Below the pieces are notes generated by a model. It was given only the letters and a program-made list of their open reading frames with translations. It had not been told where the DNA came from and searched no databases. The translations under genes and the position numbers were made by a program. 64,000 bases of DNA from Rosistilla oblonga. Its GTDB lineage: Bacteria > Planctomycetota > Planctomycetia > Pirellulales > Pirellulaceae. The DNA lies in assembly GCF_007751715.1 (NCBI RefSeq), contig NZ_CP036292.1:6455339-6519338 (forward strand), in the 5' to 3' direction. Below are positions 1-64,000 of this stretch, in pieces (within the stretch, counting starts at the first letter, position 1; every line of letters starts with the position of its first letter).

Positions 1-1134
1 GATCATGCCCGTTCGCTGCGAGAGCAATTGATCGCCGACGGGGCAACCGACGAACAAGCCGAGCGTCAATCGACCGCCCGCGTCTTCTCCAACGAATCGG
101 GAAACTACGGCACCGGATTAAACGACGCCGCTTATGCCAGCGACCTCTGGGAACATCAACAAGCCAACGGCGGCGACGCGGAGATGGCAAGCCTGTTCGT
201 TAACCGCATGGGATACGCCTACGGCGAAGGACTCGATGGCGTCGCGGCATCGGAACTGTTTGTCAAACAGGTCGCCGGCGTCGATGCAGCTTTTCTGTCG
301 CGATCCTCGCACACCTACGGCGTCCTCACCAGCGACGATCCATTTGCCTATCTCGGTGGCTTCGCCCTTGCCGCTCGCGCTGCCGGTGGCGACAAGTCGC
401 CTGAACTGTATGTGCAAAATTTGCGTGACGAATCCGAAGTCATCCTCGATTCCGCCGCCAGCGCGATCGCTAAAGAGATGCAATCGCGGTACCTGCACCC
501 GCAATGGATCAAGGCGCAACAGGCCGAAGGATACAGCGGCACTCTGCAGGTTTTAAAGGCGACACAGTTTCTGTGGGGATGGCAAGTCACATCGCCCGAA
601 TCGGTCCGGGAAGATCAGTGGCAGTCGATGCTGGATACCTATGTGAACGATCAATATGAATTGGGAACGCGGCAGTGGCTTCAAGAACACAACCAACACG
701 CTTTGGCACAGGTGCTGGAACGGATGGTGGATGCCGTTCGGTTGAACTATTGGCAACCCGACCAGGAGACTCAGCAGACTCTCTTTGCCGCCTACCACCA
801 AGCGACACGTTCCAGTGAATTGATCGAAAGCAATCGTCTGGTTGCCGAGTTCGTTTCCCAGCAGCTATCGCCATCGGAACTCGCCGCGGATGCTGCGGTT
901 CCTCCACCGCAAGCCACAACAACACCGCAACCGACACAAGATGTCACACCACAAACATCCGAAACCGAAGCACCTGAACCAACAAAGTTTGTCCAGGGAC
1001 AGGAACTGCGGCCGACCGACGCGGCCGATGATTCGCCACAAGTCACCAACTGGAACGCCGCGATGATGCTCGGCCTCTCCTTGTTGCTTGTGATCATCGG
1101 TGCCTTTCTGCAGCATCGCCGGCTTGTGAAATAG
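1..1134 (+). CDS. cobN: CobN-type cobaltochelatase large subunit, C-terminal part (5' end outside window)
   Basis: The reading frame is open from the first base, so only the last 377 residues are visible. CobN-family proteins bind the corrin/porphyrin ring and insert cobalt (or magnesium, in ChlH) with ATPase partners. Seen here: the family block SNESGNYGTGLNDAAYASD (visible residues ~30-48) and the long tail block with LWGWQVTSPESV, WQSMLDTYV and ERMVDAVRLNYW. The last ~90 residues are unusual: a Pro/Thr/Gln-rich linker followed by a hydrophobic helix (MMLGLSLLLVIIGAFL) and a short basic tail, which looks like a C-terminal membrane anchor. The stop is followed after 15 bp by cobT, then cobS and a cobC-like gene, which supports a cobalamin role. 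Cobalt versus magnesium specificity rests on this context, not on residues I can see. Confidence 0.85.
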   Translation, partial: DHARSLREQLIADGATDEQAERQSTARVFSNESGNYGTGLNDAAYASDLWEHQQANGGDAEMASLFVNRMGYAYGEGLDGVAASELFVKQVAGVDAAFLSRSSHTYGVLTSDDPFAYLGGFALAARAAGGDKSPELYVQNLRDESEVILDSAASAIAKEMQSRYLHPQWIKAQQAEGYSGTLQVLKATQFLWGWQVTSPESVREDQWQSMLDTYVNDQYELGTRQWLQEHNQHALAQVLERMVDAVRLNYWQPDQETQQTLFAAYHQATRSSELIESNRLVAEFVSQQLSPSELAADAAVPPPQATTTPQPTQDVTPQTSETEAPEPTKFVQGQELRPTDAADDSPQVTNWNAAMMLGLSLLLVIIGAFLQHRRLVK

Positions 1135-1149
1135 CTAGGAGAACACGTC

Positions 1150-2199
1150 ATGACAAATACGACACCGCGCGTCGACAGCGACGCGATCCAATCCCAACTC
1201 GCCCAGCTTTGCAAGCCGCCGGGGAGTCTGGGGATGATCGAATTCGCGGCCACGCGGCTCTGCGAAACTCAACAAACGCTGCACCCCCAAACGCGTCCAC
1301 GACACGTGACGGTCTTTGCCGCCGACCATGGGGTGACGTGTGAAGGAGTCACGGCGTGGCCCAGCGAGGTGACCGGCGCAGTGGTCAAGGTGATGCAGAC
1401 CGGGCGTACGGCAAGCGGAGTCTTCGCGCGAACGTTGGACGCGAACTACGAAGTCGTCGACGTCGGTCTGTTGCAATCGATCCACAACAGCGGTGATGCG
1501 GTTCCCGCCACGTCGCTTCGGGATGCCGCCAAACGACGCGGCACCGCAAATCTATTGCGCGAGGCGGCGATGGCGGAATCCGATTTCGACCATGCTTGGG
1601 ACGTCGGCGTCGAACGAGCCGAAGCGGCGATCGCCGAGAACAGCCAAGTGCTGATCGGAGGCGAAATGGGGATCGGAAATACGACCGCAGCAACCTGTTT
1701 GATCGGCCTGCTTTGCGAATCGGAGATTGGTTCCAACGTTGCCGAAATCGTCGGTCGCGGCGCGGGGCTCGACGATCAACAGCTCTCCCACAAACAGCAG
1801 GTCGTCGTAGCGGCGATCGAACGCGTGCGAGCGATGGGACCACTGAATGCAAAACAAATCGGATGCGAAGTTGGCGGACTGGAGATCGTCGCGTTGGCCG
1901 GTCTCTACGCTCGAGCGGCCCAGGCAGGTCGGACCGTCTTAATCGATGGCGTGATCGCGACGTCGGCGGCGGTGCTGGCCGATGCGATACATCCCGGAAC
2001 GCGAGCTCAAATGATTGCCGGACATCGGTCGACGGAGCCTGCGCATAATGCGGCGCTGGCGAAGCTGCAACTGATGCCGATTGTCGATTTGCAAATGCGG
2101 CTCGGAGAGGCAACCGGTGCGATCGCCGCATTGCCGATCCTGGATCTTGCCGCGGCAATGCTCTGCGAGATGGCTACTCTTGGCGAGCTGGAACTGTGA
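1150..2199 (+). CDS. cobT: Nicotinate-nucleotide-dimethylbenzimidazole phosphoribosyltransferase
   Basis: 349 residues, the usual CobT length. CobT transfers phosphoribose from nicotinate mononucleotide to the lower-ligand base (normally dimethylbenzimidazole), giving alpha-ribazole phosphate for the nucleotide loop of cobalamin. Visible family blocks are KPPGSLG (22-28), FAADHGV (56-62), GGEMGIGNTT (170-179), GRGAGLDD (202-209) and RLGEATGA (317-324); Glu320 in the last block matches the catalytic glutamate known in Salmonella CobT. An AGGAG at 1137-1141 sits 8 bp before ATG, supporting the start. The stop overlaps the next ATG (TGATG), so cobS is probably translationally coupled. Confidence 0.95.
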   Translation: MTNTTPRVDSDAIQSQLAQLCKPPGSLGMIEFAATRLCETQQTLHPQTRPRHVTVFAADHGVTCEGVTAWPSEVTGAVVKVMQTGRTASGVFARTLDANYEVVDVGLLQSIHNSGDAVPATSLRDAAKRRGTANLLREAAMAESDFDHAWDVGVERAEAAIAENSQVLIGGEMGIGNTTAATCLIGLLCESEIGSNVAEIVGRGAGLDDQQLSHKQQVVVAAIERVRAMGPLNAKQIGCEVGGLEIVALAGLYARAAQAGRTVLIDGVIATSAAVLADAIHPGTRAQMIAGHRSTEPAHNAALAKLQLMPIVDLQMRLGEATGAIAALPILDLAAAMLCEMATLGELEL

Positions 2200-3011
2200 T
2201 GTCAGAACCAACGCAATCCAGCGATCGGCAAGCCTGCTCGCCCTGGGAATGCTTTGTGATCGCGGTTCAGTTCCTGACCCGCGTTTCGATTTTTCGTCAG
2301 CGACAGCTTTCGAGCGACCAATACCGGCTGGCCCTTCGCCGATCGGTCCTCTTCTTTCCTATCGTCGGCGGATTCGTCGGGCTCTTCACGGCGGTGACCT
2401 TTGCAACTCTTCTGCTGGCCGGAGTCCCCGCGTTGGTTTCCGCGTTGGTCGCGGTCGGTTTCGAAGCATTGCTGACCGGCGCGTTCCACGAAGATGCGTT
2501 CGCCGATACGTGTGACGCGTTGGGTGGTGGATGGACGCGAGACCAAGTGCTGGAAATCATGAAGGACAGCCGGCTGGGCACCTATGGAACCATCGCGTTG
2601 GTTGCCGGCGTGGGGGCCCGCGCCGCGGCGATCGCTGCGATGGGAGAAACGGACATCCGTTGGTCGATCGTTGCCATCGTCGCCGCGGCAGCGATCGGAC
2701 GGATCGCGATCGTTGTGATGATGGCCACGACGTCGCCCATCGACGATCGCGCTTCGCAAGCCCGAGATGTCGCCGGTTCGCAGACGCTCAAGACAGTCAT
2801 CGCAGCCACCCTGGCGAGCCTTCCTTTCTGGAGTGCCTGGTTGATGCTGTCCCCTTCGTGCGCCGCAGCTTCGATGTTGGTATCGGCGATAACCCTGACT
2901 TGGTTTCGTCGCAAGATCATGCGGCGGATCGGTGGCACCACAGGCGACTTATTGGGGGCCAGCGGATTCCTGATTCAACTTGTTGTCACGATCGGAGCGA
3001 CAGCAAGATGA
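2199..3011 (+). CDS. cobS: Adenosylcobinamide-GDP ribazoletransferase (cobalamin synthase)
   Basis: 270 residues from the ATG that overlaps the cobT stop; a GTG three bases earlier (2196) is the only close alternative. CobS is an integral membrane enzyme joining adenosylcobinamide-GDP with alpha-ribazole (phosphate), the last assembly step of cobalamin. The acidic signature HEDAFADTCDALGGG (residues 97-111) followed by IMKDSRLGTYG matches the HxD..D metal-binding region of the family. Several hydrophobic helices follow. The stop TGA (3009-3011) overlaps the next ATG (3008), continuing the coupled operon. Confidence 0.94.
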   Translation: MSEPTQSSDRQACSPWECFVIAVQFLTRVSIFRQRQLSSDQYRLALRRSVLFFPIVGGFVGLFTAVTFATLLLAGVPALVSALVAVGFEALLTGAFHEDAFADTCDALGGGWTRDQVLEIMKDSRLGTYGTIALVAGVGARAAAIAAMGETDIRWSIVAIVAAAAIGRIAIVVMMATTSPIDDRASQARDVAGSQTLKTVIAATLASLPFWSAWLMLSPSCAAASMLVSAITLTWFRRKIMRRIGGTTGDLLGASGFLIQLVVTIGATAR

Positions 3012-3661
3012 CAGTCCCACAAGAAAACCTCGTTCAAGAAGTCATCATGGTGCGTCACGGCGCCGTCGATCCGCAGTGGAAGGGGATCTGCTACGGTGCG
3101 ATGGACGTTTCGCTGAGCGAACAGGGATACAGCGACTCTCGGCAGGCAGCTCGACAGCTGAGCGAACGCTTTCACCCGTCGGTCATCTTCCACAGCGGCC
3201 TGTCACGCACCCGATTCTTGGCGGAAGAGATCGCCCAAGCGTACGGCGGCGCAGTTCCCTGCATCGAGGACCATCGCTTGCGAGAGCGCGACTACGGAGA
3301 TTGGCAGGGACAAACCTGGGACGCCGCCTACGCAAGCGATCCCGACAACTTCGATGGCCTCATCGAAGATCCCGATCACTATCGACCGCCCGGCGGCGAA
3401 ACCACTTCCCAGATGCAAGCGCGCGTCGCCCAGTGGTTCAGCGAACAACTGAATCCATATGGCCACGATCGACCGAAAACTCTGATCGCCGTCTCGCACA
3501 GCGGCCCGATCGCAGCGTTGGCAGGTCATATACACGAAAAACCACCGACACAATGGCAGCCGTACACGATCGGCACGCTTGAATCGATCCGGGTGAGACA
3601 GATCGCCAGCGGAGAGCAAACACGCTGGCAGATCGACCGACAAACAGCCGGCATGCGTTAG
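3008..3661 (+). CDS. cobC: Histidine phosphatase, alpha-ribazole phosphatase-like
   Basis: 217 residues starting at the ATG overlapping the cobS stop; the open frame extends upstream to 2531 but that part lies inside cobS. It belongs to the phosphoglycerate-mutase/histidine-phosphatase family: phospho-acceptor block VRHGAV (His17), acid RERDYGDWQG (Glu93) and the second His in AVSHSGP (His164). In a cob operon this type usually removes phosphate from alpha-ribazole phosphate or from cobalamin phosphate. The assignment to that substrate rests on context only. The last codons lie inside a dispersed repeat (see 3661-3707). Confidence 0.85.
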   Translation: MTVPQENLVQEVIMVRHGAVDPQWKGICYGAMDVSLSEQGYSDSRQAARQLSERFHPSVIFHSGLSRTRFLAEEIAQAYGGAVPCIEDHRLRERDYGDWQGQTWDAAYASDPDNFDGLIEDPDHYRPPGGETTSQMQARVAQWFSEQLNPYGHDRPKTLIAVSHSGPIAALAGHIHEKPPTQWQPYTIGTLESIRVRQIASGEQTRWQIDRQTAGMR

Positions 3662-3707
3662 CGTGCCGGCTGTCCAAGCGAACCGGACGCTAACGCGTGC
3701 CGGCTGA
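3661..3707. repeat. Dispersed repeat, family C, between convergent genes
   Basis: The unit GTCCAAGCGAACCGGACGCT followed by AACGCGTGCCGGCTG (3672-3705) fills part of the 92-bp gap between convergent genes, and a partial GCGTGCCGGCTG precedes it. Related copies: 8276-8310 in reverse orientation and a diverged one at about 25021-25053. No coding potential is apparent. Confidence 0.6.
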
Positions 3708-3753
3708 TACCTCAAATGGAAACCCTGATTTGTCCGACGCCAACGGCACAGCG

Positions 3754-4692
3754 TTACGCTGCGCGGCGAAGCGGTTCGGAGACGGGGAATGCCAGCGTCT
3801 GCGGCTGCGATTCCTCGAACGCCTGGGGCGATTCGATCGACGCCGAGGCAAGCTTTCGCAGATCGCGATCGATCTCTTGTCGACGCTTGCCGGCCAAGAT
3901 CGACGCTGCAACCCGGCCTGCTGCCGTGGTCCAGGTTCCGATCCGATGCGGCTGAGTCAAACAAGACAGCATCGCAAAACCGATCGTTGCCGCGGCACCG
4001 CTAGCTGGGCCAGCCGATTGCAATTGATATCCCGTGCGGAATCCAACGCTCTCGATCTCGACGGCATCTTCGTACGTCGTGACTCGCGATTCGCCAGCGA
4101 TCTGAATATCGTAAGCCGCCTTCTTCACCCACCGCGATGCGAAGGCTTCGAAGTCGACTGCGGTGGCGACCGAACTGGCTTTTAAGCACTGCCGGAGCGC
4201 CGAAACTCTCCAGAACGATGCAGCCAGAAACAGTCCGCTGATCCGGTCTGCTTCCAAGCGGCCAACCGCCGTCGCACCGTGGGCGATCGGACGTCGCAAC
4301 CGCAGCGCATTGGTGGTCCAACCGGCAGCCAGGATCAGATCGTGATCGTCCATGTCGCAAACCAACGGCGAAGCGCAAGCAACGTCGTGATCTGCAAAGG
4401 TTTCGTCGATCGAATCGGTCCAGCCGGAGGTGGCTTGAAAGCCATCCGCCAACACGTGAACGATTGGACTGGTGGCGATTTCGCTGCCCGCCCGCACGAG
4501 GTTCAGCAGCGTGCAGTCGTTACCGACAGCAAAACAAACCTCACCGGCCAGTTCAAAGGGGTCTTCATAATTGCCGTCGTGGGCAACGATCACTTCACAA
4601 TCATCGGGACGATTCTCCAGCACGGAAACCAATGTGGTTTCGAAGTCTTCGGAATGGGATCGCAGCGGAATAATGATCGATAAACGTGGCAC
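3754..4692 (-). CDS. Glycosyltransferase family 2-like protein
   Basis: 312 residues from a GTG start. The frame stays open upstream to 4806, but AGGAGG lies 5 bp before the GTG at 4692 and the family similarity begins right there with PRLSIIIPLRSHSEDFE. This is the GT-A N-terminal strand typical of family 2 glycosyltransferases, followed by VIVAHDGNYEDP and VHVLADGF, where a DxD-like site would be expected; a clear DxD is not seen, so activity is uncertain. The centre holds DMDDHDLILAAGW. No transmembrane segment was noticed. It stands alone, with a convergent cob operon on one side and a hairpin on the other. Acceptor unknown; a degenerate or atypical member is possible. Confidence 0.65.
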   Translation of the reverse strand: MPRLSIIIPLRSHSEDFETTLVSVLENRPDDCEVIVAHDGNYEDPFELAGEVCFAVGNDCTLLNLVRAGSEIATSPIVHVLADGFQATSGWTDSIDETFADHDVACASPLVCDMDDHDLILAAGWTTNALRLRRPIAHGATAVGRLEADRISGLFLAASFWRVSALRQCLKASSVATAVDFEAFASRWVKKAAYDIQIAGESRVTTYEDAVEIESVGFRTGYQLQSAGPASGAAATIGFAMLSCLTQPHRIGTWTTAAGRVAASILAGKRRQEIDRDLRKLASASIESPQAFEESQPQTLAFPVSEPLRRAA

Positions 4693-4857
4693 GTTTACCT
4701 CCTGACACACATCGCTTGAGATAGCGGATGGACCTGAATGGCGGGCCTCAAATGTTGTCGCTCGCACTATGCGGATTTGATCGGAACGCGATGCAAGACA
4801 ACGCAATCAATCCAATTCAGATGGCAGATAAAATGCAGTCAGCCAAGGTCGCCACTT

Positions 4858-4886
4858 TGCCAATCGGTACAGTTTACCGATTGGCA
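4858..4886 (-). terminator. 12-bp perfect hairpin, probable terminator of the 4921-5950 pair
   Basis: Arms TGCCAATCGGTA (4858-4869) and TACCGATTGGCA (4875-4886) are perfectly complementary around a 5-nt loop. It lies 35 bp past the stop of the minus-strand gene at 4921. No T tract follows, so a classical rho-independent terminator is not certain. Confidence 0.55.
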
Positions 4887-4920
4887 GTGCAGGAAGAATT
4901 GCTAGCAATATGCCAGCTGG

Positions 4921-5133
4921 CTATGCCAAGAAGGTCCGTAGGACGGGGGCGATCGATGCCGATGCCGGTTGAGCGTCGCGAGTGTTCCAATAAGGGAAAT
5001 CGCCGTAGGCTTTGAGTTCGTAATACAGCAGGATGCAGGCGATCAACAGTGCCAACGCACTGGCGATCAACATCACTGTATAGACACTCAACGCTTGCTT
5101 CTGCTTGATATTATTTGATGCTTGTGTCGACAC
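4921..5133 (-). CDS. Small single-pass membrane protein, function unknown
   Basis: 70 residues with one strong hydrophobic helix (VYTVMLIASALALLIACILLYY, about residues 18-39) preceded by a polar N terminus. Its first 23 bp overlap the end of the gene upstream (5111-5950), so the two are very likely co-translated. I do not recognise a family. The overlap, the helix and the absence of a competing frame make it a credible gene. It probably works with the coiled-coil membrane protein encoded before it. Confidence 0.6.
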   Translation of the reverse strand: MSTQASNNIKQKQALSVYTVMLIASALALLIACILLYYELKAYGDFPYWNTRDAQPASASIAPVLRTFLA

Positions 5134-5950
5134 GGTCGCCCTCCTTCATGATTCCGCTCTGCAGCTCGGGCAGGATCTCAGCGACGCTTTGATTTGGTTC
5201 GGTCTTGCGAACTCGCAGCCGTCCCAGATACTTGCCACCGCGTGTGACCTCTAAGAAATGTCCCTCTCGCAAGCCTTCGTCGTAACCGATCGAGACCTGA
5301 ACCAACCGGCTCGGCTGGCTGACCAACAACACGACGCCGTTGCGTTTGGGCGGTGCGTTGTCGATCGGGTCTTCGGGATTGATGTCCGAAGCGGTGAGGA
5401 CTTCTTTATAACGCGTGTTCTGAGCGATCAGTTGCGTGTTGCGTTCTTGCATCTCGGAAACGACACCCTTGGTCGCGTTCAGTTCATCGCTGACCCGAGC
5501 TGCGGTGTAGAACAATTGATCGCGGTCTTCACGCTCTTTGCGAATCTGAGTCCGCAGGCCGGCGTTCTCCGAAGTCAAACGCGTCAGTTCTTGCGTCTGC
5601 GTGTTGACCTCTTGGGTCAACGCGGTCTTCAGACCCTCGAGCGTTTGAACTTCGCTGACCGCATTCTGCAGATTGCTACGCAATTCAGCAGCTTCGGTCT
5701 GCAGCGCCGCAAGCGCGGTCCGTCGAGCGGCTCGCTCGTGAGCCAACGCGACTTCGGCACGAGTCAACGACTCTTGCAACTGTTTGATTCCCCGCTCCTT
5801 CGCTTCGACCATCTGCTTGAGACCGGTCGATGGATTGATTGCGGCGTCACGCCAGTTTTTGTGCGTTGCGGTAACCATGATGGCGAGCAACAGGAAGCTC
5901 ATGCTGAGCACAAAAATCAGCGCTGAAAATATCTTTCCCAGAAAGGTCAT
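5111..5950 (-). CDS. Membrane-anchored coiled-coil protein, function unknown
   Basis: 279 residues. An N-terminal hydrophobic helix (residues ~6-27) is followed by a long heptad-like region rich in E, Q, R and L (about 45-170) and a C-terminal part (about 200-279) rich in beta-type segments (GVVLLVSQPSRLVQVSIGYD, GHFLEVTRGGKYLGRLRVRK). This layout suggests a protein anchored in the membrane with an extracytoplasmic coiled-coil stalk and a small beta domain. I do not assign a named family. A small membrane protein overlaps its 3' end (4921-5133). The 296 bp upstream (5951-6246) contain no gene and presumably its promoter. Confidence 0.7.
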   Translation of the reverse strand: MTFLGKIFSALIFVLSMSFLLLAIMVTATHKNWRDAAINPSTGLKQMVEAKERGIKQLQESLTRAEVALAHERAARRTALAALQTEAAELRSNLQNAVSEVQTLEGLKTALTQEVNTQTQELTRLTSENAGLRTQIRKEREDRDQLFYTAARVSDELNATKGVVSEMQERNTQLIAQNTRYKEVLTASDINPEDPIDNAPPKRNGVVLLVSQPSRLVQVSIGYDEGLREGHFLEVTRGGKYLGRLRVRKTEPNQSVAEILPELQSGIMKEGDRVDTSIK

Positions 5951-6246
5951 GGAAGGTTTCCCTACACGTTACGGAGCGAACCGAGTTTGCCCGTCAGGTC
6001 GCACGAGAATTGGACGACAGACAAGGTTAGGACCGGACAAATATTGAAGCACGTTTGAAGTATAGTCAGCGCCAGAAAATGATTCAAACATTAAACCACG
6101 AATCCCAAAATGCCTCGCAAGAGGGGGTGTGGTTGCAGCGAATGAGCGAGTTACCAGCTGTAGAGCGACTCGCCGCCCCCGAATCGTCCCCAACTTTGCC
6201 GGTTGGGGAATTCATGAGTCCGCCGGTTTGCGATCCCGGTTTCGAA

Positions 6247-7200
6247 TTAAGCCGGTGACTTCAGCTCCGACCTGACCCCTTTGATCTGCCTTAAGAAGGC
6301 TTCCATCGAAGGCATCCGGTCCTGGACGTTGGGGCTGATGCAACGCATGATCGCCGTCGCCAACACAGGATTCAGGTCGGGGCGGAACTGCAAGATCGGG
6401 ATCGGTGGATGCGTGTCGTGCTGCAGCGCGGCTTTGCCAGTCGTGTCGTTGACAGGCCACGGGAACTCAAACGCGCACAACGTGTAGATCGAAACGCCAA
6501 AGGCGAACACGTCGACGCGTTGGTCGGTCTGCCGACGGCGAACGATTTCCGGCGCCATATAAAGAGGCGTCCCGGTGCGGTTGCCCGGCTGCATATAAGG
6601 AGGCAACGCGGGGACGGTCAAACCGAAGTCGATGAGCTTTATCCGATCCATGTCGGAGGAACAGATAAAGTTGCGAGGGCAGATGTCGCGGTGAATGAAT
6701 CCCTTCTCGTGGACGTATTTCATCCCCTCAGCCATCTGTCGGATCAGCGATAAACGCTTCCCGGCCAAGGTCTCTTCTTTCCGCGTCTGGATGACCTGCA
6801 ACAGCCCAGGGCCGTCGACATATTCCATCACCAGATAGGGTTGCCCCTGCTTGGTGGTCCCATATTCGTAGGTCTCCACGACGTTGGGGTGCTGCATTTG
6901 CACAGCGATCGCCCCTTCGATCGGTTTCTTGAGGCCTTTGAAGCGGGCTTCGAAGGTGGCTACTTTTTCCGCGTCGCACAATTTCAGCCCGACCACGCGG
7001 TTGTATTGCCGATCCCGGGCGGTGATGAAGTTACTCATCGTCCCCGAAACTGCCGACCGCATCCGCTCAAAGCGGGCTTCGACATCCAGGCTGTTGCTCC
7101 CCTTGGTTTGCTTGCTCTTCGGAACCGCCGCGGCGCCGGAATCTCCCTCTTCCGTCTTCTTTTTGCCGATCAGCGATTGAATTTTGTCCAGCAGACCCAT
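6247..7200 (-). CDS. Protein kinase-like protein with HRDICPRN catalytic loop
   Basis: 317 residues. After a ~45-residue polar N terminus comes an eukaryotic-type kinase fold: VVGLKLCD (probable ATP-anchoring Lys), HPNVVETYEYG, LVMEYVDGPGL, catalytic loop HRDICPRNF, LIDFGLTVP (DFG), APEIV and DVFAFGVSIYTL. The Gly-rich loop is not recognisable (SGTMSNFITARD instead), and the catalytic-loop Lys of HRDLKPxN is replaced by Cys, with Arg directly before Asn as in tyrosine kinases (HRDLAARN). It is cytosolic, with no membrane helix, unlike many planctomycete kinases. It starts 30 bp after accD and could be co-transcribed. Activity and target are unknown; an atypical active kinase or a pseudokinase are both possible. 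Confidence 0.8.
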   Translation of the reverse strand: MGLLDKIQSLIGKKKTEEGDSGAAAVPKSKQTKGSNSLDVEARFERMRSAVSGTMSNFITARDRQYNRVVGLKLCDAEKVATFEARFKGLKKPIEGAIAVQMQHPNVVETYEYGTTKQGQPYLVMEYVDGPGLLQVIQTRKEETLAGKRLSLIRQMAEGMKYVHEKGFIHRDICPRNFICSSDMDRIKLIDFGLTVPALPPYMQPGNRTGTPLYMAPEIVRRRQTDQRVDVFAFGVSIYTLCAFEFPWPVNDTTGKAALQHDTHPPIPILQFRPDLNPVLATAIMRCISPNVQDRMPSMEAFLRQIKGVRSELKSPA

Positions 7201-7230
7201 AAACGTAATTCGTAGTCGAGGGGAGGAGTG

Positions 7231-8070
7231 TTATTTGCCACAGTAGTCGATGACGCGGGCGATCTCCGATTTCAAGCGATCGCGAGCGACGATCCGATCG
7301 ATAAAACCATGCTCCAACAGGAATTCACTGGTCTGAAAACCCTCGGGCAATTCGATGCCGATCGTCGCTTTGATCGTCCGCGGTCCGGCGAAACCGATCA
7401 ATGCCTTGGGTTCGGCGAAACAGAGATCTCCCAACGAAGCAAAACTAGCAGCGACGCCGCCCATAGTGGGGTTGGTCAAGACGCTGATGAACAGCCCGCC
7501 CGATTCGTGATATCGAGCCAGCGCTGCGGAGACCTTCGCCATCTGCATCAGCGATAGGATCCCTTCGTGCATCCGAGCCCCGCCGCCGGAGCCACTAATA
7601 ATGATCAAGGGTAGGTTCTGTTCGGTCGCTCGTTCGATCAACCGCGTCAACCGCTCGCCGACAACCGATCCCATGCTTCCCATGATAAACGCACTGTCGG
7701 TAACTCCAAACGCAACGCGGCGAGCTCGGATCATTCCGGTTCCGGTCAGAGCGGCATCGACCAATCCGGTCCGCTTCTGTTCGGCTAACAATCGCTCGGC
7801 ATAACGTTTTCGGTCAGCAAATTCCAAGGGATCGGTGGGCCTCAGCTCTTCGTCCCAGGCTTCAAACGTCCCTTCATCCAAGACCTGTTCGACTCGATCG
7901 GCAGCCGAAACGTAAAGATGGTGGTCGCACTTAGGGCAGACATTCAGCCGCCGTTGGACCTCTTTGCGGTAGACGCTCGACAAGCATCCGGGGCATTTGA
8001 TCCACAAACCCTCGGGAATTCCGCGTTTTTTGGTATTGGGGGCTTCGCTGTTCGATTCGACGGTCGCCAT
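7231..8070 (-). CDS. accD: Acetyl-CoA carboxylase carboxyltransferase subunit beta
   Basis: 279 residues from ATG 8070, chosen over GTG 8082 because a GGGTG lies about 9 bp before it. AccD with AccA transfers the carboxyl group from biotin to acetyl-CoA, the first step of fatty acid synthesis. Visible: the N-terminal zinc ribbon with CPGC and CPKC, and the crotonase-fold blocks [29 protein letters not shown] and [13 protein letters not shown]. Length and motifs are normal for the family. The kinase-like gene follows 30 bp downstream. The AT-rich stretch at 8098-8160 is a likely promoter region. Confidence 0.96.
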
Positions 8071-8454
8071 GCAATTATTCACCCATCAAAGGGGCAGTGA
8101 AGATATTAAATTCGCGTTGTTCGCGATCCAAATATATCGGTTATCGCAATTTTTCGCTGCATCGGTTGGATCGGGGCCCCAGCCCCGCAACGCTTCAGCC
8201 CCGTTAGCCTACGATACCGCTAAGGATTCTTCTAGGCATATAGCCAGGGCTAAGTGGTGTTTCAATTGCAGGCATCAGCCGGCACGCGGTAGCGACGTGT
8301 TCGCTTGGACAACGCCGCGCCGCCGCGGCTCGCCTCATTCGCCGAAGCACAAACACTTAATTGCCCTGGGCATATGGCGTCCGACGTTCGCCCGTGAGAG
8401 CATAGGCACCTATTGTAATCAGCTTTTGCTGTGCCGCACGTAAGGAGGTTTCCG
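8071..8454. other. 384-bp divergent intergenic region
   Basis: Between accD (-) and the PhyH gene (+). It holds an AT-rich patch (about 8098-8155) near accD, where a promoter would be expected, and a family C repeat in reverse orientation (8276-8310). Several open frames cross it but none has a ribosome site or recognisable protein features. Confidence 0.4.
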
Positions 8455-9246
8455 ATGACCAGCCGCTTGCAGATCACTGCCGACGACAAAGCCACCTTCG
8501 ACCGCGAGGGTTTTCTGATGGTCTCCCAACTGCTCTCGCCGCCGGAGGTCCAGCTGTTGGAACAAATCGCCCGCCGCGATCGCGAGATCGAATCGGCAGC
8601 GACCGCCCGCAGCGACGCCGCCGGAGGCCAAACCGTGCTGGCCGTCCGCGATCATTTATCCGACGACATGTTCAGCGCCATCGCACGCTGCCAACGCGTC
8701 GCCGGATCGATGCAGTCGCTGATGGGAGAAGAGATCTACCACTACCACCATAAACTGATGCTCAAAGAACCTCGCGTCGGCGGGGCCTGGGAATGGCATC
8801 AAGATTACGGATATTGGTACAACTACGGCTGCCTGTTTCCGCGGATGGCCAGTTGTTACATCGCGATCGATCGCGCCGGCCGCGACAACGGTTGCTTGCA
8901 AGTCATCCCTCAGTCGCAACAGTTGGGGCGGTTGGAGCATGGCAAAGTTGGCGGCCAGACCGGCGCCGATGAAGCTCGCGTCGACCAGATTCTGAAACGA
9001 CTGCCCCTGCTGCACGTCGAGATGCAGCCCGGCGACGCGCTCTTCTTTCACGGCAACCTGCTGCATCGTTCCGACCAAAACCGCAGCGAGCATTCGCGTT
9101 GGTCGCTGATCTGTTGCTACAACGCCCGCAGCAACAATCCCTACGAAGTCATTCGCCACAACGGATACCAGCCGCTCGAAATGATCGGCGACGACGACGT
9201 GCTGACCGCCGGCACGAACCAGTGGAACGCGCTCACCCAAACCTAA
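8455..9246 (+). CDS. Phytanoyl-CoA dioxygenase (PhyH) family protein
   Basis: 263 residues; AAGGAGG at 8441-8447 fixes the start at ATG 8455 rather than the upstream TTG/GTG codons. PhyH proteins are Fe(II)/2-oxoglutarate oxygenases. Visible ligands: HxD in EWHQDYGYWY (His115, Asp117), distal His in FFHGNLLHRSDQN (probably His204) and the 2-oxoglutarate Arg in SRWSLICC (Arg215). No signal peptide, so cytosolic. Next on the strand are a Gfo/Idh/MocA oxidoreductase and a Rieske protein; together they suggest a small catabolic or modification unit with an oxygenase, a dehydrogenase and an iron-sulfur protein. Substrate unknown. Confidence 0.88.
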   Translation: MTSRLQITADDKATFDREGFLMVSQLLSPPEVQLLEQIARRDREIESAATARSDAAGGQTVLAVRDHLSDDMFSAIARCQRVAGSMQSLMGEEIYHYHHKLMLKEPRVGGAWEWHQDYGYWYNYGCLFPRMASCYIAIDRAGRDNGCLQVIPQSQQLGRLEHGKVGGQTGADEARVDQILKRLPLLHVEMQPGDALFFHGNLLHRSDQNRSEHSRWSLICCYNARSNNPYEVIRHNGYQPLEMIGDDDVLTAGTNQWNALTQT

Positions 9247-9268
9247 TCAAGTAACAAATAGAATCTCC

Positions 9269-9300
9269 TCGTTTAACCGCGTGGGCATCGCCCCGCGTTT
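9269..9300. repeat. Dispersed palindromic repeat, family A, half copy
   Basis: TCGTTTAACCGCGTGGGCAT followed by CGCCCCGCGTTT. The same arm occurs at 14215, 26776 and 28838 (reverse). Here only one arm is evident; it lies just past the 3' end of the PhyH gene. Confidence 0.65.
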
Positions 9301-9369
9301 TGTAATGCCCGCGAGGCCCGCCGGCGCAGACGCTCCCTACTTAAACAGACAGCTTGAAAGACGAACCCG

Positions 9370-10446
9370 ATGGCACGTTGGAAAATCGCCGGCATCAACT
9401 TCGAACATTTTCACATGGGCGACAACTTGCGGCTGGCCGCAGCGTTGCCCGACGTCGAAATCGTTGGCCTGTGCGATGAACAACCCGATCGCATGCAGCA
9501 GGCGATCGACGAATTGCAACTGCCCAGCGAAAAGGTCTTCAGCGATTGGCAGGCTTGCCTGGACCAGACGCAGCCCGACATCGTGCTGCTGTGTCCAGCC
9601 GCTGCGGGGCACGGTCTGTGGACCGAGCGCGTGATGGCTCATGGAGTTGATGTGCTGATCGAAAAACCGATGGCGGCGTCGCTCGCCGAAGCCGATTCGA
9701 TGATCGCCGCGGCGCAGCGGGCCGGTCGGACGCTGGCGATCAATTGGCCGATGACCTGGTTTCCCACTCATCGCACCGCCCACCGTTTGATCCGCGAAGG
9801 GATGATCGGCGACGTGATCGAGGTTCATTATTACGACGGCAATCGTGGCCCGCTACACCATGCGGCGGGCAAGCAGCAGCGAACGGCGGAGCAGATTGCC
9901 GCCGACAAACCGAACAGCTGGTTCTATCAGAAGGCGGCTGGCGGCGGAGCGTTGTTGGATTACCTGGGCTATGGAGCGACGTTGGCGACATGGTTCAACG
10001 GCGGCCAACGGCCGATCGAAGTCACCGCGGTCGTCGACCAACCGGCGGGGCTGGAAGTCGACGAGCACTGCGTGGCGGTGCTCCGTTATGCAACCGGACT
10101 CAGCAAGCTGGAGACCCGTTGGGGAACGTTCACCGATCCCTGGACACACCAACCGCAACCGCGATGCGGATTTGTGATCGTCGGCACCGAAGGGACGATC
10201 GGATGTTTCGATTACCAACCGACGGTCCGACTGCAGACCCGCGAAGAGCCCGCCGGCGTGGAGATCCCTGTCGACGCGCAAGCGTTGATCGACAGCAACC
10301 CCGTCGCCTACCTGATCCACTGCTTGGAAAACCGCCTGCCGATCGAAGGGCCACTCTCACCGGAAACCTCCCGGATCGGACAACAGATCGTCGACACCGC
10401 GATCGCCAGCGCCGCGGCCAAGCAAACGCTGCCGCTGTTGGACTAA
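9370..10446 (+). CDS. Gfo/Idh/MocA family oxidoreductase
   Basis: 358 residues. This NAD(P)-dependent sugar-oxidoreductase family has an N-terminal Rossmann domain and a C-terminal alpha/beta substrate domain. Visible: DVEIVGLCDEQPDR (acidic end of strand 2), DIVLLCPAAAGH and the family signature VLIEKPMA (Lys99-Pro100). The usual GxGxxG is replaced by AGINFEHFHMG at residues 7-17, so cofactor binding may be atypical. The C-terminal part (GGGALLDYLGYGA, ~196-208) also fits the family. Located 123 bp after the PhyH gene and 33 bp before the Rieske gene. Substrate not predictable. Confidence 0.88.
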   Translation: MARWKIAGINFEHFHMGDNLRLAAALPDVEIVGLCDEQPDRMQQAIDELQLPSEKVFSDWQACLDQTQPDIVLLCPAAAGHGLWTERVMAHGVDVLIEKPMAASLAEADSMIAAAQRAGRTLAINWPMTWFPTHRTAHRLIREGMIGDVIEVHYYDGNRGPLHHAAGKQQRTAEQIAADKPNSWFYQKAAGGGALLDYLGYGATLATWFNGGQRPIEVTAVVDQPAGLEVDEHCVAVLRYATGLSKLETRWGTFTDPWTHQPQPRCGFVIVGTEGTIGCFDYQPTVRLQTREEPAGVEIPVDAQALIDSNPVAYLIHCLENRLPIEGPLSPETSRIGQQIVDTAIASAAAKQTLPLLD

Positions 10447-10479
10447 TCGAACACCTTCTGCAACCCCGAAACGATAAGT

Positions 10480-10806
10480 ATGAACGCCGCTGAAAACTGG
10501 ACCACGATCGCGAAATCCGAAGAGATCGAAGAGGGGATTGGACGCGAGTTCCTGGTCGGCACGCGGATCGTCGCCGTTTTTCGAGTCGATGGCGAATTGT
10601 TTGCGATCGATGGAATCTGCCCGCATCAAGGCGGACCGTTGGCCGATGGAGCGGTTCGCGACGGCTGCGTCACCTGTCCCTGGCACGGCTGGCAATTCGA
10701 ACTCACTTCGGGCCGACATACGATCAGCGGCCGCAGTTTGGCCGAAACGTTCCCGATCCGCGATCGCGACGGGATCGTCGAATTGATAGTCGCCGACGAG
10801 GTTTGA
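10480..10806 (+). CDS. Rieske [2Fe-2S] ferredoxin-like protein
   Basis: 108 residues, a stand-alone Rieske domain. The cluster ligands are visible: CPHQGGPL (Cys47, His49) and CPWHGW (Cys66, His69). Such small proteins act as electron carriers for ring-hydroxylating oxygenases or resemble the NirD subunit of nitrite reductase. Here no oxygenase alpha subunit or nitrite reductase is adjacent; the nearest partners are the Gfo/Idh/MocA oxidoreductase and PhyH gene upstream, so electron delivery to an unlinked enzyme is an inference. Confidence 0.9.
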   Translation: MNAAENWTTIAKSEEIEEGIGREFLVGTRIVAVFRVDGELFAIDGICPHQGGPLADGAVRDGCVTCPWHGWQFELTSGRHTISGRSLAETFPIRDRDGIVELIVADEV

Positions 10807-11156
10807 ACGAACTTTCTTTCGAATATCGATTTTTCCGACCAAGCTTCCCCAAGGACCAACGAACAGTGTGATGGTCGCCTTTCGCCATACCAGCACGAAG
10901 CGCAAGCGAGTGTTCCACTTTCGCCTCCGCCATACCAACACGAAGCGCAAGCGAGTGATACGAAAATGAACTGGTACATATAACTCCGCAAAAATCACTC
11001 GCTTGCGCTTCGTGCTAGTAATACGCGCTAGTAATACGCGTTCGTAGCAATAAATCCGCAGCGAATGCCGGCGAACGTTATATTGGATTACGTCTCACGA
11101 CCGTTTCGATAACCACAATCCACTGCGAAACCGCAAATCGCGTCCGGTGATGACAC
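10807..11156. other. 350-bp intergenic region with repeats
   Basis: Downstream of the Rieske gene. It contains the repeat cluster described at 10881-11039 and then about 115 bp before the DUF1549 gene in which no feature stands out. Confidence 0.45.
10881..11039. repeat. Direct/inverted repeat CACGAAGCGCAAGCGAGTG plus 13-bp tandem
   Basis: Two direct copies of CGCCATACCARCACGAAGCG + CAAGCGAGTG end at 10912 and 10957; the 19-bp core recurs inverted at 10996-11014 (CACTCGCTTGCGCTTCGTG). It is followed immediately by a perfect 13-bp tandem, GCTAGTAATACGC at 11014-11026 and 11027-11039. The inverted pair could fold into a long stem in RNA. Confidence 0.75.
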
Positions 11157-12833
11157 ATGAAATGGTATCAATCGCTCGCCCGTTGGACGCTCCTCGCAGC
11201 CGTTGGCTTGTTGGGCATCGGCTACCTTGCCAACGGCCTCTCCGGCGATGGGCGATCGACGCAGCCGCCGCCGATACCGAAAGCCAGCACCGCCAGCGAG
11301 ACCGCCGATTGGATGGAGGTCGTCGCTGACGTCGACGCCGAATTTGAAACGACCTGGACTCGCGAGAGTTTATCGAGAGCACCGGACGCCGATTGGCAGA
11401 CGGTCAGCCGCCGCATCTCGCTAGCTCTGATCGGCAGCAGCATCTCGCTAGAGGATATGCGGTGGTTGGAGTCGCTGCCCGAAGGGACTCAGGTCGATGC
11501 GTTGACCGAGCGGTTGTTGGCCGACCATCGCTTCGCCGACTACTGGGCCGAACGCTTAGGCCGGGCCTACGTCGGCGCCGACATTGGGCCCTTCATCGTC
11601 TACCGCCGCCGACGCTTTATCACCTGGCTGTCGCAACAACTGCACGATCGAGTTCCCTACTCGCAGATCGTCCGCAAACTGATCACCGCCAAAGGGATCT
11701 GGACCGAAAATCCGCAAGTCAACTTCCTCACCGTGACGCTGGACACGACGGAGAAAGGCCGCGTCGATCCGGTCCGTCTGGCAGCCCGCACCAGCCGCGC
11801 GTTCTTGGGAATGCGGATCGATTGCTTGCAATGCCACGATGACTTTCTCGGCAACGTCACCTTGGGAACCAATTCGGATCCGCTCGAAGGAACGCAGCGC
11901 GACTTCCATCATCTCGCCGCCTTCTACAGCACCGCAGCGAATTCGATTCAGGGGATTCGCGACGACGGCAAGACTTACGAATATCAATTCCTTTATGAGG
12001 ACGAGACCGAAGAGGTCGAACCGATCGTCCCCTTCCTTCCCGAACTGCTGACGACCGATCCGGCTGCCGAAAAACTTCCCTCGCGGCAACAGCTTGCCCG
12101 CTGGGTCACCCATCCCGAAAACATCCCCGCCGCCCGCGCTGCGGTCAATCGCGTCTGGGCGTTGATGTTTGGTAAACCGCTGTCTGATCCAGTCGATGAC
12201 ATCCCGTTGCACGGTCCCTTCCCGGCTGGCCTGGATCGCTTGGCTCACGATTTCGCCGAGCACGATTGGGACCTGCGTCGCTTGATTCGGATCATCAGTC
12301 ACCTGCAAACCTTTCAACTCGACAGTCGATGCGACTTCGAAGTCACCAGCGAACACGAGCAGGCTTGGGCGGTCTACCCGTTGATTCGGCTGCGGCCCGA
12401 ACAAGTTGCCAGTTCGATCATCCAGTCCTGCCGTCTGGCCACGCTCGATCGCCAATCGGCACTGCTGGTTCAATTGCATGCCTTGGGCGAGAAGCACGAC
12501 TTCATCAATCGTTATGGCGACACCGGCGAAGACGAATTTGGACAGGATGCGATCACGATCACGCAACGCCTGCTTGCGATGAACGGCAAACTGGTCAACG
12601 AGCGGACGGGGAAAAACCCGTTCATGAACGCATCGTCGCAGATCGCGATGTTCGCAACCGACGATGCCCACGCCGTGGAGATCACGTATCTATCGATCTT
12701 GAATCGGCGACCGACCGAGGAAGAGGCGGCCGCGTGGGTTCGGCAATCCGAACAGGGCGTTTCCCGTCGCCAGTTCGTCGAGGACCTGTTTTGGATCCTG
12801 ATCAACAGCAGCGAATTCAGCTGGAACCATTAA
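11157..12833 (+). CDS. DUF1549/DUF1553 planctomycete protein
   Basis: 558 residues. N-terminal hydrophobic helix (~residues 9-27) suggests membrane anchoring or export. DUF1549 covers roughly 55-250 (RLLADHRFADYWAERLGRAY is typical) and includes the cytochrome-like CLQCHDD (Cys223, Cys226, His227); DUF1553 covers about 320-555 (RQQLARWVTHPENIPAARAA; VNRVWALMFGKPLSDPVDD). These domains are abundant in planctomycetes and are almost always followed by a DUF1501 gene, as here 28 bp downstream. The CxxCH in DUF1549 could hold heme, but this is not established. Function unknown; secreted polymer processing is often suggested from context. Confidence 0.9.
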   Translation: MKWYQSLARWTLLAAVGLLGIGYLANGLSGDGRSTQPPPIPKASTASETADWMEVVADVDAEFETTWTRESLSRAPDADWQTVSRRISLALIGSSISLEDMRWLESLPEGTQVDALTERLLADHRFADYWAERLGRAYVGADIGPFIVYRRRRFITWLSQQLHDRVPYSQIVRKLITAKGIWTENPQVNFLTVTLDTTEKGRVDPVRLAARTSRAFLGMRIDCLQCHDDFLGNVTLGTNSDPLEGTQRDFHHLAAFYSTAANSIQGIRDDGKTYEYQFLYEDETEEVEPIVPFLPELLTTDPAAEKLPSRQQLARWVTHPENIPAARAAVNRVWALMFGKPLSDPVDDIPLHGPFPAGLDRLAHDFAEHDWDLRRLIRIISHLQTFQLDSRCDFEVTSEHEQAWAVYPLIRLRPEQVASSIIQSCRLATLDRQSALLVQLHALGEKHDFINRYGDTGEDEFGQDAITITQRLLAMNGKLVNERTGKNPFMNASSQIAMFATDDAHAVEITYLSILNRRPTEEEAAAWVRQSEQGVSRRQFVEDLFWILINSSEFSWNH

Positions 12834-12861
12834 CCCTCACTCGCCTGCGAAAGTCCATTCC

Positions 12862-14163
12862 ATGAACATCGACTGTGGTTCACACGATCACCTCTCGCGG
12901 CGCTCACTGTTGCAATCCGCCGGCGCGCTCAGCATGACCGCATTGGCCAACCAACTGGCTCGCGGCAGCGAACAATCCTCGAAGCCTGTACGGCCGAAAT
13001 CGGTCATCATCCTGTGGCTCAAAGGAGCTCCCAGCCAATACGAAACCTTCGACCCTCATGCCGGCACAAAATACGGCGGCGAAGTCGCAGCGATCGACAC
13101 GACGGCTCGCGACGTGCAGATCTCTGAGTTTCTTCCCCAGACAGCCGAACAAATGCACCGCGTTGCGTTGGTCCGCTCGGTGACCAGCAAAGAAGGTGAC
13201 CATGAACGCGCGTTTTACAACATCCAAACCGGCTGGCGTCCCGACCCAACCGTGGTCCATCCATCGATCGGATCGATCGTTTGCCATGAGCTTCCCGGCG
13301 GCGCGGACATTCCTCGGCACATCTCGATCCTTCCCGATAACTCCGCCGGACGCGGCGGCTATCTAGGCGCGAAGTACGATGCCTTCAAGGTCTACGATCC
13401 GGCCAACAAAGTTCCCGACATTCGGCCTTATGTCGGTGAGAAGCGGTTCCAGCGCCGCGTCGATGGTTTGATGGATGTGGTGGAATCGAATTTCCGCAAA
13501 GGCCGGTTGCGTGATCTCGATCGCGATCGCACCCTGCACGGGATCGCCACCAAGAGTGCGCTGACGATGATGGACAGCGATCAATTAGCAGCGTTTGAAG
13601 TCGACAAAGAATCGAAAGCGTTGCGAGCTCAGTTCGGCGAAACAGCCTTTGGCCGCGGCTGCCTTGCCGCCGCCCGGCTGATCGAAGTTGGCGTGCGATG
13701 TGTCGAAGTCGGCCTGTCGGGCTGGGACACCCACGCCGACAATCACAACGGCCAGCGGACGCAGTGCGAAATCCTCGACCCCGCCTACGCGACGCTGCTG
13801 CAAGTGCTGGCCGATCGCGATCTACTCGATTCGACCTTGGTTGTCTGCGGCGGCGAGTTTGGTCGGACACCGAAGATCAATCCCGTCGGCGGCCGCGATC
13901 ACTGGCCGCACGGCTTCTCGATCGCATTGGCCGGTTGCGGCCTGCGGCAGGGAATCGTCCACGGAGCGACCTCCCCCGATCCCAAGCTCGACAACAAGGA
14001 AAACGATCTACTGACCAACGTCGGCGATCCGGTGACGGTTCAAGATATCCACGCCACGATTTTGAAGGCGTTGGACGTCCAATTCGAGCGCGAGCTGATC
14101 ACGCCGATCGGCCGCCCGCTGAAGCTCAGCGAAGGAACACCGATCGAATCGATCCTCTCCTAG
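12862..14163 (+). CDS. DUF1501 family protein, exported
   Basis: 433 residues. DUF1501 proteins are alkaline-phosphatase-superfamily relatives found next to DUF1549/DUF1553 genes in planctomycetes. The N terminus SRRSLLQSAGALSMTALA (residues 12-29) is a twin-arginine-like signal. Visible family blocks: LWLKGAPSQYETFDPH, GWDTHADNHNGQ, VCGGEFGRTPKINPVGGRDHWP and the His-rich metal-site pattern around them. It forms a two-gene unit with the preceding gene. The 3' end is followed by a family A palindrome that also closes the convergent gene at 14291. Confidence 0.92.
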   Translation: MNIDCGSHDHLSRRSLLQSAGALSMTALANQLARGSEQSSKPVRPKSVIILWLKGAPSQYETFDPHAGTKYGGEVAAIDTTARDVQISEFLPQTAEQMHRVALVRSVTSKEGDHERAFYNIQTGWRPDPTVVHPSIGSIVCHELPGGADIPRHISILPDNSAGRGGYLGAKYDAFKVYDPANKVPDIRPYVGEKRFQRRVDGLMDVVESNFRKGRLRDLDRDRTLHGIATKSALTMMDSDQLAAFEVDKESKALRAQFGETAFGRGCLAAARLIEVGVRCVEVGLSGWDTHADNHNGQRTQCEILDPAYATLLQVLADRDLLDSTLVVCGGEFGRTPKINPVGGRDHWPHGFSIALAGCGLRQGIVHGATSPDPKLDNKENDLLTNVGDPVTVQDIHATILKALDVQFERELITPIGRPLKLSEGTPIESILS

Positions 14164-14214
14164 CGCATCGCCCGCCCCGATCGTATAACCGCGCGAACAC
14201 CCCACCGCAGCTCT

Positions 14215-14297
14215 CGTTTAACCGCGTGGGCAACGCCCCGCGCGTCCAAGCACCAGCTCAACCAAAACGCGCGGCCCGATGGGCACGCGGTTAAACG
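14215..14297. repeat. Dispersed palindromic repeat, family A, full copy
   Basis: Left arm CGTTTAACCGCGTGGGCAAC (from 14215) and right arm ending GGGCACGCGGTTAAACG (14281-14297) form a long imperfect palindrome with a central spacer. It lies between convergent genes and supplies the last two codons and TAA stop of the minus-strand LEPR-XLL gene (stop at 14291-14293). Confidence 0.75.
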
Positions 14298-15574
14298 AAA
14301 TCAGCCGAGTTTCGGACCGTCTCAGTTCGCGACCTCCGCATATAAACCACTCCCGCGATCGTGATCACCGCCAGCGACGCCGCTTCGTACCAGGCGAGGC
14401 TCCGCTGCGAATCGCTTTCGGCGGTTGGTTCGACCGGCGATGGAATCCGTGGTGGCGTCGCGACGGTGGGCAACAGCGCCGACGACAGCGAACGCTGCGG
14501 CGCGGCCGGCAGCACGCTTTCGAACGCCTTAAAAACGCCAATCCCTACGTTCCAACCGGCGTCGGCGTTGGCGATCGATTCGCCCGACCGAGGCGGCTGC
14601 GGATCGGCGACAGTTCGCGAGCTGGAATCGTTCTCCAACAGCAGTCCGCTGGTCTCCAATAACCACTGCTGGCTATTGCTCTCCGGCGGGACAGCTTCCG
14701 CCGCTGTATCGGGCTGCAACTCGGTCCCTTCGGGCAATTCGAAAGCCTCGGGCTCCGCTGCCGGATCCTCTTCGGCGAGGTCTTCGATCGCCTGGTCCAA
14801 TTGCTCGATTTGATCTCGGAACGCGTCGGATTGATTCAACCATTGATCGACCGCCTCGATCGCTTCGACCGTCGACGGATTCGCGAACGTCTCGCTTTCG
14901 GCTCTCAAGACTTGATCGAAACTCTCCGGACTCAGCTCCCACAGCTCGCCCTGCGGAGTGACCGAGACCAGCACGGTCTCGCTGACGCCGTCGACGTCGG
15001 CTTGCATCGGCCCGAGATCACCTTGTTCGCCCGACAGCCCCGGAACCGCTGGGTTTGAGTCGACGCCAGGCCCCGATGAAGATACGACAGGCGTGCGAAT
15101 TGGCGATGTCGAATCGCCAATCGACGTCGACGATGTTTCGGTGCGAATCGTCACGTTGACAACGTCGGGGAGCGTCGTTGACGATTGATCGTTGTCCGTG
15201 ATGGTTGGCGTTCCGTCGCTGCTGCCACGATCGCGACGTGGTGGTGGACGATCGCCGTTGCGATCCCCGCCGCGGCGCTCTCCACCAGGACGCTGGTCAT
15301 CCAAGCGGCCTGATCGAGAGTCTTCGCGATCGCCCGAATCGCGTGACTCGGGTCCGCCGCGATCGTTGCCCTGTTGAGCGGCTGCGTCGCGTGGGCCTCC
15401 ACCGCGCGATCCACTATCCACGATCTGCGTGTCGGAAAATCGATCGCCTTGGTCCCCGCGATATCCCAGGTCGTCGCTGGCCAACGTCAACGGATTGGCG
15501 CTCAGCATCCAGCGTCCCTCCAATTGCTCGAGCCTCAGTCGACGCGATGACGATCGTTTCAGCGGTGCTTTCAT
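14291..15574 (-). CDS. LEPR-XLL signal protein with C-terminal membrane helix
   Basis: 427 residues from the ATG overlapping the kinase stop by 4 bp (ATGA at 15571-15574); the longer frame upstream lies inside the kinase gene. RRLRLEQLEGRWMLSA (residues 11-26) is the planctomycete LEPR-XLL N-terminal signal found on extracellular proteins. Then follows a long low-complexity stretch rich in Gly, Asp, Arg and Ser (about 30-110), an acidic region, and a C-terminal hydrophobic helix with basic residues (AASLAVITIAGVVYMRRSR). A surface-anchored protein with N-terminal sorting signal and C-terminal anchor is the simplest reading. Coupling to the kinase and sigma factor suggests it is a dedicated output or regulator of that pathway; function unknown. 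Confidence 0.75.
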   Translation of the reverse strand: MKAPLKRSSSRRLRLEQLEGRWMLSANPLTLASDDLGYRGDQGDRFSDTQIVDSGSRGGGPRDAAAQQGNDRGGPESRDSGDREDSRSGRLDDQRPGGERRGGDRNGDRPPPRRDRGSSDGTPTITDNDQSSTTLPDVVNVTIRTETSSTSIGDSTSPIRTPVVSSSGPGVDSNPAVPGLSGEQGDLGPMQADVDGVSETVLVSVTPQGELWELSPESFDQVLRAESETFANPSTVEAIEAVDQWLNQSDAFRDQIEQLDQAIEDLAEEDPAAEPEAFELPEGTELQPDTAAEAVPPESNSQQWLLETSGLLLENDSSSRTVADPQPPRSGESIANADAGWNVGIGVFKAFESVLPAAPQRSLSSALLPTVATPPRIPSPVEPTAESDSQRSLAWYEAASLAVITIAGVVYMRRSRTETVRNSADFV

Positions 15575-18228
15575 TGCGCCACCGCCAATTCGTTGACGGC
15601 AGCCAAATCGCGATCGGCTTGTTTTTCGGCCGCTCCATTTCCCGCGGCCGCCGCGCGATAGCTGACAGCCACCGCATCGATCGCTTGCCAACGTTTGCCA
15701 CGAGCCAAGCAACGCAGCAAGCTGGAATAATGAGTCGGCAAAAAACGCTTCGCTTCGGCGTGCTGCGGGTCGATCGCCAATGCCAGCTGTTGTTGATCGA
15801 TCGCTTGTTTCCATTGCCTTTCCGCGGCTGCCAATTCACCGAGCGCCAGCATCGAACTGCCGCGGTTGTGCAGCATCGCGCCGATGCGGCTGTGCCCCGA
15901 GGCGTCGCCGTTGCTGAGCTCCAGGCTCGCCTGTTGCAGCGAGATCGCTTCATCCAACGCTTCGATCGCTTCGGCGTGTTTTGCTTGCTTTTGCAACGCC
16001 CTCGCGACGTTGTTCAAACTGGTCGCCAAATCGCGGCGATGCTGATCGATCGCCGGAGCGATGCTCAACAGTTGACGCTGCAGTCCAGCCGCTCGCGTAA
16101 ACGCTTGCTCCGCCGACGCCCATCGTCCCGCGTGCATGTTCGCTGAACCTAGATTATTCAAAAGCGTCGCCAGTTCGCCCGAAGCGCTCAACCGATTCGA
16201 TGACTCGCCGACCGAAGCGGCTCGAATTTGAATCGCTCGCTGCAACAGTTCAATCTCGCTGCGCGGATCGTCGACGGTGACGGCGCTCCGGTTGGCCAGT
16301 GCGGATGCAAGTCCACGAGCGGCCAGTTCGTCCTCGGGTTTCCGTTCGACAATTGTCGTCAGCCGCGCGATCGCATCGTCCAACAGGGGCCTCGCCTGAG
16401 CGACATCGCCATTCTGAATGAACAACAACGCCAGATTGTTTGTCGTTAACGCAAACTCCGCCGCGTAACGCTCGTTTTCCGGATCACTCTGCACCAGCGC
16501 GCCCTGGATCGCCAAAGTCTGCCGATAGTTTTGCAACGCCTCGTCAGACTCGCCGATGTCGGCCAGCGCCAGCCCCAGATGATTCAGGTTCTGCGCGGCA
16601 TGATAGCGCGTTTCCACAGCCGCCAGCTCCGCGGGAATCGACTCGGGACGTTCGATGATCGCCGCATAACCCTCCGCGGCGCGGCGAAAATGCCCGATCG
16701 CATCGCGCGGCGATTTTAATTCTTTGACGATCGTTCCGATCCGCGAATGGGTCCGAGCCACTTCCGCGGAGAGTTCGGGATCGCCGGTCGCTTGCGCCGC
16801 GAACTGTTCGTGATACCGCAGCGTCTGTAACAACAGCGAGTGCCGCACCTGTTCAGCTCCCGGCACGGAGGCCAATTGCTCAGCGACTTCGGTTCCCAGA
16901 TGATCGACCGCCGATTGGGCGTGCCGGAAATATTGATCGCGTTGGACGGCGCTCCATTTGGCGTCGTTGCTCTTTTGCAAGATGATCAAACTACTGGCGA
17001 CCAACCATAACATCGCCACCGCGCAGACCGAAGCGGCGACAGCGACCGAGCGACGATGCCGCGCCGTCCAGCGTCCCACGCGGGCGACGACCGTCGGCGG
17101 CTTAGCCAATGTGGGTCGACCATCGAGGACCGCTCGCAGATCGGCGGCCAATTGGTCGGCCGATTCGTAGCGATCATCCTTGCGGCGAGCCATCGCTTTT
17201 TGCAACACCACGCTCAAGTCGGCGGGCGTGTGGGGCAACAGACTGCGCAGCCGCGGCGGTTCGTCCTGTTGGATCGCTCGCAGCAAGGTCGGTCCGTCCT
17301 CGCCGACGACTGCGGTTCGCAAAGTCAACATCTCGAACAGCGTCGCGGCCAGCGAATAGATATCGGTCCGATGGTCGACCGCTTCGGCTTTGCCCGTCGC
17401 CTGTTCGGGACTCATGTAACGCATCGTTCCCAACAGATCGCCACTGACGGTCAGCGAGCGATCGTCTTGGCAGCGAGCCAAACCGAAGTCGGCGATCCAG
17501 ATTTTGCCCGCGGAATCAAGCAACAGGTTCGACGGTTTGACATCGCGATGGACGACGCCCGACGTGTGGGCATAATGCAGAGCGTCGGCGATATCGATCG
17601 CCCAAGCGACGATCGATCGCCAATCGCGCGACGTCGACGCGGACTCACGCTGCTGCAAGATCCAAGCGTCGACGGGCAGGCCATCGATCAACTGCATCGC
17701 AAAATAGTGGATCCCGCGCTCCGAACCGACACTGTAGACCGGGACGATGTGCGGATGTTGCAGCAGTCCCGCGGCACGGGCTTCGTTTTTAAAGCGGGCG
17801 ATTTGGCGAGCGTCCAACAGCGACGCCATCGGCAACAGCTTTAAAGCGACCTGCCGGTTCAACGACTTCTGATTCGCTTCGTAGACGACGCCCATCCCAC
17901 CCCGGCCGATCTCACGCTGCACCGTGAAATCGCCTAATGTCATCGGGCTGCCCGAGGTCGGCTGCAAGTCGCTGAATTGATCGGTCGGGTCTTGGAAGCC
18001 GACCGCGACGCCGTAGAGTGCGTCCAACTTGCTTAGATAGCTGGCGAAGACCTCCGACAAATCGGGATTCTCGCGATCGAGCGTCTCCAGATCCAACGGC
18101 TCGCCCGATTCGAGCGACTGGAGATAGCGATCCAGTTGCTCGGTCAGGCGTTGCTTCTGATCGTCGTCCAACGCCCGCAGCAATTCCGGTTCGTCGCAGG
18201 AATCGAGCACCGAATCATTCACAGACAT
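15571..18228 (-). CDS. Ser/Thr protein kinase with transmembrane segment and TPR repeats
   Basis: 885 residues. Complete kinase domain at ~100-370: Gly loop IGRGGMGVVYEA (107-118), Lys130, catalytic loop HRDVKPSN (227-234), DFG (247-249), MSPEQATG. A hydrophobic helix at ~395-417 separates it from an Ala-rich helical region (about 485-850) with TPR-like repeats such as EALQNYRQTLAIQGALVQ and AIEALDEAISLQQASLELS. The kinase would be cytoplasmic and the TPR part on the other side of the membrane. The start overlaps the ECF sigma gene by 14 bp and the stop overlaps the LEPR-XLL gene by 4 bp, giving one coupled unit. This fits the planctomycete ECF-sigma/kinase pairing, in which the kinase probably controls sigma activity (inference). 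Confidence 0.93.
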   Translation of the reverse strand: MSVNDSVLDSCDEPELLRALDDDQKQRLTEQLDRYLQSLESGEPLDLETLDRENPDLSEVFASYLSKLDALYGVAVGFQDPTDQFSDLQPTSGSPMTLGDFTVQREIGRGGMGVVYEANQKSLNRQVALKLLPMASLLDARQIARFKNEARAAGLLQHPHIVPVYSVGSERGIHYFAMQLIDGLPVDAWILQQRESASTSRDWRSIVAWAIDIADALHYAHTSGVVHRDVKPSNLLLDSAGKIWIADFGLARCQDDRSLTVSGDLLGTMRYMSPEQATGKAEAVDHRTDIYSLAATLFEMLTLRTAVVGEDGPTLLRAIQQDEPPRLRSLLPHTPADLSVVLQKAMARRKDDRYESADQLAADLRAVLDGRPTLAKPPTVVARVGRWTARHRRSVAVAASVCAVAMLWLVASSLIILQKSNDAKWSAVQRDQYFRHAQSAVDHLGTEVAEQLASVPGAEQVRHSLLLQTLRYHEQFAAQATGDPELSAEVARTHSRIGTIVKELKSPRDAIGHFRRAAEGYAAIIERPESIPAELAAVETRYHAAQNLNHLGLALADIGESDEALQNYRQTLAIQGALVQSDPENERYAAEFALTTNNLALLFIQNGDVAQARPLLDDAIARLTTIVERKPEDELAARGLASALANRSAVTVDDPRSEIELLQRAIQIRAASVGESSNRLSASGELATLLNNLGSANMHAGRWASAEQAFTRAAGLQRQLLSIAPAIDQHRRDLATSLNNVARALQKQAKHAEAIEALDEAISLQQASLELSNGDASGHSRIGAMLHNRGSSMLALGELAAAERQWKQAIDQQQLALAIDPQHAEAKRFLPTHYSSLLRCLARGKRWQAIDAVAVSYRAAAAGNGAAEKQADRDLAAVNELAVAQ

Positions 18229-18889
18229 CGCGAGCTTCTCCCTGCGTCTTGAAGGCTTCCAGAGCTCTCAGCCAAAGCATCCGCACCGCACCGCCGGAAC
18301 GATCCATCCGCTTGGCGATCTCGTCGAATGACATTCCCTGCAGGACGCGGAAGACGATCACATCGCGGTAGGGTGGATGCAGCTCGCTCAATTGGTCGGC
18401 CAACCAGACGGCGCGCTCACGAGCTTGCATCGGAGCGCTCGGCGATTCACCTCGGTTGGGCAGGATCGAAGCGAGGTTGATGGCGGAGTTTTCGAGTCCG
18501 TTGGCCACGGCGTCCAACGACACCTCGCGGCGGACGTCCCGCTTGGCGACTTTGACATTCGCGGCAAAAGCGCGATGCAGCGTGTGGATCAGAATCTGTC
18601 GCAGCCAGCACAACAGCTCTCCTTGGCTCTGGCCGCGAAAATCGCCGAAGTCGCGGTGGGCGGCCAACATCGCTTCCTGAACGATGTCCGACGGATTCAA
18701 CCGGCGTTGCAAACGGCGATCCAATTGCGTGCTGGCCAACAACGTTAAGTAGTTGGAGTACCATTGCAGCAAACGGCCCAAGGCTTCCGAATCGCCATCG
18801 CGAGCCGCTTCCAGCAGCGATCGAAACTCTTGCGTTTGGCCCGACTGGCTGCTGGAATCGGAACGGTGGGTCGAATCGGTTGCGATCAC
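18215..18889 (-). CDS. ECF RNA polymerase sigma factor (planctomycete type)
   Basis: 224 residues. Region 2 features LNPSDIVQEAMLAAHRDFGDF and a helix with WLRQILIHTL; region 4 has the helix-turn-helix PPYRDVIVFRVLQGMSFDEI followed by AKRMDRSGGAVRMLWLRAL. No anti-sigma gene is adjacent. Instead the next gene, overlapping by 14 bp, encodes a membrane Ser/Thr kinase with TPRs, as in kinase-linked planctomycete ECF groups. The spacer between regions 2 and 4 is longer than in minimal ECF factors. Likely first gene of the operon 18889 to 14291. Confidence 0.9.
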   Translation of the reverse strand: MIATDSTHRSDSSSQSGQTQEFRSLLEAARDGDSEALGRLLQWYSNYLTLLASTQLDRRLQRRLNPSDIVQEAMLAAHRDFGDFRGQSQGELLCWLRQILIHTLHRAFAANVKVAKRDVRREVSLDAVANGLENSAINLASILPNRGESPSAPMQARERAVWLADQLSELHPPYRDVIVFRVLQGMSFDEIAKRMDRSGGAVRMLWLRALEAFKTQGEARDVCE

Positions 18890-19031
18890 GGTGCTTGCCT
18901 GCGCTGAAGGGTTTACCGGTTTCCAAAATTAGGGAACGGAAACGTCGCGTTTTGTTTCAACCGCGCGGCTGAGAAAATCAAATTTCCACAGCCGACCGAT
19001 CCGTGTGCCAGTTCGCCCCAAGTTAAACGAT

Positions 19032-20378
19032 TCATCGAAAGAATCCGCGTTGGCTCGCTGCACGCCCTAACAGTGAAAACGCTGCATCGACGCAGTGGTG
19101 GAATCCGCGATGGGAGTGATGCCCGCCGCGGCGGTGAAGCGAGTTGCCGTCGTCCAACCAAGTAGACAATTCGTCCAGCGAAACCGCTTCGTCTGCATCG
19201 CTATCGGCATCGGAGACCTTTTCCCAAAACCGATCGCTCACTTCGTCGGCGGTCAACAAACCATCTTCGTTGGCGTCCAGGGCACTGAAAAAGTCTTCGC
19301 GAGCTGTCGCCAACGCCGCTTCGACTTCCGCCAACGTGATCACCGCGTCTCCATCGGCATCGATCTCCGCATCGACCAAACGATCCCACAACCGACTGGA
19401 AACATCCTCCTCAGTCAGCTCGCCATCTTTGTTGGTGTCCAACCGCGTCAGCAGATCTTCCGCCGTCGCTCCCGTCAAACCAAGCCCCACGCCAAACCGA
19501 AACCGTGAGCCGTCGAGGCAATGTGCGTCGGTCTCGTCGGTCTCGTCGGTTTCACCACCATCCAACACGCCCCCGTCATCGACCGGTTCTAGCGAGTCAT
19601 CATCTTCGGCGGTCGGATCGTCCACGGTTTCGGTGCCGTCGTCGACAGGATCGAGCGTTTCTTCATTCTCTGTATCGCCGGAATCGAGTGTATCGTCGTC
19701 GGTCGTATCGTCGTCGGAGGTGTCGACCAGATCGGTGGTCGCATCGGAATCGTCGACTGGCAAGATGCTGTCGTCGGCCGCAGCGTAAAGGCTGGTGATC
19801 TCGGCAATATCTTCGCTCGACAGTCCCGCAAAACTTTGGCTCGGCGATACAAACGGTGCTAGCACCGCACTGGCATCATCCAAGTGGTCCAGTCCCAGCG
19901 CGTGACCGATCTCATGGACCGCGACCCAGACGAGATCGAAGGCTTGATTGCCTAGCGAATTGCCAACCTCCCAAACCTCGGAGGAATCAAATTGGATGTC
20001 GCCGGCAATCCTCGCGGGATTCACATCGTCGGGAAAATAGGCTTGCGCCAACGTGCCGCCGTCACCATCGATGTTGGTAAACGAAATGTCGATCGAATCG
20101 CGCAACCCCGATTGGTCGGTGGGGGTAAAGCTGACATCGACGACACTCGACCAAGCGTTCAACGCCGTCTCGATCGCCGCGTCGGTTTCCGCTTGCGTCA
20201 GCGAACTCGGACTGCCGGAGATGTTGTAGGTCAGTTCTGCGTTTCCCAAGCCGGGGCCATCCCAGCCGACACTGGCAGTCAGCACGCGGCGCGATTCAAG
20301 TGTCTCGGTGACAAGGATTCGCGACTTGCGGCGCTGCAGTGGCTTGCGTTTTTGCGACATGATTGAACGACGAAACAT
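19032..20378 (-). CDS. Secreted matrixin metalloprotease with EF-hand-like repeats
   Basis: 448 residues from ATG 20378, preceded by GAAGG 6 bp upstream; the frame continues to 20438. LEPR-type signal RILVTETLESRRVLTAS (residues 20-36) marks export. The protease core carries the zinc motif HEIGHALGLDH (155-165), the HExxHxxGxxH signature of matrixins/metzincins; a Met-turn is not obvious. A highly acidic Asp/Thr/Glu linker (about 215-300) follows, then four EF-hand-like loops (DTNKDGELTEED, DADGDAVITLAE, DANEDGLLTADE, DADSDADEAVSLDE) and a His-rich tail. Calcium dependence is likely. Stands alone; no inhibitor or transporter is adjacent. Confidence 0.85.
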   Translation of the reverse strand: MFRRSIMSQKRKPLQRRKSRILVTETLESRRVLTASVGWDGPGLGNAELTYNISGSPSSLTQAETDAAIETALNAWSSVVDVSFTPTDQSGLRDSIDISFTNIDGDGGTLAQAYFPDDVNPARIAGDIQFDSSEVWEVGNSLGNQAFDLVWVAVHEIGHALGLDHLDDASAVLAPFVSPSQSFAGLSSEDIAEITSLYAAADDSILPVDDSDATTDLVDTSDDDTTDDDTLDSGDTENEETLDPVDDGTETVDDPTAEDDDSLEPVDDGGVLDGGETDETDETDAHCLDGSRFRFGVGLGLTGATAEDLLTRLDTNKDGELTEEDVSSRLWDRLVDAEIDADGDAVITLAEVEAALATAREDFFSALDANEDGLLTADEVSDRFWEKVSDADSDADEAVSLDELSTWLDDGNSLHRRGGHHSHRGFHHCVDAAFSLLGRAASQRGFFR

Positions 20379-20469
20379 GTGGACCTTCTTCCTATCAAAG
20401 GGGATGACTGACGGTTTTCCAAAACCAAGCGACGCCACAGAGTGCGGCGCCGCACCGATCGACCTTTCG

Positions 20470-20904
20470 CTAACGCATGGCGACGACGGTCTCGGCCGAC
20501 GCGTAAGATTCGCTCGCCGAGGCCTCCGCTTCGCGCTCGGCTTGGCGAGCTGCTTTGAGTTGAGCGATCCGTGCGTCGCGGGCTTCTCGCTTCAACATCG
20601 CTCGTTCCTTGCGTGCGGCCAATAAATCCTGTCGCTGCTGGTACTTCTGCGCCACCTGTTGTTGATATGTCTGCTGCCGCATCGCATACAACTGTTGGTT
20701 CTGCAGGTACCTCTGTTGCTGCAAGGCGTAGTCGCGTTGATAGGCCAGCGGATCGTAGCGTTGGCCCAGGGCATAACCGGTTCCCGCCGATCCTCCCGAC
20801 GCACCTCCGCGTCCTCCAGAACATTGGGCTTGGGCATCGTTGCCTGCCAACAAGATCGTTGCGGTCACCAACCCAGCCAACATCAAGGCTCGTTTAAACG
20901 TCAT
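20470..20904 (-). CDS. Small exported Gln/Arg-rich protein, function unknown
   Basis: 144 residues; AGGAGG about 8 bp upstream supports ATG 20904. A clear signal peptide (MTFKRALMLAGLVTATILLAG..AQA, cleavage near residue 27) is followed by a Cys-Ser-Gly-rich stretch and then a mostly helical region rich in Gln, Tyr and Arg (QQQRYLQNQQLYAMRQQTY). The C-terminal half is charged (KAARQAEREAEASAS). Periplasmic or surface location is inferred. No family recognised. It sits between the matrixin gene and the repeat-flanked toxin module. Confidence 0.7.
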   Translation of the reverse strand: MTFKRALMLAGLVTATILLAGNDAQAQCSGGRGGASGGSAGTGYALGQRYDPLAYQRDYALQQQRYLQNQQLYAMRQQTYQQQVAQKYQQRQDLLAARKERAMLKREARDARIAQLKAARQAEREAEASASESYASAETVVAMR

Positions 20905-21352
20905 CGAACACCCTCCTGCGAAAAGCGAGAAAAGAGAAGCAGTCGCCTCGCGCAGTCGACATCAACCGACAAGGCTCAGGCAATAGGGGCGTTTTCCCTT
21001 CAAGAAAGTCACACCCGCAGTCGAGCTTTTTCGGAAAACTTTGCACTAAGGCCGATCAGTGAACGTTAGCCTCGGCAACGCGGTCGTTAAGGGCACGTTG
21101 TGAACCCGGAGATTTGCGTTTGAATCCCATCCAGGCCGGAGGCCGACACAACGTGAGCGAGAGTCTGTCGCCCTCCGGGCTATCCAATCCGCTCGATTCT
21201 CAGGCCGGAGGCCGACACACGATCTGCCGGCGGTGTAAGCCGCCGGGCCGAGAATGGCAACAAACGCACATCACGGACGGATACCGTCACGTCGTGCGAG
21301 TCCAGAAGCCGCCGGCAGGCCTGTTTCAATTCCGGGTGGCGGACGATTTAGT
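20905..21352. other. 448-bp intergenic region
   Basis: The first ~150 bp are presumably the promoter of the exported Gln-rich protein. The rest, from 21132, is occupied by family D repeats (see 21132-21261), ending next to the antitoxin stop. No gene seen. Confidence 0.4.
21132..21261 (+). repeat. 130-bp direct repeat, family D, left copy
   Basis: This block matches 22294-22423 with about 11 mismatches in 130 positions by hand alignment, with no gaps, at a constant offset of 1162 bp. Core words are CAGGCCGGAGGCCGACACA (twice) and TCGCCCTCCGGGCTATCCAA. The PIN/antitoxin genes lie between the two copies. Confidence 0.8.
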
Positions 21353-21640
21353 TTAACGGCTCCCGACGTCCGACTTGCCTGCGATCGCTCGTTCGATCTC
21401 GACTGGAGTCGGTTCGGGGCCGCTCTGTGTCGCAGACATGAACTTCATGACTCGAGCACGCAACCGATCTCGATCGACACCATCGAACTTGTCACCCATC
21501 ATCGCCAGCGTTTCCGCTTGCGCGACGGTCGCCGCCAGCGTCGCATTGATGTAGCTGTTCAAGGAAACCCCTTGTTCGCTGGCCAACTGTTGAGCCTTTG
21601 CTTTCAAGTCGTCTCGCATTCGCAAGGAGAGGGTTGCCAT
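21353..21640 (-). CDS. Antitoxin-like protein partnered with PIN toxin
   Basis: 95 residues from ATG 21640, which begins 3 bp past the upstream toxin stop. The N terminus MATLSLRMRDDLKAKAQQLA followed by EQGVSLNSYINATLA looks like a ribbon-helix-helix DNA-binding antitoxin of the CopG/HicB-like type: a beta strand, then two helices. The C-terminal half (EPTPVEIERAIAG) would bind the toxin. The order is toxin first, antitoxin second, the reverse of the commonest arrangement. Stop lies at the edge of a repeat cluster. Confidence 0.7.
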   Translation of the reverse strand: MATLSLRMRDDLKAKAQQLASEQGVSLNSYINATLAATVAQAETLAMMGDKFDGVDRDRLRARVMKFMSATQSGPEPTPVEIERAIAGKSDVGSR

Positions 21641-21642
21641 GG

Positions 21643-22101
21643 TCAATTTCCTAAATCGTAAAGTGTCGAAAATTCGACTGGTGTCATCACATCCCATCCA
21701 TGCTTGACGAGAGCGGCACAATCAAAATCGCGAACGTTATAGGTGATGATGATCGCAGTTGCGGCGACCGCAGCTTCGATGAACTTATTATCCGCTTCAT
21801 CGCTCAGATTCGGGCGCCAACTAAAACGCAGTTGCGTTTGGTGTGACAGCGAAATGAGTTCCAAGACCAAATCGGAATTCTGCTTAGCCGTCAGGCCAGT
21901 CAATTTCCGTACCGTCGGCCGCGACAAAACGTCTGTGTACTCCGCAATGATCCCCTCGGTAAGCATCAGCGGAACGCGACGGTTAAGCACCGCCATCAGC
22001 ACGCGATAGGCCATGCTTTGTTCGTGTCGACACGCTCCAGCGACCAATACATTTGTATCGAGAACGACAGGAGGGCAGACAATTTTCAATGGATGACTCA
22101 C
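21643..22101 (-). CDS. PIN-domain toxin (putative RNase)
   Basis: 152 residues. PIN domains are Mg-dependent RNases, and this form resembles the stand-alone PIN toxin family (COG1569-like). Acidic residues are visible in order: VVLDTN (Asp15), GIIAEYTDVL (Glu54), SDEADNKFIEAA (Asp101, Asp104) and TYNVRDFD (Asp125). It is followed after 2 bp by the antitoxin-like gene. The region upstream (22102-22293) is short and ordinary before another repeat cluster begins, so its promoter is probably there. Confidence 0.82.
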   Translation of the reverse strand: MSHPLKIVCPPVVLDTNVLVAGACRHEQSMAYRVLMAVLNRRVPLMLTEGIIAEYTDVLSRPTVRKLTGLTAKQNSDLVLELISLSHQTQLRFSWRPNLSDEADNKFIEAAVAATAIIITYNVRDFDCAALVKHGWDVMTPVEFSTLYDLGN

Positions 22102-22562
22102 ATACCGCCGCCAAATGCTTAATACCGTATTGTGCTACATCGAATTCTTCGCGTCAACAAATATTGCCGAGCCACTCTCGCGATGACAATCGGGAGAGTG
22201 GTGGTAGACAGCAATTCCCTGGCGTAGATCGGCAAGCACCTCTGAATAAATAAGAGTATGCCGCCCTCCGGGCTATCCAAACCGCTCGATTCTCAGGCCG
22301 GAGGCCGACACAATGTGAGTAAGAGTGTGTCGCCCTCCGGGCTATCCAATCCGCTCGGTTCTCAGGCCGGAGGCCGACATACGAACTGCCGGCGGTGTAA
22401 GCCGCCGGATCGAGAGTGGCGACCGAAGCATATCTAGGCCGGATGCCGACACAATGTGAGTGCGAGTCTGTCGCCCTCCGGGCTTGGCATCGCCTGCAGC
22501 TTTGGGACCGGAGGCTGACGCACTCCGGCAGTTCGTATGCCGCCCTCCGGGCTACCAAACAG
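22102..22562. other. 461-bp intergenic region between PIN toxin and peroxidase genes
   Basis: About 190 bp of non-repetitive sequence next to the toxin start, then a run of family D repeat units to 22562. The word CGCCCTCCGGGCT appears at least four times from 22262. No coding or RNA gene seen. Confidence 0.45.
22294..22423 (+). repeat. 130-bp direct repeat, family D, right copy
   Basis: Partner of 21132-21261 in the same orientation. Further diverged fragments of the same family follow at 22435-22475 (TAGGCCGGATGCCGACACAA) and about 22475-22557 (CGCCCTCCGGGCT words), filling the gap to the peroxidase stop at 22563. Confidence 0.8.
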
Positions 22563-24755
22563 TTAGACGACAATCTCGAAATCGAGGCCTCGCAAGCGGG
22601 TGGCGCCGTTGGAGACGAGGAGGTCGAGTGTTTCACCGGTCTCGGCGAGACGGATCTGATATTCGCCCGTGTGGACGAAGTTGCTGAAGCGATAGCTCCC
22701 TTTGCGATCGGTCGTCGTGCTGTCGATCACGTTCCCTTCGTCATCCAACAACTCCAATTCGACTCCTTCGACAGCGACATCGCGACTCGAATTGTTGTTC
22801 CGATTCAACGACGAGCTTCGCGACCGATTCGACGCGGAATTGTCGACGGCTCGTGTAACCGTTCCACTGACCGTGGCGTTCATGAAGAAGACGTTCTCCT
22901 GCAACCCTTCGACGTTGGTGTTTCGCTCGATGATGTCGGCCAACGTCGTCTGCTGCAACTCTTTCAGCTCGCGACCTTCGAAAACGTTCTCATACCAGAA
23001 CCGATCTCCGTCGCGGATCCTTTCGAATTGATCGGAGATGATCGCTTGATGAGTTTCGCCAACCGACGCTCCGCGAACATGATCCTCCGCCAACAGACCG
23101 ACCCACAGATCGATGTTGTTGACGTCGCCATACAGCGACTCCAGCTTGCCTTGCAGTTCGACATCGCTGGTGATGTCGGCGAAGCTCTCGACCGGATCGA
23201 GTCCATAGGCGACGCGGGTGCTGTTGTAGTCAGCCAGGCCGTGATCGCGGCCGCGTTGGATGTTCAGCGATACCAGATCAAAACCGCCGGCACCGGGAGG
23301 CCCGAACAGAAAGTTTCGCAGACTATCGACGACCTCCAAATCGATCTGCATCGATTGCGACGACGCATCGTATTTCAGGATCGAATCGATTCCCGTCTCT
23401 TCCAACAGCGAGGGGTTGAAAAACGCTTCGGTCAACGAAATTTCATCGCGGACCTCGAGCCCGTCGTTATCGAAGAATTCGATGTCGTCGTTGAGCGTGC
23501 TGTGGCCAAACCGGAACGCGGCAGTCGAGAACTCGTTGGCGATCGAAGGATTGACCGACGCGTCGTAGCCATCGTAGGAGTCGACCGCATTGTTACCCAA
23601 CAGCGCCGGCAGGAACTCGTTGTAGGTGATCGATTGGATTTCAGCGATCACGATCGCGCGGGCTTGTTGGTAGATCTCCTCGTCGATCAGATCGGGATCC
23701 GCCGCAGAGATCTCGTCGGCCAGGCGATTATGTTCGCGTGCGAACAACGTTTGGATCGCGGTCAGCGAAATGTTTTCGCTGGCACGAATGTCGCCCGCGA
23801 TCACCATTCCCGATTCGTCCAACGGCAGCAGGCCGTCGTCGGTGATCACCAAGCGGCCTCCTTCAAACGAACGCAATCCGTCGGCGGTCTCTTGATCCGA
23901 TCCATAGACCTGCGAACCATCGATGTAGGCGGTGATCGCGTTGACCTGTTCCCGCGGATTGTCGACCGAAGTTCCGGTGGTCAAATCGTACACCGAACGA
24001 CTCAGCCCAATCGTCACCTCCCCCGTACCGCTGGGGTCGAAGTACGGATCGCCAGCGGGCACTACGATGTCGAACGTTTCGCCATCCTCTTGAGACAACG
24101 AGAGATCGATGTCGTGGTCGATGAACTGTCCCCAAACGTAGAGGAACGCCGACAGGCCACGATCGTTCCCCTCGCTATCGACGCTGGCATCGCTCAACAC
24201 ATTGCTGATCTCCCGAGCGCTCGGCCGATCCTCGCCACCGGGCTCCGAGATCCCATCGGCATAGTCGGCATCGGCGACTCGCAACAACGTCGTTCCAGCG
24301 GCCCCAAGATCCTCATCCTCCAAGTTGTTCCCCGTGCCGTCGATCGAACGGACCTCATCGGGCAGGTCGGGGATCGTGCTGCCATTGTCGATCGGCGAGT
24401 CGTGGCGATCCTGGCCACCGCGATTGATCCGGTTGAGCACACGAAGCGCGTCGATCGGACCGCGTCGACCGTCGTTGTTGACGTCGGTGAACATCCCTCC
24501 TTCGTCGCGTTGATTCCGCTGAATCGCATTTAAAATCGCCAACGCATCGACCGGCGAAACGATTCCGTCGTCGTTTACATCTTCGGCATCGAAGTAGTTG
24601 TGTTGGAACAGATTCAGATCGGCAGCCAGCATCTGACGCGATTCGAGCGTTTCGCTGCGCAGTCGGCGACGGCGGCGGCGCGGCCGTTTGGAAGCGCGAT
24701 TCGATTTGGACCACAACGAGTTGTAAAGCGCACGAAAGGTATCTGCAGGTTTCAT
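22563..24755 (-). CDS. Secreted animal-type heme peroxidase with dockerin-like repeats
   Basis: 730 residues from ATG 24755 (MKPADTF), with GGTGTGG just upstream; the frame extends to 24911 without support. Order: Arg-rich N terminus, LEPR-type signal RSETLESRQMLAA (33-45), two dockerin-like calcium loops (DVNDDGIVSPVDALAILNAI, DVNNDGRRGPIDALRVLNRI) at ~58-111, then the peroxidase domain with the distal-His/calcium block WGQFIDHDID (~208-217), FAREHNRLADE (338-348) and proximal-His block FRFGHSTLND (His418). The C-terminal ~100 residues form a Cna-B-like domain (GVELELLDDEGNVIDSTTTD, GSYRFSNF). Probably cell-surface or extracellular halide/H2O2 chemistry. It stands alone. Confidence 0.9.
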   Translation of the reverse strand: MKPADTFRALYNSLWSKSNRASKRPRRRRRRLRSETLESRQMLAADLNLFQHNYFDAEDVNDDGIVSPVDALAILNAIQRNQRDEGGMFTDVNNDGRRGPIDALRVLNRINRGGQDRHDSPIDNGSTIPDLPDEVRSIDGTGNNLEDEDLGAAGTTLLRVADADYADGISEPGGEDRPSAREISNVLSDASVDSEGNDRGLSAFLYVWGQFIDHDIDLSLSQEDGETFDIVVPAGDPYFDPSGTGEVTIGLSRSVYDLTTGTSVDNPREQVNAITAYIDGSQVYGSDQETADGLRSFEGGRLVITDDGLLPLDESGMVIAGDIRASENISLTAIQTLFAREHNRLADEISAADPDLIDEEIYQQARAIVIAEIQSITYNEFLPALLGNNAVDSYDGYDASVNPSIANEFSTAAFRFGHSTLNDDIEFFDNDGLEVRDEISLTEAFFNPSLLEETGIDSILKYDASSQSMQIDLEVVDSLRNFLFGPPGAGGFDLVSLNIQRGRDHGLADYNSTRVAYGLDPVESFADITSDVELQGKLESLYGDVNNIDLWVGLLAEDHVRGASVGETHQAIISDQFERIRDGDRFWYENVFEGRELKELQQTTLADIIERNTNVEGLQENVFFMNATVSGTVTRAVDNSASNRSRSSSLNRNNNSSRDVAVEGVELELLDDEGNVIDSTTTDRKGSYRFSNFVHTGEYQIRLAETGETLDLLVSNGATRLRGLDFEIVV

Positions 24756-25219
24756 ACCACACCTTTGTCCAATGACTGGAGAAGAGAAGAAGAGAGTCAC
24801 GCTTCTCCTGAAAGGCAATTTGCCGGGCTCATTTGTCACGCGCGATGGACAAATTTTTCTGAGTCGACAGATCGGACGTCCCTCGCAGCGGCGCCTCACG
24901 CCACCTCGCAAGCAGTCACACCAGGCAGCCCGCGACAGCCAGAGGGGCCACCACGCTCTAGAGATATTCAGTCTTTTTCAGCCTGAAAAATCGACCGGCA
25001 CGCTCTACCGATCGGTTCTCCAGCCAACCGGACGTTAACGCGTGGCGGCTGATTCCCACTGCACGCACCGACCGCCGCACGCTTTCCCTTCCGCGGTATT
25101 TTGCTACAGTGAATCGCACTCCGAGTAGAATCGATGCAGCTCGCGGCGATATCTCAACGCGAACTCACCGAACCCGCAAGCTGATAAACGACGAACACAT
25201 TTTGATAGTCCCTTCGATA
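24756..25219. other. 464-bp intergenic region
   Basis: Upstream of both the peroxidase (-) and a small membrane protein (+). A T-rich/A-rich palindrome TTTTTCAGCCTGAAAAA occurs at 24974-24990, and a diverged family C repeat (CCAACCGGACGTTAACGCGT) at about 25021-25053. No gene is evident. Confidence 0.4.
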
Positions 25220-25522
25220 ATGACCGACCCGATCCTGATCCGCTTTGGCATGGCGACCTGGTTCTCATTTATGCTGACCAACCTGTCGATCGCCGCGATG
25301 GGGATCGAACTGCGACGGCGAGGCGTGCCGATCCGCTGGCTCTCCTATTCGCTGAACATGCGAGTTCGACTCGAGAAGATCAACGAAGTGACAGCTGCCT
25401 ATTGGGAATTCAAAAGGGAGCGCGGTGAGTTCCCTCTGTTCGCTTGCGCATTGCTGACCGCGGCGTTGGGGTTGTTGGTGATCCCCTTTACCGCGTTGTT
25501 ATATCGCCTGTTGGCCAATTGA
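25220..25522 (+). CDS. Small membrane protein, function unknown
   Basis: 100 residues from ATG 25220; a longer frame from 25109 has an unconvincing N terminus. Two hydrophobic helices: ATWFSFMLTNLSIAAMG near the start and LFACALLTAALGLLVIPFTA near the end, joined by a charged segment (RVRLEKINEVTAAYWEFKRE). An N-out/C-out or N-in/C-in hairpin is likely. I do not recognise the family. It is convergent with the MoxR gene, and the gap between them is a nested repeat insertion. Confidence 0.55.
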   Translation: MTDPILIRFGMATWFSFMLTNLSIAAMGIELRRRGVPIRWLSYSLNMRVRLEKINEVTAAYWEFKRERGEFPLFACALLTAALGLLVIPFTALLYRLLAN

Positions 25523-25539
25523 ATCGCCCGCCAGCTCCC

Positions 25540-25729
25540 GTAGCGGAACTCGTCAAGAGTTTCGGGACCTCGCGTCGTGAATCGAAAGTCTTGACGGGCT
25601 GTTGATTTAATCGCGTGCGAACTTCTTGAATTAGCCGTTTGGGCGTTAGCCCCGGTTTAGCGGTGCTTGAACCGGGGCTAACGCCCAAACGGCTGATTAA
25701 ATCGACAGGCCGTTGACGACTTCCGCTAC
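25540..25729. repeat. Dispersed inverted repeat, family E, interrupted by an insertion
   Basis: Left part GTAGCGGAACTCGTCAAGAG + TTTCG (25540-25564) and CGAAAGTCTTGACG (25583-25596), right part TTGACGACTTCCGCTAC (25713-25729). The uninterrupted version at 46338-46406 has its two 25-bp arms matching at 23 of 25 positions. Here the right arm is split after TTGACG. Confidence 0.8.
25597..25712. mobile_element. 116-bp MITE-like insertion with 6-bp duplication
   Basis: It is flanked by TTGACG on both sides (25591-25596, 25713-25718), where the uninterrupted element carries one TTGACG. Ends are imperfect inverted repeats (GGCTGTTGATTTAATC against GATTAAATCGACAGGCCG). The core is a perfect 25-bp inverted repeat (25633-25657 and 25670-25694) around a 12-nt loop. 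No coding capacity, so it would need a transposase in trans. Confidence 0.65.
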
Positions 25730-25744
25730 AAGATCCTTCGCCGG

Positions 25745-26731
25745 TTATGGAACGGGGACGTTGTCCAAGATCTGCCGGATGCAGTCGTCGACCGTTTTGC
25801 CTTCGGCTTCCGCTTCGTAGCTCAACATCACCCGATGCCGCAGCACGTCGGGAGCCAACGATTTGACATCGTGTGGTGTGATGTAGTTGCGGCCTTGCAG
25901 GAACGCATGCGCCTTGCTGGCCTTCATTAGATTGAGCGAACCGCGCGGGCTGGCTCCCGTTTCTATCATCCCTTCGAGGCCGCGGACGCCCAATTCCGCC
26001 GGATTCCGCGTCGCCCGAACGACGTCGACGACATAGTCGCGGACTTTGTCGTCGCACCAAATCTTCTCGACCACGCCGCGGGCTCCCATGATATCCTCGG
26101 GCGTCGCGATCGCACTGATCTCCGGCATCGGTTTGCCACCGGCCATCCGATCGACCACTTTGCGCTCTTCGTCGCGAGTCGGGTAATCGACCATCACCTT
26201 CAGCATGAAGCGATCGACTTGAGCTTCGGGCAACGGGTACGTTCCCTCTTGATCGATCGGGTTCTGCGTCGCCATGACAAGAAACGGATCCTCAAACCGG
26301 AACGTCTCGGTGCCGATCGTGACCTGCCGTTCCTGCATCGCTTCCAACAACGCAGCTTGCACTTTGGCAGGGGCTCGGTTGATCTCGTCGGCCAGGATCA
26401 AGTTCGAGAAGATCGGCCCCTGCTTGATGCTGTACGTCGCCTCTTTGGGATTGAAGACCTCGGTCCCAATCACGTCGGCGGGCAGCATATCGGGAGTGAA
26501 CTGGATCCGCGAAAACCCTGTATGAATCGCTTTGGCTAGGCTGCTGACGGTCAGCGTTTTGGCTAGCCCCGGCACACCCTCGAGCAGGATGTGACCACCG
26601 GTCAACATGCCGATCAACAGTCGCGAGACCATCGCTTCTTGCCCCACCAGCACCCGGCCCACCTCATCGATCAGCTTGGTGCAGGTTTGCGAATATTGGG
26701 CGATTTGTTCGTCGATTTGTGGAGCAGTCAT
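25745..26731 (-). CDS. MoxR family AAA+ ATPase
   Basis: 328 residues from ATG 26731 (MTAPQIDEQ); the frame reaches 26794 but without a better start. Visible: Walker A GVPGLAKT, Walker B ILADEINRAP, sensor 1 MATQNPIDQEGTYPLPEAQ and the arginine-finger region DRFMLKV. MoxR ATPases are chaperone-like and usually act with a DUF58 and von Willebrand A protein to mature metalloenzymes or surface complexes. No such partner is encoded immediately downstream on this strand; the gene ends at the nested repeat at 25.5-25.7 kb. Partners may be elsewhere or it may be an orphan. Confidence 0.93.
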   Translation of the reverse strand: MTAPQIDEQIAQYSQTCTKLIDEVGRVLVGQEAMVSRLLIGMLTGGHILLEGVPGLAKTLTVSSLAKAIHTGFSRIQFTPDMLPADVIGTEVFNPKEATYSIKQGPIFSNLILADEINRAPAKVQAALLEAMQERQVTIGTETFRFEDPFLVMATQNPIDQEGTYPLPEAQVDRFMLKVMVDYPTRDEERKVVDRMAGGKPMPEISAIATPEDIMGARGVVEKIWCDDKVRDYVVDVVRATRNPAELGVRGLEGMIETGASPRGSLNLMKASKAHAFLQGRNYITPHDVKSLAPDVLRHRVMLSYEAEAEGKTVDDCIRQILDNVPVP

Positions 26732-26775
26732 ATCGTGATATTGGGATCTCTTGAGCAGGTCGTATTGTATTTTTT

Positions 26776-26843
26776 CGTTTAACCGCGAGCCCATCGGGCC
26801 GCGCGGCCTTGAAAAACGCGGGGCGATGCCCGCGCGGTTAAAC
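26776..26843. repeat. Dispersed palindromic repeat, family A, full copy
   Basis: CGTTTAACCGCGAGCCCATC from 26776 and the inverse GGGCGATGCCCGCGCGGTTA up to 26843. It lies between the hisS stop (26866) and the MoxR start on the same strand, so it may terminate hisS transcripts. Confidence 0.7.
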
Positions 26844-26865
26844 TAGAAAACTTCCTGCTTGCTGC

Positions 26866-28203
26866 TTAGGATTTCAATTTGCTACGAATCGCGTCGAGCA
26901 ACGGTTCGGGCTGGTCGGCCGACCACTGCACATCGGTTGTCGATTTATCACGGAGGTCTTTGACCTGGCACGTTCCGGCTTCGAATTCCTGATTGCCAGC
27001 GATCAACGCCAGAGTGAACCCGCGGCCGTCGGCATACTTTAGTTGTTGCCCCAGCTTCTTCGGTTCCGGGAACACCTCGACACCAATCCCCGCGGCGCGG
27101 ACGGTTGCCGCCAGCTGCAGGTAGGCGTTCAGTTGCCCCTTGTCGAAATAAGGGATGAAGACCGGTGCCGGCGTTCGGACTTGCGGAAGCATCTCCAACT
27201 GTTCCATCGCCGCCAACAAGCGATCCAGGCCCAGCGAAGCCCCAACGCCCGGCAGGTGCTGCTTGGTGAACAATTCGGCCAAGTTGTCGTAGCGACCGCC
27301 GCTGCAAACGCTACCGATCGATGGCAACGCGTCGAGGAAAGTCTCGAAGATCACGCCGGTGTAGTAGTCGAGTCCACGCGCGATCGTTAGGTCCAACTTC
27401 ACTCGCGACGCGGGAACGCCGGCGGCGGCGAGCCCTTCACGCATCTGTTGCAAACGCTCGATGCCGAGCGCTGCGGTGGCGTTTTCGCCGGTGATCTTGC
27501 TCAATTGAGCATACAGATCGTCGGCGTCGACATCGATCTCGGCCAAGGCGAGGACGGCGCGGGCCTGCGACTCGGAAACGCCCGCCGTATCCTGCATCTC
27601 CTGAGCGACTTTGTCGGCTCCAATTTTGGCCAGCTTGTCCAACGCGCGAAGCACCAAGACCGAGTGCTCAGCGATTCCCAAGTGCCCCAACAAACCGGTC
27701 AGCACGCGGCGATCGTTGATGTGAATCTTGAACGCTTCAAACCCAAGTGCCAGCATCAGCGAGTGGATCACCAGCGGCGTCTCGATGTCCGCAGCGACAC
27801 TCTGCGTGCCGATGGTATCGAAGTCGCACTGAATGAATTCGCGATAGCGGCCCGCTTGCGATTTCTCGCCACGCCAAACCGGCGCGATGTGATAACGCTT
27901 AAACGGCGTTCCCAATTCGTTGATGTGCTGGGCGGCAAAGCGGGCGAAGGGGACGGTCAGATCGAACCGCATCCCAACCTGTCGGTTCCCTTGATCGGTA
28001 AACTGGTACAGCTGGCGATCGGTCTCGTCGCTCCCCTTGCCGGTCAAAACCTCAAGGTATTCGAGCGCCGGCGTATCGATCGGGGCGAAGCCAAAACTGC
28101 GGAAAACTTCGCGAGCGATCTCCATGCAGCGTTCCCGCGGCATCATGACTTCGGGCAGATAATCGCGGAAGCCTCGCAGCGTTCGCGGCGTGATTAGTGA
28201 CAT
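26866..28203 (-). CDS. hisS: Histidyl-tRNA synthetase
   Basis: 445 residues from ATG 28203 (MSLITPRTLRGFRDYLP); an upstream GTG at 28233 is less likely. Class II motifs: motif 1 region with FGFAPIDTPALEYLEVL, motif 2 FKRYHIAPVWRGEKSQAGRYR, histidine A motif RGLDYYTGVIFE and motif 3 near GASLGLDRLLAAM. The C-terminal anticodon-binding domain (PVFIPYFDKGQLNAYLQLAA; VEVFPEPKKLGQQLKYA) is complete. It charges tRNA-His. No unusual features; the 118 bp upstream to the divergent P-II region hold the promoter. Confidence 0.96.
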   Translation of the reverse strand: MSLITPRTLRGFRDYLPEVMMPRERCMEIAREVFRSFGFAPIDTPALEYLEVLTGKGSDETDRQLYQFTDQGNRQVGMRFDLTVPFARFAAQHINELGTPFKRYHIAPVWRGEKSQAGRYREFIQCDFDTIGTQSVAADIETPLVIHSLMLALGFEAFKIHINDRRVLTGLLGHLGIAEHSVLVLRALDKLAKIGADKVAQEMQDTAGVSESQARAVLALAEIDVDADDLYAQLSKITGENATAALGIERLQQMREGLAAAGVPASRVKLDLTIARGLDYYTGVIFETFLDALPSIGSVCSGGRYDNLAELFTKQHLPGVGASLGLDRLLAAMEQLEMLPQVRTPAPVFIPYFDKGQLNAYLQLAATVRAAGIGVEVFPEPKKLGQQLKYADGRGFTLALIAGNQEFEAGTCQVKDLRDKSTTDVQWSADQPEPLLDAIRSKLKS

Positions 28204-28369
28204 ACGATTTTGCGTGCGTGAAGGAGGAAACACTCAGTTAAGATGGGATTTTAACGCGAACCGCCTCAGGGCGTAAGCAACCCACGGCCTAGCTTGTTGC
28301 CGGCTAGCGAAGCCGGTTATAGTGGACGGTCGAGTCGCAACTCCAGTCGTCGCCTACGGATTCCGTTTC

Positions 28370-28690
28370 GTGAAACAAGTCATCGCCGTCGTGAAGCCGT
28401 ATCTCGCCCAGAAAGTCCTGGGGAGCCTGGAACGTGCGCCGATCGAAGCGATCACGGTCACCGAGGTCAAAGGTTTTGGACGCCAGAAAAGCTATCTAGA
28501 CCAATACGGCGACAGCGAATATTCCGAGGCGTTTCTTCCCAAAGTCGAGATCACCGCTTGGGTGGAAGATGCTCGCGTCGAAGAGATCCTGGCCAAACTA
28601 GTCTCCGTCGCCCGCAGCGGCCGGATGGGAGACGGCAAGATCTTCGTGATGCCAGTCCTCGGGTTCCTGGAAGAACCAAGCGGCACTTGA
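28370..28690 (+). CDS. P-II family nitrogen regulatory protein
   Basis: 106 residues from GTG 28370 (VKQVIAVVKPYLAQKVL), which aligns with the usual P-II start; the frame opens earlier at 28322. P-II trimers sense ATP/ADP and 2-oxoglutarate and control ammonium transporters or enzymes. Visible: EVKGFGRQKSYLDQYG, T-loop DSEYSEAFLPK with the Tyr that is uridylylated in proteobacteria, and the ATP-binding block RSGRMGDGKIFVMPV. No amtB or glnA is adjacent, so it is an orphan here. The assignment to GlnB or GlnK is not possible. Confidence 0.9.
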   Translation: MKQVIAVVKPYLAQKVLGSLERAPIEAITVTEVKGFGRQKSYLDQYGDSEYSEAFLPKVEITAWVEDARVEEILAKLVSVARSGRMGDGKIFVMPVLGFLEEPSGT

Positions 28691-28805
28691 GCCGCCGGAC
28701 GCTCTGGCCCACTGAAACGCCGCCAGCGGCTACCGATCGCGCGATCAAACGCTCATCACATCGTATTTTGGGTCAATCAAGCGTCTTCAAGATTGTGCCA
28801 GACTA

Positions 28806-28838
28806 AAAACGCGGGGCGTTGCCCACGCGGTTAAACGA
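28806..28838. repeat. Dispersed palindromic repeat, family A, half copy
   Basis: AACGCGGGGCGTTGCCCACG + CGGTTAAACG is the reverse complement of the family A arm. It lies between the convergent P-II and DUF4430 genes, 14 bp past the latter's stop. Confidence 0.65.
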
Positions 28839-28851
28839 AAAGCTAGCTTGC

Positions 28852-29298
28852 TTAGAACTCCGACTCGCCATAGGTCCAGCGAACCAAATCGCCATCTTCC
28901 AGCTCGATCGCCCCAACGCCCTCCTGAGCCCATTCTTCGTTCACGTAATACGACCAGCCTTCGTTTCCGGAAGTCGTCTTGCCGTTGATCGATTGAACAA
29001 ACGTCATATCTCCCTTGCCGACGATTTCCAACTGGACCGTGTCGGGCATCTCCGCAATCTGACGCATCGCATCGGCGACCGTCGATCCATCCGGCACCGC
29101 ATCGAGAGCGACTTCGACAGGTTCGCCCTCGCCAAATTCGAAGACAAAGCGAACCGCGATCTTCGGCCCATCCGCTGGCGGCGCCGCGGCGGGCTCGGTC
29201 GCATTCTGGCATCCGACCAAAGCAAGCAACAACAAGCAACCGATCCCAGCGATCCGCTGCAGGCTGGCAACGGAGACGGTTTGACAGACGAACATCAT
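28852..29298 (-). CDS. DUF4430-type lipoprotein
   Basis: 148 residues. A lipoprotein signal ends in LVGC (Cys30). The mature part has an Ala/Pro linker and a ~100-residue beta domain with SINGKTTSGNEGWSYYVNEE and a C-terminal GDLVRWTYGESEF, the DUF4430 pattern, related to the C-terminal domain of transcobalamin/intrinsic factor. It is thus a candidate corrinoid- or ligand-binding lipoprotein; this is inference from the fold family only. It is not close to the cob operon (1-3661). tyrS lies upstream on the same strand, 41 bp apart, so co-transcription is possible. Confidence 0.75.
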   Translation of the reverse strand: MMFVCQTVSVASLQRIAGIGCLLLLALVGCQNATEPAAAPPADGPKIAVRFVFEFGEGEPVEVALDAVPDGSTVADAMRQIAEMPDTVQLEIVGKGDMTFVQSINGKTTSGNEGWSYYVNEEWAQEGVGAIELEDGDLVRWTYGESEF

Positions 29299-29339
29299 GA
29301 GAGATTCCTCGAGTAAAAGCTGCGGAAAACGGGCGTTCG

Positions 29340-30617
29340 TTAGACGAATCGCAGCAGTGCGTATTTCTTCTTGCCGCGCCGCAGCACCATCACCGATTCG
29401 CTAGCCAGATCGGCTCGCGTCAACTTGTAGTCGATATCCTGCTGCCGCTGGTTATTGATGTAGGCGCTTCCTTCTTGGACCGCCCGACGGGCTTCGCCGT
29501 TGCTGGAAACCAGCCCCGATGTCTTGAACGCTTCGACGACCCAAAGCCCCTCGCCTTCGAGCGCCGACTTCGGCAGCTCCTTGCTCGGAACATCGGCGAA
29601 GATCTGCGTCAGCTCTTTGTCCGACAGATCGCTGATCTCACCACCAAACAGGATCTGCGAAGCGTTCAGCGCGCTCTTCAATCCCGCATCGCCATGCACC
29701 AACTGAGTCAACCATTCGGCCAACCGCTTCTGCGCGACCGCGGCACCGGCATTATTTTCCAGCTCCTGGGCCAGCGACTCGCATTCCTCGCGATCGATCT
29801 CGGTCAGGTAGTGCAGGCAGGTCATCACGTCTTTATCGTCGACGTTTCGCCAGTATTGGAAGAACTCGTAAGGGCTCGTCCGTTCGGCACTCAACCAGAT
29901 CGTTCCCCGTTCGGTCTTGCCCATCTTTCGGCCATCGCTGGTCAGCAGCAACGGCGAGGTCATGCCGTACAACTGCGGCGTCCCCATCCGGCGACCGAGA
30001 TCGATTCCGGCGGTGATGTTGCCCCATTGATCGCTGCCACCCAACTGCACGCGGCAACCGAGCTTCTTGTTCAGTTCGACAAAGTCGTAGGCCTGCAACA
30101 GCATGTAACTGAACTCGGTGTAGCTGAGCCCAGCCTCGCTAGTCAGTCGCGACTTAACCGATTCCTTCCCCATCATCACGCCGACGGGAAAGTTCTTGCC
30201 GACATCGCGGAGGAAGTTCAGGTAGCTGAAGTTCTTCATCCAGTCGAAGTTGTTCACCAACTGAGCGGCATTGTCGCCGTCGGAGTCGAGGAAACTCTGC
30301 ACCTGCGATGCGATCCCCGCGACGTTTTTCTCCAACTGGTCGGCTGACAACAGGTTCCGCTCTTCGCTCTTCCCGCTCGGGTCGCCGATCATTCCCGTCG
30401 CGCCGCCGACCAACGCAACTGGACGATGCCCGGCGCGTTGAAAACGACGCAGCATCATCAGCGGCAACAGGCTGCCGACGTGCAGACTGTCGGCCGTCGG
30501 GTCGAAGCCCGCGTAGACGCTTTGAGAACCTTCGGACAAGAGTTTCGCAAGTCCCGCTTCATCGGTGACTTGATGGATCAGGTTCCGCCAGCGGAGTTCC
30601 GAGAGGATGTCGGTCAT
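29340..30617 (-). CDS. tyrS: Tyrosyl-tRNA synthetase
   Basis: 425 residues. Class I synthetase signatures: HVGSLLPL (HIGH-type, residues 46-53) with GGATGMIGDPSGKSEERN close behind, the tyrosine-binding YTEFSYMLLQAYDF and QLGGSDQWGNI, and the KMSKS-type loop GRKMGKTE. A C-terminal S4 RNA-binding domain covers about 360-425 (VVEAFKTSGLVSSNGEARRA). This is the standard bacterial TyrRS layout. The hairpin at 30666-30686 separates it from the dehydrogenase gene upstream. Confidence 0.96.
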   Translation of the reverse strand: MTDILSELRWRNLIHQVTDEAGLAKLLSEGSQSVYAGFDPTADSLHVGSLLPLMMLRRFQRAGHRPVALVGGATGMIGDPSGKSEERNLLSADQLEKNVAGIASQVQSFLDSDGDNAAQLVNNFDWMKNFSYLNFLRDVGKNFPVGVMMGKESVKSRLTSEAGLSYTEFSYMLLQAYDFVELNKKLGCRVQLGGSDQWGNITAGIDLGRRMGTPQLYGMTSPLLLTSDGRKMGKTERGTIWLSAERTSPYEFFQYWRNVDDKDVMTCLHYLTEIDREECESLAQELENNAGAAVAQKRLAEWLTQLVHGDAGLKSALNASQILFGGEISDLSDKELTQIFADVPSKELPKSALEGEGLWVVEAFKTSGLVSSNGEARRAVQEGSAYINNQRQQDIDYKLTRADLASESVMVLRRGKKKYALLRFV

Positions 30618-30665
30618 AGGTCTGAAAACAGCAGCGTGATGTAGAGAATGAAAACAATACGAACA

Positions 30666-30686
30666 CAGGCCCGACAGTCGGGCCTG
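30666..30686 (-). terminator. 9-bp GC-rich hairpin, terminator of the dehydrogenase gene
   Basis: CAGGCCCGA-CAG-TCGGGCCTG, perfect 9-bp stem and 3-nt loop, 32 bp past the stop at 30719. On the minus strand it is followed by TGTTCGTATTGTTTTC, fairly T-rich. Confidence 0.7.
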
Positions 30687-30718
30687 CGATTTGGTTCACG
30701 AAAATCGAGCCAGCCGAA

Positions 30719-32320
30719 TCAAACGTCGGCTTGCGACCACTGGCCGTCGATGAACCGCCAAGTCGAGCCGGTCGGATTTTTGTCCTGCAGTAATTCGGGC
30801 AAGCGAGCTGGGCGAACGGCATCGAAGCAGGTCAGTTTGGCGAATCGCGGCAACGCGGCCGGAATGCCGACGGCGGTGAAACCGGGGTGGCCGGTCGATG
30901 GATACGGGCCGCCGTGATTCATCGCGGGACTGACGGCGACGCCGGTCGGCATCTTGTCGTTCAAGATCCGGCCGACCTTCGGTTCCAGGGCAAACGCGAC
31001 TTGCGGATAAACCGCGTCGTCGGATCCGTCGTTCGCCGAATAGATGCACCCGGTCAGGTTGCCTTCCAACGAATCGATCACTTGGGTCAATTGATCGATG
31101 TCGTCGGCAACCACAACCATCGACGCGTTGCCAAACGCTTCGGTCTGGAACGTTTCGGGATCGCTCAGGAATTTCTCGCCTGTTGTTTTCAGCAGCGTGT
31201 TGGATCGGGCACAGCGACCTTCGACCGGATCGCCTCCGCCGCAAACCAATTCCGCTCCCGCATCGCGCAACGTTTGGATTCCCGCTCCCAACGACTTCGT
31301 GACCGCGGGCGATAGCAACGTGCCGGGCGTAGCCGCTTGATAGGCAGCCGAGACCGCTTCGACAAATTTGTCCGCGTTTTCACCCTTGGTCATCAGGATG
31401 ATCCCGGGGCTGGTGCAGAACTGGCCGGTTCCCATCAGGGCGCTGCCGACAAAGTCTTTAATGATCGCATCGCCGCGTTCGACCATCGCACCGGGAAGGA
31501 TCGCGACGGGATTGACGCTCGACAGTTCCAGATAGATTGGTTTGCCAGCCCGATCGGCAGCCGCTTTAAGCGCCAGACCGGCGCCACGCGAACCGGTATA
31601 TCCGGTCGCGCCAACGCGAGGATCGGCGACCAATCGCTCGCCATCGGCGTGGTTCAAACGATAGATCAATTGAACCGTTGCGGTCGGCAGATCGGTCGCT
31701 TGCAGCGCGGCAAACGCTTCTTCGGCGAAGATCTTGGTCGTTTCGGGATGCGAGCTGTTCGCTTTGCCGATCACGGGGTTGCCCGCCGCGATCGCGGCGG
31801 CGAAGTCGCCACCGCTGAGGCTGCCGAAGGCGAACGGAAAGTTATTGGGTCCAAAGACGCAAACCGGCCCCAAGGACTGGTAACACGATCGGATGCCAGC
31901 TTTGGTATCGATCGTCGCTGCGGCCCAATCGCCGCTGCGGCAGGCGGCGGCCGCCAAACGCAACTGGTTCGTCGTCCGCGGCAGTTCGACGTCGGCCAAT
32001 CGCGGGCTGGCGGGCAGGCCGGTTTCGCGGTTGGCCGCGGCGACCAAGCGATCTTTGGCAGCGTCGATGCGGTCGGCAAAGGCTTCCAAAAACGCAGCGA
32101 TTCGCTCGCGTGGCAGCTGACGCAGTTCAGCATAAGCGGCAGCCGCAGCGTTCAACGCTTCGTCGCAATCCTGCCACGAACTGACCGGAAAAACAGGGCT
32201 CAGCAATTCCATGTTGCTTGGATCGGTCGCTTGAAATACGTTAGTATTCGCGGTGTCGAGCGAAGCAGGCCGCCATTGACCGGCAATCAAAACAGGTTCG
32301 GATTGGGCTGTTGTGGACAT
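30719..32320 (-). CDS. Aldehyde dehydrogenase, 2,5-dioxovalerate (ketoglutarate semialdehyde) type
   Basis: 533 residues from ATG 32320 (MSTTAQSEP). Aldehyde dehydrogenase fold: GPVCVFGPNNFPFAFGS, the general base region YLELSSVNPVAILPGA (Glu in LELSS instead of LELGG) and the catalytic Cys in TGQFCTSPG. The LELSSVNP variant and the length are typical of ketoglutarate-semialdehyde dehydrogenases that finish oxidative pentose/uronate or hydroxyproline breakdown. No pathway partner is adjacent: the divergent neighbour is an SGNH hydrolase 23 bp away. The specific substrate is therefore tentative. Confidence 0.88.
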   Translation of the reverse strand: MSTTAQSEPVLIAGQWRPASLDTANTNVFQATDPSNMELLSPVFPVSSWQDCDEALNAAAAAYAELRQLPRERIAAFLEAFADRIDAAKDRLVAAANRETGLPASPRLADVELPRTTNQLRLAAAACRSGDWAAATIDTKAGIRSCYQSLGPVCVFGPNNFPFAFGSLSGGDFAAAIAAGNPVIGKANSSHPETTKIFAEEAFAALQATDLPTATVQLIYRLNHADGERLVADPRVGATGYTGSRGAGLALKAAADRAGKPIYLELSSVNPVAILPGAMVERGDAIIKDFVGSALMGTGQFCTSPGIILMTKGENADKFVEAVSAAYQAATPGTLLSPAVTKSLGAGIQTLRDAGAELVCGGGDPVEGRCARSNTLLKTTGEKFLSDPETFQTEAFGNASMVVVADDIDQLTQVIDSLEGNLTGCIYSANDGSDDAVYPQVAFALEPKVGRILNDKMPTGVAVSPAMNHGGPYPSTGHPGFTAVGIPAALPRFAKLTCFDAVRPARLPELLQDKNPTGSTWRFIDGQWSQADV

Positions 32321-32343
32321 GATTTTCCAGGATTCGTTGGGAC

Positions 32344-33822
32344 TTGTATCCAATCAATAAGGCTTCCAAGCATATCGCCCGAGCTGGCTTTTGGCGAGTG
32401 TGCCGAGCCCGCGGGATCGCCTTTCGATTGATCGCCCTCGCGATCGGCTTGCTGCCATTGCTGATGATCGAATCGACGCTCTGGGTGCTCGATTTGCCGC
32501 GAGCCGAATCGAGGATCGAAGCGATCGGCGAAGCCAATGGCACGCGTCGCCTGTTCGTTCTCAATCGGGCGACCGGACGTTATGAGATCGCCCCGGATCG
32601 GTTGAATCTGTTCCGCCCCGATTCTTTTGTCGCTGAAAAGCCAGCCGACCTGAGACGCGTTTTTGTCTTGGGAGGTTCGACCGTCCAGGGCCGCCCCTAT
32701 CAAATCGAAACGGCCTTTTCGACTTGGCTGGGGCTGGCGCTACAAACGTGTGATCCCCAGCATCGATGGGAAGTTGTCAATTGCGGCGGCGTTTCATATG
32801 CCAGCTATCGCGTGGCGGCGATCCTCGACGAAGTCCTCCAATATCAACCCGATGCGATCATCTTATACATCGGACACAATGAATTTCTGGAGCGTCAGTC
32901 GTTCGGCCAGCTGCAACGCTTGCCCGACTGGATAGTTCCGGCGCTAAGTGCGGTGGAGCGGATGAGGACGTTTCAATTGCTGCGCAGCCAGATCTTCGCC
33001 GACGCCGCGTTGGAACCGAGCACCCGCGAACTGCTGACTCACAACGTCGAAGCACTCTTGGACAACCAAGGCGGCCTGGCGGAATATCATCCCGATGCGC
33101 CGCCTCGTGGGGCGGTGGAAGAGGCGTTTGCCGATAACCTCGACGCGATGATCGCCTATTGCAGGCAGCGGAATGTGCCGGTCATCGTCTGCTGTCCGGC
33201 GAGGAACCTTGTCGATTGCCCGCCATTCAAATCGGAACCGCTGGTGCCGCTGGACGATTCCGATCAGCGAGCATTCGACGTGGCGATGGCGACAGCGACC
33301 GACGAACAGGCCGCGGCAGCCGATCGGATCGCGGCGCTTCGCACGGCGCAAGCGCTCGATCCCCAAAACCCAAGCGTCGCATATCGGCTGGGGCGACTGA
33401 TGTTGCAGGCTGGGGAAATCGAGACGGCACGGCAGCAACTGACACTTGCCGCCGACAACGACAGTTGCCCGTTGCGGATTCGCAGTTCGATGCAGAGTCA
33501 GATCCGTGCGATCGCCGCGCAACGACAGGTGCCGCTGCTGGACGTCGATCGACTGATGCAATCGCACAGCCGCAACGGCTTGGTCGGGGCAAAGTGGATG
33601 GTCGACCATGTCCACCCGACCGTCCACGGCCATCAAATGATCGCCGATGCCCTATTGGAGATCCTCGTCGACCAGTGGCTCACAACAAGCGACGTCGATT
33701 GCCAAAGCAACCGCGAAGCGGCCTATGCCGATCACCTGCGATCGCTCGACGAAAGCTACTTCGTCCGCGGCCAACAACGACTGGAAGGACTCAAGCAATG
33801 GGCCGCCGGCCGAGCGAGATAG
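32344..33822 (+). CDS. Membrane-anchored SGNH/GDSL hydrolase with TPR-like segment
   Basis: 492 residues from a TTG start; the next in-frame candidate is GTG at 32398, so the N terminus is uncertain. Hydrophobic helix at ~27-46. Block I VLGGSTVQG (Ser nucleophile), block III YIGHNEFLE (Asn) and block V DHVHPTVHGH (Asp/His) define the SGNH hydrolase. An inserted helical segment (AALRTAQALDPQNPSVAYRL; ARQQLTLAADND) resembles a TPR pair. Such proteins are O-acyl esterases or transferases acting on extracellular glycans, but the substrate is unknown. Divergent from the aldehyde dehydrogenase with a 23-bp gap. The end is followed by family B repeats. Confidence 0.82.
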   Translation: MYPINKASKHIARAGFWRVCRARGIAFRLIALAIGLLPLLMIESTLWVLDLPRAESRIEAIGEANGTRRLFVLNRATGRYEIAPDRLNLFRPDSFVAEKPADLRRVFVLGGSTVQGRPYQIETAFSTWLGLALQTCDPQHRWEVVNCGGVSYASYRVAAILDEVLQYQPDAIILYIGHNEFLERQSFGQLQRLPDWIVPALSAVERMRTFQLLRSQIFADAALEPSTRELLTHNVEALLDNQGGLAEYHPDAPPRGAVEEAFADNLDAMIAYCRQRNVPVIVCCPARNLVDCPPFKSEPLVPLDDSDQRAFDVAMATATDEQAAAADRIAALRTAQALDPQNPSVAYRLGRLMLQAGEIETARQQLTLAADNDSCPLRIRSSMQSQIRAIAAQRQVPLLDVDRLMQSHSRNGLVGAKWMVDHVHPTVHGHQMIADALLEILVDQWLTTSDVDCQSNREAAYADHLRSLDESYFVRGQQRLEGLKQWAAGRAR

Positions 33823-34154
33823 TGACGCACAGATTCCCAGGCCAATGCCTCAGTGGCGCAACCACGGCATCCGCCCAGCATCGCGGGCCGAAGGTCCAGC
33901 AATTTGCATAACCCAGCCTGCAGGGCTGGGTATCAGCCGACGGCGCCCGGTTTCATTTCACAACGGGCGAAGGGGCAACGCCCCGGGGGGAGGTGGTGAC
34001 AATCCGTCGGGCCTACAGCCCAACCATGTCAATCATCGCCGCTAGAACCCAGGCCGATGGCCTGGGCTATGCAAATCGCTGCCCCTTCGGGACGCCTATT
34101 TTTGTTGCCGGGTGCTACGCAAACGGCACGTCCCGAAGGGGCGTGCCCGATCGG
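33823..34154. repeat. Family B repeat cluster between convergent genes
   Basis: No gene. Family B units combine CCCAGGC..GCCTGGG half palindromes with GGCTATGCAAATYGCTG and CCTTCGGSMC words: 33883-33933 and 34047-34095 are the clearest. The same family fills 42343-42437 and parts of 57099-57392. Confidence 0.65.
34125..34147. terminator. 10-bp hairpin in convergent gap
   Basis: GGCACGTCCC-GAA-GGGGCGTGCC (one G-T pair) directly past the stop of the DUF188 gene (34155, minus). It could stop transcripts from either side. Confidence 0.55.
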
Positions 34155-34667
34155 CTAGCTCTCCTCTTCGGTCGCTTCGCCCGACGATGCCGACTTTTTC
34201 TTCGCGCGCTCGGCGAGGCGGAGGGCTCGAGTCAGCAGGCGGTCGAAGGTGGCGGCAAACGCTTTTTTATCGGTCTCGCCGTAGGGAGCGGTTCGGCCGA
34301 CGACCATCCCCGCACCGCGAAGGTCGTCCATAAAGTTACGCATCGACAACCGACTGGTGATCGTCTCGGGCGAATACTCTTCGCCGCGCGGGTCGATCAC
34401 AAACAACCCTTTCTCGACTAAGTCACCCGCCAACGGCAGATCGGCTGTGATCGCCAGATCTCCTCGCTGGCCCTCCGCTGCGATGTAGCGATCCGCCTGA
34501 TCCGCTCCCTCGCGAACCTGGATCGATCGAACCATCGACAAACTGGCGGGAACCTCCATCATCCGGTTGGCGACCAGAATCGTTTCGACATCCAATCGCT
34601 TGGCGGCGCGAAACACGATCTGCTTGACATCCATGGGAGCCGCATCGGCATCGATCCAAATCTTCAC
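34155..34667 (-). CDS. DUF188 (YaiI/YqxD, UPF0178) family protein
   Basis: 170 residues from GTG 34667, supported by AGGAG 10 bp upstream (CAGGAGCTCAGCGAA-GTG); the frame is open to 34829 but the family similarity begins at [14 protein letters not shown]188 proteins belong to the PIN-like/NYN nuclease superfamily. Visible: [14 protein letters not shown] with acidic residues, [13 protein letters not shown] and [13 protein letters not shown], the typical conserved core. The C-terminal tail is longer and charged ([20 protein letters not shown]). Function in bacteria unknown. Its start is only ~130 bp from the divergent secreted GH43-like gene. Confidence 0.88.
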
Positions 34668-34814
34668 TTCGCTGAGCTCCTGAGCGTCGCCGCCTCGGAC
34701 GGGGCACTTCAATTTTTCCAAGATTCCAACCGCAGCCAAAGAACCGACAACGGCAGTCGTGTAACATAGTTCCAGCTTACCCTCGTCTGCCCACCTTTGA
34801 AAATCCTGCCCCAA

Positions 34815-36593
34815 ATGAATCGCATGCAACTCTCCTTCTCAAACCGCATTGTTGTCGCGGTCGCCTTGTTTCTCGTGGCTCCCGCCTGCGGTGCCGCTGA
34901 ACCATCGATCCGCGAACTGAACCGCTTCGCCGCCGCCGAAGCCCATCAGGCCGTCGCCGTCGACGCGACTTCTTATTACGCGATCTCCAGCCGAGCGATC
35001 GGTCGCTATGAAAAGCAAACCAACAAACCGATCGCCAATTGGACAGCCCCCGCCGATTCGACGATCCAGCATCTGAACAGCGGCCTCGTCTACGACGGCC
35101 GTCTGTATTGTGCCCATTCCAACTGGCCCGCCTCGCCGCTGAAGAACACGCTTGAAATCTTTGACGCCGCGACGCTGAAACCTTTGGAGAGCAAGGCGTT
35201 TCCCGAAAGCGAAGGAGCGATCAACTGGATCGATCGCCAACACGACGCGTGGTGGATCGTGTTTGCGTTTTACGGCGAAGAGGCCAGCCGAACCCAGCTG
35301 GTTCGATACGACGACAACTGGAAACCGACAGGCCACTGGAGTTTCCCGGAACCGGTCGTTCAGCGATTCCTGCCCAACAGCAACTCCGGCGGCAGCTTTG
35401 GCCCCAACGGCAACCTGTACGTGACCGGGCACGATCGCGGCGAACTGTACGTCTTGGAGGTTCCTGAGGCCGACGGCGAATTGATCCATGTCAACACGCT
35501 GGCCGCGCCGATCGCGGGGCAGGGCATCGCTTGGGACCGCAGCGACGTCGGATCGCTGTACGGGATCGTCCGTCGCAACAAAGAAGTCGTTGCGATGCAG
35601 ATGTCCAACACCGAAGAGTTCACGAAATTGAAGCGTCCGGTGGAGTGGGTTCGCAATAAAAACAATCCCGTGATACCGCCGCGGGGCGAAGGATTTGATG
35701 CCACGCGTTGCATGAACCCATGGGTCGTCCGCAGCGGCGACAACTATCGCGTCTTCTACGCCGGCAGGGACAAGTCGGGGACGCACACGCTCGGGATGGC
35801 GACGTCGGCAATTGGCGACCTCGCCGATTGGGAGCGAACAGGTCCGCTGTTCGGCTCCGGCGCCCCCGGTTCGTTCGACGCCAAGTGGTGCGTGCTGCCA
35901 CATGCTGTCAAATTTGGCGACGCGCAGTGGCATCTGTATTACACCGGCAACGCCGGGCGTGGCGTGGGGCTGAGCTCCTTTCCAGGACTTGGCGTGGCGA
36001 CCAGCAGCGATGGAATCAACTGGACGCGCAGCGATCGCCCGCCGGTTCTAGCTCCCAGCGGAGAATACGGCACTCCCGACGCGATCGGGATCGCTGGCGG
36101 ATCGTTGATCGCGGTCGATCAGCCCGACGGGTCGAAGCAGTGGTGGTTCTATTACACCGGATGTCCAACGACCGGCAAGGCGCATGCGCTCAACCAGCAG
36201 AAGACGATCTGTCTGGCGGTTTCCGACGACGGCATCCATTGGGAAAAGCGTGGCGCCGTGATGGTACGCAACCCCGAACGCGACTACGAAAACATCGCCG
36301 TTGCTGGCCCCGTGGTGCTGCGGGATGACGACGGCCTGTACCGCATGTGGTATTCGGCGATCGGCACGCGATGGGGCTTCTATTCGATCGCGTACGCCGA
36401 ATCGGACGATGGCATCCATTGGCGCCGTGGAGTTGAATCGGACGACAACCTGCAACTCACTCCCAACGGTTCGGGCTGGGAAAAACAGATGGTCGAATAC
36501 CCAACCGTGATCCGCGAAGGAGACCATCTGCGGATGTTCTATTGCGGCAACGGCTACGGCACCACCGGAATCGGAACCGCTGTCTCGAAGTAG
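34815..36593 (+). CDS. Secreted GH43-like (beta-propeller) protein
   Basis: 592 residues from ATG 34815; ATG 34797 and 34824 are alternatives. Signal peptide ends near ACGAAEP. The N-terminal half has propeller-like strands ([40 protein letters not shown]); the C-terminal half repeats the GH32/43/62/68 five-blade pattern: [89 protein letters not shown]. The repeated S/A-x-DDGI-H/NW motifs are characteristic. Glycan hydrolysis or binding outside the cell is likely, but catalytic residues could not be assigned and it may be a non-catalytic binder. Confidence 0.78.
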
Positions 36594-36616
36594 CCATCGA
36601 ACCGTGCTGCAACATA

Positions 36617-36649
36617 GCCTCCGCCGCTTGAATTCAAGCGGTGAGAGGC
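36617..36649. terminator. Bidirectional terminator palindrome
   Basis: CCGCTTGAATTCAAGCGG (36624-36641) is an 18-bp perfect palindrome, extended by GCCTC (36617-36621) and GAGGC (36645-36649). It lies between the convergent GH43-like gene and mntR-type regulator, 24-26 bp from each stop. Confidence 0.65.
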
Positions 36650-36675
36650 CGGTCAACCCAGCCGATACGCCCGAA

Positions 36676-37083
36676 TTATTCGGGCCAACCTTTGGTCAGG
36701 ACGCGTTTCATCGCAGCCAGCGTTTCTTTGCTGACATGATGCTCGATCCCCTCGGTATCCGCGGCGGCCGTCTGCTCGCTGACTCCCAATCGACGCAGAA
36801 ACGCCTCGACAATCTCGTGCCGCTTCCGCGATTGCGTCGCCAATCGCTTCCCCGTCGCCGTCAGTTCGATCGGCTGATACGGCTCGGTGTGGACCAACCC
36901 GTCCCGCTGCAAACGCCCGATCGTATTGTTGACCGTGGCGTGCGTGACAGCAAATTGATTGACTAAATCGACGGCGCGACAGACACCACGCTGAGCGATC
37001 GCGTCGGCGATCGCTTCGACATAGTCCTCCGCAACCTCGCTAGCGTGGTCGGATCGAGTGCGTTGATGCGTCTTGGAGGGCAA
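36676..37083 (-). CDS. DtxR/MntR family metal-dependent transcriptional regulator
   Basis: 135 residues, TTG start (37083); no better start seen, so the N terminus is uncertain. Winged helix near 18-75 (AEDYVEAIADAIAQRGVCRA, VDLVNQFAVTHATVNNTIGR) with TATGKRLA, then the dimerisation/metal domain KRHEIVEAFLRRLGVSEQTA and EGIEHHVSKETLAAM. The paired His and Glu around HEIVEAFL and EHHVS match the MntR metal site; there is no C-terminal SH3 domain, as in MntR rather than DtxR. It likely senses Mn(II) or Fe(II). Three TTAG-N6-CTAA boxes lie upstream (37227-37318). No metal importer is adjacent. Confidence 0.85.
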   Translation of the reverse strand: MPSKTHQRTRSDHASEVAEDYVEAIADAIAQRGVCRAVDLVNQFAVTHATVNNTIGRLQRDGLVHTEPYQPIELTATGKRLATQSRKRHEIVEAFLRRLGVSEQTAAADTEGIEHHVSKETLAAMKRVLTKGWPE

Positions 37084-37226
37084 ACCTGGATCCCTTAAAG
37101 GTGCGGATGCGGCGTCGGTTCCGCTGTCAGGCGGCAGAAATTCCCGGCTCGCGGGGGACCCTGGATTCTATCAATTTTGAATTTTCGACTGAACCCCCTT
37201 GATCTTGCCCCACCCGCCGCACTAGT

Positions 37227-37318
37227 TTAGCACCAACTAAGTTAGCCCGCACTAACTCGAGGCAGGTACAACGAAGAACCTGCCTCTTCTACTTGCATGC
37301 AAACTTAGCCTCCGCTAA
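37227..37318. promoter_or_regulatory. Three TTAG-N6-CTAA boxes, candidate DtxR/MntR-type operators
   Basis: TTAGCACCAACTAA (37227-37240), TTAGCCCGCACTAA (37242-37255) and TTAGCCTCCGCTAA (37305-37318), each 14 bp with palindromic TTAG/CTAA ends. They resemble the outer half-sites of DtxR-family operators, though the known DtxR box has a longer spacing. They lie between the divergent regulator gene and a DUF1559 gene, 40 bp before the latter's ATG. Confidence 0.55.
37259..37286 (+). other. 9-bp hairpin between operator boxes
   Basis: GAGGCAGGT (37259-37267), 10-nt loop, ACCTGCCTC (37278-37286), perfectly complementary. It sits between the second and third TTAG-N6-CTAA boxes, so it may be an RNA leader hairpin of the DUF1559 transcript. 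Confidence 0.5.
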
Positions 37319-37357
37319 CTCTGCAAGTTCAACCAACCACAACCGAAGGGTCACTTC

Positions 37358-38482
37358 ATGCGAGTCGAACGATTTCTCAGTCGCGCAAATTTTCAAACCG
37401 CCCACCACAAAAGGTCTCGCCGACGAGGGTTTACGCTAGTCGAACTGCTTGTTGTGATCGCGATTATCGGGCTGTTAGTCGGCCTGTTATTGCCAGCCGT
37501 TCAGGCGGCTCGCGAGACGGCGCGGCGGATGTCGTGCAGCAATCAACTGAAACAAATTGGACTGGCGACGCACAACTACCACTCCACCTTCGGACGGTTC
37601 CCATCGGGCTACGTCTCTTATCCGACAAGGAACGGTTCGGCACCCGCTTCGGTTCTGATCGATCCGCTGACCTGGGACGCCGGTCCCGGTTGGGGTTGGT
37701 CGACGGGGTTGCTGCCGTTTGTCGAAGCAAACACGCTGCTCGACAACATGCGAATCGATCAACCGATCTGGTCGGCGGCAAACCGGCAAGCGATCGCAAC
37801 CACACTGCCATTGTTCTTGTGCCCCAGCGCCACCGGCGGCGACGAACCGTTTGATGTTCAAGACGCCTCGGGCAATCCATTGGCCATCGGCGGCGGGACG
37901 GTTCGCGTCGGACGCAGCCACTACGTCGCCAGCCACGGTCAAGAGAGTTGTTGGGGCGAATGTGGTTCGGCGGCGACGGGAGAGATCTTTACCAACATCT
38001 ATACGTCGACGACAACGATCGTGGCGATCGATGGCGATGCGGGGCGAGTCGCCGACGGACCGTTCTATCGGAACTCCAAAACGCGTTTCCGCGACGTGAC
38101 CGATGGGACCACCAACACGATCTTTTTTGGTGAGCACAGTTCCGCGCTGAGCGACAAAACGTGGGTGGGCGTCGTGCCGGGTGCCTACACGCATCCACAG
38201 TTCTCTTCGCCCGAAAACGGTCCCGACGCCGCGGCGACGCTGACGCTGGTACACGCCGGGCCATCGGGAGGCGAGCTAGACATCACGGGCAGTCCGATCA
38301 TTCACCCCGTCAACTTCCCCACCTATCACGTCGGTCAAATGTATTCTCAACATCCCGGCGGCGGGATGGTTTGCATGGGAGATGGAAGCGTTCGCTTTAT
38401 CAGCGAATACGTCGATCTGTTCCTGTGGGCGGAACTGTCGAGTATGAACGAAGGGGAAGTCATCGCTGGGGAGTCGCTGTGA
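37358..38482 (+). CDS. DUF1559 protein with type IV prepilin-like N terminus
   Basis: 374 residues. The prepilin signal RRGFTLVELLVVIAIIGLL (residues 22-40, cleavage before Phe, Glu at +5) is followed by the planctomycete DUF1559 pattern: LLPAVQAARETARRMSCSNQ with LKQIGLATHNYHS, and near the end GGMVCMGDGSVRFISE (H-x9-DG type block). These pseudopilin-like proteins are present in dozens of copies in planctomycetes and are thought to be surface or secretion-system components. The gene overlaps the next small membrane protein by TGATG. Three TTAG-N6-CTAA boxes upstream suggest metal-dependent control. Confidence 0.93.
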   Translation: MRVERFLSRANFQTAHHKRSRRRGFTLVELLVVIAIIGLLVGLLLPAVQAARETARRMSCSNQLKQIGLATHNYHSTFGRFPSGYVSYPTRNGSAPASVLIDPLTWDAGPGWGWSTGLLPFVEANTLLDNMRIDQPIWSAANRQAIATTLPLFLCPSATGGDEPFDVQDASGNPLAIGGGTVRVGRSHYVASHGQESCWGECGSAATGEIFTNIYTSTTTIVAIDGDAGRVADGPFYRNSKTRFRDVTDGTTNTIFFGEHSSALSDKTWVGVVPGAYTHPQFSSPENGPDAAATLTLVHAGPSGGELDITGSPIIHPVNFPTYHVGQMYSQHPGGGMVCMGDGSVRFISEYVDLFLWAELSSMNEGEVIAGESL

Positions 38483-38823
38483 TGGGAACTACGAACTCCA
38501 AAATGTCGCTGCCGCGGTTCGGCGTGGCAATCGTTGCGGTTGCGATCATCACTGCAGGGCTGTGGTGGTGGATGCGGCCGCCGGCACCGCTCAGCGAAAA
38601 CGGATACGACCTGACGATCGCTCTCTATCGCGTTTGCAACCAACGCAGCGACGAGGGGCTGCAGCGGATCGAGCAACTGTTGGCCGAGAGCCGATCGACG
38701 GGCCAAGCGAGCGATCCATCGCATGGGATCGTCGCGGCGATCGTTGCTCAAGCGAAAGCCGGAGACTGGGAATCGGCAGCCCGAGCATCGCGTCGGGCGT
38801 TGGAAGACCAAGTCAAACGCTGA
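38482..38823 (+). CDS. Small membrane protein coupled to DUF1559 gene
   Basis: 113 residues; ATG overlaps the DUF1559 stop. One hydrophobic helix (FGVAIVAVAIITAGLWWWM, about 13-31) then a soluble helical part (DEGLQRIEQLLAESRSTGQA; AKAGDWESAARASRRAL) that resembles a single TPR-like hairpin. Small companions of this kind often follow DUF1559 genes in planctomycetes. Function unknown; an accessory for assembly of the pseudopilin is a guess from position. Confidence 0.65.
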   Translation: MGTTNSKMSLPRFGVAIVAVAIITAGLWWWMRPPAPLSENGYDLTIALYRVCNQRSDEGLQRIEQLLAESRSTGQASDPSHGIVAAIVAQAKAGDWESAARASRRALEDQVKR

Positions 38824-39129
38824 GCGCCGGGCGGTGCTGCCGTCATGTTCGGCGCGATCGCTGCGATCGGTGCAGTCTCATCGCCGCGATCGGCCGATCG
38901 GATCGGTTGCTCATAATTCGAACCTTCCCAGTCGGCTGGCGGCAGATTTGTGATCTACGTTTACTAGGCGTGCCCGATCCATCGATGCGATCGCATGCGG
39001 CTTCAAACCCTTCTAAAAATTGCACGTTGAACACGCCCGGCGATGGGCTGACAGCGGGTGATGAACGCGCATCTATCCTCGGCGCGATGAAGCCTCCACT
39101 CACAACTCAAGACGCTGGTAAGCCGACGA
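38824..39129. other. 306-bp intergenic region
   Basis: Between the DUF1559 unit and the acyltransferase operon. It presumably contains the operon promoter. No repeat, hairpin or gene stood out. Confidence 0.35.
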
Positions 39130-40227
39130 ATGAATCTACGGATTGTCAAAAGCGAAGCTGAATTCATGCAGCTGCAGGAAGCCTGGGACGCGTTGGACCC
39201 CGCACCGATGCAGAGCTTCGCGTGGAACTTCGCATGGTGGCAAAGCTTCAGCCGCTACAACGCGCTGCGGATCTATTGCTACGAAGATCAAGGGACCGTT
39301 GTCGGAATCGCACCCTTCTATTTTGACCGTCGCCTTGGCCAACGCGCTTTGAAGTTCCTCGGCAGCGGGATCACATGCAGCGATTACGCGCAATTGATCG
39401 TCGCCGACGAACACCGCCAAGATTTCCTTTCCGAGATCGCCGAAGACGTCCGCCAGTCGCGGTTCATCCGGATGGTCGAACTCGACGGCGTCCTAGCCGA
39501 TCCCTCCCAAAACCCCGACCTCAAGATCGTCGACCAATTGGGAACTCCCTTCTGGCGATACGACCGCGACGTCGATTCGTCTTGGATTCTGGAGCTGCCC
39601 GATTCTTGGGACCAATTCCTCAAGCAATCGGCTTCCAATTTGCGCCGCAAGGTTCGCAAAGCTGCCCGCCGGATCGACGGCGGCGAGGTGCAGATCCGTT
39701 CGACCCGCGACGACCTGCCGGTCGAATCGGCATTTGCGACGCTGGTCCGTCTGCATCTGGAACGAACCGATGCCAAGGGGCTGCAGTCGGCGTTTTGCGA
39801 TCCCGAATACGTCCGCTTCCTGCACGCCGCCGCGGCCGATTTGATCCCTCAGGGGAAAGCTGAAATCCTGACTGCGGAGCATCAAGGCAAACCGATCGCC
39901 GTCAACTTCAACTTGCAGGGCCCACGCGGTCCCCAGTTGTATCAGTCCGGCGCGTCGCGCGATGCAATGGAACTGGAACCCGGATATTTGCTGTTCACTC
40001 ACGTCATCCGGCGGACGATCGATGAAGGGATCGCGGAGTTCGACTTCCTCCGCGGCGACGAACCGTACAAAAAGTTCTGGGGTGCTCGCCCTGTCCCTTT
40101 AGCGACGGTTCGGTGCGTTTCGAAGAGCTTGTTCACGACTGCCGGGCATAAGTTGGCCCTCGGCGCCCGTCGACTGAAAAACGATCTGCGCAGCTTCCAA
40201 TGGCGTGGGCTGGGAGTGGCTCGATGA
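39130..40227 (+). CDS. CelD/BcsL-type GNAT acyltransferase (Acetyltransf_6)
   Basis: 365 residues. The FemAB-like double GNAT family with the C-terminal signature FDFLRGDEPYKKFWGAR; also SASNLRRKVRKAARRI and AVNFNLQGPRGPQLYQSGAS. Such proteins transfer acyl or aminoacyl groups, often in polysaccharide or cell-surface biosynthesis (CelD, BcsL) or peptidyl modifications. No signal peptide. First gene of a three-gene unit: its stop overlaps the next ATG (ATGA), which encodes a second, divergent member of the same family. A heterodimer or stepwise acylation is a reasonable inference. Confidence 0.82.
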   Translation: MNLRIVKSEAEFMQLQEAWDALDPAPMQSFAWNFAWWQSFSRYNALRIYCYEDQGTVVGIAPFYFDRRLGQRALKFLGSGITCSDYAQLIVADEHRQDFLSEIAEDVRQSRFIRMVELDGVLADPSQNPDLKIVDQLGTPFWRYDRDVDSSWILELPDSWDQFLKQSASNLRRKVRKAARRIDGGEVQIRSTRDDLPVESAFATLVRLHLERTDAKGLQSAFCDPEYVRFLHAAAADLIPQGKAEILTAEHQGKPIAVNFNLQGPRGPQLYQSGASRDAMELEPGYLLFTHVIRRTIDEGIAEFDFLRGDEPYKKFWGARPVPLATVRCVSKSLFTTAGHKLALGARRLKNDLRSFQWRGLGVAR

Positions 40228-41444
40228 TCCAAAAGCTGTCGACGTCACTGCTAGAATCAACGGCTTCAAAGCCAAAAATCGGGCAAAAACACTACCGCGT
40301 GGCCGAAGTCGATCTGCCGCAACTCGACTTCCACGGCCGAATCGTTCGCGACCTCGAAGAGCTCGAATCGATCGCCGATCGCTGGCAGCGATTGATGGAA
40401 ACCGCGATCCAACCCAATCTATTCTTCGATCCCGATTTTCTGATCCCCGCGCTACGGCACCTGAACGATCGCGATGCGGCGGTGCTGGTGATCGAAGCCC
40501 CGCGGCGGATGCATCCCGAAGGGGATCCGGTCCTGTGCGGGCTGATGCCGTTGGTCGCGAAACGAATTTACGGCCTGCCATTGTCCGGCCGCGAAATCTG
40601 GAAACACGATCAGTGCTTCGATTGCACTCCGCTGTTACGCCGCGATTGCGCCGCCGAAGCCTGGCGGTTTGCGCTCGAATATTTGGCGACCGAGCAGGGC
40701 GTGCAATTGCTGAGCATGAATACGGTCAGCGGGCAGGAGCAATTTGCGAATCTGATCACCGATCATTTCTACGCCGCGTCGACGACAGTCTTCCACCGCG
40801 ACGCATTCACGCGAGCCTGCTTCCAGCCGGCCCCCGATGCGGAAACCTATCTGAATGCTCAAGTCTCCAAGAGCACGCGAAAGGGAACGCAGCGATTGAG
40901 TCGTAAGCTGGCCCAGCAAGGCGAACTGACAACGCGTTGCGCCGATCAAGACGACCACGCGACGTGGATCGAAGAGTACATCGCGTTGGAAGCGGCGGGA
41001 TGGAAGGGACGCCAAGGGACCGCGTTTGACAGCAGCGATGGATCTCGTGAATTCTTTCGCGAGATGGCAACGCGGATGCTGGAGAAGAACAAGATGCAGA
41101 TCCTCAAGGTTTCGCTCGACGATCGCCCGATCAGCATGATGTGCGATCTAGTGACATCCGAACGCGGGGCGCATTTCAAAACCACCTTCGACGAAACGCT
41201 ACACGAATATTCGCCCGGCTTGATCGCCGAACTCGAGAACATCCCGATCATGCACGACCGTGGACTGGAGATCGTCGATTCGTGCGCCGATCCGGACCAC
41301 TCGATGATCAACCGCGTCTGGCCCGACCGGATCCGATTTCAAAGTCTCGTCGTGGCATTGGGCGGCAAGCTGTCGCAACTCGCCGTGGCCAGCCTACCGA
41401 TGCTCCAGCTGGTTCGTCACTCATTTAAGAAGAAGGGAAAATAA
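40224..41444 (+). CDS. Second CelD/FemAB-like GNAT acyltransferase
   Basis: 406 residues from the ATG overlapping the preceding stop; the in-frame TTG/ATG before it lies inside the upstream gene. The Acetyltransf_6 core is visible: VSKSTRKGTQRLSRKLAQQG, YIALEAAGWKGRQGTAF, SMMCDLVTSERGAHFKTTFD, EYSPGLIAELENIP and DSCADPDHSMINRVWPDRI. It is longer than its neighbour and shares little obvious sequence, so the two are not a recent duplication. The cupin gene starts 1 bp after its stop. Substrate unknown. Confidence 0.78.
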   Translation: MIQKLSTSLLESTASKPKIGQKHYRVAEVDLPQLDFHGRIVRDLEELESIADRWQRLMETAIQPNLFFDPDFLIPALRHLNDRDAAVLVIEAPRRMHPEGDPVLCGLMPLVAKRIYGLPLSGREIWKHDQCFDCTPLLRRDCAAEAWRFALEYLATEQGVQLLSMNTVSGQEQFANLITDHFYAASTTVFHRDAFTRACFQPAPDAETYLNAQVSKSTRKGTQRLSRKLAQQGELTTRCADQDDHATWIEEYIALEAAGWKGRQGTAFDSSDGSREFFREMATRMLEKNKMQILKVSLDDRPISMMCDLVTSERGAHFKTTFDETLHEYSPGLIAELENIPIMHDRGLEIVDSCADPDHSMINRVWPDRIRFQSLVVALGGKLSQLAVASLPMLQLVRHSFKKKGK

Positions 41445-41445
41445 G

Positions 41446-42336
41446 ATGCTACAACCACTCCCCACCGCGCTCAGCCAAGACCATCTGTGCGACCTGGACC
41501 AGCAGAAGTTCATCGACGATTTCAATCGCCGTCCGTTTAAGATCGGACATCAATTGAGCGATCATCCGTTGTTCGCATTGGAATCGTTGATCGCACTGTC
41601 GAAAGACCTGCCGGCCGACCGCGTCGAATACAACGCTGGCAACCTGCCGGTATCACAAGACCCGACATCGACGCCACAAAACGGGCTGTCGGTGGAAGAG
41701 ACGATCCAACGCATCCAGCAGTGCCAATCTTGGTTGGTGTTGAAAAATGTCGAACTGAACAATCAGTATGGCGATCTGTTGGATCAATGCCTGGACCAAG
41801 TCAAGCCGCTGGCGGCGTTGGTCTCCGAAGGGATGACGCACAAGCAGGGCTTCATCTTCATTTCGTCTCCCGGTTCGGTGACGCCATTCCATATCGATCC
41901 GGAGAATAACTTCCTTCTGCAGATCCGCGGCACGAAGAAGGTCTGGATGTTCGGACAGAACGATCGCGAAGTCCTCCCCGAAACGCAGGTCGAAGACTTC
42001 TTCTCCGGCGCTCACCGGAACATGCAGTTCGAAGAACGATTCCGCGAGCGTGGCGAGCAGTTCGATCTGTCGCCCGGCGAAGGTTTGCACTTCCCCGTCG
42101 TGGCGCCGCACTACGTCGAAAATGGCCCCGAGGTCTCGGTCTCGTTCAGCATCACCTTCCAGACCCAAGACTCCTCGGATCGGCAAACCCTTCATCGCTT
42201 CAACCGCCACCTGCGACGGATCGGTTTGACTCCGTCGAACGTCGGCGAGCGTCCCGGTCGCGACAACGCAAAATTGGCGATGTTGCGGACGCTGCGGAAG
42301 GTGAAGAACATCGTGCGACAGCCCGCCGACGCGTAG
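41446..42336 (+). CDS. JmjC/Cupin_8-like oxygenase
   Basis: 296 residues beginning 1 bp after the upstream stop. The JmjC-type cupin core has FHIDPENNFLLQIRGTKKVW with iron ligands His149 and Asp151, and the distal His in VVAPHYVENGP (His222). The region TPFH is typical of Cupin_8 hydroxylases that act on proteins or small molecules with 2-oxoglutarate. Together with two acyltransferases it forms a compact three-gene operon. The product could be a modified amino-acid, peptide or sugar component; this is speculation. The 3' end runs into family B repeats. Confidence 0.78.
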   Translation: MLQPLPTALSQDHLCDLDQQKFIDDFNRRPFKIGHQLSDHPLFALESLIALSKDLPADRVEYNAGNLPVSQDPTSTPQNGLSVEETIQRIQQCQSWLVLKNVELNNQYGDLLDQCLDQVKPLAALVSEGMTHKQGFIFISSPGSVTPFHIDPENNFLLQIRGTKKVWMFGQNDREVLPETQVEDFFSGAHRNMQFEERFRERGEQFDLSPGEGLHFPVVAPHYVENGPEVSVSFSITFQTQDSSDRQTLHRFNRHLRRIGLTPSNVGERPGRDNAKLAMLRTLRKVKNIVRQPADA

Positions 42337-42342
42337 CCGTTA

Positions 42343-42437
42343 CCCAGGCCTTCTGCCTGGGCTATGCAAATTGCTGGACCTTCGGCCCGCGATGGGAGCC
42401 GAAATCCCATTCGCAGGCCTGGAGCCTGGGTTACAAA
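42343..42437. repeat. Family B repeat unit with hairpin, convergent gap
   Basis: CCCAGGC-CTTCT-GCCTGGG (42343-42361) forms a 7-bp hairpin, followed by GCTATGCAAATTGCTGGACC and a second CCTGGAGCCTGGG word. It lies between the cupin gene (+) and LolD-like gene (-) and may end both. Confidence 0.6.
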
Positions 42438-42470
42438 AACTTGCTGGGCCGTTCAGCCCGCCAACACGCG

Positions 42471-43154
42471 TTAGGCCGCTTTGGCGGTGGCGACTTCTTG
42501 CGTCACGCCGGCGACCAGGCGAATCGTTCGGTTGGCGAACGACGCGGTTTGGGCATCGTGAGTGACCATCACGATTGTGCGGCCATCGTTGTGGAACTCG
42601 GTCAGATATTCCATCACTTGCACGCGGGTCTCGGCATCAAGGTTTCCCGTCGGTTCGTCGGCCAAGATGATCTGAGGATCGTTGGCCAACGTCCGCGCCA
42701 GTGCGACGCGTTGTTGTTGCCCTTGACTCATCTCCGACGGTCGGTGATCGCTGCGGTCGGCGAGACCGACGCGGTCCAACAGCTCCAACGCGTGCTCTCG
42801 CTGCTGTTGAGCGCTCAGACCCGACAGCATCAGCGGGATCTGCACGTTTTCACATGCGGAGAGCCAATGGATCAGATTGAACGACTGGAATACGAAGCCG
42901 ATCTTTTCGCGCCGCAGCTCCGCTCGGCTCTCGATCGAAAGATCGTACAGCGACTGGCCATCGAGCATGATCTGGCCGGTCGTGGGAGCCAACATGCCTC
43001 CCAACACCGACAGCAACGTCGTCTTTCCGCTGCCGCTGGGACCAACGATCGCGATGAAGTCGTTGTCGGCGATTTCGAGATTGGAGTCGTCCAGAGCGGT
43101 CACGATTTGACCGCGACGCTGGTACGTATGAGTGACCGATTGCAAGCGATACAT
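42471..43154 (-). CDS. ABC transporter ATP-binding protein, LolD/MacB type
   Basis: 227 residues; GGAAAG ~6 bp upstream supports ATG 43154. Walker [17 protein letters not shown], signature [16 protein letters not shown] (MSQGQ instead of LSGGQ, as in many LolD relatives), Walker [13 protein letters not shown] and H-loop VTHD. It pairs with the FtsX-type permease 62 bp upstream in transcription. LolCDE-like pairs either extract lipoproteins or drive efflux/metal export by mechanotransmission; the neighbourhood suggests a metal-related role. Confidence 0.92.
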
Positions 43155-43216
43155 GACAGTCTTTCCTAGGAATTGAGTGAATTGATTTGTAGTGAGGGTT
43201 CGCGATCGCGCGCGAA

Positions 43217-44449
43217 TCAGGCGTCGTTGAACACCAGGCAGGGATCGACTCCCGCGGCGCGGCGAGCTGGCAGCAGGCTGGCCAACACGGCGACGACCGT
43301 GGCGGTGGCCATCCCAACCCCAAGCAGGCTGGGCATCGGTTGGACGTGAACGCCCAACAATTGAGGTCCCAGGATCGCGGCCAGGATCGTTCCGGCAGCG
43401 AACCCGCCGACACCGCCGGCCAAGCCCAACAGCGTCGCTTTGCCCAAGAACATTTTGGTGACGAAGCCGCGCGAGGCCCCCAGGGCCATCAACGTGCCGA
43501 TCTCTTTGCGGCGTTCGGTCACGTTGGCGTACATCACGCTAGCGATGCTCGCTCCGCCGACCAACAACAGGATCGAAAAGAAGACCCACGACAATCGCGA
43601 CATCAGACCGTTGACGGCGATCTGAGTTTCGACCACTTGGGCGATCGTGATCACTCGCGTGTCGGGCAGCTCCGCCGAAAGGTTGCCGATCAATCCGCCG
43701 GCTGCTTCTTCGCAGCAGGCCATGATCTCGATCACGTTCACAACCGGGCCCGCTTCGGAGAGATCTTGCACGCTGTGCAGGTGAGCGAAGACGCGGCCGT
43801 CATCGATCGTTCCGGTCGAGGGCAAGATCGTCAACACTTCAAATTCTTCTCCCAGCAACGGCAGCTTGTCGCCGACATTGGCTCCCAATTGCGTGGCGAT
43901 ATCGCGTCCCAAGATCACATCGCGATCGCCCAGTTCGTCGATCGTGCGATTGGTCGCCAAGGAATCGGGATCGCTACCGCCAGCCGAAGGAACCGAAGCT
44001 GTGGGAGCACAGCAACCGGCGTCGGTGCCGACGGCATTGGTCAGCATTCCCAGCCCCTGCCAAGCCGATTTAGCTTGGAATTCGCTTCGCGGCAAGATTC
44101 CGGTCAGCGTCACCGGAATCGAATCGACCTCCGCGGCGACGCACAGTTTGGGAGCCAGATTTTCGACGCCCGCCATCCGGGCCAAAGCCAACCGCGTGAC
44201 ATACTCTTCGGGCATCGTGTGGCCATGCATGTCGGCCGAATAATAATCTTGCAAGCTAACGTTCGGTGGCAGCACCAGCACGTTGGCTCCCAACGATTCC
44301 ATGTCGCCAGCGATCTTCCGTTCCGAGAAAACTGTGATGTTCTGGATCGCGACGAGCGCCGTCACGCCAAGCGTTACCGCTAACAGGCTGGTCAACATCG
44401 GGGTCGGCCGCTGCCACAGTTCTTTCCAAATCATGGACTTCAGTTGCAT
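43217..44449 (-). CDS. FtsX/LolE-like ABC transporter permease with paired-cysteine insertions
   Basis: 410 residues from ATG 44449, with AAGGAAC ~9 bp upstream; the open frame begins at 44509. Four predicted helices: one near the N terminus ([17 protein letters not shown]) and three C-terminal ([58 protein letters not shown]), with a large extracytoplasmic MacB-like domain between. That domain carries [14 protein letters not shown] and [13 protein letters not shown], two Cys-Cys pairs unusual for this family and possibly metal or disulfide sites. Upstream on the same strand is a thioredoxin-like exported protein, separated by three palindromes. Confidence 0.88.
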
Positions 44450-44526
44450 GGATTCCGTTCCTTGAGAGTGCGTTACGTTTTTCGTATTTCGTGGGAGATG
44501 TTTTTCCACGCCGGGGAGCCGCTCGT

Positions 44527-44692
44527 ATCCGCCAAACGCAATCGGTTTGGCGGATCATCGGGCGAGGAGGCCGCGGCGTTTCCTGCGACGCAGATTCTAG
44601 TGCTGCGTCAACACTAGAATTCAGGGTAGTGGACGAGGTCACGAGTCCTTTCGCGCCAGAGATTATGGGGACTCGTGACCTCGTCCACTACC
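44527..44692. repeat. Three consecutive palindromes
   Basis: (1) ATCCGCCAAAC/GTTTGGCGGAT, 11-bp arms, 44527-44555. (2) ATTCTAGTG/CACTAGAAT, 9-bp arms with 9-nt loop, 44594-44620. (3) GGTAGTGGACGAGGTCACGA + GTCC and its perfect inverse, 24-bp arms at 44625-44648 and 44669-44692, 20-nt loop. They fill the gap after the stop at 44724 (minus) and before the permease gene. Confidence 0.8.
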
Positions 44693-44723
44693 ATCAGTCC
44701 TCAAATCAAAGTTTGACAAACCA

Positions 44724-45500
44724 CTAGCGGCGAGCGGGTTGGGAAGCGCCAGCCGATTTGTGATGCTTGCAATTTTCGTCGTCACAGCATTTGCCCGCCG
44801 CAGCCAGCTTTTGAGCCAACGTGCTGTGGGTGACGCTGCCGTTGTAGATCCCGATCATCACGCCCGGAGGCGCCATGAAAGCGACGACCGAGGTGGGTTG
44901 ATCGGTGCGAACCTTCAATTGCTTCAGAAACTTCGCTTCGCCCGGATCGTTGGCTTCCACGGTGACGATGGTCGAGCGATCCTGGTAGAGCGAGTCGGCC
45001 ACGAATTGGCGAACTCCCATCGGAATCGCTGCCCCCGCCGTTGGCTGAGCACACAGCAGGACGATCTTTTTGTCCTGCAACGCTTTGAGGCACTTCGCTT
45101 GTCCGGGCGAGACGATCGCCGATGTCAATTGGTTCCCGGTGACGCGTTGCGGGAAGACGCTGCAGACGGCGCCGTTGGGAGCCAACACGGCGACCGCTGG
45201 CATCGGCAAACGCGTGGCATCAAATCGTTTCACGAGATCGCGTTCGGCGACATCCGTGATCTGCACGGGCAGGATCGCCGCATCGCGTCGCTCGGCAAAG
45301 GTCGATTGCAATACGCCGTGCATGCTTTGCGTGGCAGCATCGTTGTTGCGATAGAACAGGATGTAGGCGAACTGTTGATTATTGGCGACGGTGTCGAGCA
45401 TCTGCTCGACAGGGCTGGCCCCACGAGCGGTTGAACTCTGGACAAGGCAAGTGGCGATCAGAGTCAACGTCAGTGCGAACTTGGTGACATTCCGTGTCAT
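44724..45500 (-). CDS. Secreted thioredoxin-fold-like protein with Cys/His tail
   Basis: 258 residues from ATG 45500; AAAGGA lies 8 bp upstream (ATG 45509 is the alternative). Signal peptide near residues 1-28 (cleavage after ARGA). The mature part has two repeats with a thioredoxin-like alpha/beta pattern (QQFAYILFYRNNDAATQSMH; PVQITDVAERDLVKRFDATR; LPMPAVAVLAPNG with cis-Pro-like turn) but no CxxC. The C terminus CCDDENCKHHK looks metal-binding. It is the first gene in a block with an ABC pair downstream and a His-rich lipoprotein and CusAB upstream, so periplasmic metal handling is plausible. No named family assigned. Confidence 0.7.
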   Translation of the reverse strand: MTRNVTKFALTLTLIATCLVQSSTARGASPVEQMLDTVANNQQFAYILFYRNNDAATQSMHGVLQSTFAERRDAAILPVQITDVAERDLVKRFDATRLPMPAVAVLAPNGAVCSVFPQRVTGNQLTSAIVSPGQAKCLKALQDKKIVLLCAQPTAGAAIPMGVRQFVADSLYQDRSTIVTVEANDPGEAKFLKQLKVRTDQPTSVVAFMAPPGVMIGIYNGSVTHSTLAQKLAAAGKCCDDENCKHHKSAGASQPARR

Positions 45501-45625
45501 GGTTTGCATCCTTTGATAGCTGCCGAGGTGTCGATCCGATCAGAACCCGCTCGGCAATCGGGGTCTGGCCAAAATAGTGTGCTGAGAACCGACGTTCGCG
45601 ATCCTCAAGTGGCTACTCTCTACTC

Positions 45626-46147
45626 TCAGTGATCGTGTTCGTCGTGGTTTTCTCCATCGTGATCGTGATGGATCGTCCCGCGATACGATTTGCCATTGAT
45701 GCTCAACACCAATCGCGGCTCGGCTCCCTCTTCGTCTAGGTCTGCCGCTAGTTCTTTATCGGCTGAAACGAACCGCGAGGATTGGCCTTCTGGATCGTTC
45801 TCGTCGGGGGAGGCTGCTAGCAGAAACTGTTCAGGCGTTCCATCGTGAGTGGCATTGATCGCGATCTCCGTCGCCGCGATCGGCACCTGCGCTGTGGCTG
45901 CCGAATCGAGCACATAAATCGTGACCGTCCCCGCAGCGTCGTCGTGAACCAGTTCAGCGTGGTATTCCTCGTTGCCCAATTCGATCAACGAACCGTGATG
46001 CGGGCCCTCGGTGGGATGAGCATGGGCGGCCTCTCCTTGATGTGCGTCGGCCGCCTCGGAATTGGCGGTGGGTGCGGGTTTGCAGCCGGTCAGGCTGATG
46101 GCAAGGCATGTGAAGCCGATGGCGAACGTGGTAGTCAGTTTCTTCAT
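45626..46147 (-). CDS. His-rich lipoprotein, putative metal-binding
   Basis: 173 residues. Lipoprotein signal with AISLTGC (Cys22). The mature N terminus is His-rich (AHQGEAAHAHPTEGPHHG) and the C terminus ends GTIHHDHDGENHDEHDH. Between lie beta strands (YHAELVHDDAAGTVTIYVLD; AATEIAINATHDGTPEQFLL). The His clusters at both ends suggest a metal chaperone or buffer of the outer or cytoplasmic membrane. It lies 281 bp downstream of cusA on the same strand. Similar lipoproteins accompany CzcCBA/CusCBA loci in planctomycetes, but this is from general knowledge. Confidence 0.75.
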   Translation of the reverse strand: MKKLTTTFAIGFTCLAISLTGCKPAPTANSEAADAHQGEAAHAHPTEGPHHGSLIELGNEEYHAELVHDDAAGTVTIYVLDSAATAQVPIAATEIAINATHDGTPEQFLLAASPDENDPEGQSSRFVSADKELAADLDEEGAEPRLVLSINGKSYRGTIHHDHDGENHDEHDH

Positions 46148-46292
46148 AGTGTGCTCCAGTGAATACGCTATTTTTCAGTTGGGGGTGAGAGCAAAACGCA
46201 ACAGGTTTTGCTAGCCATTCGATTGCTAGCGATTTGTTCAACCAACGCGTTGCTCGTGTTGAGCGACCGCATCGGCAAGGGGGTGAAAATTC

Positions 46293-46406
46293 GTAGCGGA
46301 ACTCGTCAAGAGTTTCGGGCAACTCGTCAAATTTCCCGTAGCGGAACTCGTCAAGAGTTTCGAAGGACAACCGCCGGGGAACGAAAGTCTTGACGACTTC
46401 CGCTAC
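46293..46406. repeat. Family E inverted repeat, one intact copy plus one half copy
   Basis: GTAGCGGAACTCGTCAAGAG + TTTCG at 46293-46317 and again at 46338-46362, then the inverse CGAAAGTCTTGACGACTTCC + GCTAC at 46382-46406. The arms of 46338-46406 match at 23 of 25 positions. It lies past the cusA stop. An interrupted copy is at 25540-25729. Confidence 0.8.
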
Positions 46407-46428
46407 GGGGAAACAAACAGGTGTTGGG

Positions 46429-49400
46429 TTATGGGACCACCGGTGTCGTGAGCGGTGGATGGTTCGTTGTTGATTCGTGGTCCAGATCATCCGACTCTTC
46501 TGTCAGCTCCAATTCGTTGCCCGATTCTTCGACAACGCGGCGGGCTTCATCGATTCCGAACAGCCAGAACAGAGCGGGGTGAACAAAAAAGTCGAGCATG
46601 GTCGAACTGATCAGTCCGCCCAGGATGACTGTCGCCACCGGGTAGAGGATCTCTTTGCCCGGTTCGCCAGCCGCCATGACCAGCGGAACCAGTCCGATCC
46701 CCGAGGTGAGCGCGGTCATCAAGACGGGAGCCAAGCGTTCCAAGCCGGCGCGAACGATCATCTCCTGAGTCCAGTCTTCGCCTTCGTGGCGGACCAGGTG
46801 CAGGTAGTGGTTGAGCAGCAGGATTCCGTTTCGCGACGCGATTCCGGCCAGCGAAATGAAGCCGACCATCGCGGCGACGGTCAGCGTCTGGCCAGTCACC
46901 ACCAATGCGATCACCGACCCGATGAACGCCATCGGCAGGGCGGCCATCACTTGCAGCGAAAGGTTGACGCTGCGGAACATCGTGAACAGGACCAAGAAGA
47001 CGCCGACCAATGAGACGGCAAACAGGGCTCCGATCACGCGCGACGCCGATTGCTGGCTCTCGAACTGGCCGCTGTACTGGACGAAATAGCCCGGCGGCAG
47101 CGAGGCCACGACCGGCGCGACCCGTTGCTGAATATCTTGCACCACATCGACGACGCCGCGATCGGCGACGTTGCATTGCAGTACGATCCGTCGGCGAACG
47201 TTCTCGCGGTTGATCGTGTTGGGGCCCCCCGATTCGTAGATCTTCGCGACAGCTTCCAACGGCAGCATGCCGCCATCTTTCAGGTTGATCGTCAAGCGTC
47301 GCAATGACTGCAGATTTTCGCGGTAGTCTTCGTCCAGGCGGATCAGCAAATCGAAGGTCCGCTGGCCGATCAGGACTTCGGAAACGACCTGTCCATTCAT
47401 CGCGGTCTCGATAAATTCGTTCACCTCCGCAGGCGTCAGTCCATGGACAAGCAGTTTGTCGCGGTCCAGTTCGATCCGCAATTGCGGGATCGTCACCTGC
47501 GGTTCGACCATCAGGTCTTTCACTCCCGCGATCGTCCCAATCGCCGACTGCATCTCCTCCGCCTTGCGACGCAGCGTGTCGAGATCGTCGCCATAGATTT
47601 TGATACCGATCTGAGCTTTGACGCCCGAGAGCATGTGCGAAATCAGGTGGGCGATCGGTTGTTCGACAGCAGTCACGATGCCGGGGATATCGGCCATCGC
47701 TTCGCGGATCTCTTCCAGTTGCGACTCGCGCGGCCGAGGCGATTCGGGATCCAGTTCCAGGATGAACTCGCTCATGTTCACCCCCTCGGCATGTTCGTCC
47801 AGTTCGGCTCTACCGGTCCGGCGAATGAACTGCTGGACATCGTCGATCTGTTGCAGCCGCTGTTCGACACGTTGGGCGATCTGATTCGATGTCTCCAACG
47901 AAGTCCCCGGCGGCAGCACGACGTTCAACTGAACTGCTCCCTCGTTAAACGGCGGCAGAAAATCGCGTTCCAGGCTGTACGCAAACAGCCCCGCCAACGC
48001 GACCAGCATCGCGGTGACTGTCAGGTTCAATCGCGGCAGTCGCAGGCTGAATCGAATCACGCGGTCGCCGATCCATTTGATCCCCCGCAGCAGCAAGCCA
48101 TCCCGCTCCTGCTCGGTAAACTTTTGCTTGCCCAACAACCAATAGGAGAGCACGGGCGTGACGGTCAACGAGACCAGCAGCGACGACAAGATCGAGACGA
48201 TGTAGGCGATCCCCAGTGGCGCGAACAGCCGCCCCTCCATGCCCGTGAGTGCAAACAATGGAATGAAGACCAGGATCACGATCATCGTGCCGAAGACGAT
48301 CGAGTTGCGGATCTCGACGCTGGCGCGGAACACGACCAACAGCGGCGGCTTCGGATTCGCGAGGGCTCGGTTTTCTTTCAGCCGTCGGAAAATATTTTCG
48401 ACGTCGACGATCGCGTCGTCGACAAGTTCGCCGATCGCCACCGCCAGTCCGCCCAGCGTCATCGTGTTGATCGAGATTCCGAAGAACGAAAAGACGATCG
48501 CTGTCATCACCAACGACAACGGGATTGCGGTCAGCGTGATGAAGGTCGTGCGAACGTTCATCAAGAACAAAAACAGGATGATCACGACCAGGAATCCGCC
48601 GTCGCGAAGCGCTTCGACCACGTTGGCGATCGCCCGATCGATGAACGATTTCTGCGTGTACAACGGTTCGATCCGCAGCCCCTCGGGCAACGAAGGACGT
48701 AGATCGTCGATCGCCGCCAGGACGTCATCGGTCACGCGGCGAGTGTCGGCTCCGGGCTGCTTGTTGATCGTCAGAATAACTGCAGGGCCGCCGGAAAACT
48801 CACCTTCGTCATCGCGCAGATAGGCGGCGCTGTCGCCGCGGCGAACCTGCGGCCCAGCGACGACAGTGGCAATCTGGCCCAACGCGATCGGTCGGCCTTC
48901 CCGCATCGTGACGACAACTTTTTGCAGATCCTCGATCGACTGAACGCGTCCCAACGCGCGGACCAGCAATTCGTTGGGCCCCTGTTCATCCAGGTAGCCG
49001 CCGGTCGCGTTTTCGTTGCTGTTCTGGACCGCTTGTTTCACTTCGTGTAACGCCACGCCAAATCGCAGCATCGCATCAGGATCGACCAGCACTTGGAACT
49101 GCTTGCGCCCCCCTCCCATCGTGAAGACTTGCGAGACGCCGGGGATCGTCAGCAACCGTTGCCGCACGACCCAGTCGCCCAACGTACGCAGCTCCAACGG
49201 CGGCGTGCTGTCATCCTCGCTCCACATCCCCAACATCAGGATCTGGCCCATGATCGATGAGATCGGTGCCAGCGTTGGCTTGACGCCTTCCGGCATCCGC
49301 TCTTGGACCAATTGCAGCCGTTCGTTGACGATCTGGCGGTCGTTGTAGATGTCGGTGCCCCAGTCGAATTCGACATAGATCACCGAGATCCCGACGCCCG

Positions 49401-49656
49401 ACGCGCTGCGAACCGCTTGCACGCCGTTGGCTCCGTTCATCGTCGTTTCGATCGGAAACGTGATCAACGTCTCGACCTCTTCGGGGGCAAGCCCCGGTGC
49501 TTCGGTCATGATCACGACTCGCGGTCGGTTCAGGTCCGGAAACACATCGATCTGCGAATGCATCGCTTGCCAGGTTCCATAACCGACAAGAAACAATGCA
49601 GCGGCGATCACCAGCAACCGCTGGTGGAGCGCGAATCGGATGATTGCGTTTAACAT
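46429..49656 (-). CDS. Heavy-metal RND efflux pump, CusA/CzcA family
   Basis: 1075 residues, full length for a heavy-metal RND pump. Visible: N-terminal helix then PGLAPEEVETLITFPIETTM, the TM4 acidic region GGLAVAIGELVDDAIVDVEN with the Asp residues used for proton relay, PLFALTGMEGRLFAPL, DFLPPFNEGAVQLNVVLPPG and the C-terminal FISLAGIASRNGILLLNHY. Cation substrate is Cu/Ag or Co/Zn/Cd; the TM4 pattern alone does not settle it. It follows the membrane-fusion gene by 12 bp. No outer-membrane channel (CusC/TolC) gene is nearby. The C-terminal tail is acidic (ELTEESDDLDHE). Confidence 0.94.
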   Translation of the reverse strand: MLNAIIRFALHQRLLVIAAALFLVGYGTWQAMHSQIDVFPDLNRPRVVIMTEAPGLAPEEVETLITFPIETTMNGANGVQAVRSASGVGISVIYVEFDWGTDIYNDRQIVNERLQLVQERMPEGVKPTLAPISSIMGQILMLGMWSEDDSTPPLELRTLGDWVVRQRLLTIPGVSQVFTMGGGRKQFQVLVDPDAMLRFGVALHEVKQAVQNSNENATGGYLDEQGPNELLVRALGRVQSIEDLQKVVVTMREGRPIALGQIATVVAGPQVRRGDSAAYLRDDEGEFSGGPAVILTINKQPGADTRRVTDDVLAAIDDLRPSLPEGLRIEPLYTQKSFIDRAIANVVEALRDGGFLVVIILFLFLMNVRTTFITLTAIPLSLVMTAIVFSFFGISINTMTLGGLAVAIGELVDDAIVDVENIFRRLKENRALANPKPPLLVVFRASVEIRNSIVFGTMIVILVFIPLFALTGMEGRLFAPLGIAYIVSILSSLLVSLTVTPVLSYWLLGKQKFTEQERDGLLLRGIKWIGDRVIRFSLRLPRLNLTVTAMLVALAGLFAYSLERDFLPPFNEGAVQLNVVLPPGTSLETSNQIAQRVEQRLQQIDDVQQFIRRTGRAELDEHAEGVNMSEFILELDPESPRPRESQLEEIREAMADIPGIVTAVEQPIAHLISHMLSGVKAQIGIKIYGDDLDTLRRKAEEMQSAIGTIAGVKDLMVEPQVTIPQLRIELDRDKLLVHGLTPAEVNEFIETAMNGQVVSEVLIGQRTFDLLIRLDEDYRENLQSLRRLTINLKDGGMLPLEAVAKIYESGGPNTINRENVRRRIVLQCNVADRGVVDVVQDIQQRVAPVVASLPPGYFVQYSGQFESQQSASRVIGALFAVSLVGVFLVLFTMFRSVNLSLQVMAALPMAFIGSVIALVVTGQTLTVAAMVGFISLAGIASRNGILLLNHYLHLVRHEGEDWTQEMIVRAGLERLAPVLMTALTSGIGLVPLVMAAGEPGKEILYPVATVILGGLISSTMLDFFVHPALFWLFGIDEARRVVEESGNELELTEESDDLDHESTTNHPPLTTPVVP

Positions 49657-49668
49657 GTGCGATGCCCT

Positions 49669-51192
49669 TTAGTGGTTGTGGCCTGCGTGCGGATCGACTC
49701 CGCCGCCAGCTTTGTTCTTCAGGGCCATTTGCATTTGATGTGCACCACGCATCGCGACCACGTCGCCGGGGAACAGCGATCCATCATTGTCGATCACCGC
49801 CGAATATTGATCGCGGTATTTGACGTGGACGGGAATCCGATCGAAGTGGTTTCCGTTCTGTTGGAAAACGAAAAACTCAGCTCCCTCGCGAGCGACCGCT
49901 TCGACCGGCAAGACGATCTGTTGTGGCCATTCTTCGACCGGCACCCGCAACTGCAGACGCTGGCCAGGAAGATAACGCCACTCGATATACCGGTTGCCGT
50001 CGGCGCGTTGATCCTTCGTCACTTGATTGGTCAACCGGACGTAGAAGTTCAACGTTCGCGAATCGGGATCGACGCGATTGTCTAAATAGACGATCCGCAG
50101 TCCTGCCACGATCTGCTTTTTGTCATTGGGTTGGTCGAAGACGGCGTCGACAGTCCAATCGTTCTGCGACGCGCGACGCAGTTGATCGATGTCCTGTTCG
50201 AAGGCCAGCCCTTCGATAAACAGTTCGTCGTATTCGGCCAGGATGCACAGCGTCTCGCCGGCACTGACCGACTGGCCCTTGTGGACCGCCAATTCTTGCA
50301 GGATCAAAGGTCCCGCCACCGCGGGCAACCCGTCGGCCGGTTGCGCGGCTTGGCGATTGTGCGTATACGCGGCAGCTTGGATTGGATTCATCGACAGCCG
50401 TAATTCCTCTTCGGGATGGTTGTCGACCGAGGGAGCGTAGATCTGCAGTTCTCGCAACAAACGACGTTCGCTAGCGATCTGTTCGACTTGTTTATCCGAC
50501 AGCCCGTGCAGTCGCAGCGATTCACGTTGGGCGCTGAGCGCGGCTTCCAATTTGTCTTTCGCATACTCTCGTTCCAGCAACACCTTGCCCGCCACGGCAC
50601 CGCTGCGGGTGACGTCTTGAAGCCGAGCGATCTCCCGCTTCTCGACATCCCATTCGCCAAGCGTCTGGACGAATTCGGTCTGAGCTTGCACAAGGTCTTC
50701 GTGGGTCAAGCGGACCTGAAACAGTAGAGCTCCCGGCTCGATCGCTTCGCCCTGAACCGCGTGGACATGGGTGACCACTCCCGTCATCGGCGTGGCGACT
50801 TGAACGCGAGATCGTCCCGGTCGCTCGACAACCACTGCCGGAACGGTGATCGATTTGCGATACGTCTCCAATCGGATGGGTTGGATCGTTTCATCCGACA
50901 GGCCGATGTTGCGGATCGCTTGGGCCGAGAGCTCCAAGGAGGAGGCTTCGTCGTGACCGGCATGTGCGTGTCCCGAGTGATCGTGCCCGGCGTGCGGATC
51001 GGCGGCGGATTCGCCTTCATGCTCCGATTCGGGACCGCCCGACCTGAAGACCGCAACGGTTCGACCGACCCACGACTGCGTCGCGGGGAACCACCGCTGC
51101 CAGGTGAAACCTGCGACCAGCACCACGAGCAACAGGCCGCCGAGCCAGGCCCATTGGGCGAGTTTTTTTGATTGAGGGATACGGAACTTCAT
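49669..51192 (-). CDS. RND efflux membrane-fusion protein, CusB/CzcB family
   Basis: 507 residues from ATG 51192 (MKFRIPQSKK); the frame opens at 51393 without support. N-terminal helix (WLGGLLLVVLVAGFTWQRWF) anchors it. A His-rich insertion follows (DPHAGHDHSGHAHAGHDEAS), then lipoyl/barrel strands (GVVTHVHAVQGEAIEPGALL), the helical hairpin (EFVQTLGEWDVEKREIARLQ; ALSAQRESLRLHGLSDKQVE) and beta-barrel/MP domains; it ends with another HAGHNH. Such His-rich segments are seen in Cus/Czc fusion proteins and may bind the transported metal. It is coupled to the cusA-type gene 12 bp downstream. Confidence 0.93.
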   Translation of the reverse strand: MKFRIPQSKKLAQWAWLGGLLLVVLVAGFTWQRWFPATQSWVGRTVAVFRSGGPESEHEGESAADPHAGHDHSGHAHAGHDEASSLELSAQAIRNIGLSDETIQPIRLETYRKSITVPAVVVERPGRSRVQVATPMTGVVTHVHAVQGEAIEPGALLFQVRLTHEDLVQAQTEFVQTLGEWDVEKREIARLQDVTRSGAVAGKVLLEREYAKDKLEAALSAQRESLRLHGLSDKQVEQIASERRLLRELQIYAPSVDNHPEEELRLSMNPIQAAAYTHNRQAAQPADGLPAVAGPLILQELAVHKGQSVSAGETLCILAEYDELFIEGLAFEQDIDQLRRASQNDWTVDAVFDQPNDKKQIVAGLRIVYLDNRVDPDSRTLNFYVRLTNQVTKDQRADGNRYIEWRYLPGQRLQLRVPVEEWPQQIVLPVEAVAREGAEFFVFQQNGNHFDRIPVHVKYRDQYSAVIDNDGSLFPGDVVAMRGAHQMQMALKNKAGGGVDPHAGHNH

Positions 51193-51496
51193 CGCAATGA
51201 TTCCAACGAAACATCCAGCCGAAGAGCATTTACTTATCCAGAGACCGACTCGTAGCGTTGGCCGCGACATGCGCAGCGGTTCGTCGAAGTAACAGTCCAA
51301 GGATTGGTAGAGAGACAACGCGCAGGCGTGTCGATCGATCAACAAGATGTGAGAAGGCGAACCGAAGCGTTTTGCATGCGCAAGCGACACCACACACCAA
51401 CCTCAGGAAAAGGTAATTGGCGCGTTCGATATCAGCAGACAAAACACGAGCGGAAGACAATCCCATCGATCTGTTGAAGATCGACGGAGGGCCGCT
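51193..51496. other. 304-bp intergenic region
   Basis: Between the fusion-protein gene and the Cys/His-rich protein gene on the same strand. A 78-codon frame (51230-51466) crosses it but has no ribosome site or recognisable features. No hairpin noted. Confidence 0.35.
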
Positions 51497-51937
51497 CTAC
51501 AAACGCCAAACCTGCGTCAGAGTGCGCAGTGGCTGGTTGCCGAAGAAGAGATCGGGTGGATCGTTGCTACCATAGCGGCTGGTCAGCGACGCTTGAGCCG
51601 AACGGGCGGCGGTGTAATCGAGCGCGGGAACCCAAGTGGTTACCGAGAACAACAGGCTGACATCGAGATTGCGAACGACCGAGATCAGACTGCAATCGAT
51701 TTCATCGCAAGGAGGATGAGGAGCGTCTTGGCTCTGTTGATCGCTTTGGCCATCGTTGCATCGATTGCCAGCATCGTGGTGATGCCCATGGCAATGATCC
51801 ATCGATTGAGAAACCGCCGAAATCTCCTGCGACGCGCAAGCATGTTCGTGATGCACACAACACCCCAACAGTGCGTGAAGCACAATTGCGACCGTGGTCG
51901 ATAGGGTGAGGATGTTTTGAATCATGTATCGCTTCAT
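51497..51937 (-). CDS. Exported Cys/His-rich small protein, putative metal-binding
   Basis: 146 residues. N-terminal hydrophobic signal (ILTLSTTVAIVLHALLGCC), then CCVHHEHACAS, a cluster DHCHGHHHDAGNRCNDG and PHPPCDEIDCS. The density of Cys and His is characteristic of metal-sensing or metal-buffering proteins in copper/zinc resistance clusters. The C-terminal ~50 residues are unremarkable. It is the most upstream gene of the minus-strand metal block 42471-51937 and may be first in the operon, with promoter around 51938-52100. No family assigned. Confidence 0.65.
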   Translation of the reverse strand: MKRYMIQNILTLSTTVAIVLHALLGCCVHHEHACASQEISAVSQSMDHCHGHHHDAGNRCNDGQSDQQSQDAPHPPCDEIDCSLISVVRNLDVSLLFSVTTWVPALDYTAARSAQASLTSRYGSNDPPDLFFGNQPLRTLTQVWRL

Positions 51938-52104
51938 CTAGCGTCGAATCGGCATTGGAATAGGGTCGCCGACCTACGTTAATTTGTATCGGTTAAGTGG
52001 CGGTTGGTCTACATTACTTCTCGTTAAAAGCGGAAGTAACCAAAAGCAGAACAAACCGGCGGCACCGCAAATTGCAAGCATTTGCATCCGTTTTGATCAG
52101 CGAA

Positions 52105-53475
52105 TTATCCCTTCCCCGAATCGGCGGACAGCTTGCCAGCAGGCTGCGCCGGCGAGTCCTCTTCCGTCGCTTCGGTTCCATTGGGTTGTCGCACGATCAC
52201 CACGTGATCGTCGCCGGTAATCAATCGCGCACTTCGATTGAACGTGGCGTAATTCCAAGCCCACTGAAACAGGATCAGCACCCGGTTTTGGAACTGCACG
52301 ATCAACAACAAGTGGACGAACAGCCACAACAGCCAAGCAAAAAATCCGCAAAACTGACGCTTGCCGATCTGTACCACCGCGGCGGCGCGACCAATTGTCG
52401 CCATCGTCCCTTTGTTTTTGTACCTGAATGGTTCCGACTGGCCTGTCCCAGCGACTCGTGCCGCGATCGTGTCGGCGACATAACCACCCTGCTGCATCGC
52501 CACGGCGGCGAGCCCCGGCAGCGGCTTCCCGTCTTCATCCAAACACGTGGCGATATCCCCGACAGCAAAGATGTTTTTGTGTCCCACCACATTCAGAAAT
52601 TCATCGACGGGGATGTGCCCCGCGCGATCGGTCTCCAAGCCACAACCGGCAGCCAGTCGCTTGCCCAGCGGGTTCGCTTGCACGCCCGCTCCCCACAACA
52701 CAGTCCGCGTCGGCACGATGGTTTCACAGCCCTCGGAGCTCATGCGGACATGATCGGCGGTGATCTCGTTGACTCGCGTGTGCGTGTGGACTTCGATATG
52801 GAACTGGCGAATTTTATCGGCTGCTCGCTGGCTCAACGCCTCATCGTAATGGCTCAATACATGCGGTGCGCCTTCGACGATCATGATCCGCGCGTCCTGA
52901 GGGCGGATGTTGCGGAAGTCGCGGGCGAGCGTATGTTCGGCGATCTCCGAAAGCGTCCCCGCCAATTCGACTCCGGTCGGGCCGCCACCGACAACAACGA
53001 AGGTCATCAGCGCTTTGCGAGCTTCCGGATCGGGCTCCCGCTCGGCAGCTTCAAACGCGAGGTAGATGCGGCGGCGAATTTCAGTCGCGTCGCCAAGCGT
53101 CTTCAGTCCCGGCGCGAATTCGGCCCATTGGTCGTTCCCGAAGTAGCTGTGCGTTGCTCCGGCGGCCAACACCAGCGTGTCGTACGTGAGTTCACCATCG
53201 GCCAAGACCAAGCGGTTGTTGGCGACATCAAAATCAGTCACCTCCGCCAGCAGCACCTGGCAATTCGCTTGCTTCCGCAGAATCGCACGCAGCGGCGTGG
53301 CGATGTTTGCTGGCGACAAACCGCCCGTCGCCACTTGGTACAACAACGGTTGAAACAGGTGGTAATTGTGGCGGTCGACAAGCGTTACACGAACGTTTGA
53401 CTTACGAAGCTGCTTGGCCGCTTGCAGGCCGCCGAAACCGCCGCCGACGATGACGACATGAGGTTGGGTGTTCAT
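52105..53475 (-). CDS. ndh: Type II NADH dehydrogenase (NDH-2)
   Basis: 456 residues from ATG 53475 (MNTQPHVVIVGGGFGG). FAD Rossmann VIVGGGFGGLQAAKQLRKS, NADH-binding FVVVGGGPTGVELAGTLSEI, and FAD-contacting NIFAVGDIAT and QQGGYVADTIAARV. A C-terminal hydrophobic segment (CGFFAWLLWLFVHLLLIVQF) is the membrane anchor common in NDH-2. It passes electrons from NADH to quinone without proton pumping. It lies 80 bp after the NhaD-type antiporter gene on the same strand, so the two may be co-expressed. Confidence 0.92.
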   Translation of the reverse strand: MNTQPHVVIVGGGFGGLQAAKQLRKSNVRVTLVDRHNYHLFQPLLYQVATGGLSPANIATPLRAILRKQANCQVLLAEVTDFDVANNRLVLADGELTYDTLVLAAGATHSYFGNDQWAEFAPGLKTLGDATEIRRRIYLAFEAAEREPDPEARKALMTFVVVGGGPTGVELAGTLSEIAEHTLARDFRNIRPQDARIMIVEGAPHVLSHYDEALSQRAADKIRQFHIEVHTHTRVNEITADHVRMSSEGCETIVPTRTVLWGAGVQANPLGKRLAAGCGLETDRAGHIPVDEFLNVVGHKNIFAVGDIATCLDEDGKPLPGLAAVAMQQGGYVADTIAARVAGTGQSEPFRYKNKGTMATIGRAAAVVQIGKRQFCGFFAWLLWLFVHLLLIVQFQNRVLILFQWAWNYATFNRSARLITGDDHVVIVRQPNGTEATEEDSPAQPAGKLSADSGKG

Positions 53476-53555
53476 CGCTTGAAAACTGCTGGGTCGATGG
53501 TTCAACAACTGCAACGCCAAAGACGTTGATTATCCGAAACACAATCGCCCATAGG

Positions 53556-54902
53556 TTAGCTGATAAACGTTTGCATCGCGATAACCACTGCCGCGCCAGC
53601 CAAGTAACCAGCAACCGCCCAAGGAGCGATTCGTTTTAAGTACCACATGAAATCGACGTGCTCGATTCCCATCGCCGCCACCCCCGCAGCCGATCCGATG
53701 ATTAGACAGCTGCCGCCGGTTCCCGCACAATAGGCCAGCAACATCCAAAACGGATGATTCATCGGCAGGTCGTACATCTCAATTCCCGCCGCGACCAACG
53801 GAACGTTATCGACGACCGAAGAGACCAGCCCGATCACAACCGCCACCACGTCGCGATTGGGGAGGACCGAATCGAGCCAAGTTGCCGCCGACGCAAGCGT
53901 ACCGGTTGCTCCCAAGGCACCAACGGCCAACAAGATCCCGAGAAAGAAGAGGATGCTCGACATGTCGACTCTTCGCAGCGCAGGCAACACCCCCGTACTC
54001 GATCGCGTCTGTTCATCCAACGTATGGCCGACCAATTCCGAGACAACCCACAACACCGACAGACTCAACATCATGCCCATATAAGGTGGCAGATGCGTGA
54101 TCGTTTTGAAAATCGGAACGCCGATCAGCCCCATCACGCCCAGGATCAGAAACAGCCACTGGTGCCAGGGGCGAATGTCTTTATCGACGTGTGATTCGTC
54201 GACCTCCGGCGGTTGAAACTTGCCAGGCATCGAACGCATCAACCCGATCAGCGGAACGATCAAACAGACCAGCGATCCGACGAACAGTTCGCGCATCACT
54301 TCGACGGTCCCCAGTTTGTGCTTGATCCACAACATCGTCGTCGTCACGTCACCGATCACCGTCCAAGCACCGCCCGCATTGGCGGCGATCACGACCAAGC
54401 CGACGAACCGCAACCGGTCCTCCCGGTCGCCGATCAGTTTCCGCAACAGCGAGACCATCACGATCGTGGTCGTCAGATTGTCGAGGATCGCCGAGAGGAC
54501 AAACGTCAGCAGACCAACCGTCCACAGCAGCGTCCGCTTGTCGCGGGTTCGGATCCGATCGGTGATCAACGCAAACCCTTCGTGCGAATCGACAAGCTCG
54601 ACGATCGTCATCGCTCCCATCAGAAAGAAGAGGATGCTGGCGATCTCGCCGGTCTGGATCAGGTGCTGGGCATCGATCGCATAATGCAGCCGCACATTCT
54701 CCACCTGTTCGGCGATCGCTTCCTGGCGAAACCAATCGGGAATCGCATCGCGAGGCAACAAGTCGTTGACCTCAACCGTGTAGATCGACCAACAAGCAAC
54801 GCCGATGAACAGCGCGGTGGCGGCTTTGTTGATCTTCAATTTGTGTTCAAACGCGATCGCAAGGTAGCCGGCGACAAAGATGCAGAGGATCAGAGTAAGC
54901 AT
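53556..54902 (-). CDS. nhaD: Sodium/proton antiporter, NhaD family
   Basis: 448 residues from ATG 54902 (MLTLILCIFVAGYL); a TTG at 54929 gives a longer version. About 11-13 hydrophobic helices. Family blocks: INKAATALFIGVACW, GEIASILFFLMGAMTIVELV, LTFVLSAILDNLTTTIVMVS (with the conserved DN in DNLTTTIV), ANAGGAWTVIGDVTTTMLW and SSVVDNVPLVAAGIEMY. NhaD exchanges Na+ for H+ and fits a marine or saline habitat. It precedes ndh on the strand. ArsB-type permeases are related, but the combination of blocks favours NhaD. Confidence 0.9.
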   Translation of the reverse strand: MLTLILCIFVAGYLAIAFEHKLKINKAATALFIGVACWSIYTVEVNDLLPRDAIPDWFRQEAIAEQVENVRLHYAIDAQHLIQTGEIASILFFLMGAMTIVELVDSHEGFALITDRIRTRDKRTLLWTVGLLTFVLSAILDNLTTTIVMVSLLRKLIGDREDRLRFVGLVVIAANAGGAWTVIGDVTTTMLWIKHKLGTVEVMRELFVGSLVCLIVPLIGLMRSMPGKFQPPEVDESHVDKDIRPWHQWLFLILGVMGLIGVPIFKTITHLPPYMGMMLSLSVLWVVSELVGHTLDEQTRSSTGVLPALRRVDMSSILFFLGILLAVGALGATGTLASAATWLDSVLPNRDVVAVVIGLVSSVVDNVPLVAAGIEMYDLPMNHPFWMLLAYCAGTGGSCLIIGSAAGVAAMGIEHVDFMWYLKRIAPWAVAGYLAGAAVVIAMQTFIS

Positions 54903-55521
54903 AGGTGGTGAAGCAGGTTCGTTGTGCAATAGTGAATGGGTACCGACAATCCAAATTCAGCACGGCGGTTGGTCACTGGACTGCAGGCACTTGGACTCAC
55001 GCCCTTTCCATCGAAGATAAAACCGTTCGCAGGCAGTACTGCGACGCCCGCGACACAACTGGCGGGTAAGTCTGCGGAATCGCGACGGAAATGCGGCCCC
55101 TAGAAAACGCGTCGGTGAGAGCGGATTGTGGAACAAAAATTCCTGGCATCGGGGAAACAAAGCGGAGCTTCCAAAAGGAGACCGTCGCAAAAGGGAATGA
55201 CGCCGCCCACATAGGCACTCCCTGTGCCAATCGCCACGACCTCGATCAAATTGCCTTAAAAGAGAGGATTCCCGCTGTCGACCGTCGGTTTATTGGAAAT
55301 GATTTGCTCGCCACGACCAACAAATGCTCGCCGCCAAATTGCACATCCCCAGCGAAGATGTGCGGTGACACCGGCATCAGATACAGCCCAGTGCCGCGTC
55401 GGGAATCATCCACGTGCCACAACGTTTCAGCTAGACTGTTCCATGCTCCGGCGTTGCAAACGGGCTGCAAATCGGACAGGCGAGCGCGAAAGTTACGAAT
55501 GAATTTGAAGAGGCGACGACG
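54903..55521. other. 619-bp intergenic region
   Basis: Divergent gap between the antiporter (-) and a sulfatase (+). A 74-codon minus frame (55246-55470) is the only notable open frame; it has no clear ribosome site. No repeats or hairpins were noticed. It may hold regulatory sequence or a decayed gene. Confidence 0.35.
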
Positions 55522-57069
55522 ATGAAACAGCTGACGATCGGAATCCTACTAACCCTGGCGACAACTCTGTCGGCTGACGACACACGTCCCAACTTCGTCT
55601 TCATCCTCGCCGACGACCTCGGTTGCAAGGATCTCAGCGGTGAAGGGAGCACGTTTTACGAGACGCCTCGAATCGACAGCATCGCCAACGACGGGATGCG
55701 ATTCACGCGGGGCTACGCCGCTTGCCAAGTCTGCAGTCCCTCGCGAGCCAGCATCATGTTGGGAACCTACCCGGCACGGCATGGGATCACCGATTGGATC
55801 GGTGCGGCCAGCGGGATGAAGTGGAATCGCAACGATCGCGTCTTGCCAGCTGAATACCAACACAACCTTCCACTGGACCAAACAACGGTCGCCGAAGCGT
55901 TGCGTGACGCGGGCTACGCCACATTTTTTGCTGGCAAGTGGCATCTTGGTGGTGAGGGATCGATGCCCGAGGATCATGGCTTCGACATCAATCGCGGCGG
56001 CCATCATCGCGGCAGTCCGCCCGGCGGATTTTTCTCGCCGTACAAGAATCCAAAATTGACCGACGGTCCAGCCGGCGAATCGCTGCCGATCCGCTTGGCC
56101 GACGAAACCGCCGGCTTCATCCGCGATTCAGCCGACCGCCCGTTCTTCGCTTTCCTATCGTTCTACAGCGTCCACGGCCCGATCCAAACGACGCCGGAAC
56201 TGTGGAAAAAATATCGCGACAAAGCGATGGCTGGCGAACAGCCCGAAGAGCGGTTTCTGATCGATCGCACGCTCCCCGTCCGGCATGTCCAAGATTGTCC
56301 GATCTATGCCGGGATGATGGAATCGATGGACAACGCCGTCGGCATCGTACTGGACACGCTGAAGCAGACCGGACTCGACAAGAACACCGTCGTGATCTTC
56401 ACCAGCGACAACGGTGGCGTCTCCTCTGGCGATGCCTTTGCCACGTCGAACCTCCCGTTCCGCGGCGGAAAGGGACGACAATGGGAAGGCGGTATCCGAG
56501 AGCCGTTCTACATCAAAGCCCCCGGCATCGTCTCGCCCGGCAGTCGCTGTGACACGCCGGTGATCGGAACCGATTTCTATCCGACTCTCTTAGAACTCGC
56601 AGGCCTCGCGCCCACCAAAACGATCGATGGTGTCAGCCTTGTGCCGCTGATGCACGGCCGATCGATTCCGGATCGCCCGCTGTTCTGGCACTACCCGCAC
56701 TACGGCAACCAAGGTGGCGAACCGTCGTCGATCATCCGCGATGGAGACTGGAAACTGATCCATTACTACGAAGATGGCCGCGACGAACTCTATCACCTGC
56801 CCAACGACATCGGAGAGCAAAACGATTTGGTAGCCGAGCAGCCCGAACTGGCCAGCCGCTTGCGAGGCAAACTGGATGCATGGCTGAAATCGACAGGAGC
56901 TCGGATCCCCCAGCCCGATCCACGTTTCGACGCGGCGAAGAAGGAACAGCAACAACAGCAGATACGAAACAAACGCAAACCGGCGCTGGAACAGCAGCAC
57001 GCTCGCTTCCTCGCAGAAGATTTTCAGCCGAACAAAGATTGGTGGGGCTCGAAGCTGACTCGCGATTGA
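55522..57069 (+). CDS. Sulfatase (arylsulfatase A-type), exported
   Basis: 515 residues. Signal peptide to about residue 18 (cleavage before DDTRP). N-terminal metal-binding strand NFVFILADDLGCKDLSG and the modification motif VCSPSRASIMLGT (Cys71, CxPSR), which becomes formylglycine by a sulfatase-modifying enzyme; also AGKWHLGG and FTSDNGG for metal/sulfate binding. The C terminus has a Gln-rich KKEQQQQQIRNKRKPALEQQ stretch and no anchor. Planctomycetes carry many sulfatases for sulfated algal glycans. It stands alone, convergent with an AraC regulator, with no adjacent maturase. Confidence 0.93.
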   Translation: MKQLTIGILLTLATTLSADDTRPNFVFILADDLGCKDLSGEGSTFYETPRIDSIANDGMRFTRGYAACQVCSPSRASIMLGTYPARHGITDWIGAASGMKWNRNDRVLPAEYQHNLPLDQTTVAEALRDAGYATFFAGKWHLGGEGSMPEDHGFDINRGGHHRGSPPGGFFSPYKNPKLTDGPAGESLPIRLADETAGFIRDSADRPFFAFLSFYSVHGPIQTTPELWKKYRDKAMAGEQPEERFLIDRTLPVRHVQDCPIYAGMMESMDNAVGIVLDTLKQTGLDKNTVVIFTSDNGGVSSGDAFATSNLPFRGGKGRQWEGGIREPFYIKAPGIVSPGSRCDTPVIGTDFYPTLLELAGLAPTKTIDGVSLVPLMHGRSIPDRPLFWHYPHYGNQGGEPSSIIRDGDWKLIHYYEDGRDELYHLPNDIGEQNDLVAEQPELASRLRGKLDAWLKSTGARIPQPDPRFDAAKKEQQQQQIRNKRKPALEQQHARFLAEDFQPNKDWWGSKLTRD

Positions 57070-57673
57070 GAGGCCGGAACTGTAGCCGCTGGGGCGCTGG
57101 GGTTTCGCGGGGCGAAGCTCCAGCAATTTGCATAGCCTTCGGCCAACGGCCAGACAACAACGGCCCAAATACAAAACACGATCTCCCCCAGGGCCGAAGG
57201 CTCGTCAATTTGCGTAGCCCAGGCCAGCGGCCTGGGAACGACGGGCGAATAGCATAAACACGCCCCTCCAGGGCCAACGGCCCGGCGATTTGTCGACAAT
57301 TTCCCGGGCCTTCAGCCCTCCCGATAATGACGCGGGATGTGGTCCCAGGCCGTTGCCCAGGGCTATCCAATTCGCTGAGCCTTCGGCCCGAAATCCCGAA
57401 GGGATATAAGAAGGTAGCCGGAGGTCGCCCGCGCAGTGGCGCACCTCCGGAATGCGTCCCCCGACGCGTGGTGCTCCCGGAGGGATCGCAGATCGATCTG
57501 CGCCCCGGTTGGGGACGCGAATTTGATGATCATCGGTATCCGGTGGTGTTCGCTTCGCTCAAACCATCGGCTATCCTCTGGGATTGCTAACCGACGTTGC
57601 GATCCCGTGGCAGGTTGGTGCCAGACTCCGGCGTGGCGAAGCTCCAGTCAATGGCTTCGTGGCGACGACGAGG
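57070..57673. repeat. Family B repeat cluster between convergent genes
   Basis: 604 bp without a gene. Words of family B recur: GCTCCAGCAATTTGCATAGC (57109), CCCAGGCCAGCGGCCTGGG (57218-57236, palindromic), GGGCCAACGGCCCGGCGATT, CCCAGGCCGTTGCCCAGGGC and others up to 57392, followed by a CTCCGGAATGCG / CTCCCGGAGGG stretch. No coding potential. Confidence 0.6.
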
Positions 57674-58693
57674 CTATTCAGCCTCCGCATTTCCGCCCCG
57701 GCTCTTCCGCCTGTATAACTCGGGCGTTGTACCTGTCATTCGCCGAAAACTGCGAATGAAGTTGTTTGTGCCAGAATAACCGAGCCGACGCGCTATCTCT
57801 CCCAACGGGACGTCGGCGTCCAACAACAATTCGCATGCCGAATCGAATCGGATACGGTCGAGCAACCGTTGGTAGGTCGTCCCCGCTTCGGCGAGACGAC
57901 GTTTCAGGGTCGCCTGGCTGACATCGACCCTACCTGCCACTTCTCCTAATGTCGGTAACTCACCGCTCGGAAGACAAGAAGTTAAAAGGCGATGCAACCG
58001 CTCCACCGTAGGCGCACTCCCTTCGGGACCGAATTGCCAAGGCTGACTGGGCGATTCCACTCCAAGACTATTCGGCAACCGGCGGCTCAAAAACTCCGTG
58101 GGAAAAGCGAGTGCCGTGAGGTTGGGATGACTGGCGACTTCGCATTGTTCGAAGTATCCAACGCCGCGGTGTCTCTGGTTGGTTTCGTTGCGAATCAGCA
58201 GCCATTCGGGATGCCAGTCTTCGTTGACCAGCGCGCGAATCAGATGCGAATAGACAGTGAGCGTCATGTCGTTAATGAACGTCTGTCCCGCCGAAGCGAC
58301 GTGCGGTTCGCGGTAGCAGATCCAGGAGGTATCTCCGCCTGTTCTTAAAAAGTACTCATTCCCTTCATACGCGGTACCGCCGAGACGGAGCCCAACTTCC
58401 AAAGACTCTTTCACCGTCTTGCAGGCCGCCATCGCTGTCGCGATCGGTCCGAGATGCGAGATATCGAAGTCGAGGTACGCATCGTAAACGGCCTCCGGGC
58501 AGCCGGTCCTTCTCACAACATCGAAAATGAAGTCATAAGCCTGCCTCTTGCCGATCCAGCCGCCGACTTCGATAAGCTCAACTGGGATACCAGCACGGCT
58601 CAGGAACGGTTCGGCCCGCGCACCTGATCGCTGCAAAAAGCCGACCAAGGGAGCGAGCATTCGGGCGTCAAAGAGTTCTATCTGTAGAGTCAT
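57674..58693 (-). CDS. AraC family transcriptional regulator (OruR/Arabinose_bd-type)
   Basis: 339 residues. The C-terminal AraC domain has two helix-turn-helix units, [20 protein letters not shown] and [20 protein letters not shown] with [12 protein letters not shown]. The N-terminal ~200 residues look like the Arabinose_bd domain of OruR/ArgR-like AraC members ([31 protein letters not shown]). Ligand unknown. It is divergent from the DUF1254 cluster at 58928, 234 bp away, and is the natural candidate to regulate it. Two palindromes in that gap may be operators. Confidence 0.88.
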
Positions 58694-58807
58694 GCAGGAG
58701 GCTTCGATGATTGAGCCGAAATGAGCGCCAGAAAAACGTTATACGCCATCTGGCCTTCTGTTACCATTCATTGGAAGAGTCCGCCGCCCGCAGAAATCAG
58801 CTGATCA

Positions 58808-58885
58808 AGACCGAGACGCACTCCTTTATGTAGTCGGTCTCAAAGACGCGCCGGCACCAAAGTCGTTGGGGTAATTCAACGACTT
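58808..58885. promoter_or_regulatory. Two palindromes upstream of the DUF1254 cluster
   Basis: AGACCGA (58808-58814) with TCGGTCT (58834-58840), and AAGTCGTTG (58860-58868) with CAACGACTT (58877-58885), the latter a perfect 9-bp inverted repeat with an 8-nt spacer, ending 42 bp before ATG 58928. They may be operators or a leader hairpin. Confidence 0.45.
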
Positions 58886-58927
58886 CGACGCCGTTCTTTC
58901 ACTCAACCATTCAACTGAGTCTACCCC

Positions 58928-60454
58928 ATGCGTTTCACTCAAAGAATCTTCTCCTTGGTGATTGCCGTTGTCGCAACCACCTCGGTCGGGACTGCGCAGA
59001 ACAGCCGCTTTTCCGAACTCGCGAACCTGCCGCTGAACCACAACCGCGCCACGCCGGAAACCGCACAAACGCTTAAGGATGAGCTGATTTTTCAACGAGC
59101 CAGCCAGACCTATCTGTGGGCCATGCCGCTGCTGAACACCATGGGCATGCGAGACGGCTTCCAGGAGTCTTTTGGCACCGGATACAACACCATGGCGATC
59201 TGGGAGAAGCGGCTCGACGCCAAAACCCGCATCACCACGCCAAACTCGGACCTGATCTATGGCATGGTCTTCGAGGACCTTTCGAAAACCGGCCCGTTGG
59301 TTTTCGAGGCACCGCCGAAACTGCAGGGCATCCTGCTCGATTTCTGGCAGCGTCCGATCCCGGTCGACGGCGGTAAATTTTTTGGCGACCTTGGCCTGCC
59401 CGGTCCCGATGAAGGGAAAGGCGGTAAATTCCTGCTCCTGCCTCCCGGCTACGACGACGAGGTTCCCGAGGGATATTACGTCTACCGTTCGGGCACCAAC
59501 AACGTCTTCATCTTCCTGCGTTCTTTCTATCAATCGCTGGATAACATCCAGCCCGCTGTCGACGTGCTGAAACAATCCGTCTTCTACCCACTCGGGAAGA
59601 AGGCCAGTGCGAAAAAGATGCAGTTCCGCGACGCCTCCGGACAACCGCACAACATGCTGCCCCGCACCGACATCGAGGCCTTTAAACAACTCAAGTACCT
59701 GGTCGACACCGAGAGCTCGAATCTCGCTGGCCCCGATTGGCTCGGCATGCTCGCCGGACTCGGCATTGCCGAGGGGAAGGAGTTCAGTCCCGATGAAAAG
59801 ACCACGGGGATCCTCGGTGCCGCGGCAACCAGCGCCTACAAAACCTCGCGGGTCATCGGCGCCGAGTATGGCATCGGCGACGCCGACTTCCGCGTTTACG
59901 AGGACCGACAATGGCTGAATCCGATCAACAACCTCTCCTCGCGTTGGCCGGATTCCTTCGTCGATCTCAGCTTCACCGATCGCAAACTCGGAGCCCGCAA
60001 CCTCGATGCTCGCGCCTGGTTCTTCACCGATTACTATTCGATCAGCCCGGGCATGGTTTCGATGACTCCCGGCAAGGGAGCCTTCTATATGATTGGCTTC
60101 AAGGACTCCGACGGTGAATGGCTCGATGGCGAGAATCACTACACGCTGAATCTGCCCAAAGATATTCCGGCAGCCTTGTTCTGGTCGGTGACACTCTATG
60201 AAGCGGGAAGCGCCTCGGGGCTAGTCAATGGTCAGCCGTTCCCATCGCTCGGAACGTTGAACCATCCGAAAGAGAACCAGGACGGTTCGATCAACCTCTA
60301 CCTCGGACCGAAGGCCCCCGAAGATAAGGCGAGCAACTGGCTCGCCACCGTGCCCGACCAAGGCTACTTCGTCATCCTGCGTCTGTATGCACCCACAAAA
60401 CCCGCCCTCGATCTGACTTGGAAACCCGGCGACATCCAAAAGGCTAAACAATAG
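58928..60454 (+). CDS. DUF1254/DUF1214 domain protein, exported, copy 1
   Basis: 508 residues; signal peptide ends near AQN. DUF1254 in the N-terminal half (YLWAMPLLNTMGM, TPNSDLIYGMVF, EAPPKLQGILLDFWQRPIP) and DUF1214 in the C-terminal half (GAFYMIGFKDSDGEWLDGEN, HYTLNLPKDIPAALFWSVTL, DQGYFVILRLYAPTKPALD). These secreted proteins are of unknown function. It is the first of three tandem members and overlaps the next start by 1 bp. GATC words are sparser here than in most other genes of the window, a possible sign of transfer. Confidence 0.9.
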   Translation: MRFTQRIFSLVIAVVATTSVGTAQNSRFSELANLPLNHNRATPETAQTLKDELIFQRASQTYLWAMPLLNTMGMRDGFQESFGTGYNTMAIWEKRLDAKTRITTPNSDLIYGMVFEDLSKTGPLVFEAPPKLQGILLDFWQRPIPVDGGKFFGDLGLPGPDEGKGGKFLLLPPGYDDEVPEGYYVYRSGTNNVFIFLRSFYQSLDNIQPAVDVLKQSVFYPLGKKASAKKMQFRDASGQPHNMLPRTDIEAFKQLKYLVDTESSNLAGPDWLGMLAGLGIAEGKEFSPDEKTTGILGAAATSAYKTSRVIGAEYGIGDADFRVYEDRQWLNPINNLSSRWPDSFVDLSFTDRKLGARNLDARAWFFTDYYSISPGMVSMTPGKGAFYMIGFKDSDGEWLDGENHYTLNLPKDIPAALFWSVTLYEAGSASGLVNGQPFPSLGTLNHPKENQDGSINLYLGPKAPEDKASNWLATVPDQGYFVILRLYAPTKPALDLTWKPGDIQKAKQ

Positions 60455-61494
60455 TGAAAACTTCAGTTATCCCCATCTGCTCGGCTCTGTTTCTAGCATG
60501 CGTTCTTTCCGTTGAGTCCGCCGAACCGACCCCGGTAACGGATGAGAACTTTGCACGTGCGATGACCGATCTTGCGATGCAGAAGGAATTCGTCCAAGAC
60601 GCTGACAATACATGGAATCATCACCGCACGCCGATGCCGCTTAACGAGCAGCCAGCGCCGCTGATGAATCGCGACACGCTCTACTCTTTTGCCATCCTCG
60701 ACGGTCGCGGCGACGTGGCTGTAACGCTGCCGGAAAATGATGGACGCTACATGTCGCTGCACGTGATGAACCACGACCACATCACCTACAAAGTGCTCTA
60801 CGGTCCGGGCCGATACGTGCTCCCAGCCAGCGGCACTTCCGACTTCTTTTACGCCAACGTTCGCATGCAACTCGATGCCAAGGATCCGGCCGACGTGAAA
60901 AAGGTCAACAACTACCAGGACCAGCTCAAGGTCGAACACCTCAACGGATACCAACCGGAATCTTTCCAAGTCACCAACTGGAACATGGAGGACTTCGCGA
61001 AGGTCCGCACCAAATACGTCGCCGAAGCCAAGAAGGATGGCGTCACCGGCACGATGGGAACCGTCGAGAAGCCGGTCTCACTCGATGCCCGCAACCGCGG
61101 TGTCTCCATAGCCACCGGTTTGCTGCCCGACAACGACGCGACCTACTTGACCACGATGCACGAGGGCGAAATGGGCAAGTCATACAAGGCTACCTTCGCG
61201 GTTCCTGAAATGAGAGATCCGCATCTCGGCTTCTTCTCGCTGACCATCTATGGTGACGACCAATACCTCAAAACCGACGAGGGCTCGATCATCAATAACC
61301 CCCAGATCAAGCTGAATGCCGACGGCAAAAGCTTCGATCTCTGGTTTGTTCCCGAGGCCGATTTTGGCAAGCGCAAGCACGACAACGAAGTCATCGTTCC
61401 CACCGCCCCCTTCTGGACCTGTTTCCGGGTTTATATGCCCGGCGACTCCGTCCTCAGCGGCGAATACAAGCTGCCAAGTCTTAACAAACAGTAG
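60454..61494 (+). CDS. DUF1254/DUF1214 domain protein, exported, copy 2 (short)
   Basis: 346 residues from GTG 60454, whose first base is the last base of the preceding stop (TAGTG). Signal peptide ends near VESAEP. Blocks QPAPLMNRDTLYSFAILDG, YMSLHVMNHDHITYKVLYGP and FFSLTIYGDDQYLKTDEGSI match the family, but it is ~150 residues shorter than copies 1 and 3 and lacks the first part of DUF1254. It resembles the two-domain short type. Function unknown; co-occurrence with the long types suggests they work on the same substrate or as a complex. Confidence 0.85.
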   Translation: MKTSVIPICSALFLACVLSVESAEPTPVTDENFARAMTDLAMQKEFVQDADNTWNHHRTPMPLNEQPAPLMNRDTLYSFAILDGRGDVAVTLPENDGRYMSLHVMNHDHITYKVLYGPGRYVLPASGTSDFFYANVRMQLDAKDPADVKKVNNYQDQLKVEHLNGYQPESFQVTNWNMEDFAKVRTKYVAEAKKDGVTGTMGTVEKPVSLDARNRGVSIATGLLPDNDATYLTTMHEGEMGKSYKATFAVPEMRDPHLGFFSLTIYGDDQYLKTDEGSIINNPQIKLNADGKSFDLWFVPEADFGKRKHDNEVIVPTAPFWTCFRVYMPGDSVLSGEYKLPSLNKQ

Positions 61495-61547
61495 CCGAAG
61501 CGACCATCTAGACTGAATCGAAAACCGCTCCCCTTTGGATAACAATC

Positions 61548-63008
61548 ATGAAGACGACCTGCATTGCCTTCGCTCTATTTGCGACGGCTATCTCAGCCCA
61601 CGCACAGGAATTGCCAACGACCGGCACGCTCGATTCCCGACTTGGGAAACTCGAGGTCGAGCGAGGGTTTCCGAGCCAAGACACCGTCAAAAAACTGTAC
61701 GACGCCATCGACTTCCAGCGCGCTTGCCAGACCTATCTGTGGGCGCTTCCGTACACGTCGATGGGCGAGTGGCAGCGCGAACAAAGAGAAACCTTTGACG
61801 CTGGCAACCTCGATTTCGTCGATTACATCGACTACAAGGACAAACTCGGCCTGCTGACTGCCAATGCAACCACGCCGTATTCGATGGCTTTCCCCAACAT
61901 CGAAAAGACTGGCCCGATCGTCGTCGAGGTGCCCGCTGGCGCCATGGCTGGTGGCATCCTCGATTTCTGGGAGCGTCCCCTGACCGACGTCGGCCAGACC
62001 GGACCGGAGAAAGGCGCTGGAGCCAAGTTCCTGATCCTCGGCCCCAACGACAAGGAAATCGTTCCCGCCCCGGAAGGCTATTACGTTTTCCGCTCCCAGA
62101 CCAACAACGTCTGGGTTGCCATGCGCGGCCTCGATTCCGACCTGAACAAGGCTCGTGCTCTCTGTGAGAAGTTGACGATCTACCCTTACAGCGAACGCGA
62201 GAACCCGACGCACTCCGAACACATCCGCCCCGAGGGCAGGCCGTGGACCGGTGAACAACCTCGCGGAATCAAATACTGGGAAATGCTGGCCAAGCTCGTC
62301 AACGAAGAGCCCCCGATCGAGCGCGACCGCATCATGCTCGCGACCCTCGTGCCTCTGGGGATCCAGAAAGGCAAAGCGTTCCAGCCCGATGCCCGATTAA
62401 AAGAGATCCTCATCGACGCCGCCAACGTGGGCGAACTGATGGCCCGCTGCAACGGTTACGCCAAGCGTTTCCCGGGCTCGAAAGTCTGGCCCGACAAGAA
62501 GTGGGAATATTCGCTCTTCCTCAAAGCGGTCAACCAGGAGGTGCCCAACTATACCGAACTGGATGAACGCGCTAGTTGGCTCTACGAAGCCGTCGGCGTT
62601 TCCGAAGGCATGATGGGCAAGATCCACGGCGCCGGCCAGGTCTATCTCGAATCGCAAAAAGACGCAAATGGCGAGTGGCTCGATGGCGGCAAAAACTACA
62701 CGCTTCATGTTCCCGCCGACGTCCCGGTAAAACAGTTCTGGTCGTTCACCGTCTACGACAATGAAAGCCGTTGCCTGATCGATAGCGGCAGCTACCCAGA
62801 CCGTTCATCGCGAAACGACATCGTCACCAATAACGACGGCACCGTCGACCTCTACTTCGGCCCCGAGCCACCTGCGGGCAAACCGGAAAAGAACTGGATC
62901 AAAACGCTCCCGGGGAAAGGCTGGTTCACGTACTTCCGCCTCTACGCTCCCACCGAACCCTACTTCGACAAGAGCTGGGTGCTGCCAGATATCAAAGTGA
63001 TGAAATAG
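61548..63008 (+). CDS. DUF1254/DUF1214 domain protein, exported, copy 3
   Basis: 486 residues; signal peptide to about residue 20 (SAHAQ). DUF1254 blocks YLWALPYTSMGEWQ, ATTPYSMAFPNIEKTGPIVV, GILDFWERPLTDVGQTGPEK; DUF1214 blocks GEWLDGGKNYTLHVPADVPV, KQFWSFTVYDNESRCLIDSG, GWFTYFRLYAPTEPYFDKSW. It is similar in plan to copy 1, and the order long-short-long suggests an ancient duplication set. The next gene is a sulfatase 137 bp downstream on the same strand. Function unknown. Confidence 0.9.
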   Translation: MKTTCIAFALFATAISAHAQELPTTGTLDSRLGKLEVERGFPSQDTVKKLYDAIDFQRACQTYLWALPYTSMGEWQREQRETFDAGNLDFVDYIDYKDKLGLLTANATTPYSMAFPNIEKTGPIVVEVPAGAMAGGILDFWERPLTDVGQTGPEKGAGAKFLILGPNDKEIVPAPEGYYVFRSQTNNVWVAMRGLDSDLNKARALCEKLTIYPYSERENPTHSEHIRPEGRPWTGEQPRGIKYWEMLAKLVNEEPPIERDRIMLATLVPLGIQKGKAFQPDARLKEILIDAANVGELMARCNGYAKRFPGSKVWPDKKWEYSLFLKAVNQEVPNYTELDERASWLYEAVGVSEGMMGKIHGAGQVYLESQKDANGEWLDGGKNYTLHVPADVPVKQFWSFTVYDNESRCLIDSGSYPDRSSRNDIVTNNDGTVDLYFGPEPPAGKPEKNWIKTLPGKGWFTYFRLYAPTEPYFDKSWVLPDIKVMK

Positions 63009-63145
63009 TTCGATGGTCAATTGTCCAAAGTAGCGGCATGGCGTTGAGACAAACGGTTAACATCCGACTCTTTTTCCCCATCGACGCCATTGCCACTATC
63101 GAAAACCTAAATCGATTCGCTCCTCAACAGCCCACGAACAATAAA

Positions 63146-64000
63146 ATGAAACGATCTAAACTAAACACGTTCATTCTCGGCATCCTTCTGATAACGTCGC
63201 TGGCGAGCTCCGGAGCGACTGCTCAGGAAGGTCGACCAGGCGTGACCGCGCCTCAACTGAGCCTGCCCTATGCCGAACAAAAATATCGAGGCAACGTCGG
63301 CACGACTTACTTGAATTCCGATGCGGCGCAATTTCCCAAGCAAGTGGCCGCCCCCGAAGACGCACCCAACGTGCTGGTGATCCTGCTTGATGACGTGGGG
63401 TTTGGTCAGTTCTCGGTCTCTGGCGGCGGCGTCCCGGCGCCAAACATGGAGTCGCTGGCAAAGCAGGGTGTTTTCTTCAATCGCTTTCATACCACAGCGG
63501 TCTGTTCCTCGACGCGTGCAGCCCTATTAACCGGTCGGAACCATCACGTCGCAGGCTCCGGCAACATCACCGAGGTGGCGACCGGCTTTGACGGCTATAC
63601 CGGGATCATCCCCAAAGACACCGCGACCTTCGCCGAGATTATGCGGTTGAACGGTTACATCACTTCGTGGATTGGAAAAAACCACAATACCCCCACCTAC
63701 GAAACCAGCGCGATGGGCCCGTTCGATCACTGGCCGAACAATCTGGGGTTCGATTACTTCTATGGCTTCATGGCGGGCGACAGCAACCAGATGAGACCGA
63801 ATCTGTATGAGAACCAAACCCCGCTGCCACAGCAAACCGCCGACGATTATTACTTGAGCGTCGATTTGGCGGACCATTCGATCGAGTGGCTGCAACAGGC
63901 CGAGGCGATCCAACCGGACAAGCCATGGATGATGTATCTGGCGCCCGCAGCCACCCACGCACCTCACCAGGCGCCAAAGGAACTGATCGAGGAATTCAAA
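63146..64000 (+). CDS. Arylsulfatase, exported (3' end outside window)
   Basis: 285 visible residues from ATG 63146; the frame is still open at the window end. Signal peptide ends near TAQEG (about residue 27). Metal-binding strand NVLVILLDDVGFGQFS (75-90) and the modification motif VCSSTRAALLTGRNHH (Cys120): CxSTR, with Ser where CxPSR/CxASR sulfatases have Pro or Ala. GKNHNTP and LGFDYFYGFMAGD further match large arylsulfatases that act on organic sulfate esters. It follows the DUF1254 trio and could be in the same regulon. Activity with the CxSTR site is plausible but untested here. Confidence 0.88.
   Translation, partial: MKRSKLNTFILGILLITSLASSGATAQEGRPGVTAPQLSLPYAEQKYRGNVGTTYLNSDAAQFPKQVAAPEDAPNVLVILLDDVGFGQFSVSGGGVPAPNMESLAKQGVFFNRFHTTAVCSSTRAALLTGRNHHVAGSGNITEVATGFDGYTGIIPKDTATFAEIMRLNGYITSWIGKNHNTPTYETSAMGPFDHWPNNLGFDYFYGFMAGDSNQMRPNLYENQTPLPQQTADDYYLSVDLADHSIEWLQQAEAIQPDKPWMMYLAPAATHAPHQAPKELIEEFK

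Follow-up and report, generated by a model that had tools for sequence, protein, structure and literature searches.

Three 14-bp palindromic boxes between mntR and a DUF1559 gene of Rosistilla oblonga very probably serve as operators for the MntR encoded next to them and belong to the DUF1559 gene, as judged from their conservation in related genomes. We consider it quite likely that manganese-loaded MntR, which is encoded divergently, acts through these boxes to repress an operon comprising the DUF1559 gene and a small gene, and that the operon is derepressed at manganese limitation. The comparison suggests an envelope protein that is switched on as manganese runs low. The type of operator is known; the DUF1559 target was not found in the open-licence literature searched. 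The window, by which we mean the whole 64-kb stretch of DNA that was analysed, contains the following features.

36676–37083, minus strand: mntR, encoding an E. coli-type manganese-responsive regulator of 135 amino acids
37227–37240: MntR box 1 (putative), TTAGCACCAACTAA, one mismatch to TTAGC-N4-GCTAA (ACTAA end), present in both congeners
37242–37255: MntR box 2 (putative), TTAGCCCGCACTAA, one mismatch (ACTAA end)
37259–37286, plus strand: hairpin with arms GAGGCAGGT (37259–37267) and ACCTGCCTC (37278–37286), 9 bp perfect, 10-nt loop, between boxes 2 and 3
37305–37318: MntR box 3 (putative), TTAGCCTCCGCTAA, perfect TTAGC-N4-GCTAA, starting 53 nt before the DUF1559 ATG
37358–38482, plus strand: DUF1559 pseudopilin-like gene, 374 amino acids, member of the MntR-linked orthologue group
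38482–38823, plus strand: small gene, 113 amino acids, one membrane segment (by eye)

A first-pass annotation of the window had described three TTAG-N6-CTAA boxes within 92 bp. A pattern scan recovered them at 37227, 37242, and 37305 as the only matches in the window, and none of 100 dinucleotide shuffles of the window contained three or more (mean 0.09). The R. oblonga genome (7.25 Mb) has nine matches, three at the DUF1559 locus and six elsewhere. At the shuffle rate of the window, 0.09 matches per 64 kb, approximately 10 would arise by chance in the genome, so the six outlying matches need no explanation. TTAGC-N4-GCTAA, the consensus in relatives, describes the box more informatively than TTAG-N6-CTAA, which has one base less per half-site. 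The genome contains 53 sites within one mismatch of this longer form, which makes a lone site of this kind weak evidence. Box 3 matches the MntR box core TAGC-N4-GCTA exactly, and boxes 1 and 2 have one mismatch each. Box 2 starts 15 bp after the start of box 1; this 15-bp tandem is also found in L018, L022, L023, L039, and L088 (L numbers denote loci and G numbers genomes). Elsewhere in the R. oblonga genome, a perfect TTAGCACCAGCTAA site lies at the 5' end of a 226-amino-acid open reading frame (L004). Among the sites listed, the 14-mer TTAGCCGTAGGTAA stands at four places (C1:1127731, 1132677, 1133007, and 4988744), three of them within 5.3 kb, which suggests a small repeated element.

The regulator is MntR. 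It scores 173.4 bits against the NCBIfam MntR equivalog PRK11050 (cut-off 153), the sole NCBIfam model above its cut-off, and the Pfam domains Fe_dep_repress and Fe_dep_repr_C also exceed theirs. Its best match in the PDB is E. coli MntR (2h09, E 3e-27), and it is the one MntR match in the R. oblonga genome. The metal ligands of B. subtilis MntR (D8, E11, H77, E99, E102, and H103) align in the PDB comparison at an offset of 12 with D20, E23, H89, E111, E114, and H115; all six expected ligands are present.

The boxes had been read in the first-pass annotation as DtxR/MntR-family operators of the DUF1559 gene, and their conservation upstream of DUF1559 orthologues supports this reading. In 31 orthologue upstream regions, related by descent such that the sites are not independent events, exact TAGC-N4-GCTA occurs 40 times, with at least one copy in 25 regions. 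Shuffled regions contained a mean of 0.04 exact sites and a maximum of one (100 shuffles). The 31 regions were drawn from 34 chosen loci (L098, L154, and L158 were left out) and include L094 and L100, from genomes without detected MntR, as well as two congeners of near-identical sequence. When the gap between half-sites was scanned from 0 to 10, gap 4 was filled, gap 5 occurred once, and gaps 0–3 and 6–10 were empty. TAGC ranked first of the 256 four-base half-sites (40 sites), followed by TCGC (10 sites). Positions and distances of the boxes shift between species. In 23 of the 25 regions with an exact core (all but L016 and L101), the nearest core starts 40–86 nt ahead of the start codon. Loci of the relatives fall into two box classes, TTAGC..GCTAA and GTAGC..GCTAC.

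The 6-bp spacing, which had been taken as new, is that of known MntR boxes. In E. coli K-12, an exact TAGC-N4-GCTA stands 18 nt ahead of the annotated start of mntH, inside the small ypeD frame, with two more between mntS and mntR and a fourth inside mntH. The core is identical in E. coli and the planctomycetes, and the regulator of R. oblonga is above the equivalog cut-off. The planctomycete boxes differ in their outer base pair, which is T..A or G..C, and in their arrangement, with usually two or three per promoter and sometimes a 15-bp tandem, whereas the E. coli mntS/mntR pair lies 19 bp apart. They also differ in their most regularly boxed target, which is DUF1559 in planctomycetes as opposed to mntH, mntS, or mntP. 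The boxes provide a usable MntR box for planctomycetes.

The regulator varies together with the box. At position 53, in the recognition helix, 14 of 16 MntRs with GTAGC-type boxes have Arg, compared with 4 of 25 whose boxes are TTAGC-type (Fisher p 1e-5, uncorrected for phylogeny). This comparison used 43 hand-chosen mntR rows, two of which are ATAGC-type and stand outside the Fisher test; the box classes, also assigned by hand, were fixed before the helix sequences were looked at. Such a pairing is expected if MntR reads the boxes directly, and descent could explain part of it.

The two genes also occur together. Among 60 genomes of the family, a DUF1559 orthologue (E <= 1e-120) was found in 20, MntR (E <= 1e-20) in 26, and the two together in 18 (Fisher p 2e-7, uncorrected for phylogeny), and the pair is present in many genera. 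The DUF1559 threshold omits weaker, boxed relatives beside mntR in G024 and G053 (L158 and L154), which were counted as absent. Boxes within two mismatches accompany the orthologue in 17 of the 18 genomes with both genes, and the remaining genome (L097) has a degenerate box pair 28 bp apart. The L097 boxes lie at -146 and -118 beside an adjacent mntR, and one half-site of each has lost its G. For the orthologues in two genomes without detected MntR, one has no box (L100) and the other a single weak site (L094). Three orthologues (L086, L091, and L101) keep box pairs with no mntR in approximately 1.44 kb upstream; MntR is encoded elsewhere in their genomes.

Viewed from the regulator, the boxes follow the neighbour. 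A DUF1559 relative lies upstream at 15 of 28 mntR loci, and 14 of these have boxes within two mismatches; the fifteenth (L150) is the L097 locus. Five loci have a metal-binding-protein gene upstream, confirmed by similarity, and all five are boxed. At the eight loci with another or unknown upstream gene, six are boxless (L141, L151, L156, L160, L163, and L167). L157 and L153, where neither target was seen, have one GTAGC-type site each, the L153 contig ending 331 nt upstream. No box was found at mntR loci L025, L026, and L038, and L024 has one two-mismatch site 606 nt away. Further mntR loci outside the orthologue set (L040–L042 and L044–L068) are boxed in some cases and boxless in others; neighbours were read for L046 only. 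Because boxes are kept without an adjacent mntR and are mostly absent at mntR genes with unrelated neighbours, they go with the target rather than with mntR.

Four genomes (G029, G046, G056, and G038) contain a second, more divergent mntR (L164, L165, L166, and L167). In L164–L166 this copy has boxes and a divergently oriented metal-binding-protein gene beside it, an arrangement that would pair one MntR with the transporter and the other with DUF1559; the match at L166 includes one in-frame TGA. In L025, the boxless mntR is followed within 6001–9834 by open reading frames that read by eye as a DtxR-type/FeoA fusion and a FeoB-like protein.

A second candidate target is a TroA/MntA-type metal ABC transporter. 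The R. oblonga genome has one such gene, away from mntR, and TTAGCACCGGCTAC starts 43 nt before its ATG with one mismatch. As one of 53 one-mismatch sites, this box gains weight only from its conservation in L126 and L137 of the same genus and from the perfect box in L136. Among solved structures the binding protein is closest to TroA, and manganese-binding proteins are among the next; the protein is below every NCBIfam cut-off, with the zinc protein AztC as the top sub-cut-off model. In L031 and L034–L036, a boxed operon divergent from mntR reads by eye as binding protein, ATPase, and permease (the profile search of these binding proteins covered L031, L034, and L035 only), and a boxed binding-protein gene is divergent from mntR in L037, L146, L152, and L164–L166. 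In several genomes, TroA/MntA-type operons bear the same boxes as the DUF1559 gene and hold the same position divergent from mntR, whereas in the window DUF1559 holds this position and the transporter gene lies elsewhere.

A search for boxes at metal transporters, which had been proposed as a check, succeeded at TroA/MntA-type genes in several genomes but not generally, with 24 of the 30 ZnuA/MntA-type genes examined lacking a plausible box. These genes were scanned from the start of the binding-protein match, and L125 has no box in 456 nt. Ten of the 30 come from genomes in which MntR was found: four are boxed (L120, L126, L136, and L137) and six are not, five of the latter being distant from the R. 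oblonga protein (31–38% identity) and one close (L132, 61%). Seven boxless genes encode proteins 50–57% identical to the R. oblonga binding protein (L112, L113, L115, L117, L123, L124, and L129), and the genomes of L123, L124, and L129 have no detected MntR. No listed site within one mismatch lies near the Nramp gene of R. oblonga (C1:1973632). With 24 of 30 transporter genes boxless, the DUF1559 operon is the more regular bearer of boxes in the family.

We weighed four other explanations for the boxes. The most improbable, in our judgment hardly credible, is that the repeats form a structured leader RNA, an attenuator or riboswitch with the boxes as parts of stems. It draws on the window leader, which folds better than its shuffles (z-score -3.5) and contains the 9-bp hairpin. 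The hairpin was correctly described as perfect and placed between boxes 2 and 3, but it is not conserved, being imperfect in both other genomes of the genus (L011 and L012), where folding is weaker or lost (z-scores -1.8 and +0.2) while the boxes stay in place. Furthermore, box distances vary between species, and the 4-nt gap between half-sites is constant, as expected of a site bound by protein. Neither an Rfam match nor a terminator-like match was found. The hairpin was set aside as a functional RNA or terminator on these grounds; its imperfection in the congeners and their weaker folding make it unlike part of a conserved device, and it is probably incidental. Slightly more weight, although still very little, goes to the idea that the boxes serve mntR autoregulation only and that DUF1559 is an accidental neighbour. 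The boxes do lie in a divergent intergenic region common to both genes, but the L086, L091, and L101 orthologues keep them with no mntR within approximately 1.44 kb upstream, mntR genes with other neighbours mostly lack them, and the R. oblonga genome, which has one mntR match, nonetheless has a box before its distant metal transporter gene.

The first-pass annotation had left the metal open between manganese and iron. The 19-bp TTAGGTTAGSCTAACCTAA-like operator is the form known for the iron regulators DtxR and IdeR; the boxes do not take this form, being 14-bp TTAGC-N4-GCTAA with a 4-nt gap alone enriched. A mainly iron-responsive regulator of IdeR/DtxR type, exerting iron control over a pseudopilin, appears very unlikely. 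A DtxR profile also matches the protein and MntR is able to bind iron according to an excerpt of a published study (PMC4361602), but the profile match is far below cut-off, no NCBIfam model other than MntR exceeds its cut-off, D20 and E23 occupy MntR ligand positions, and the box core matches that at the E. coli mnt genes. On these family grounds (an E. coli-type MntR, its ligands, and its box) manganese is taken as the probable metal. Activation has somewhat better prospects than these alternatives, although we still regard it as unlikely: at manganese excess MntR-Mn would turn on the DUF1559 operon, whose products would aid manganese export, sequestration, or protection of the envelope. Two points argue weakly against activation: MntR usually represses import genes, and the nearest core starts 40–86 nt ahead of the start codon in all but two of the 25 regions, the box of the R. 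oblonga transporter gene standing at a similar 43 nt. On the other hand, several boxes before one gene would fit cooperative activation, and MntR proteins can be dual regulators; B. subtilis MntR is described in an excerpt as binding several sites upstream of exporter genes and activating them (PMC11275975). No sigma-70-like promoter was found in 37060–37380, so operator geometry does not decide between repression and activation.

Repression by manganese-loaded MntR remains the preferred reading, and from the combined evidence we infer binding of the boxes by MntR, manganese as the metal, and repression as the direction of control. With sufficient Mn(II), MntR-Mn dimers would occupy the boxes, two of which form the 15-bp tandem, and keep transcription off. 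Manganese scarcity would derepress the two-gene operon, along with the ABC transporter where it is boxed. The operon product would then be part of an envelope response to manganese limitation, most likely aiding manganese acquisition at the cell envelope.

The DUF1559 protein matches Pfam PF07596 with 201 bits, which places it in that family, and N_methyl with 34.9 bits; it also has the H-X9-DG-CTERM motif (TIGR04294), and all of these matches exceed their cut-offs. With this prepilin N-terminus and H-X9-DG C-terminus, and a pilin-like model, it resembles other DUF1559/PF07596 (SBP_bac_10) proteins. Its orthologue group is set apart by MntR boxes and group-specific residues. Orthologues outside the genus are 57–80% identical to it, whereas paralogues in its own genome reach at most 43% (matches covering at least 330 of 374 positions; shorter pieces score higher), which marks a distinct orthologue group. 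The genome has 73 DUF1559 matches at E <= 1e-8, a count that includes the window gene and in which some genes appear in two pieces. Twenty-nine of these paralogues were examined over the 400 nt preceding the prepilin motif, and none has a box within one mismatch. Nine residues (H193, E196, C198, H260, H299, E306, D308, H316, and H324) are invariant in 31 aligned orthologues, and each occurs at the aligned position in no more than 7 of 29 own-genome paralogues.

An AlphaFold2 model built with 71 diverse sequences (pLDDT 73, pTM 0.77) contains a long pilin helix at residues 27–78. Residues 197–211 and nearly all of 278–325, which hold five of the nine group-specific residues, are below pLDDT 50; modelling on 20 orthologues alone gave a pLDDT of 38.6. 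The solved matches listed for the model are pilins or a pseudopilus, all of them weak (best Z 4.5), and the best Foldseek E value was 0.11; the lack of a match carries no weight in such searches. A profile search of the PDB with the protein returned almost solely pilin N-termini, and the one PHROG match with a named function is a pilin.

The ATG of the small gene overlaps the DUF1559 stop codon by 1 nt (TGATG). Its product has no family match in Pfam or NCBIfam, and in several relatives it begins, by eye, with a lipobox-like sequence. Of 33 loci at which 350 nt or more of DNA follow the orthologue, a set in which some genomes are counted twice, 32 have a homologue downstream. The exception (L099) has a similar open reading frame by eye. 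The two genes therefore form a conserved unit.

It is tempting to speculate that the DUF1559 protein and the small membrane protein or lipoprotein constitute an envelope manganese-scavenging device, in which H193-G-Q-E196-S-C198, H260, H299, E306, D308, H316, and H324 would capture manganese outside the inner membrane for delivery to a TroA/MntA-type ABC transporter. We hold this proposal tentatively, as less likely than not. If true, it would by extension make the scores of DUF1559 paralogues in each genome a family of envelope proteins, each specific to a nutrient.

In Planctomycetes, DUF1559 paralogues are very numerous. According to an excerpt of a published study, Planctopirus limnophila has 68 paralogues of unknown function, two of them essential, in a family apparently restricted to Planctomycetes (PMC10632474). 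In Rhodopirellula baltica, 74 DUF1559 genes are described, the domain being assigned to solute-binding proteins, and nine of the 74 are induced within an hour under cold and salt shock (excerpt of PMC2754498); regulation of some members is thus already known. Among open-licence PMC papers, none was found that connects MntR to DUF1559 or reports an MntR regulon in planctomycetes. A conserved MntR operator on one DUF1559 group supplies a regulator, and a growth condition in which to look for what one member does. A comparable module is described in an excerpt for Stenotrophomonas maltophilia, in which a lineage-specific operon near mntR has an MntR box 75 bp upstream; the operon encodes a TonB receptor and a periplasmic thioredoxin-fold protein and is expressed when manganese and iron are both low (PMC13217887). 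Both are lineage-specific envelope operons near mntR with an MntR box and a proposed role in metal acquisition; the S. maltophilia module, as excerpted, consists of different proteins and includes no pseudopilin. The planctomycete pair differs further in occurring in many genera of its family.

Relatives of the DUF1559 protein or of its prepilin end are encoded on 241 IMG/VR stretches, the best 80 of which are L229–L308. These are either phage-carried copies or host contigs, and they are surprising given the description of the family as apparently limited to planctomycetes. Elsewhere in the window, the gene at 34797–36593 encodes a GH32 N-terminal domain above cut-off and a GH130 match just above it. 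If its first TTG is used, it overlaps the start of the divergent DUF188 gene (34155–34829); the true start of the GH32-domain gene is probably further in.
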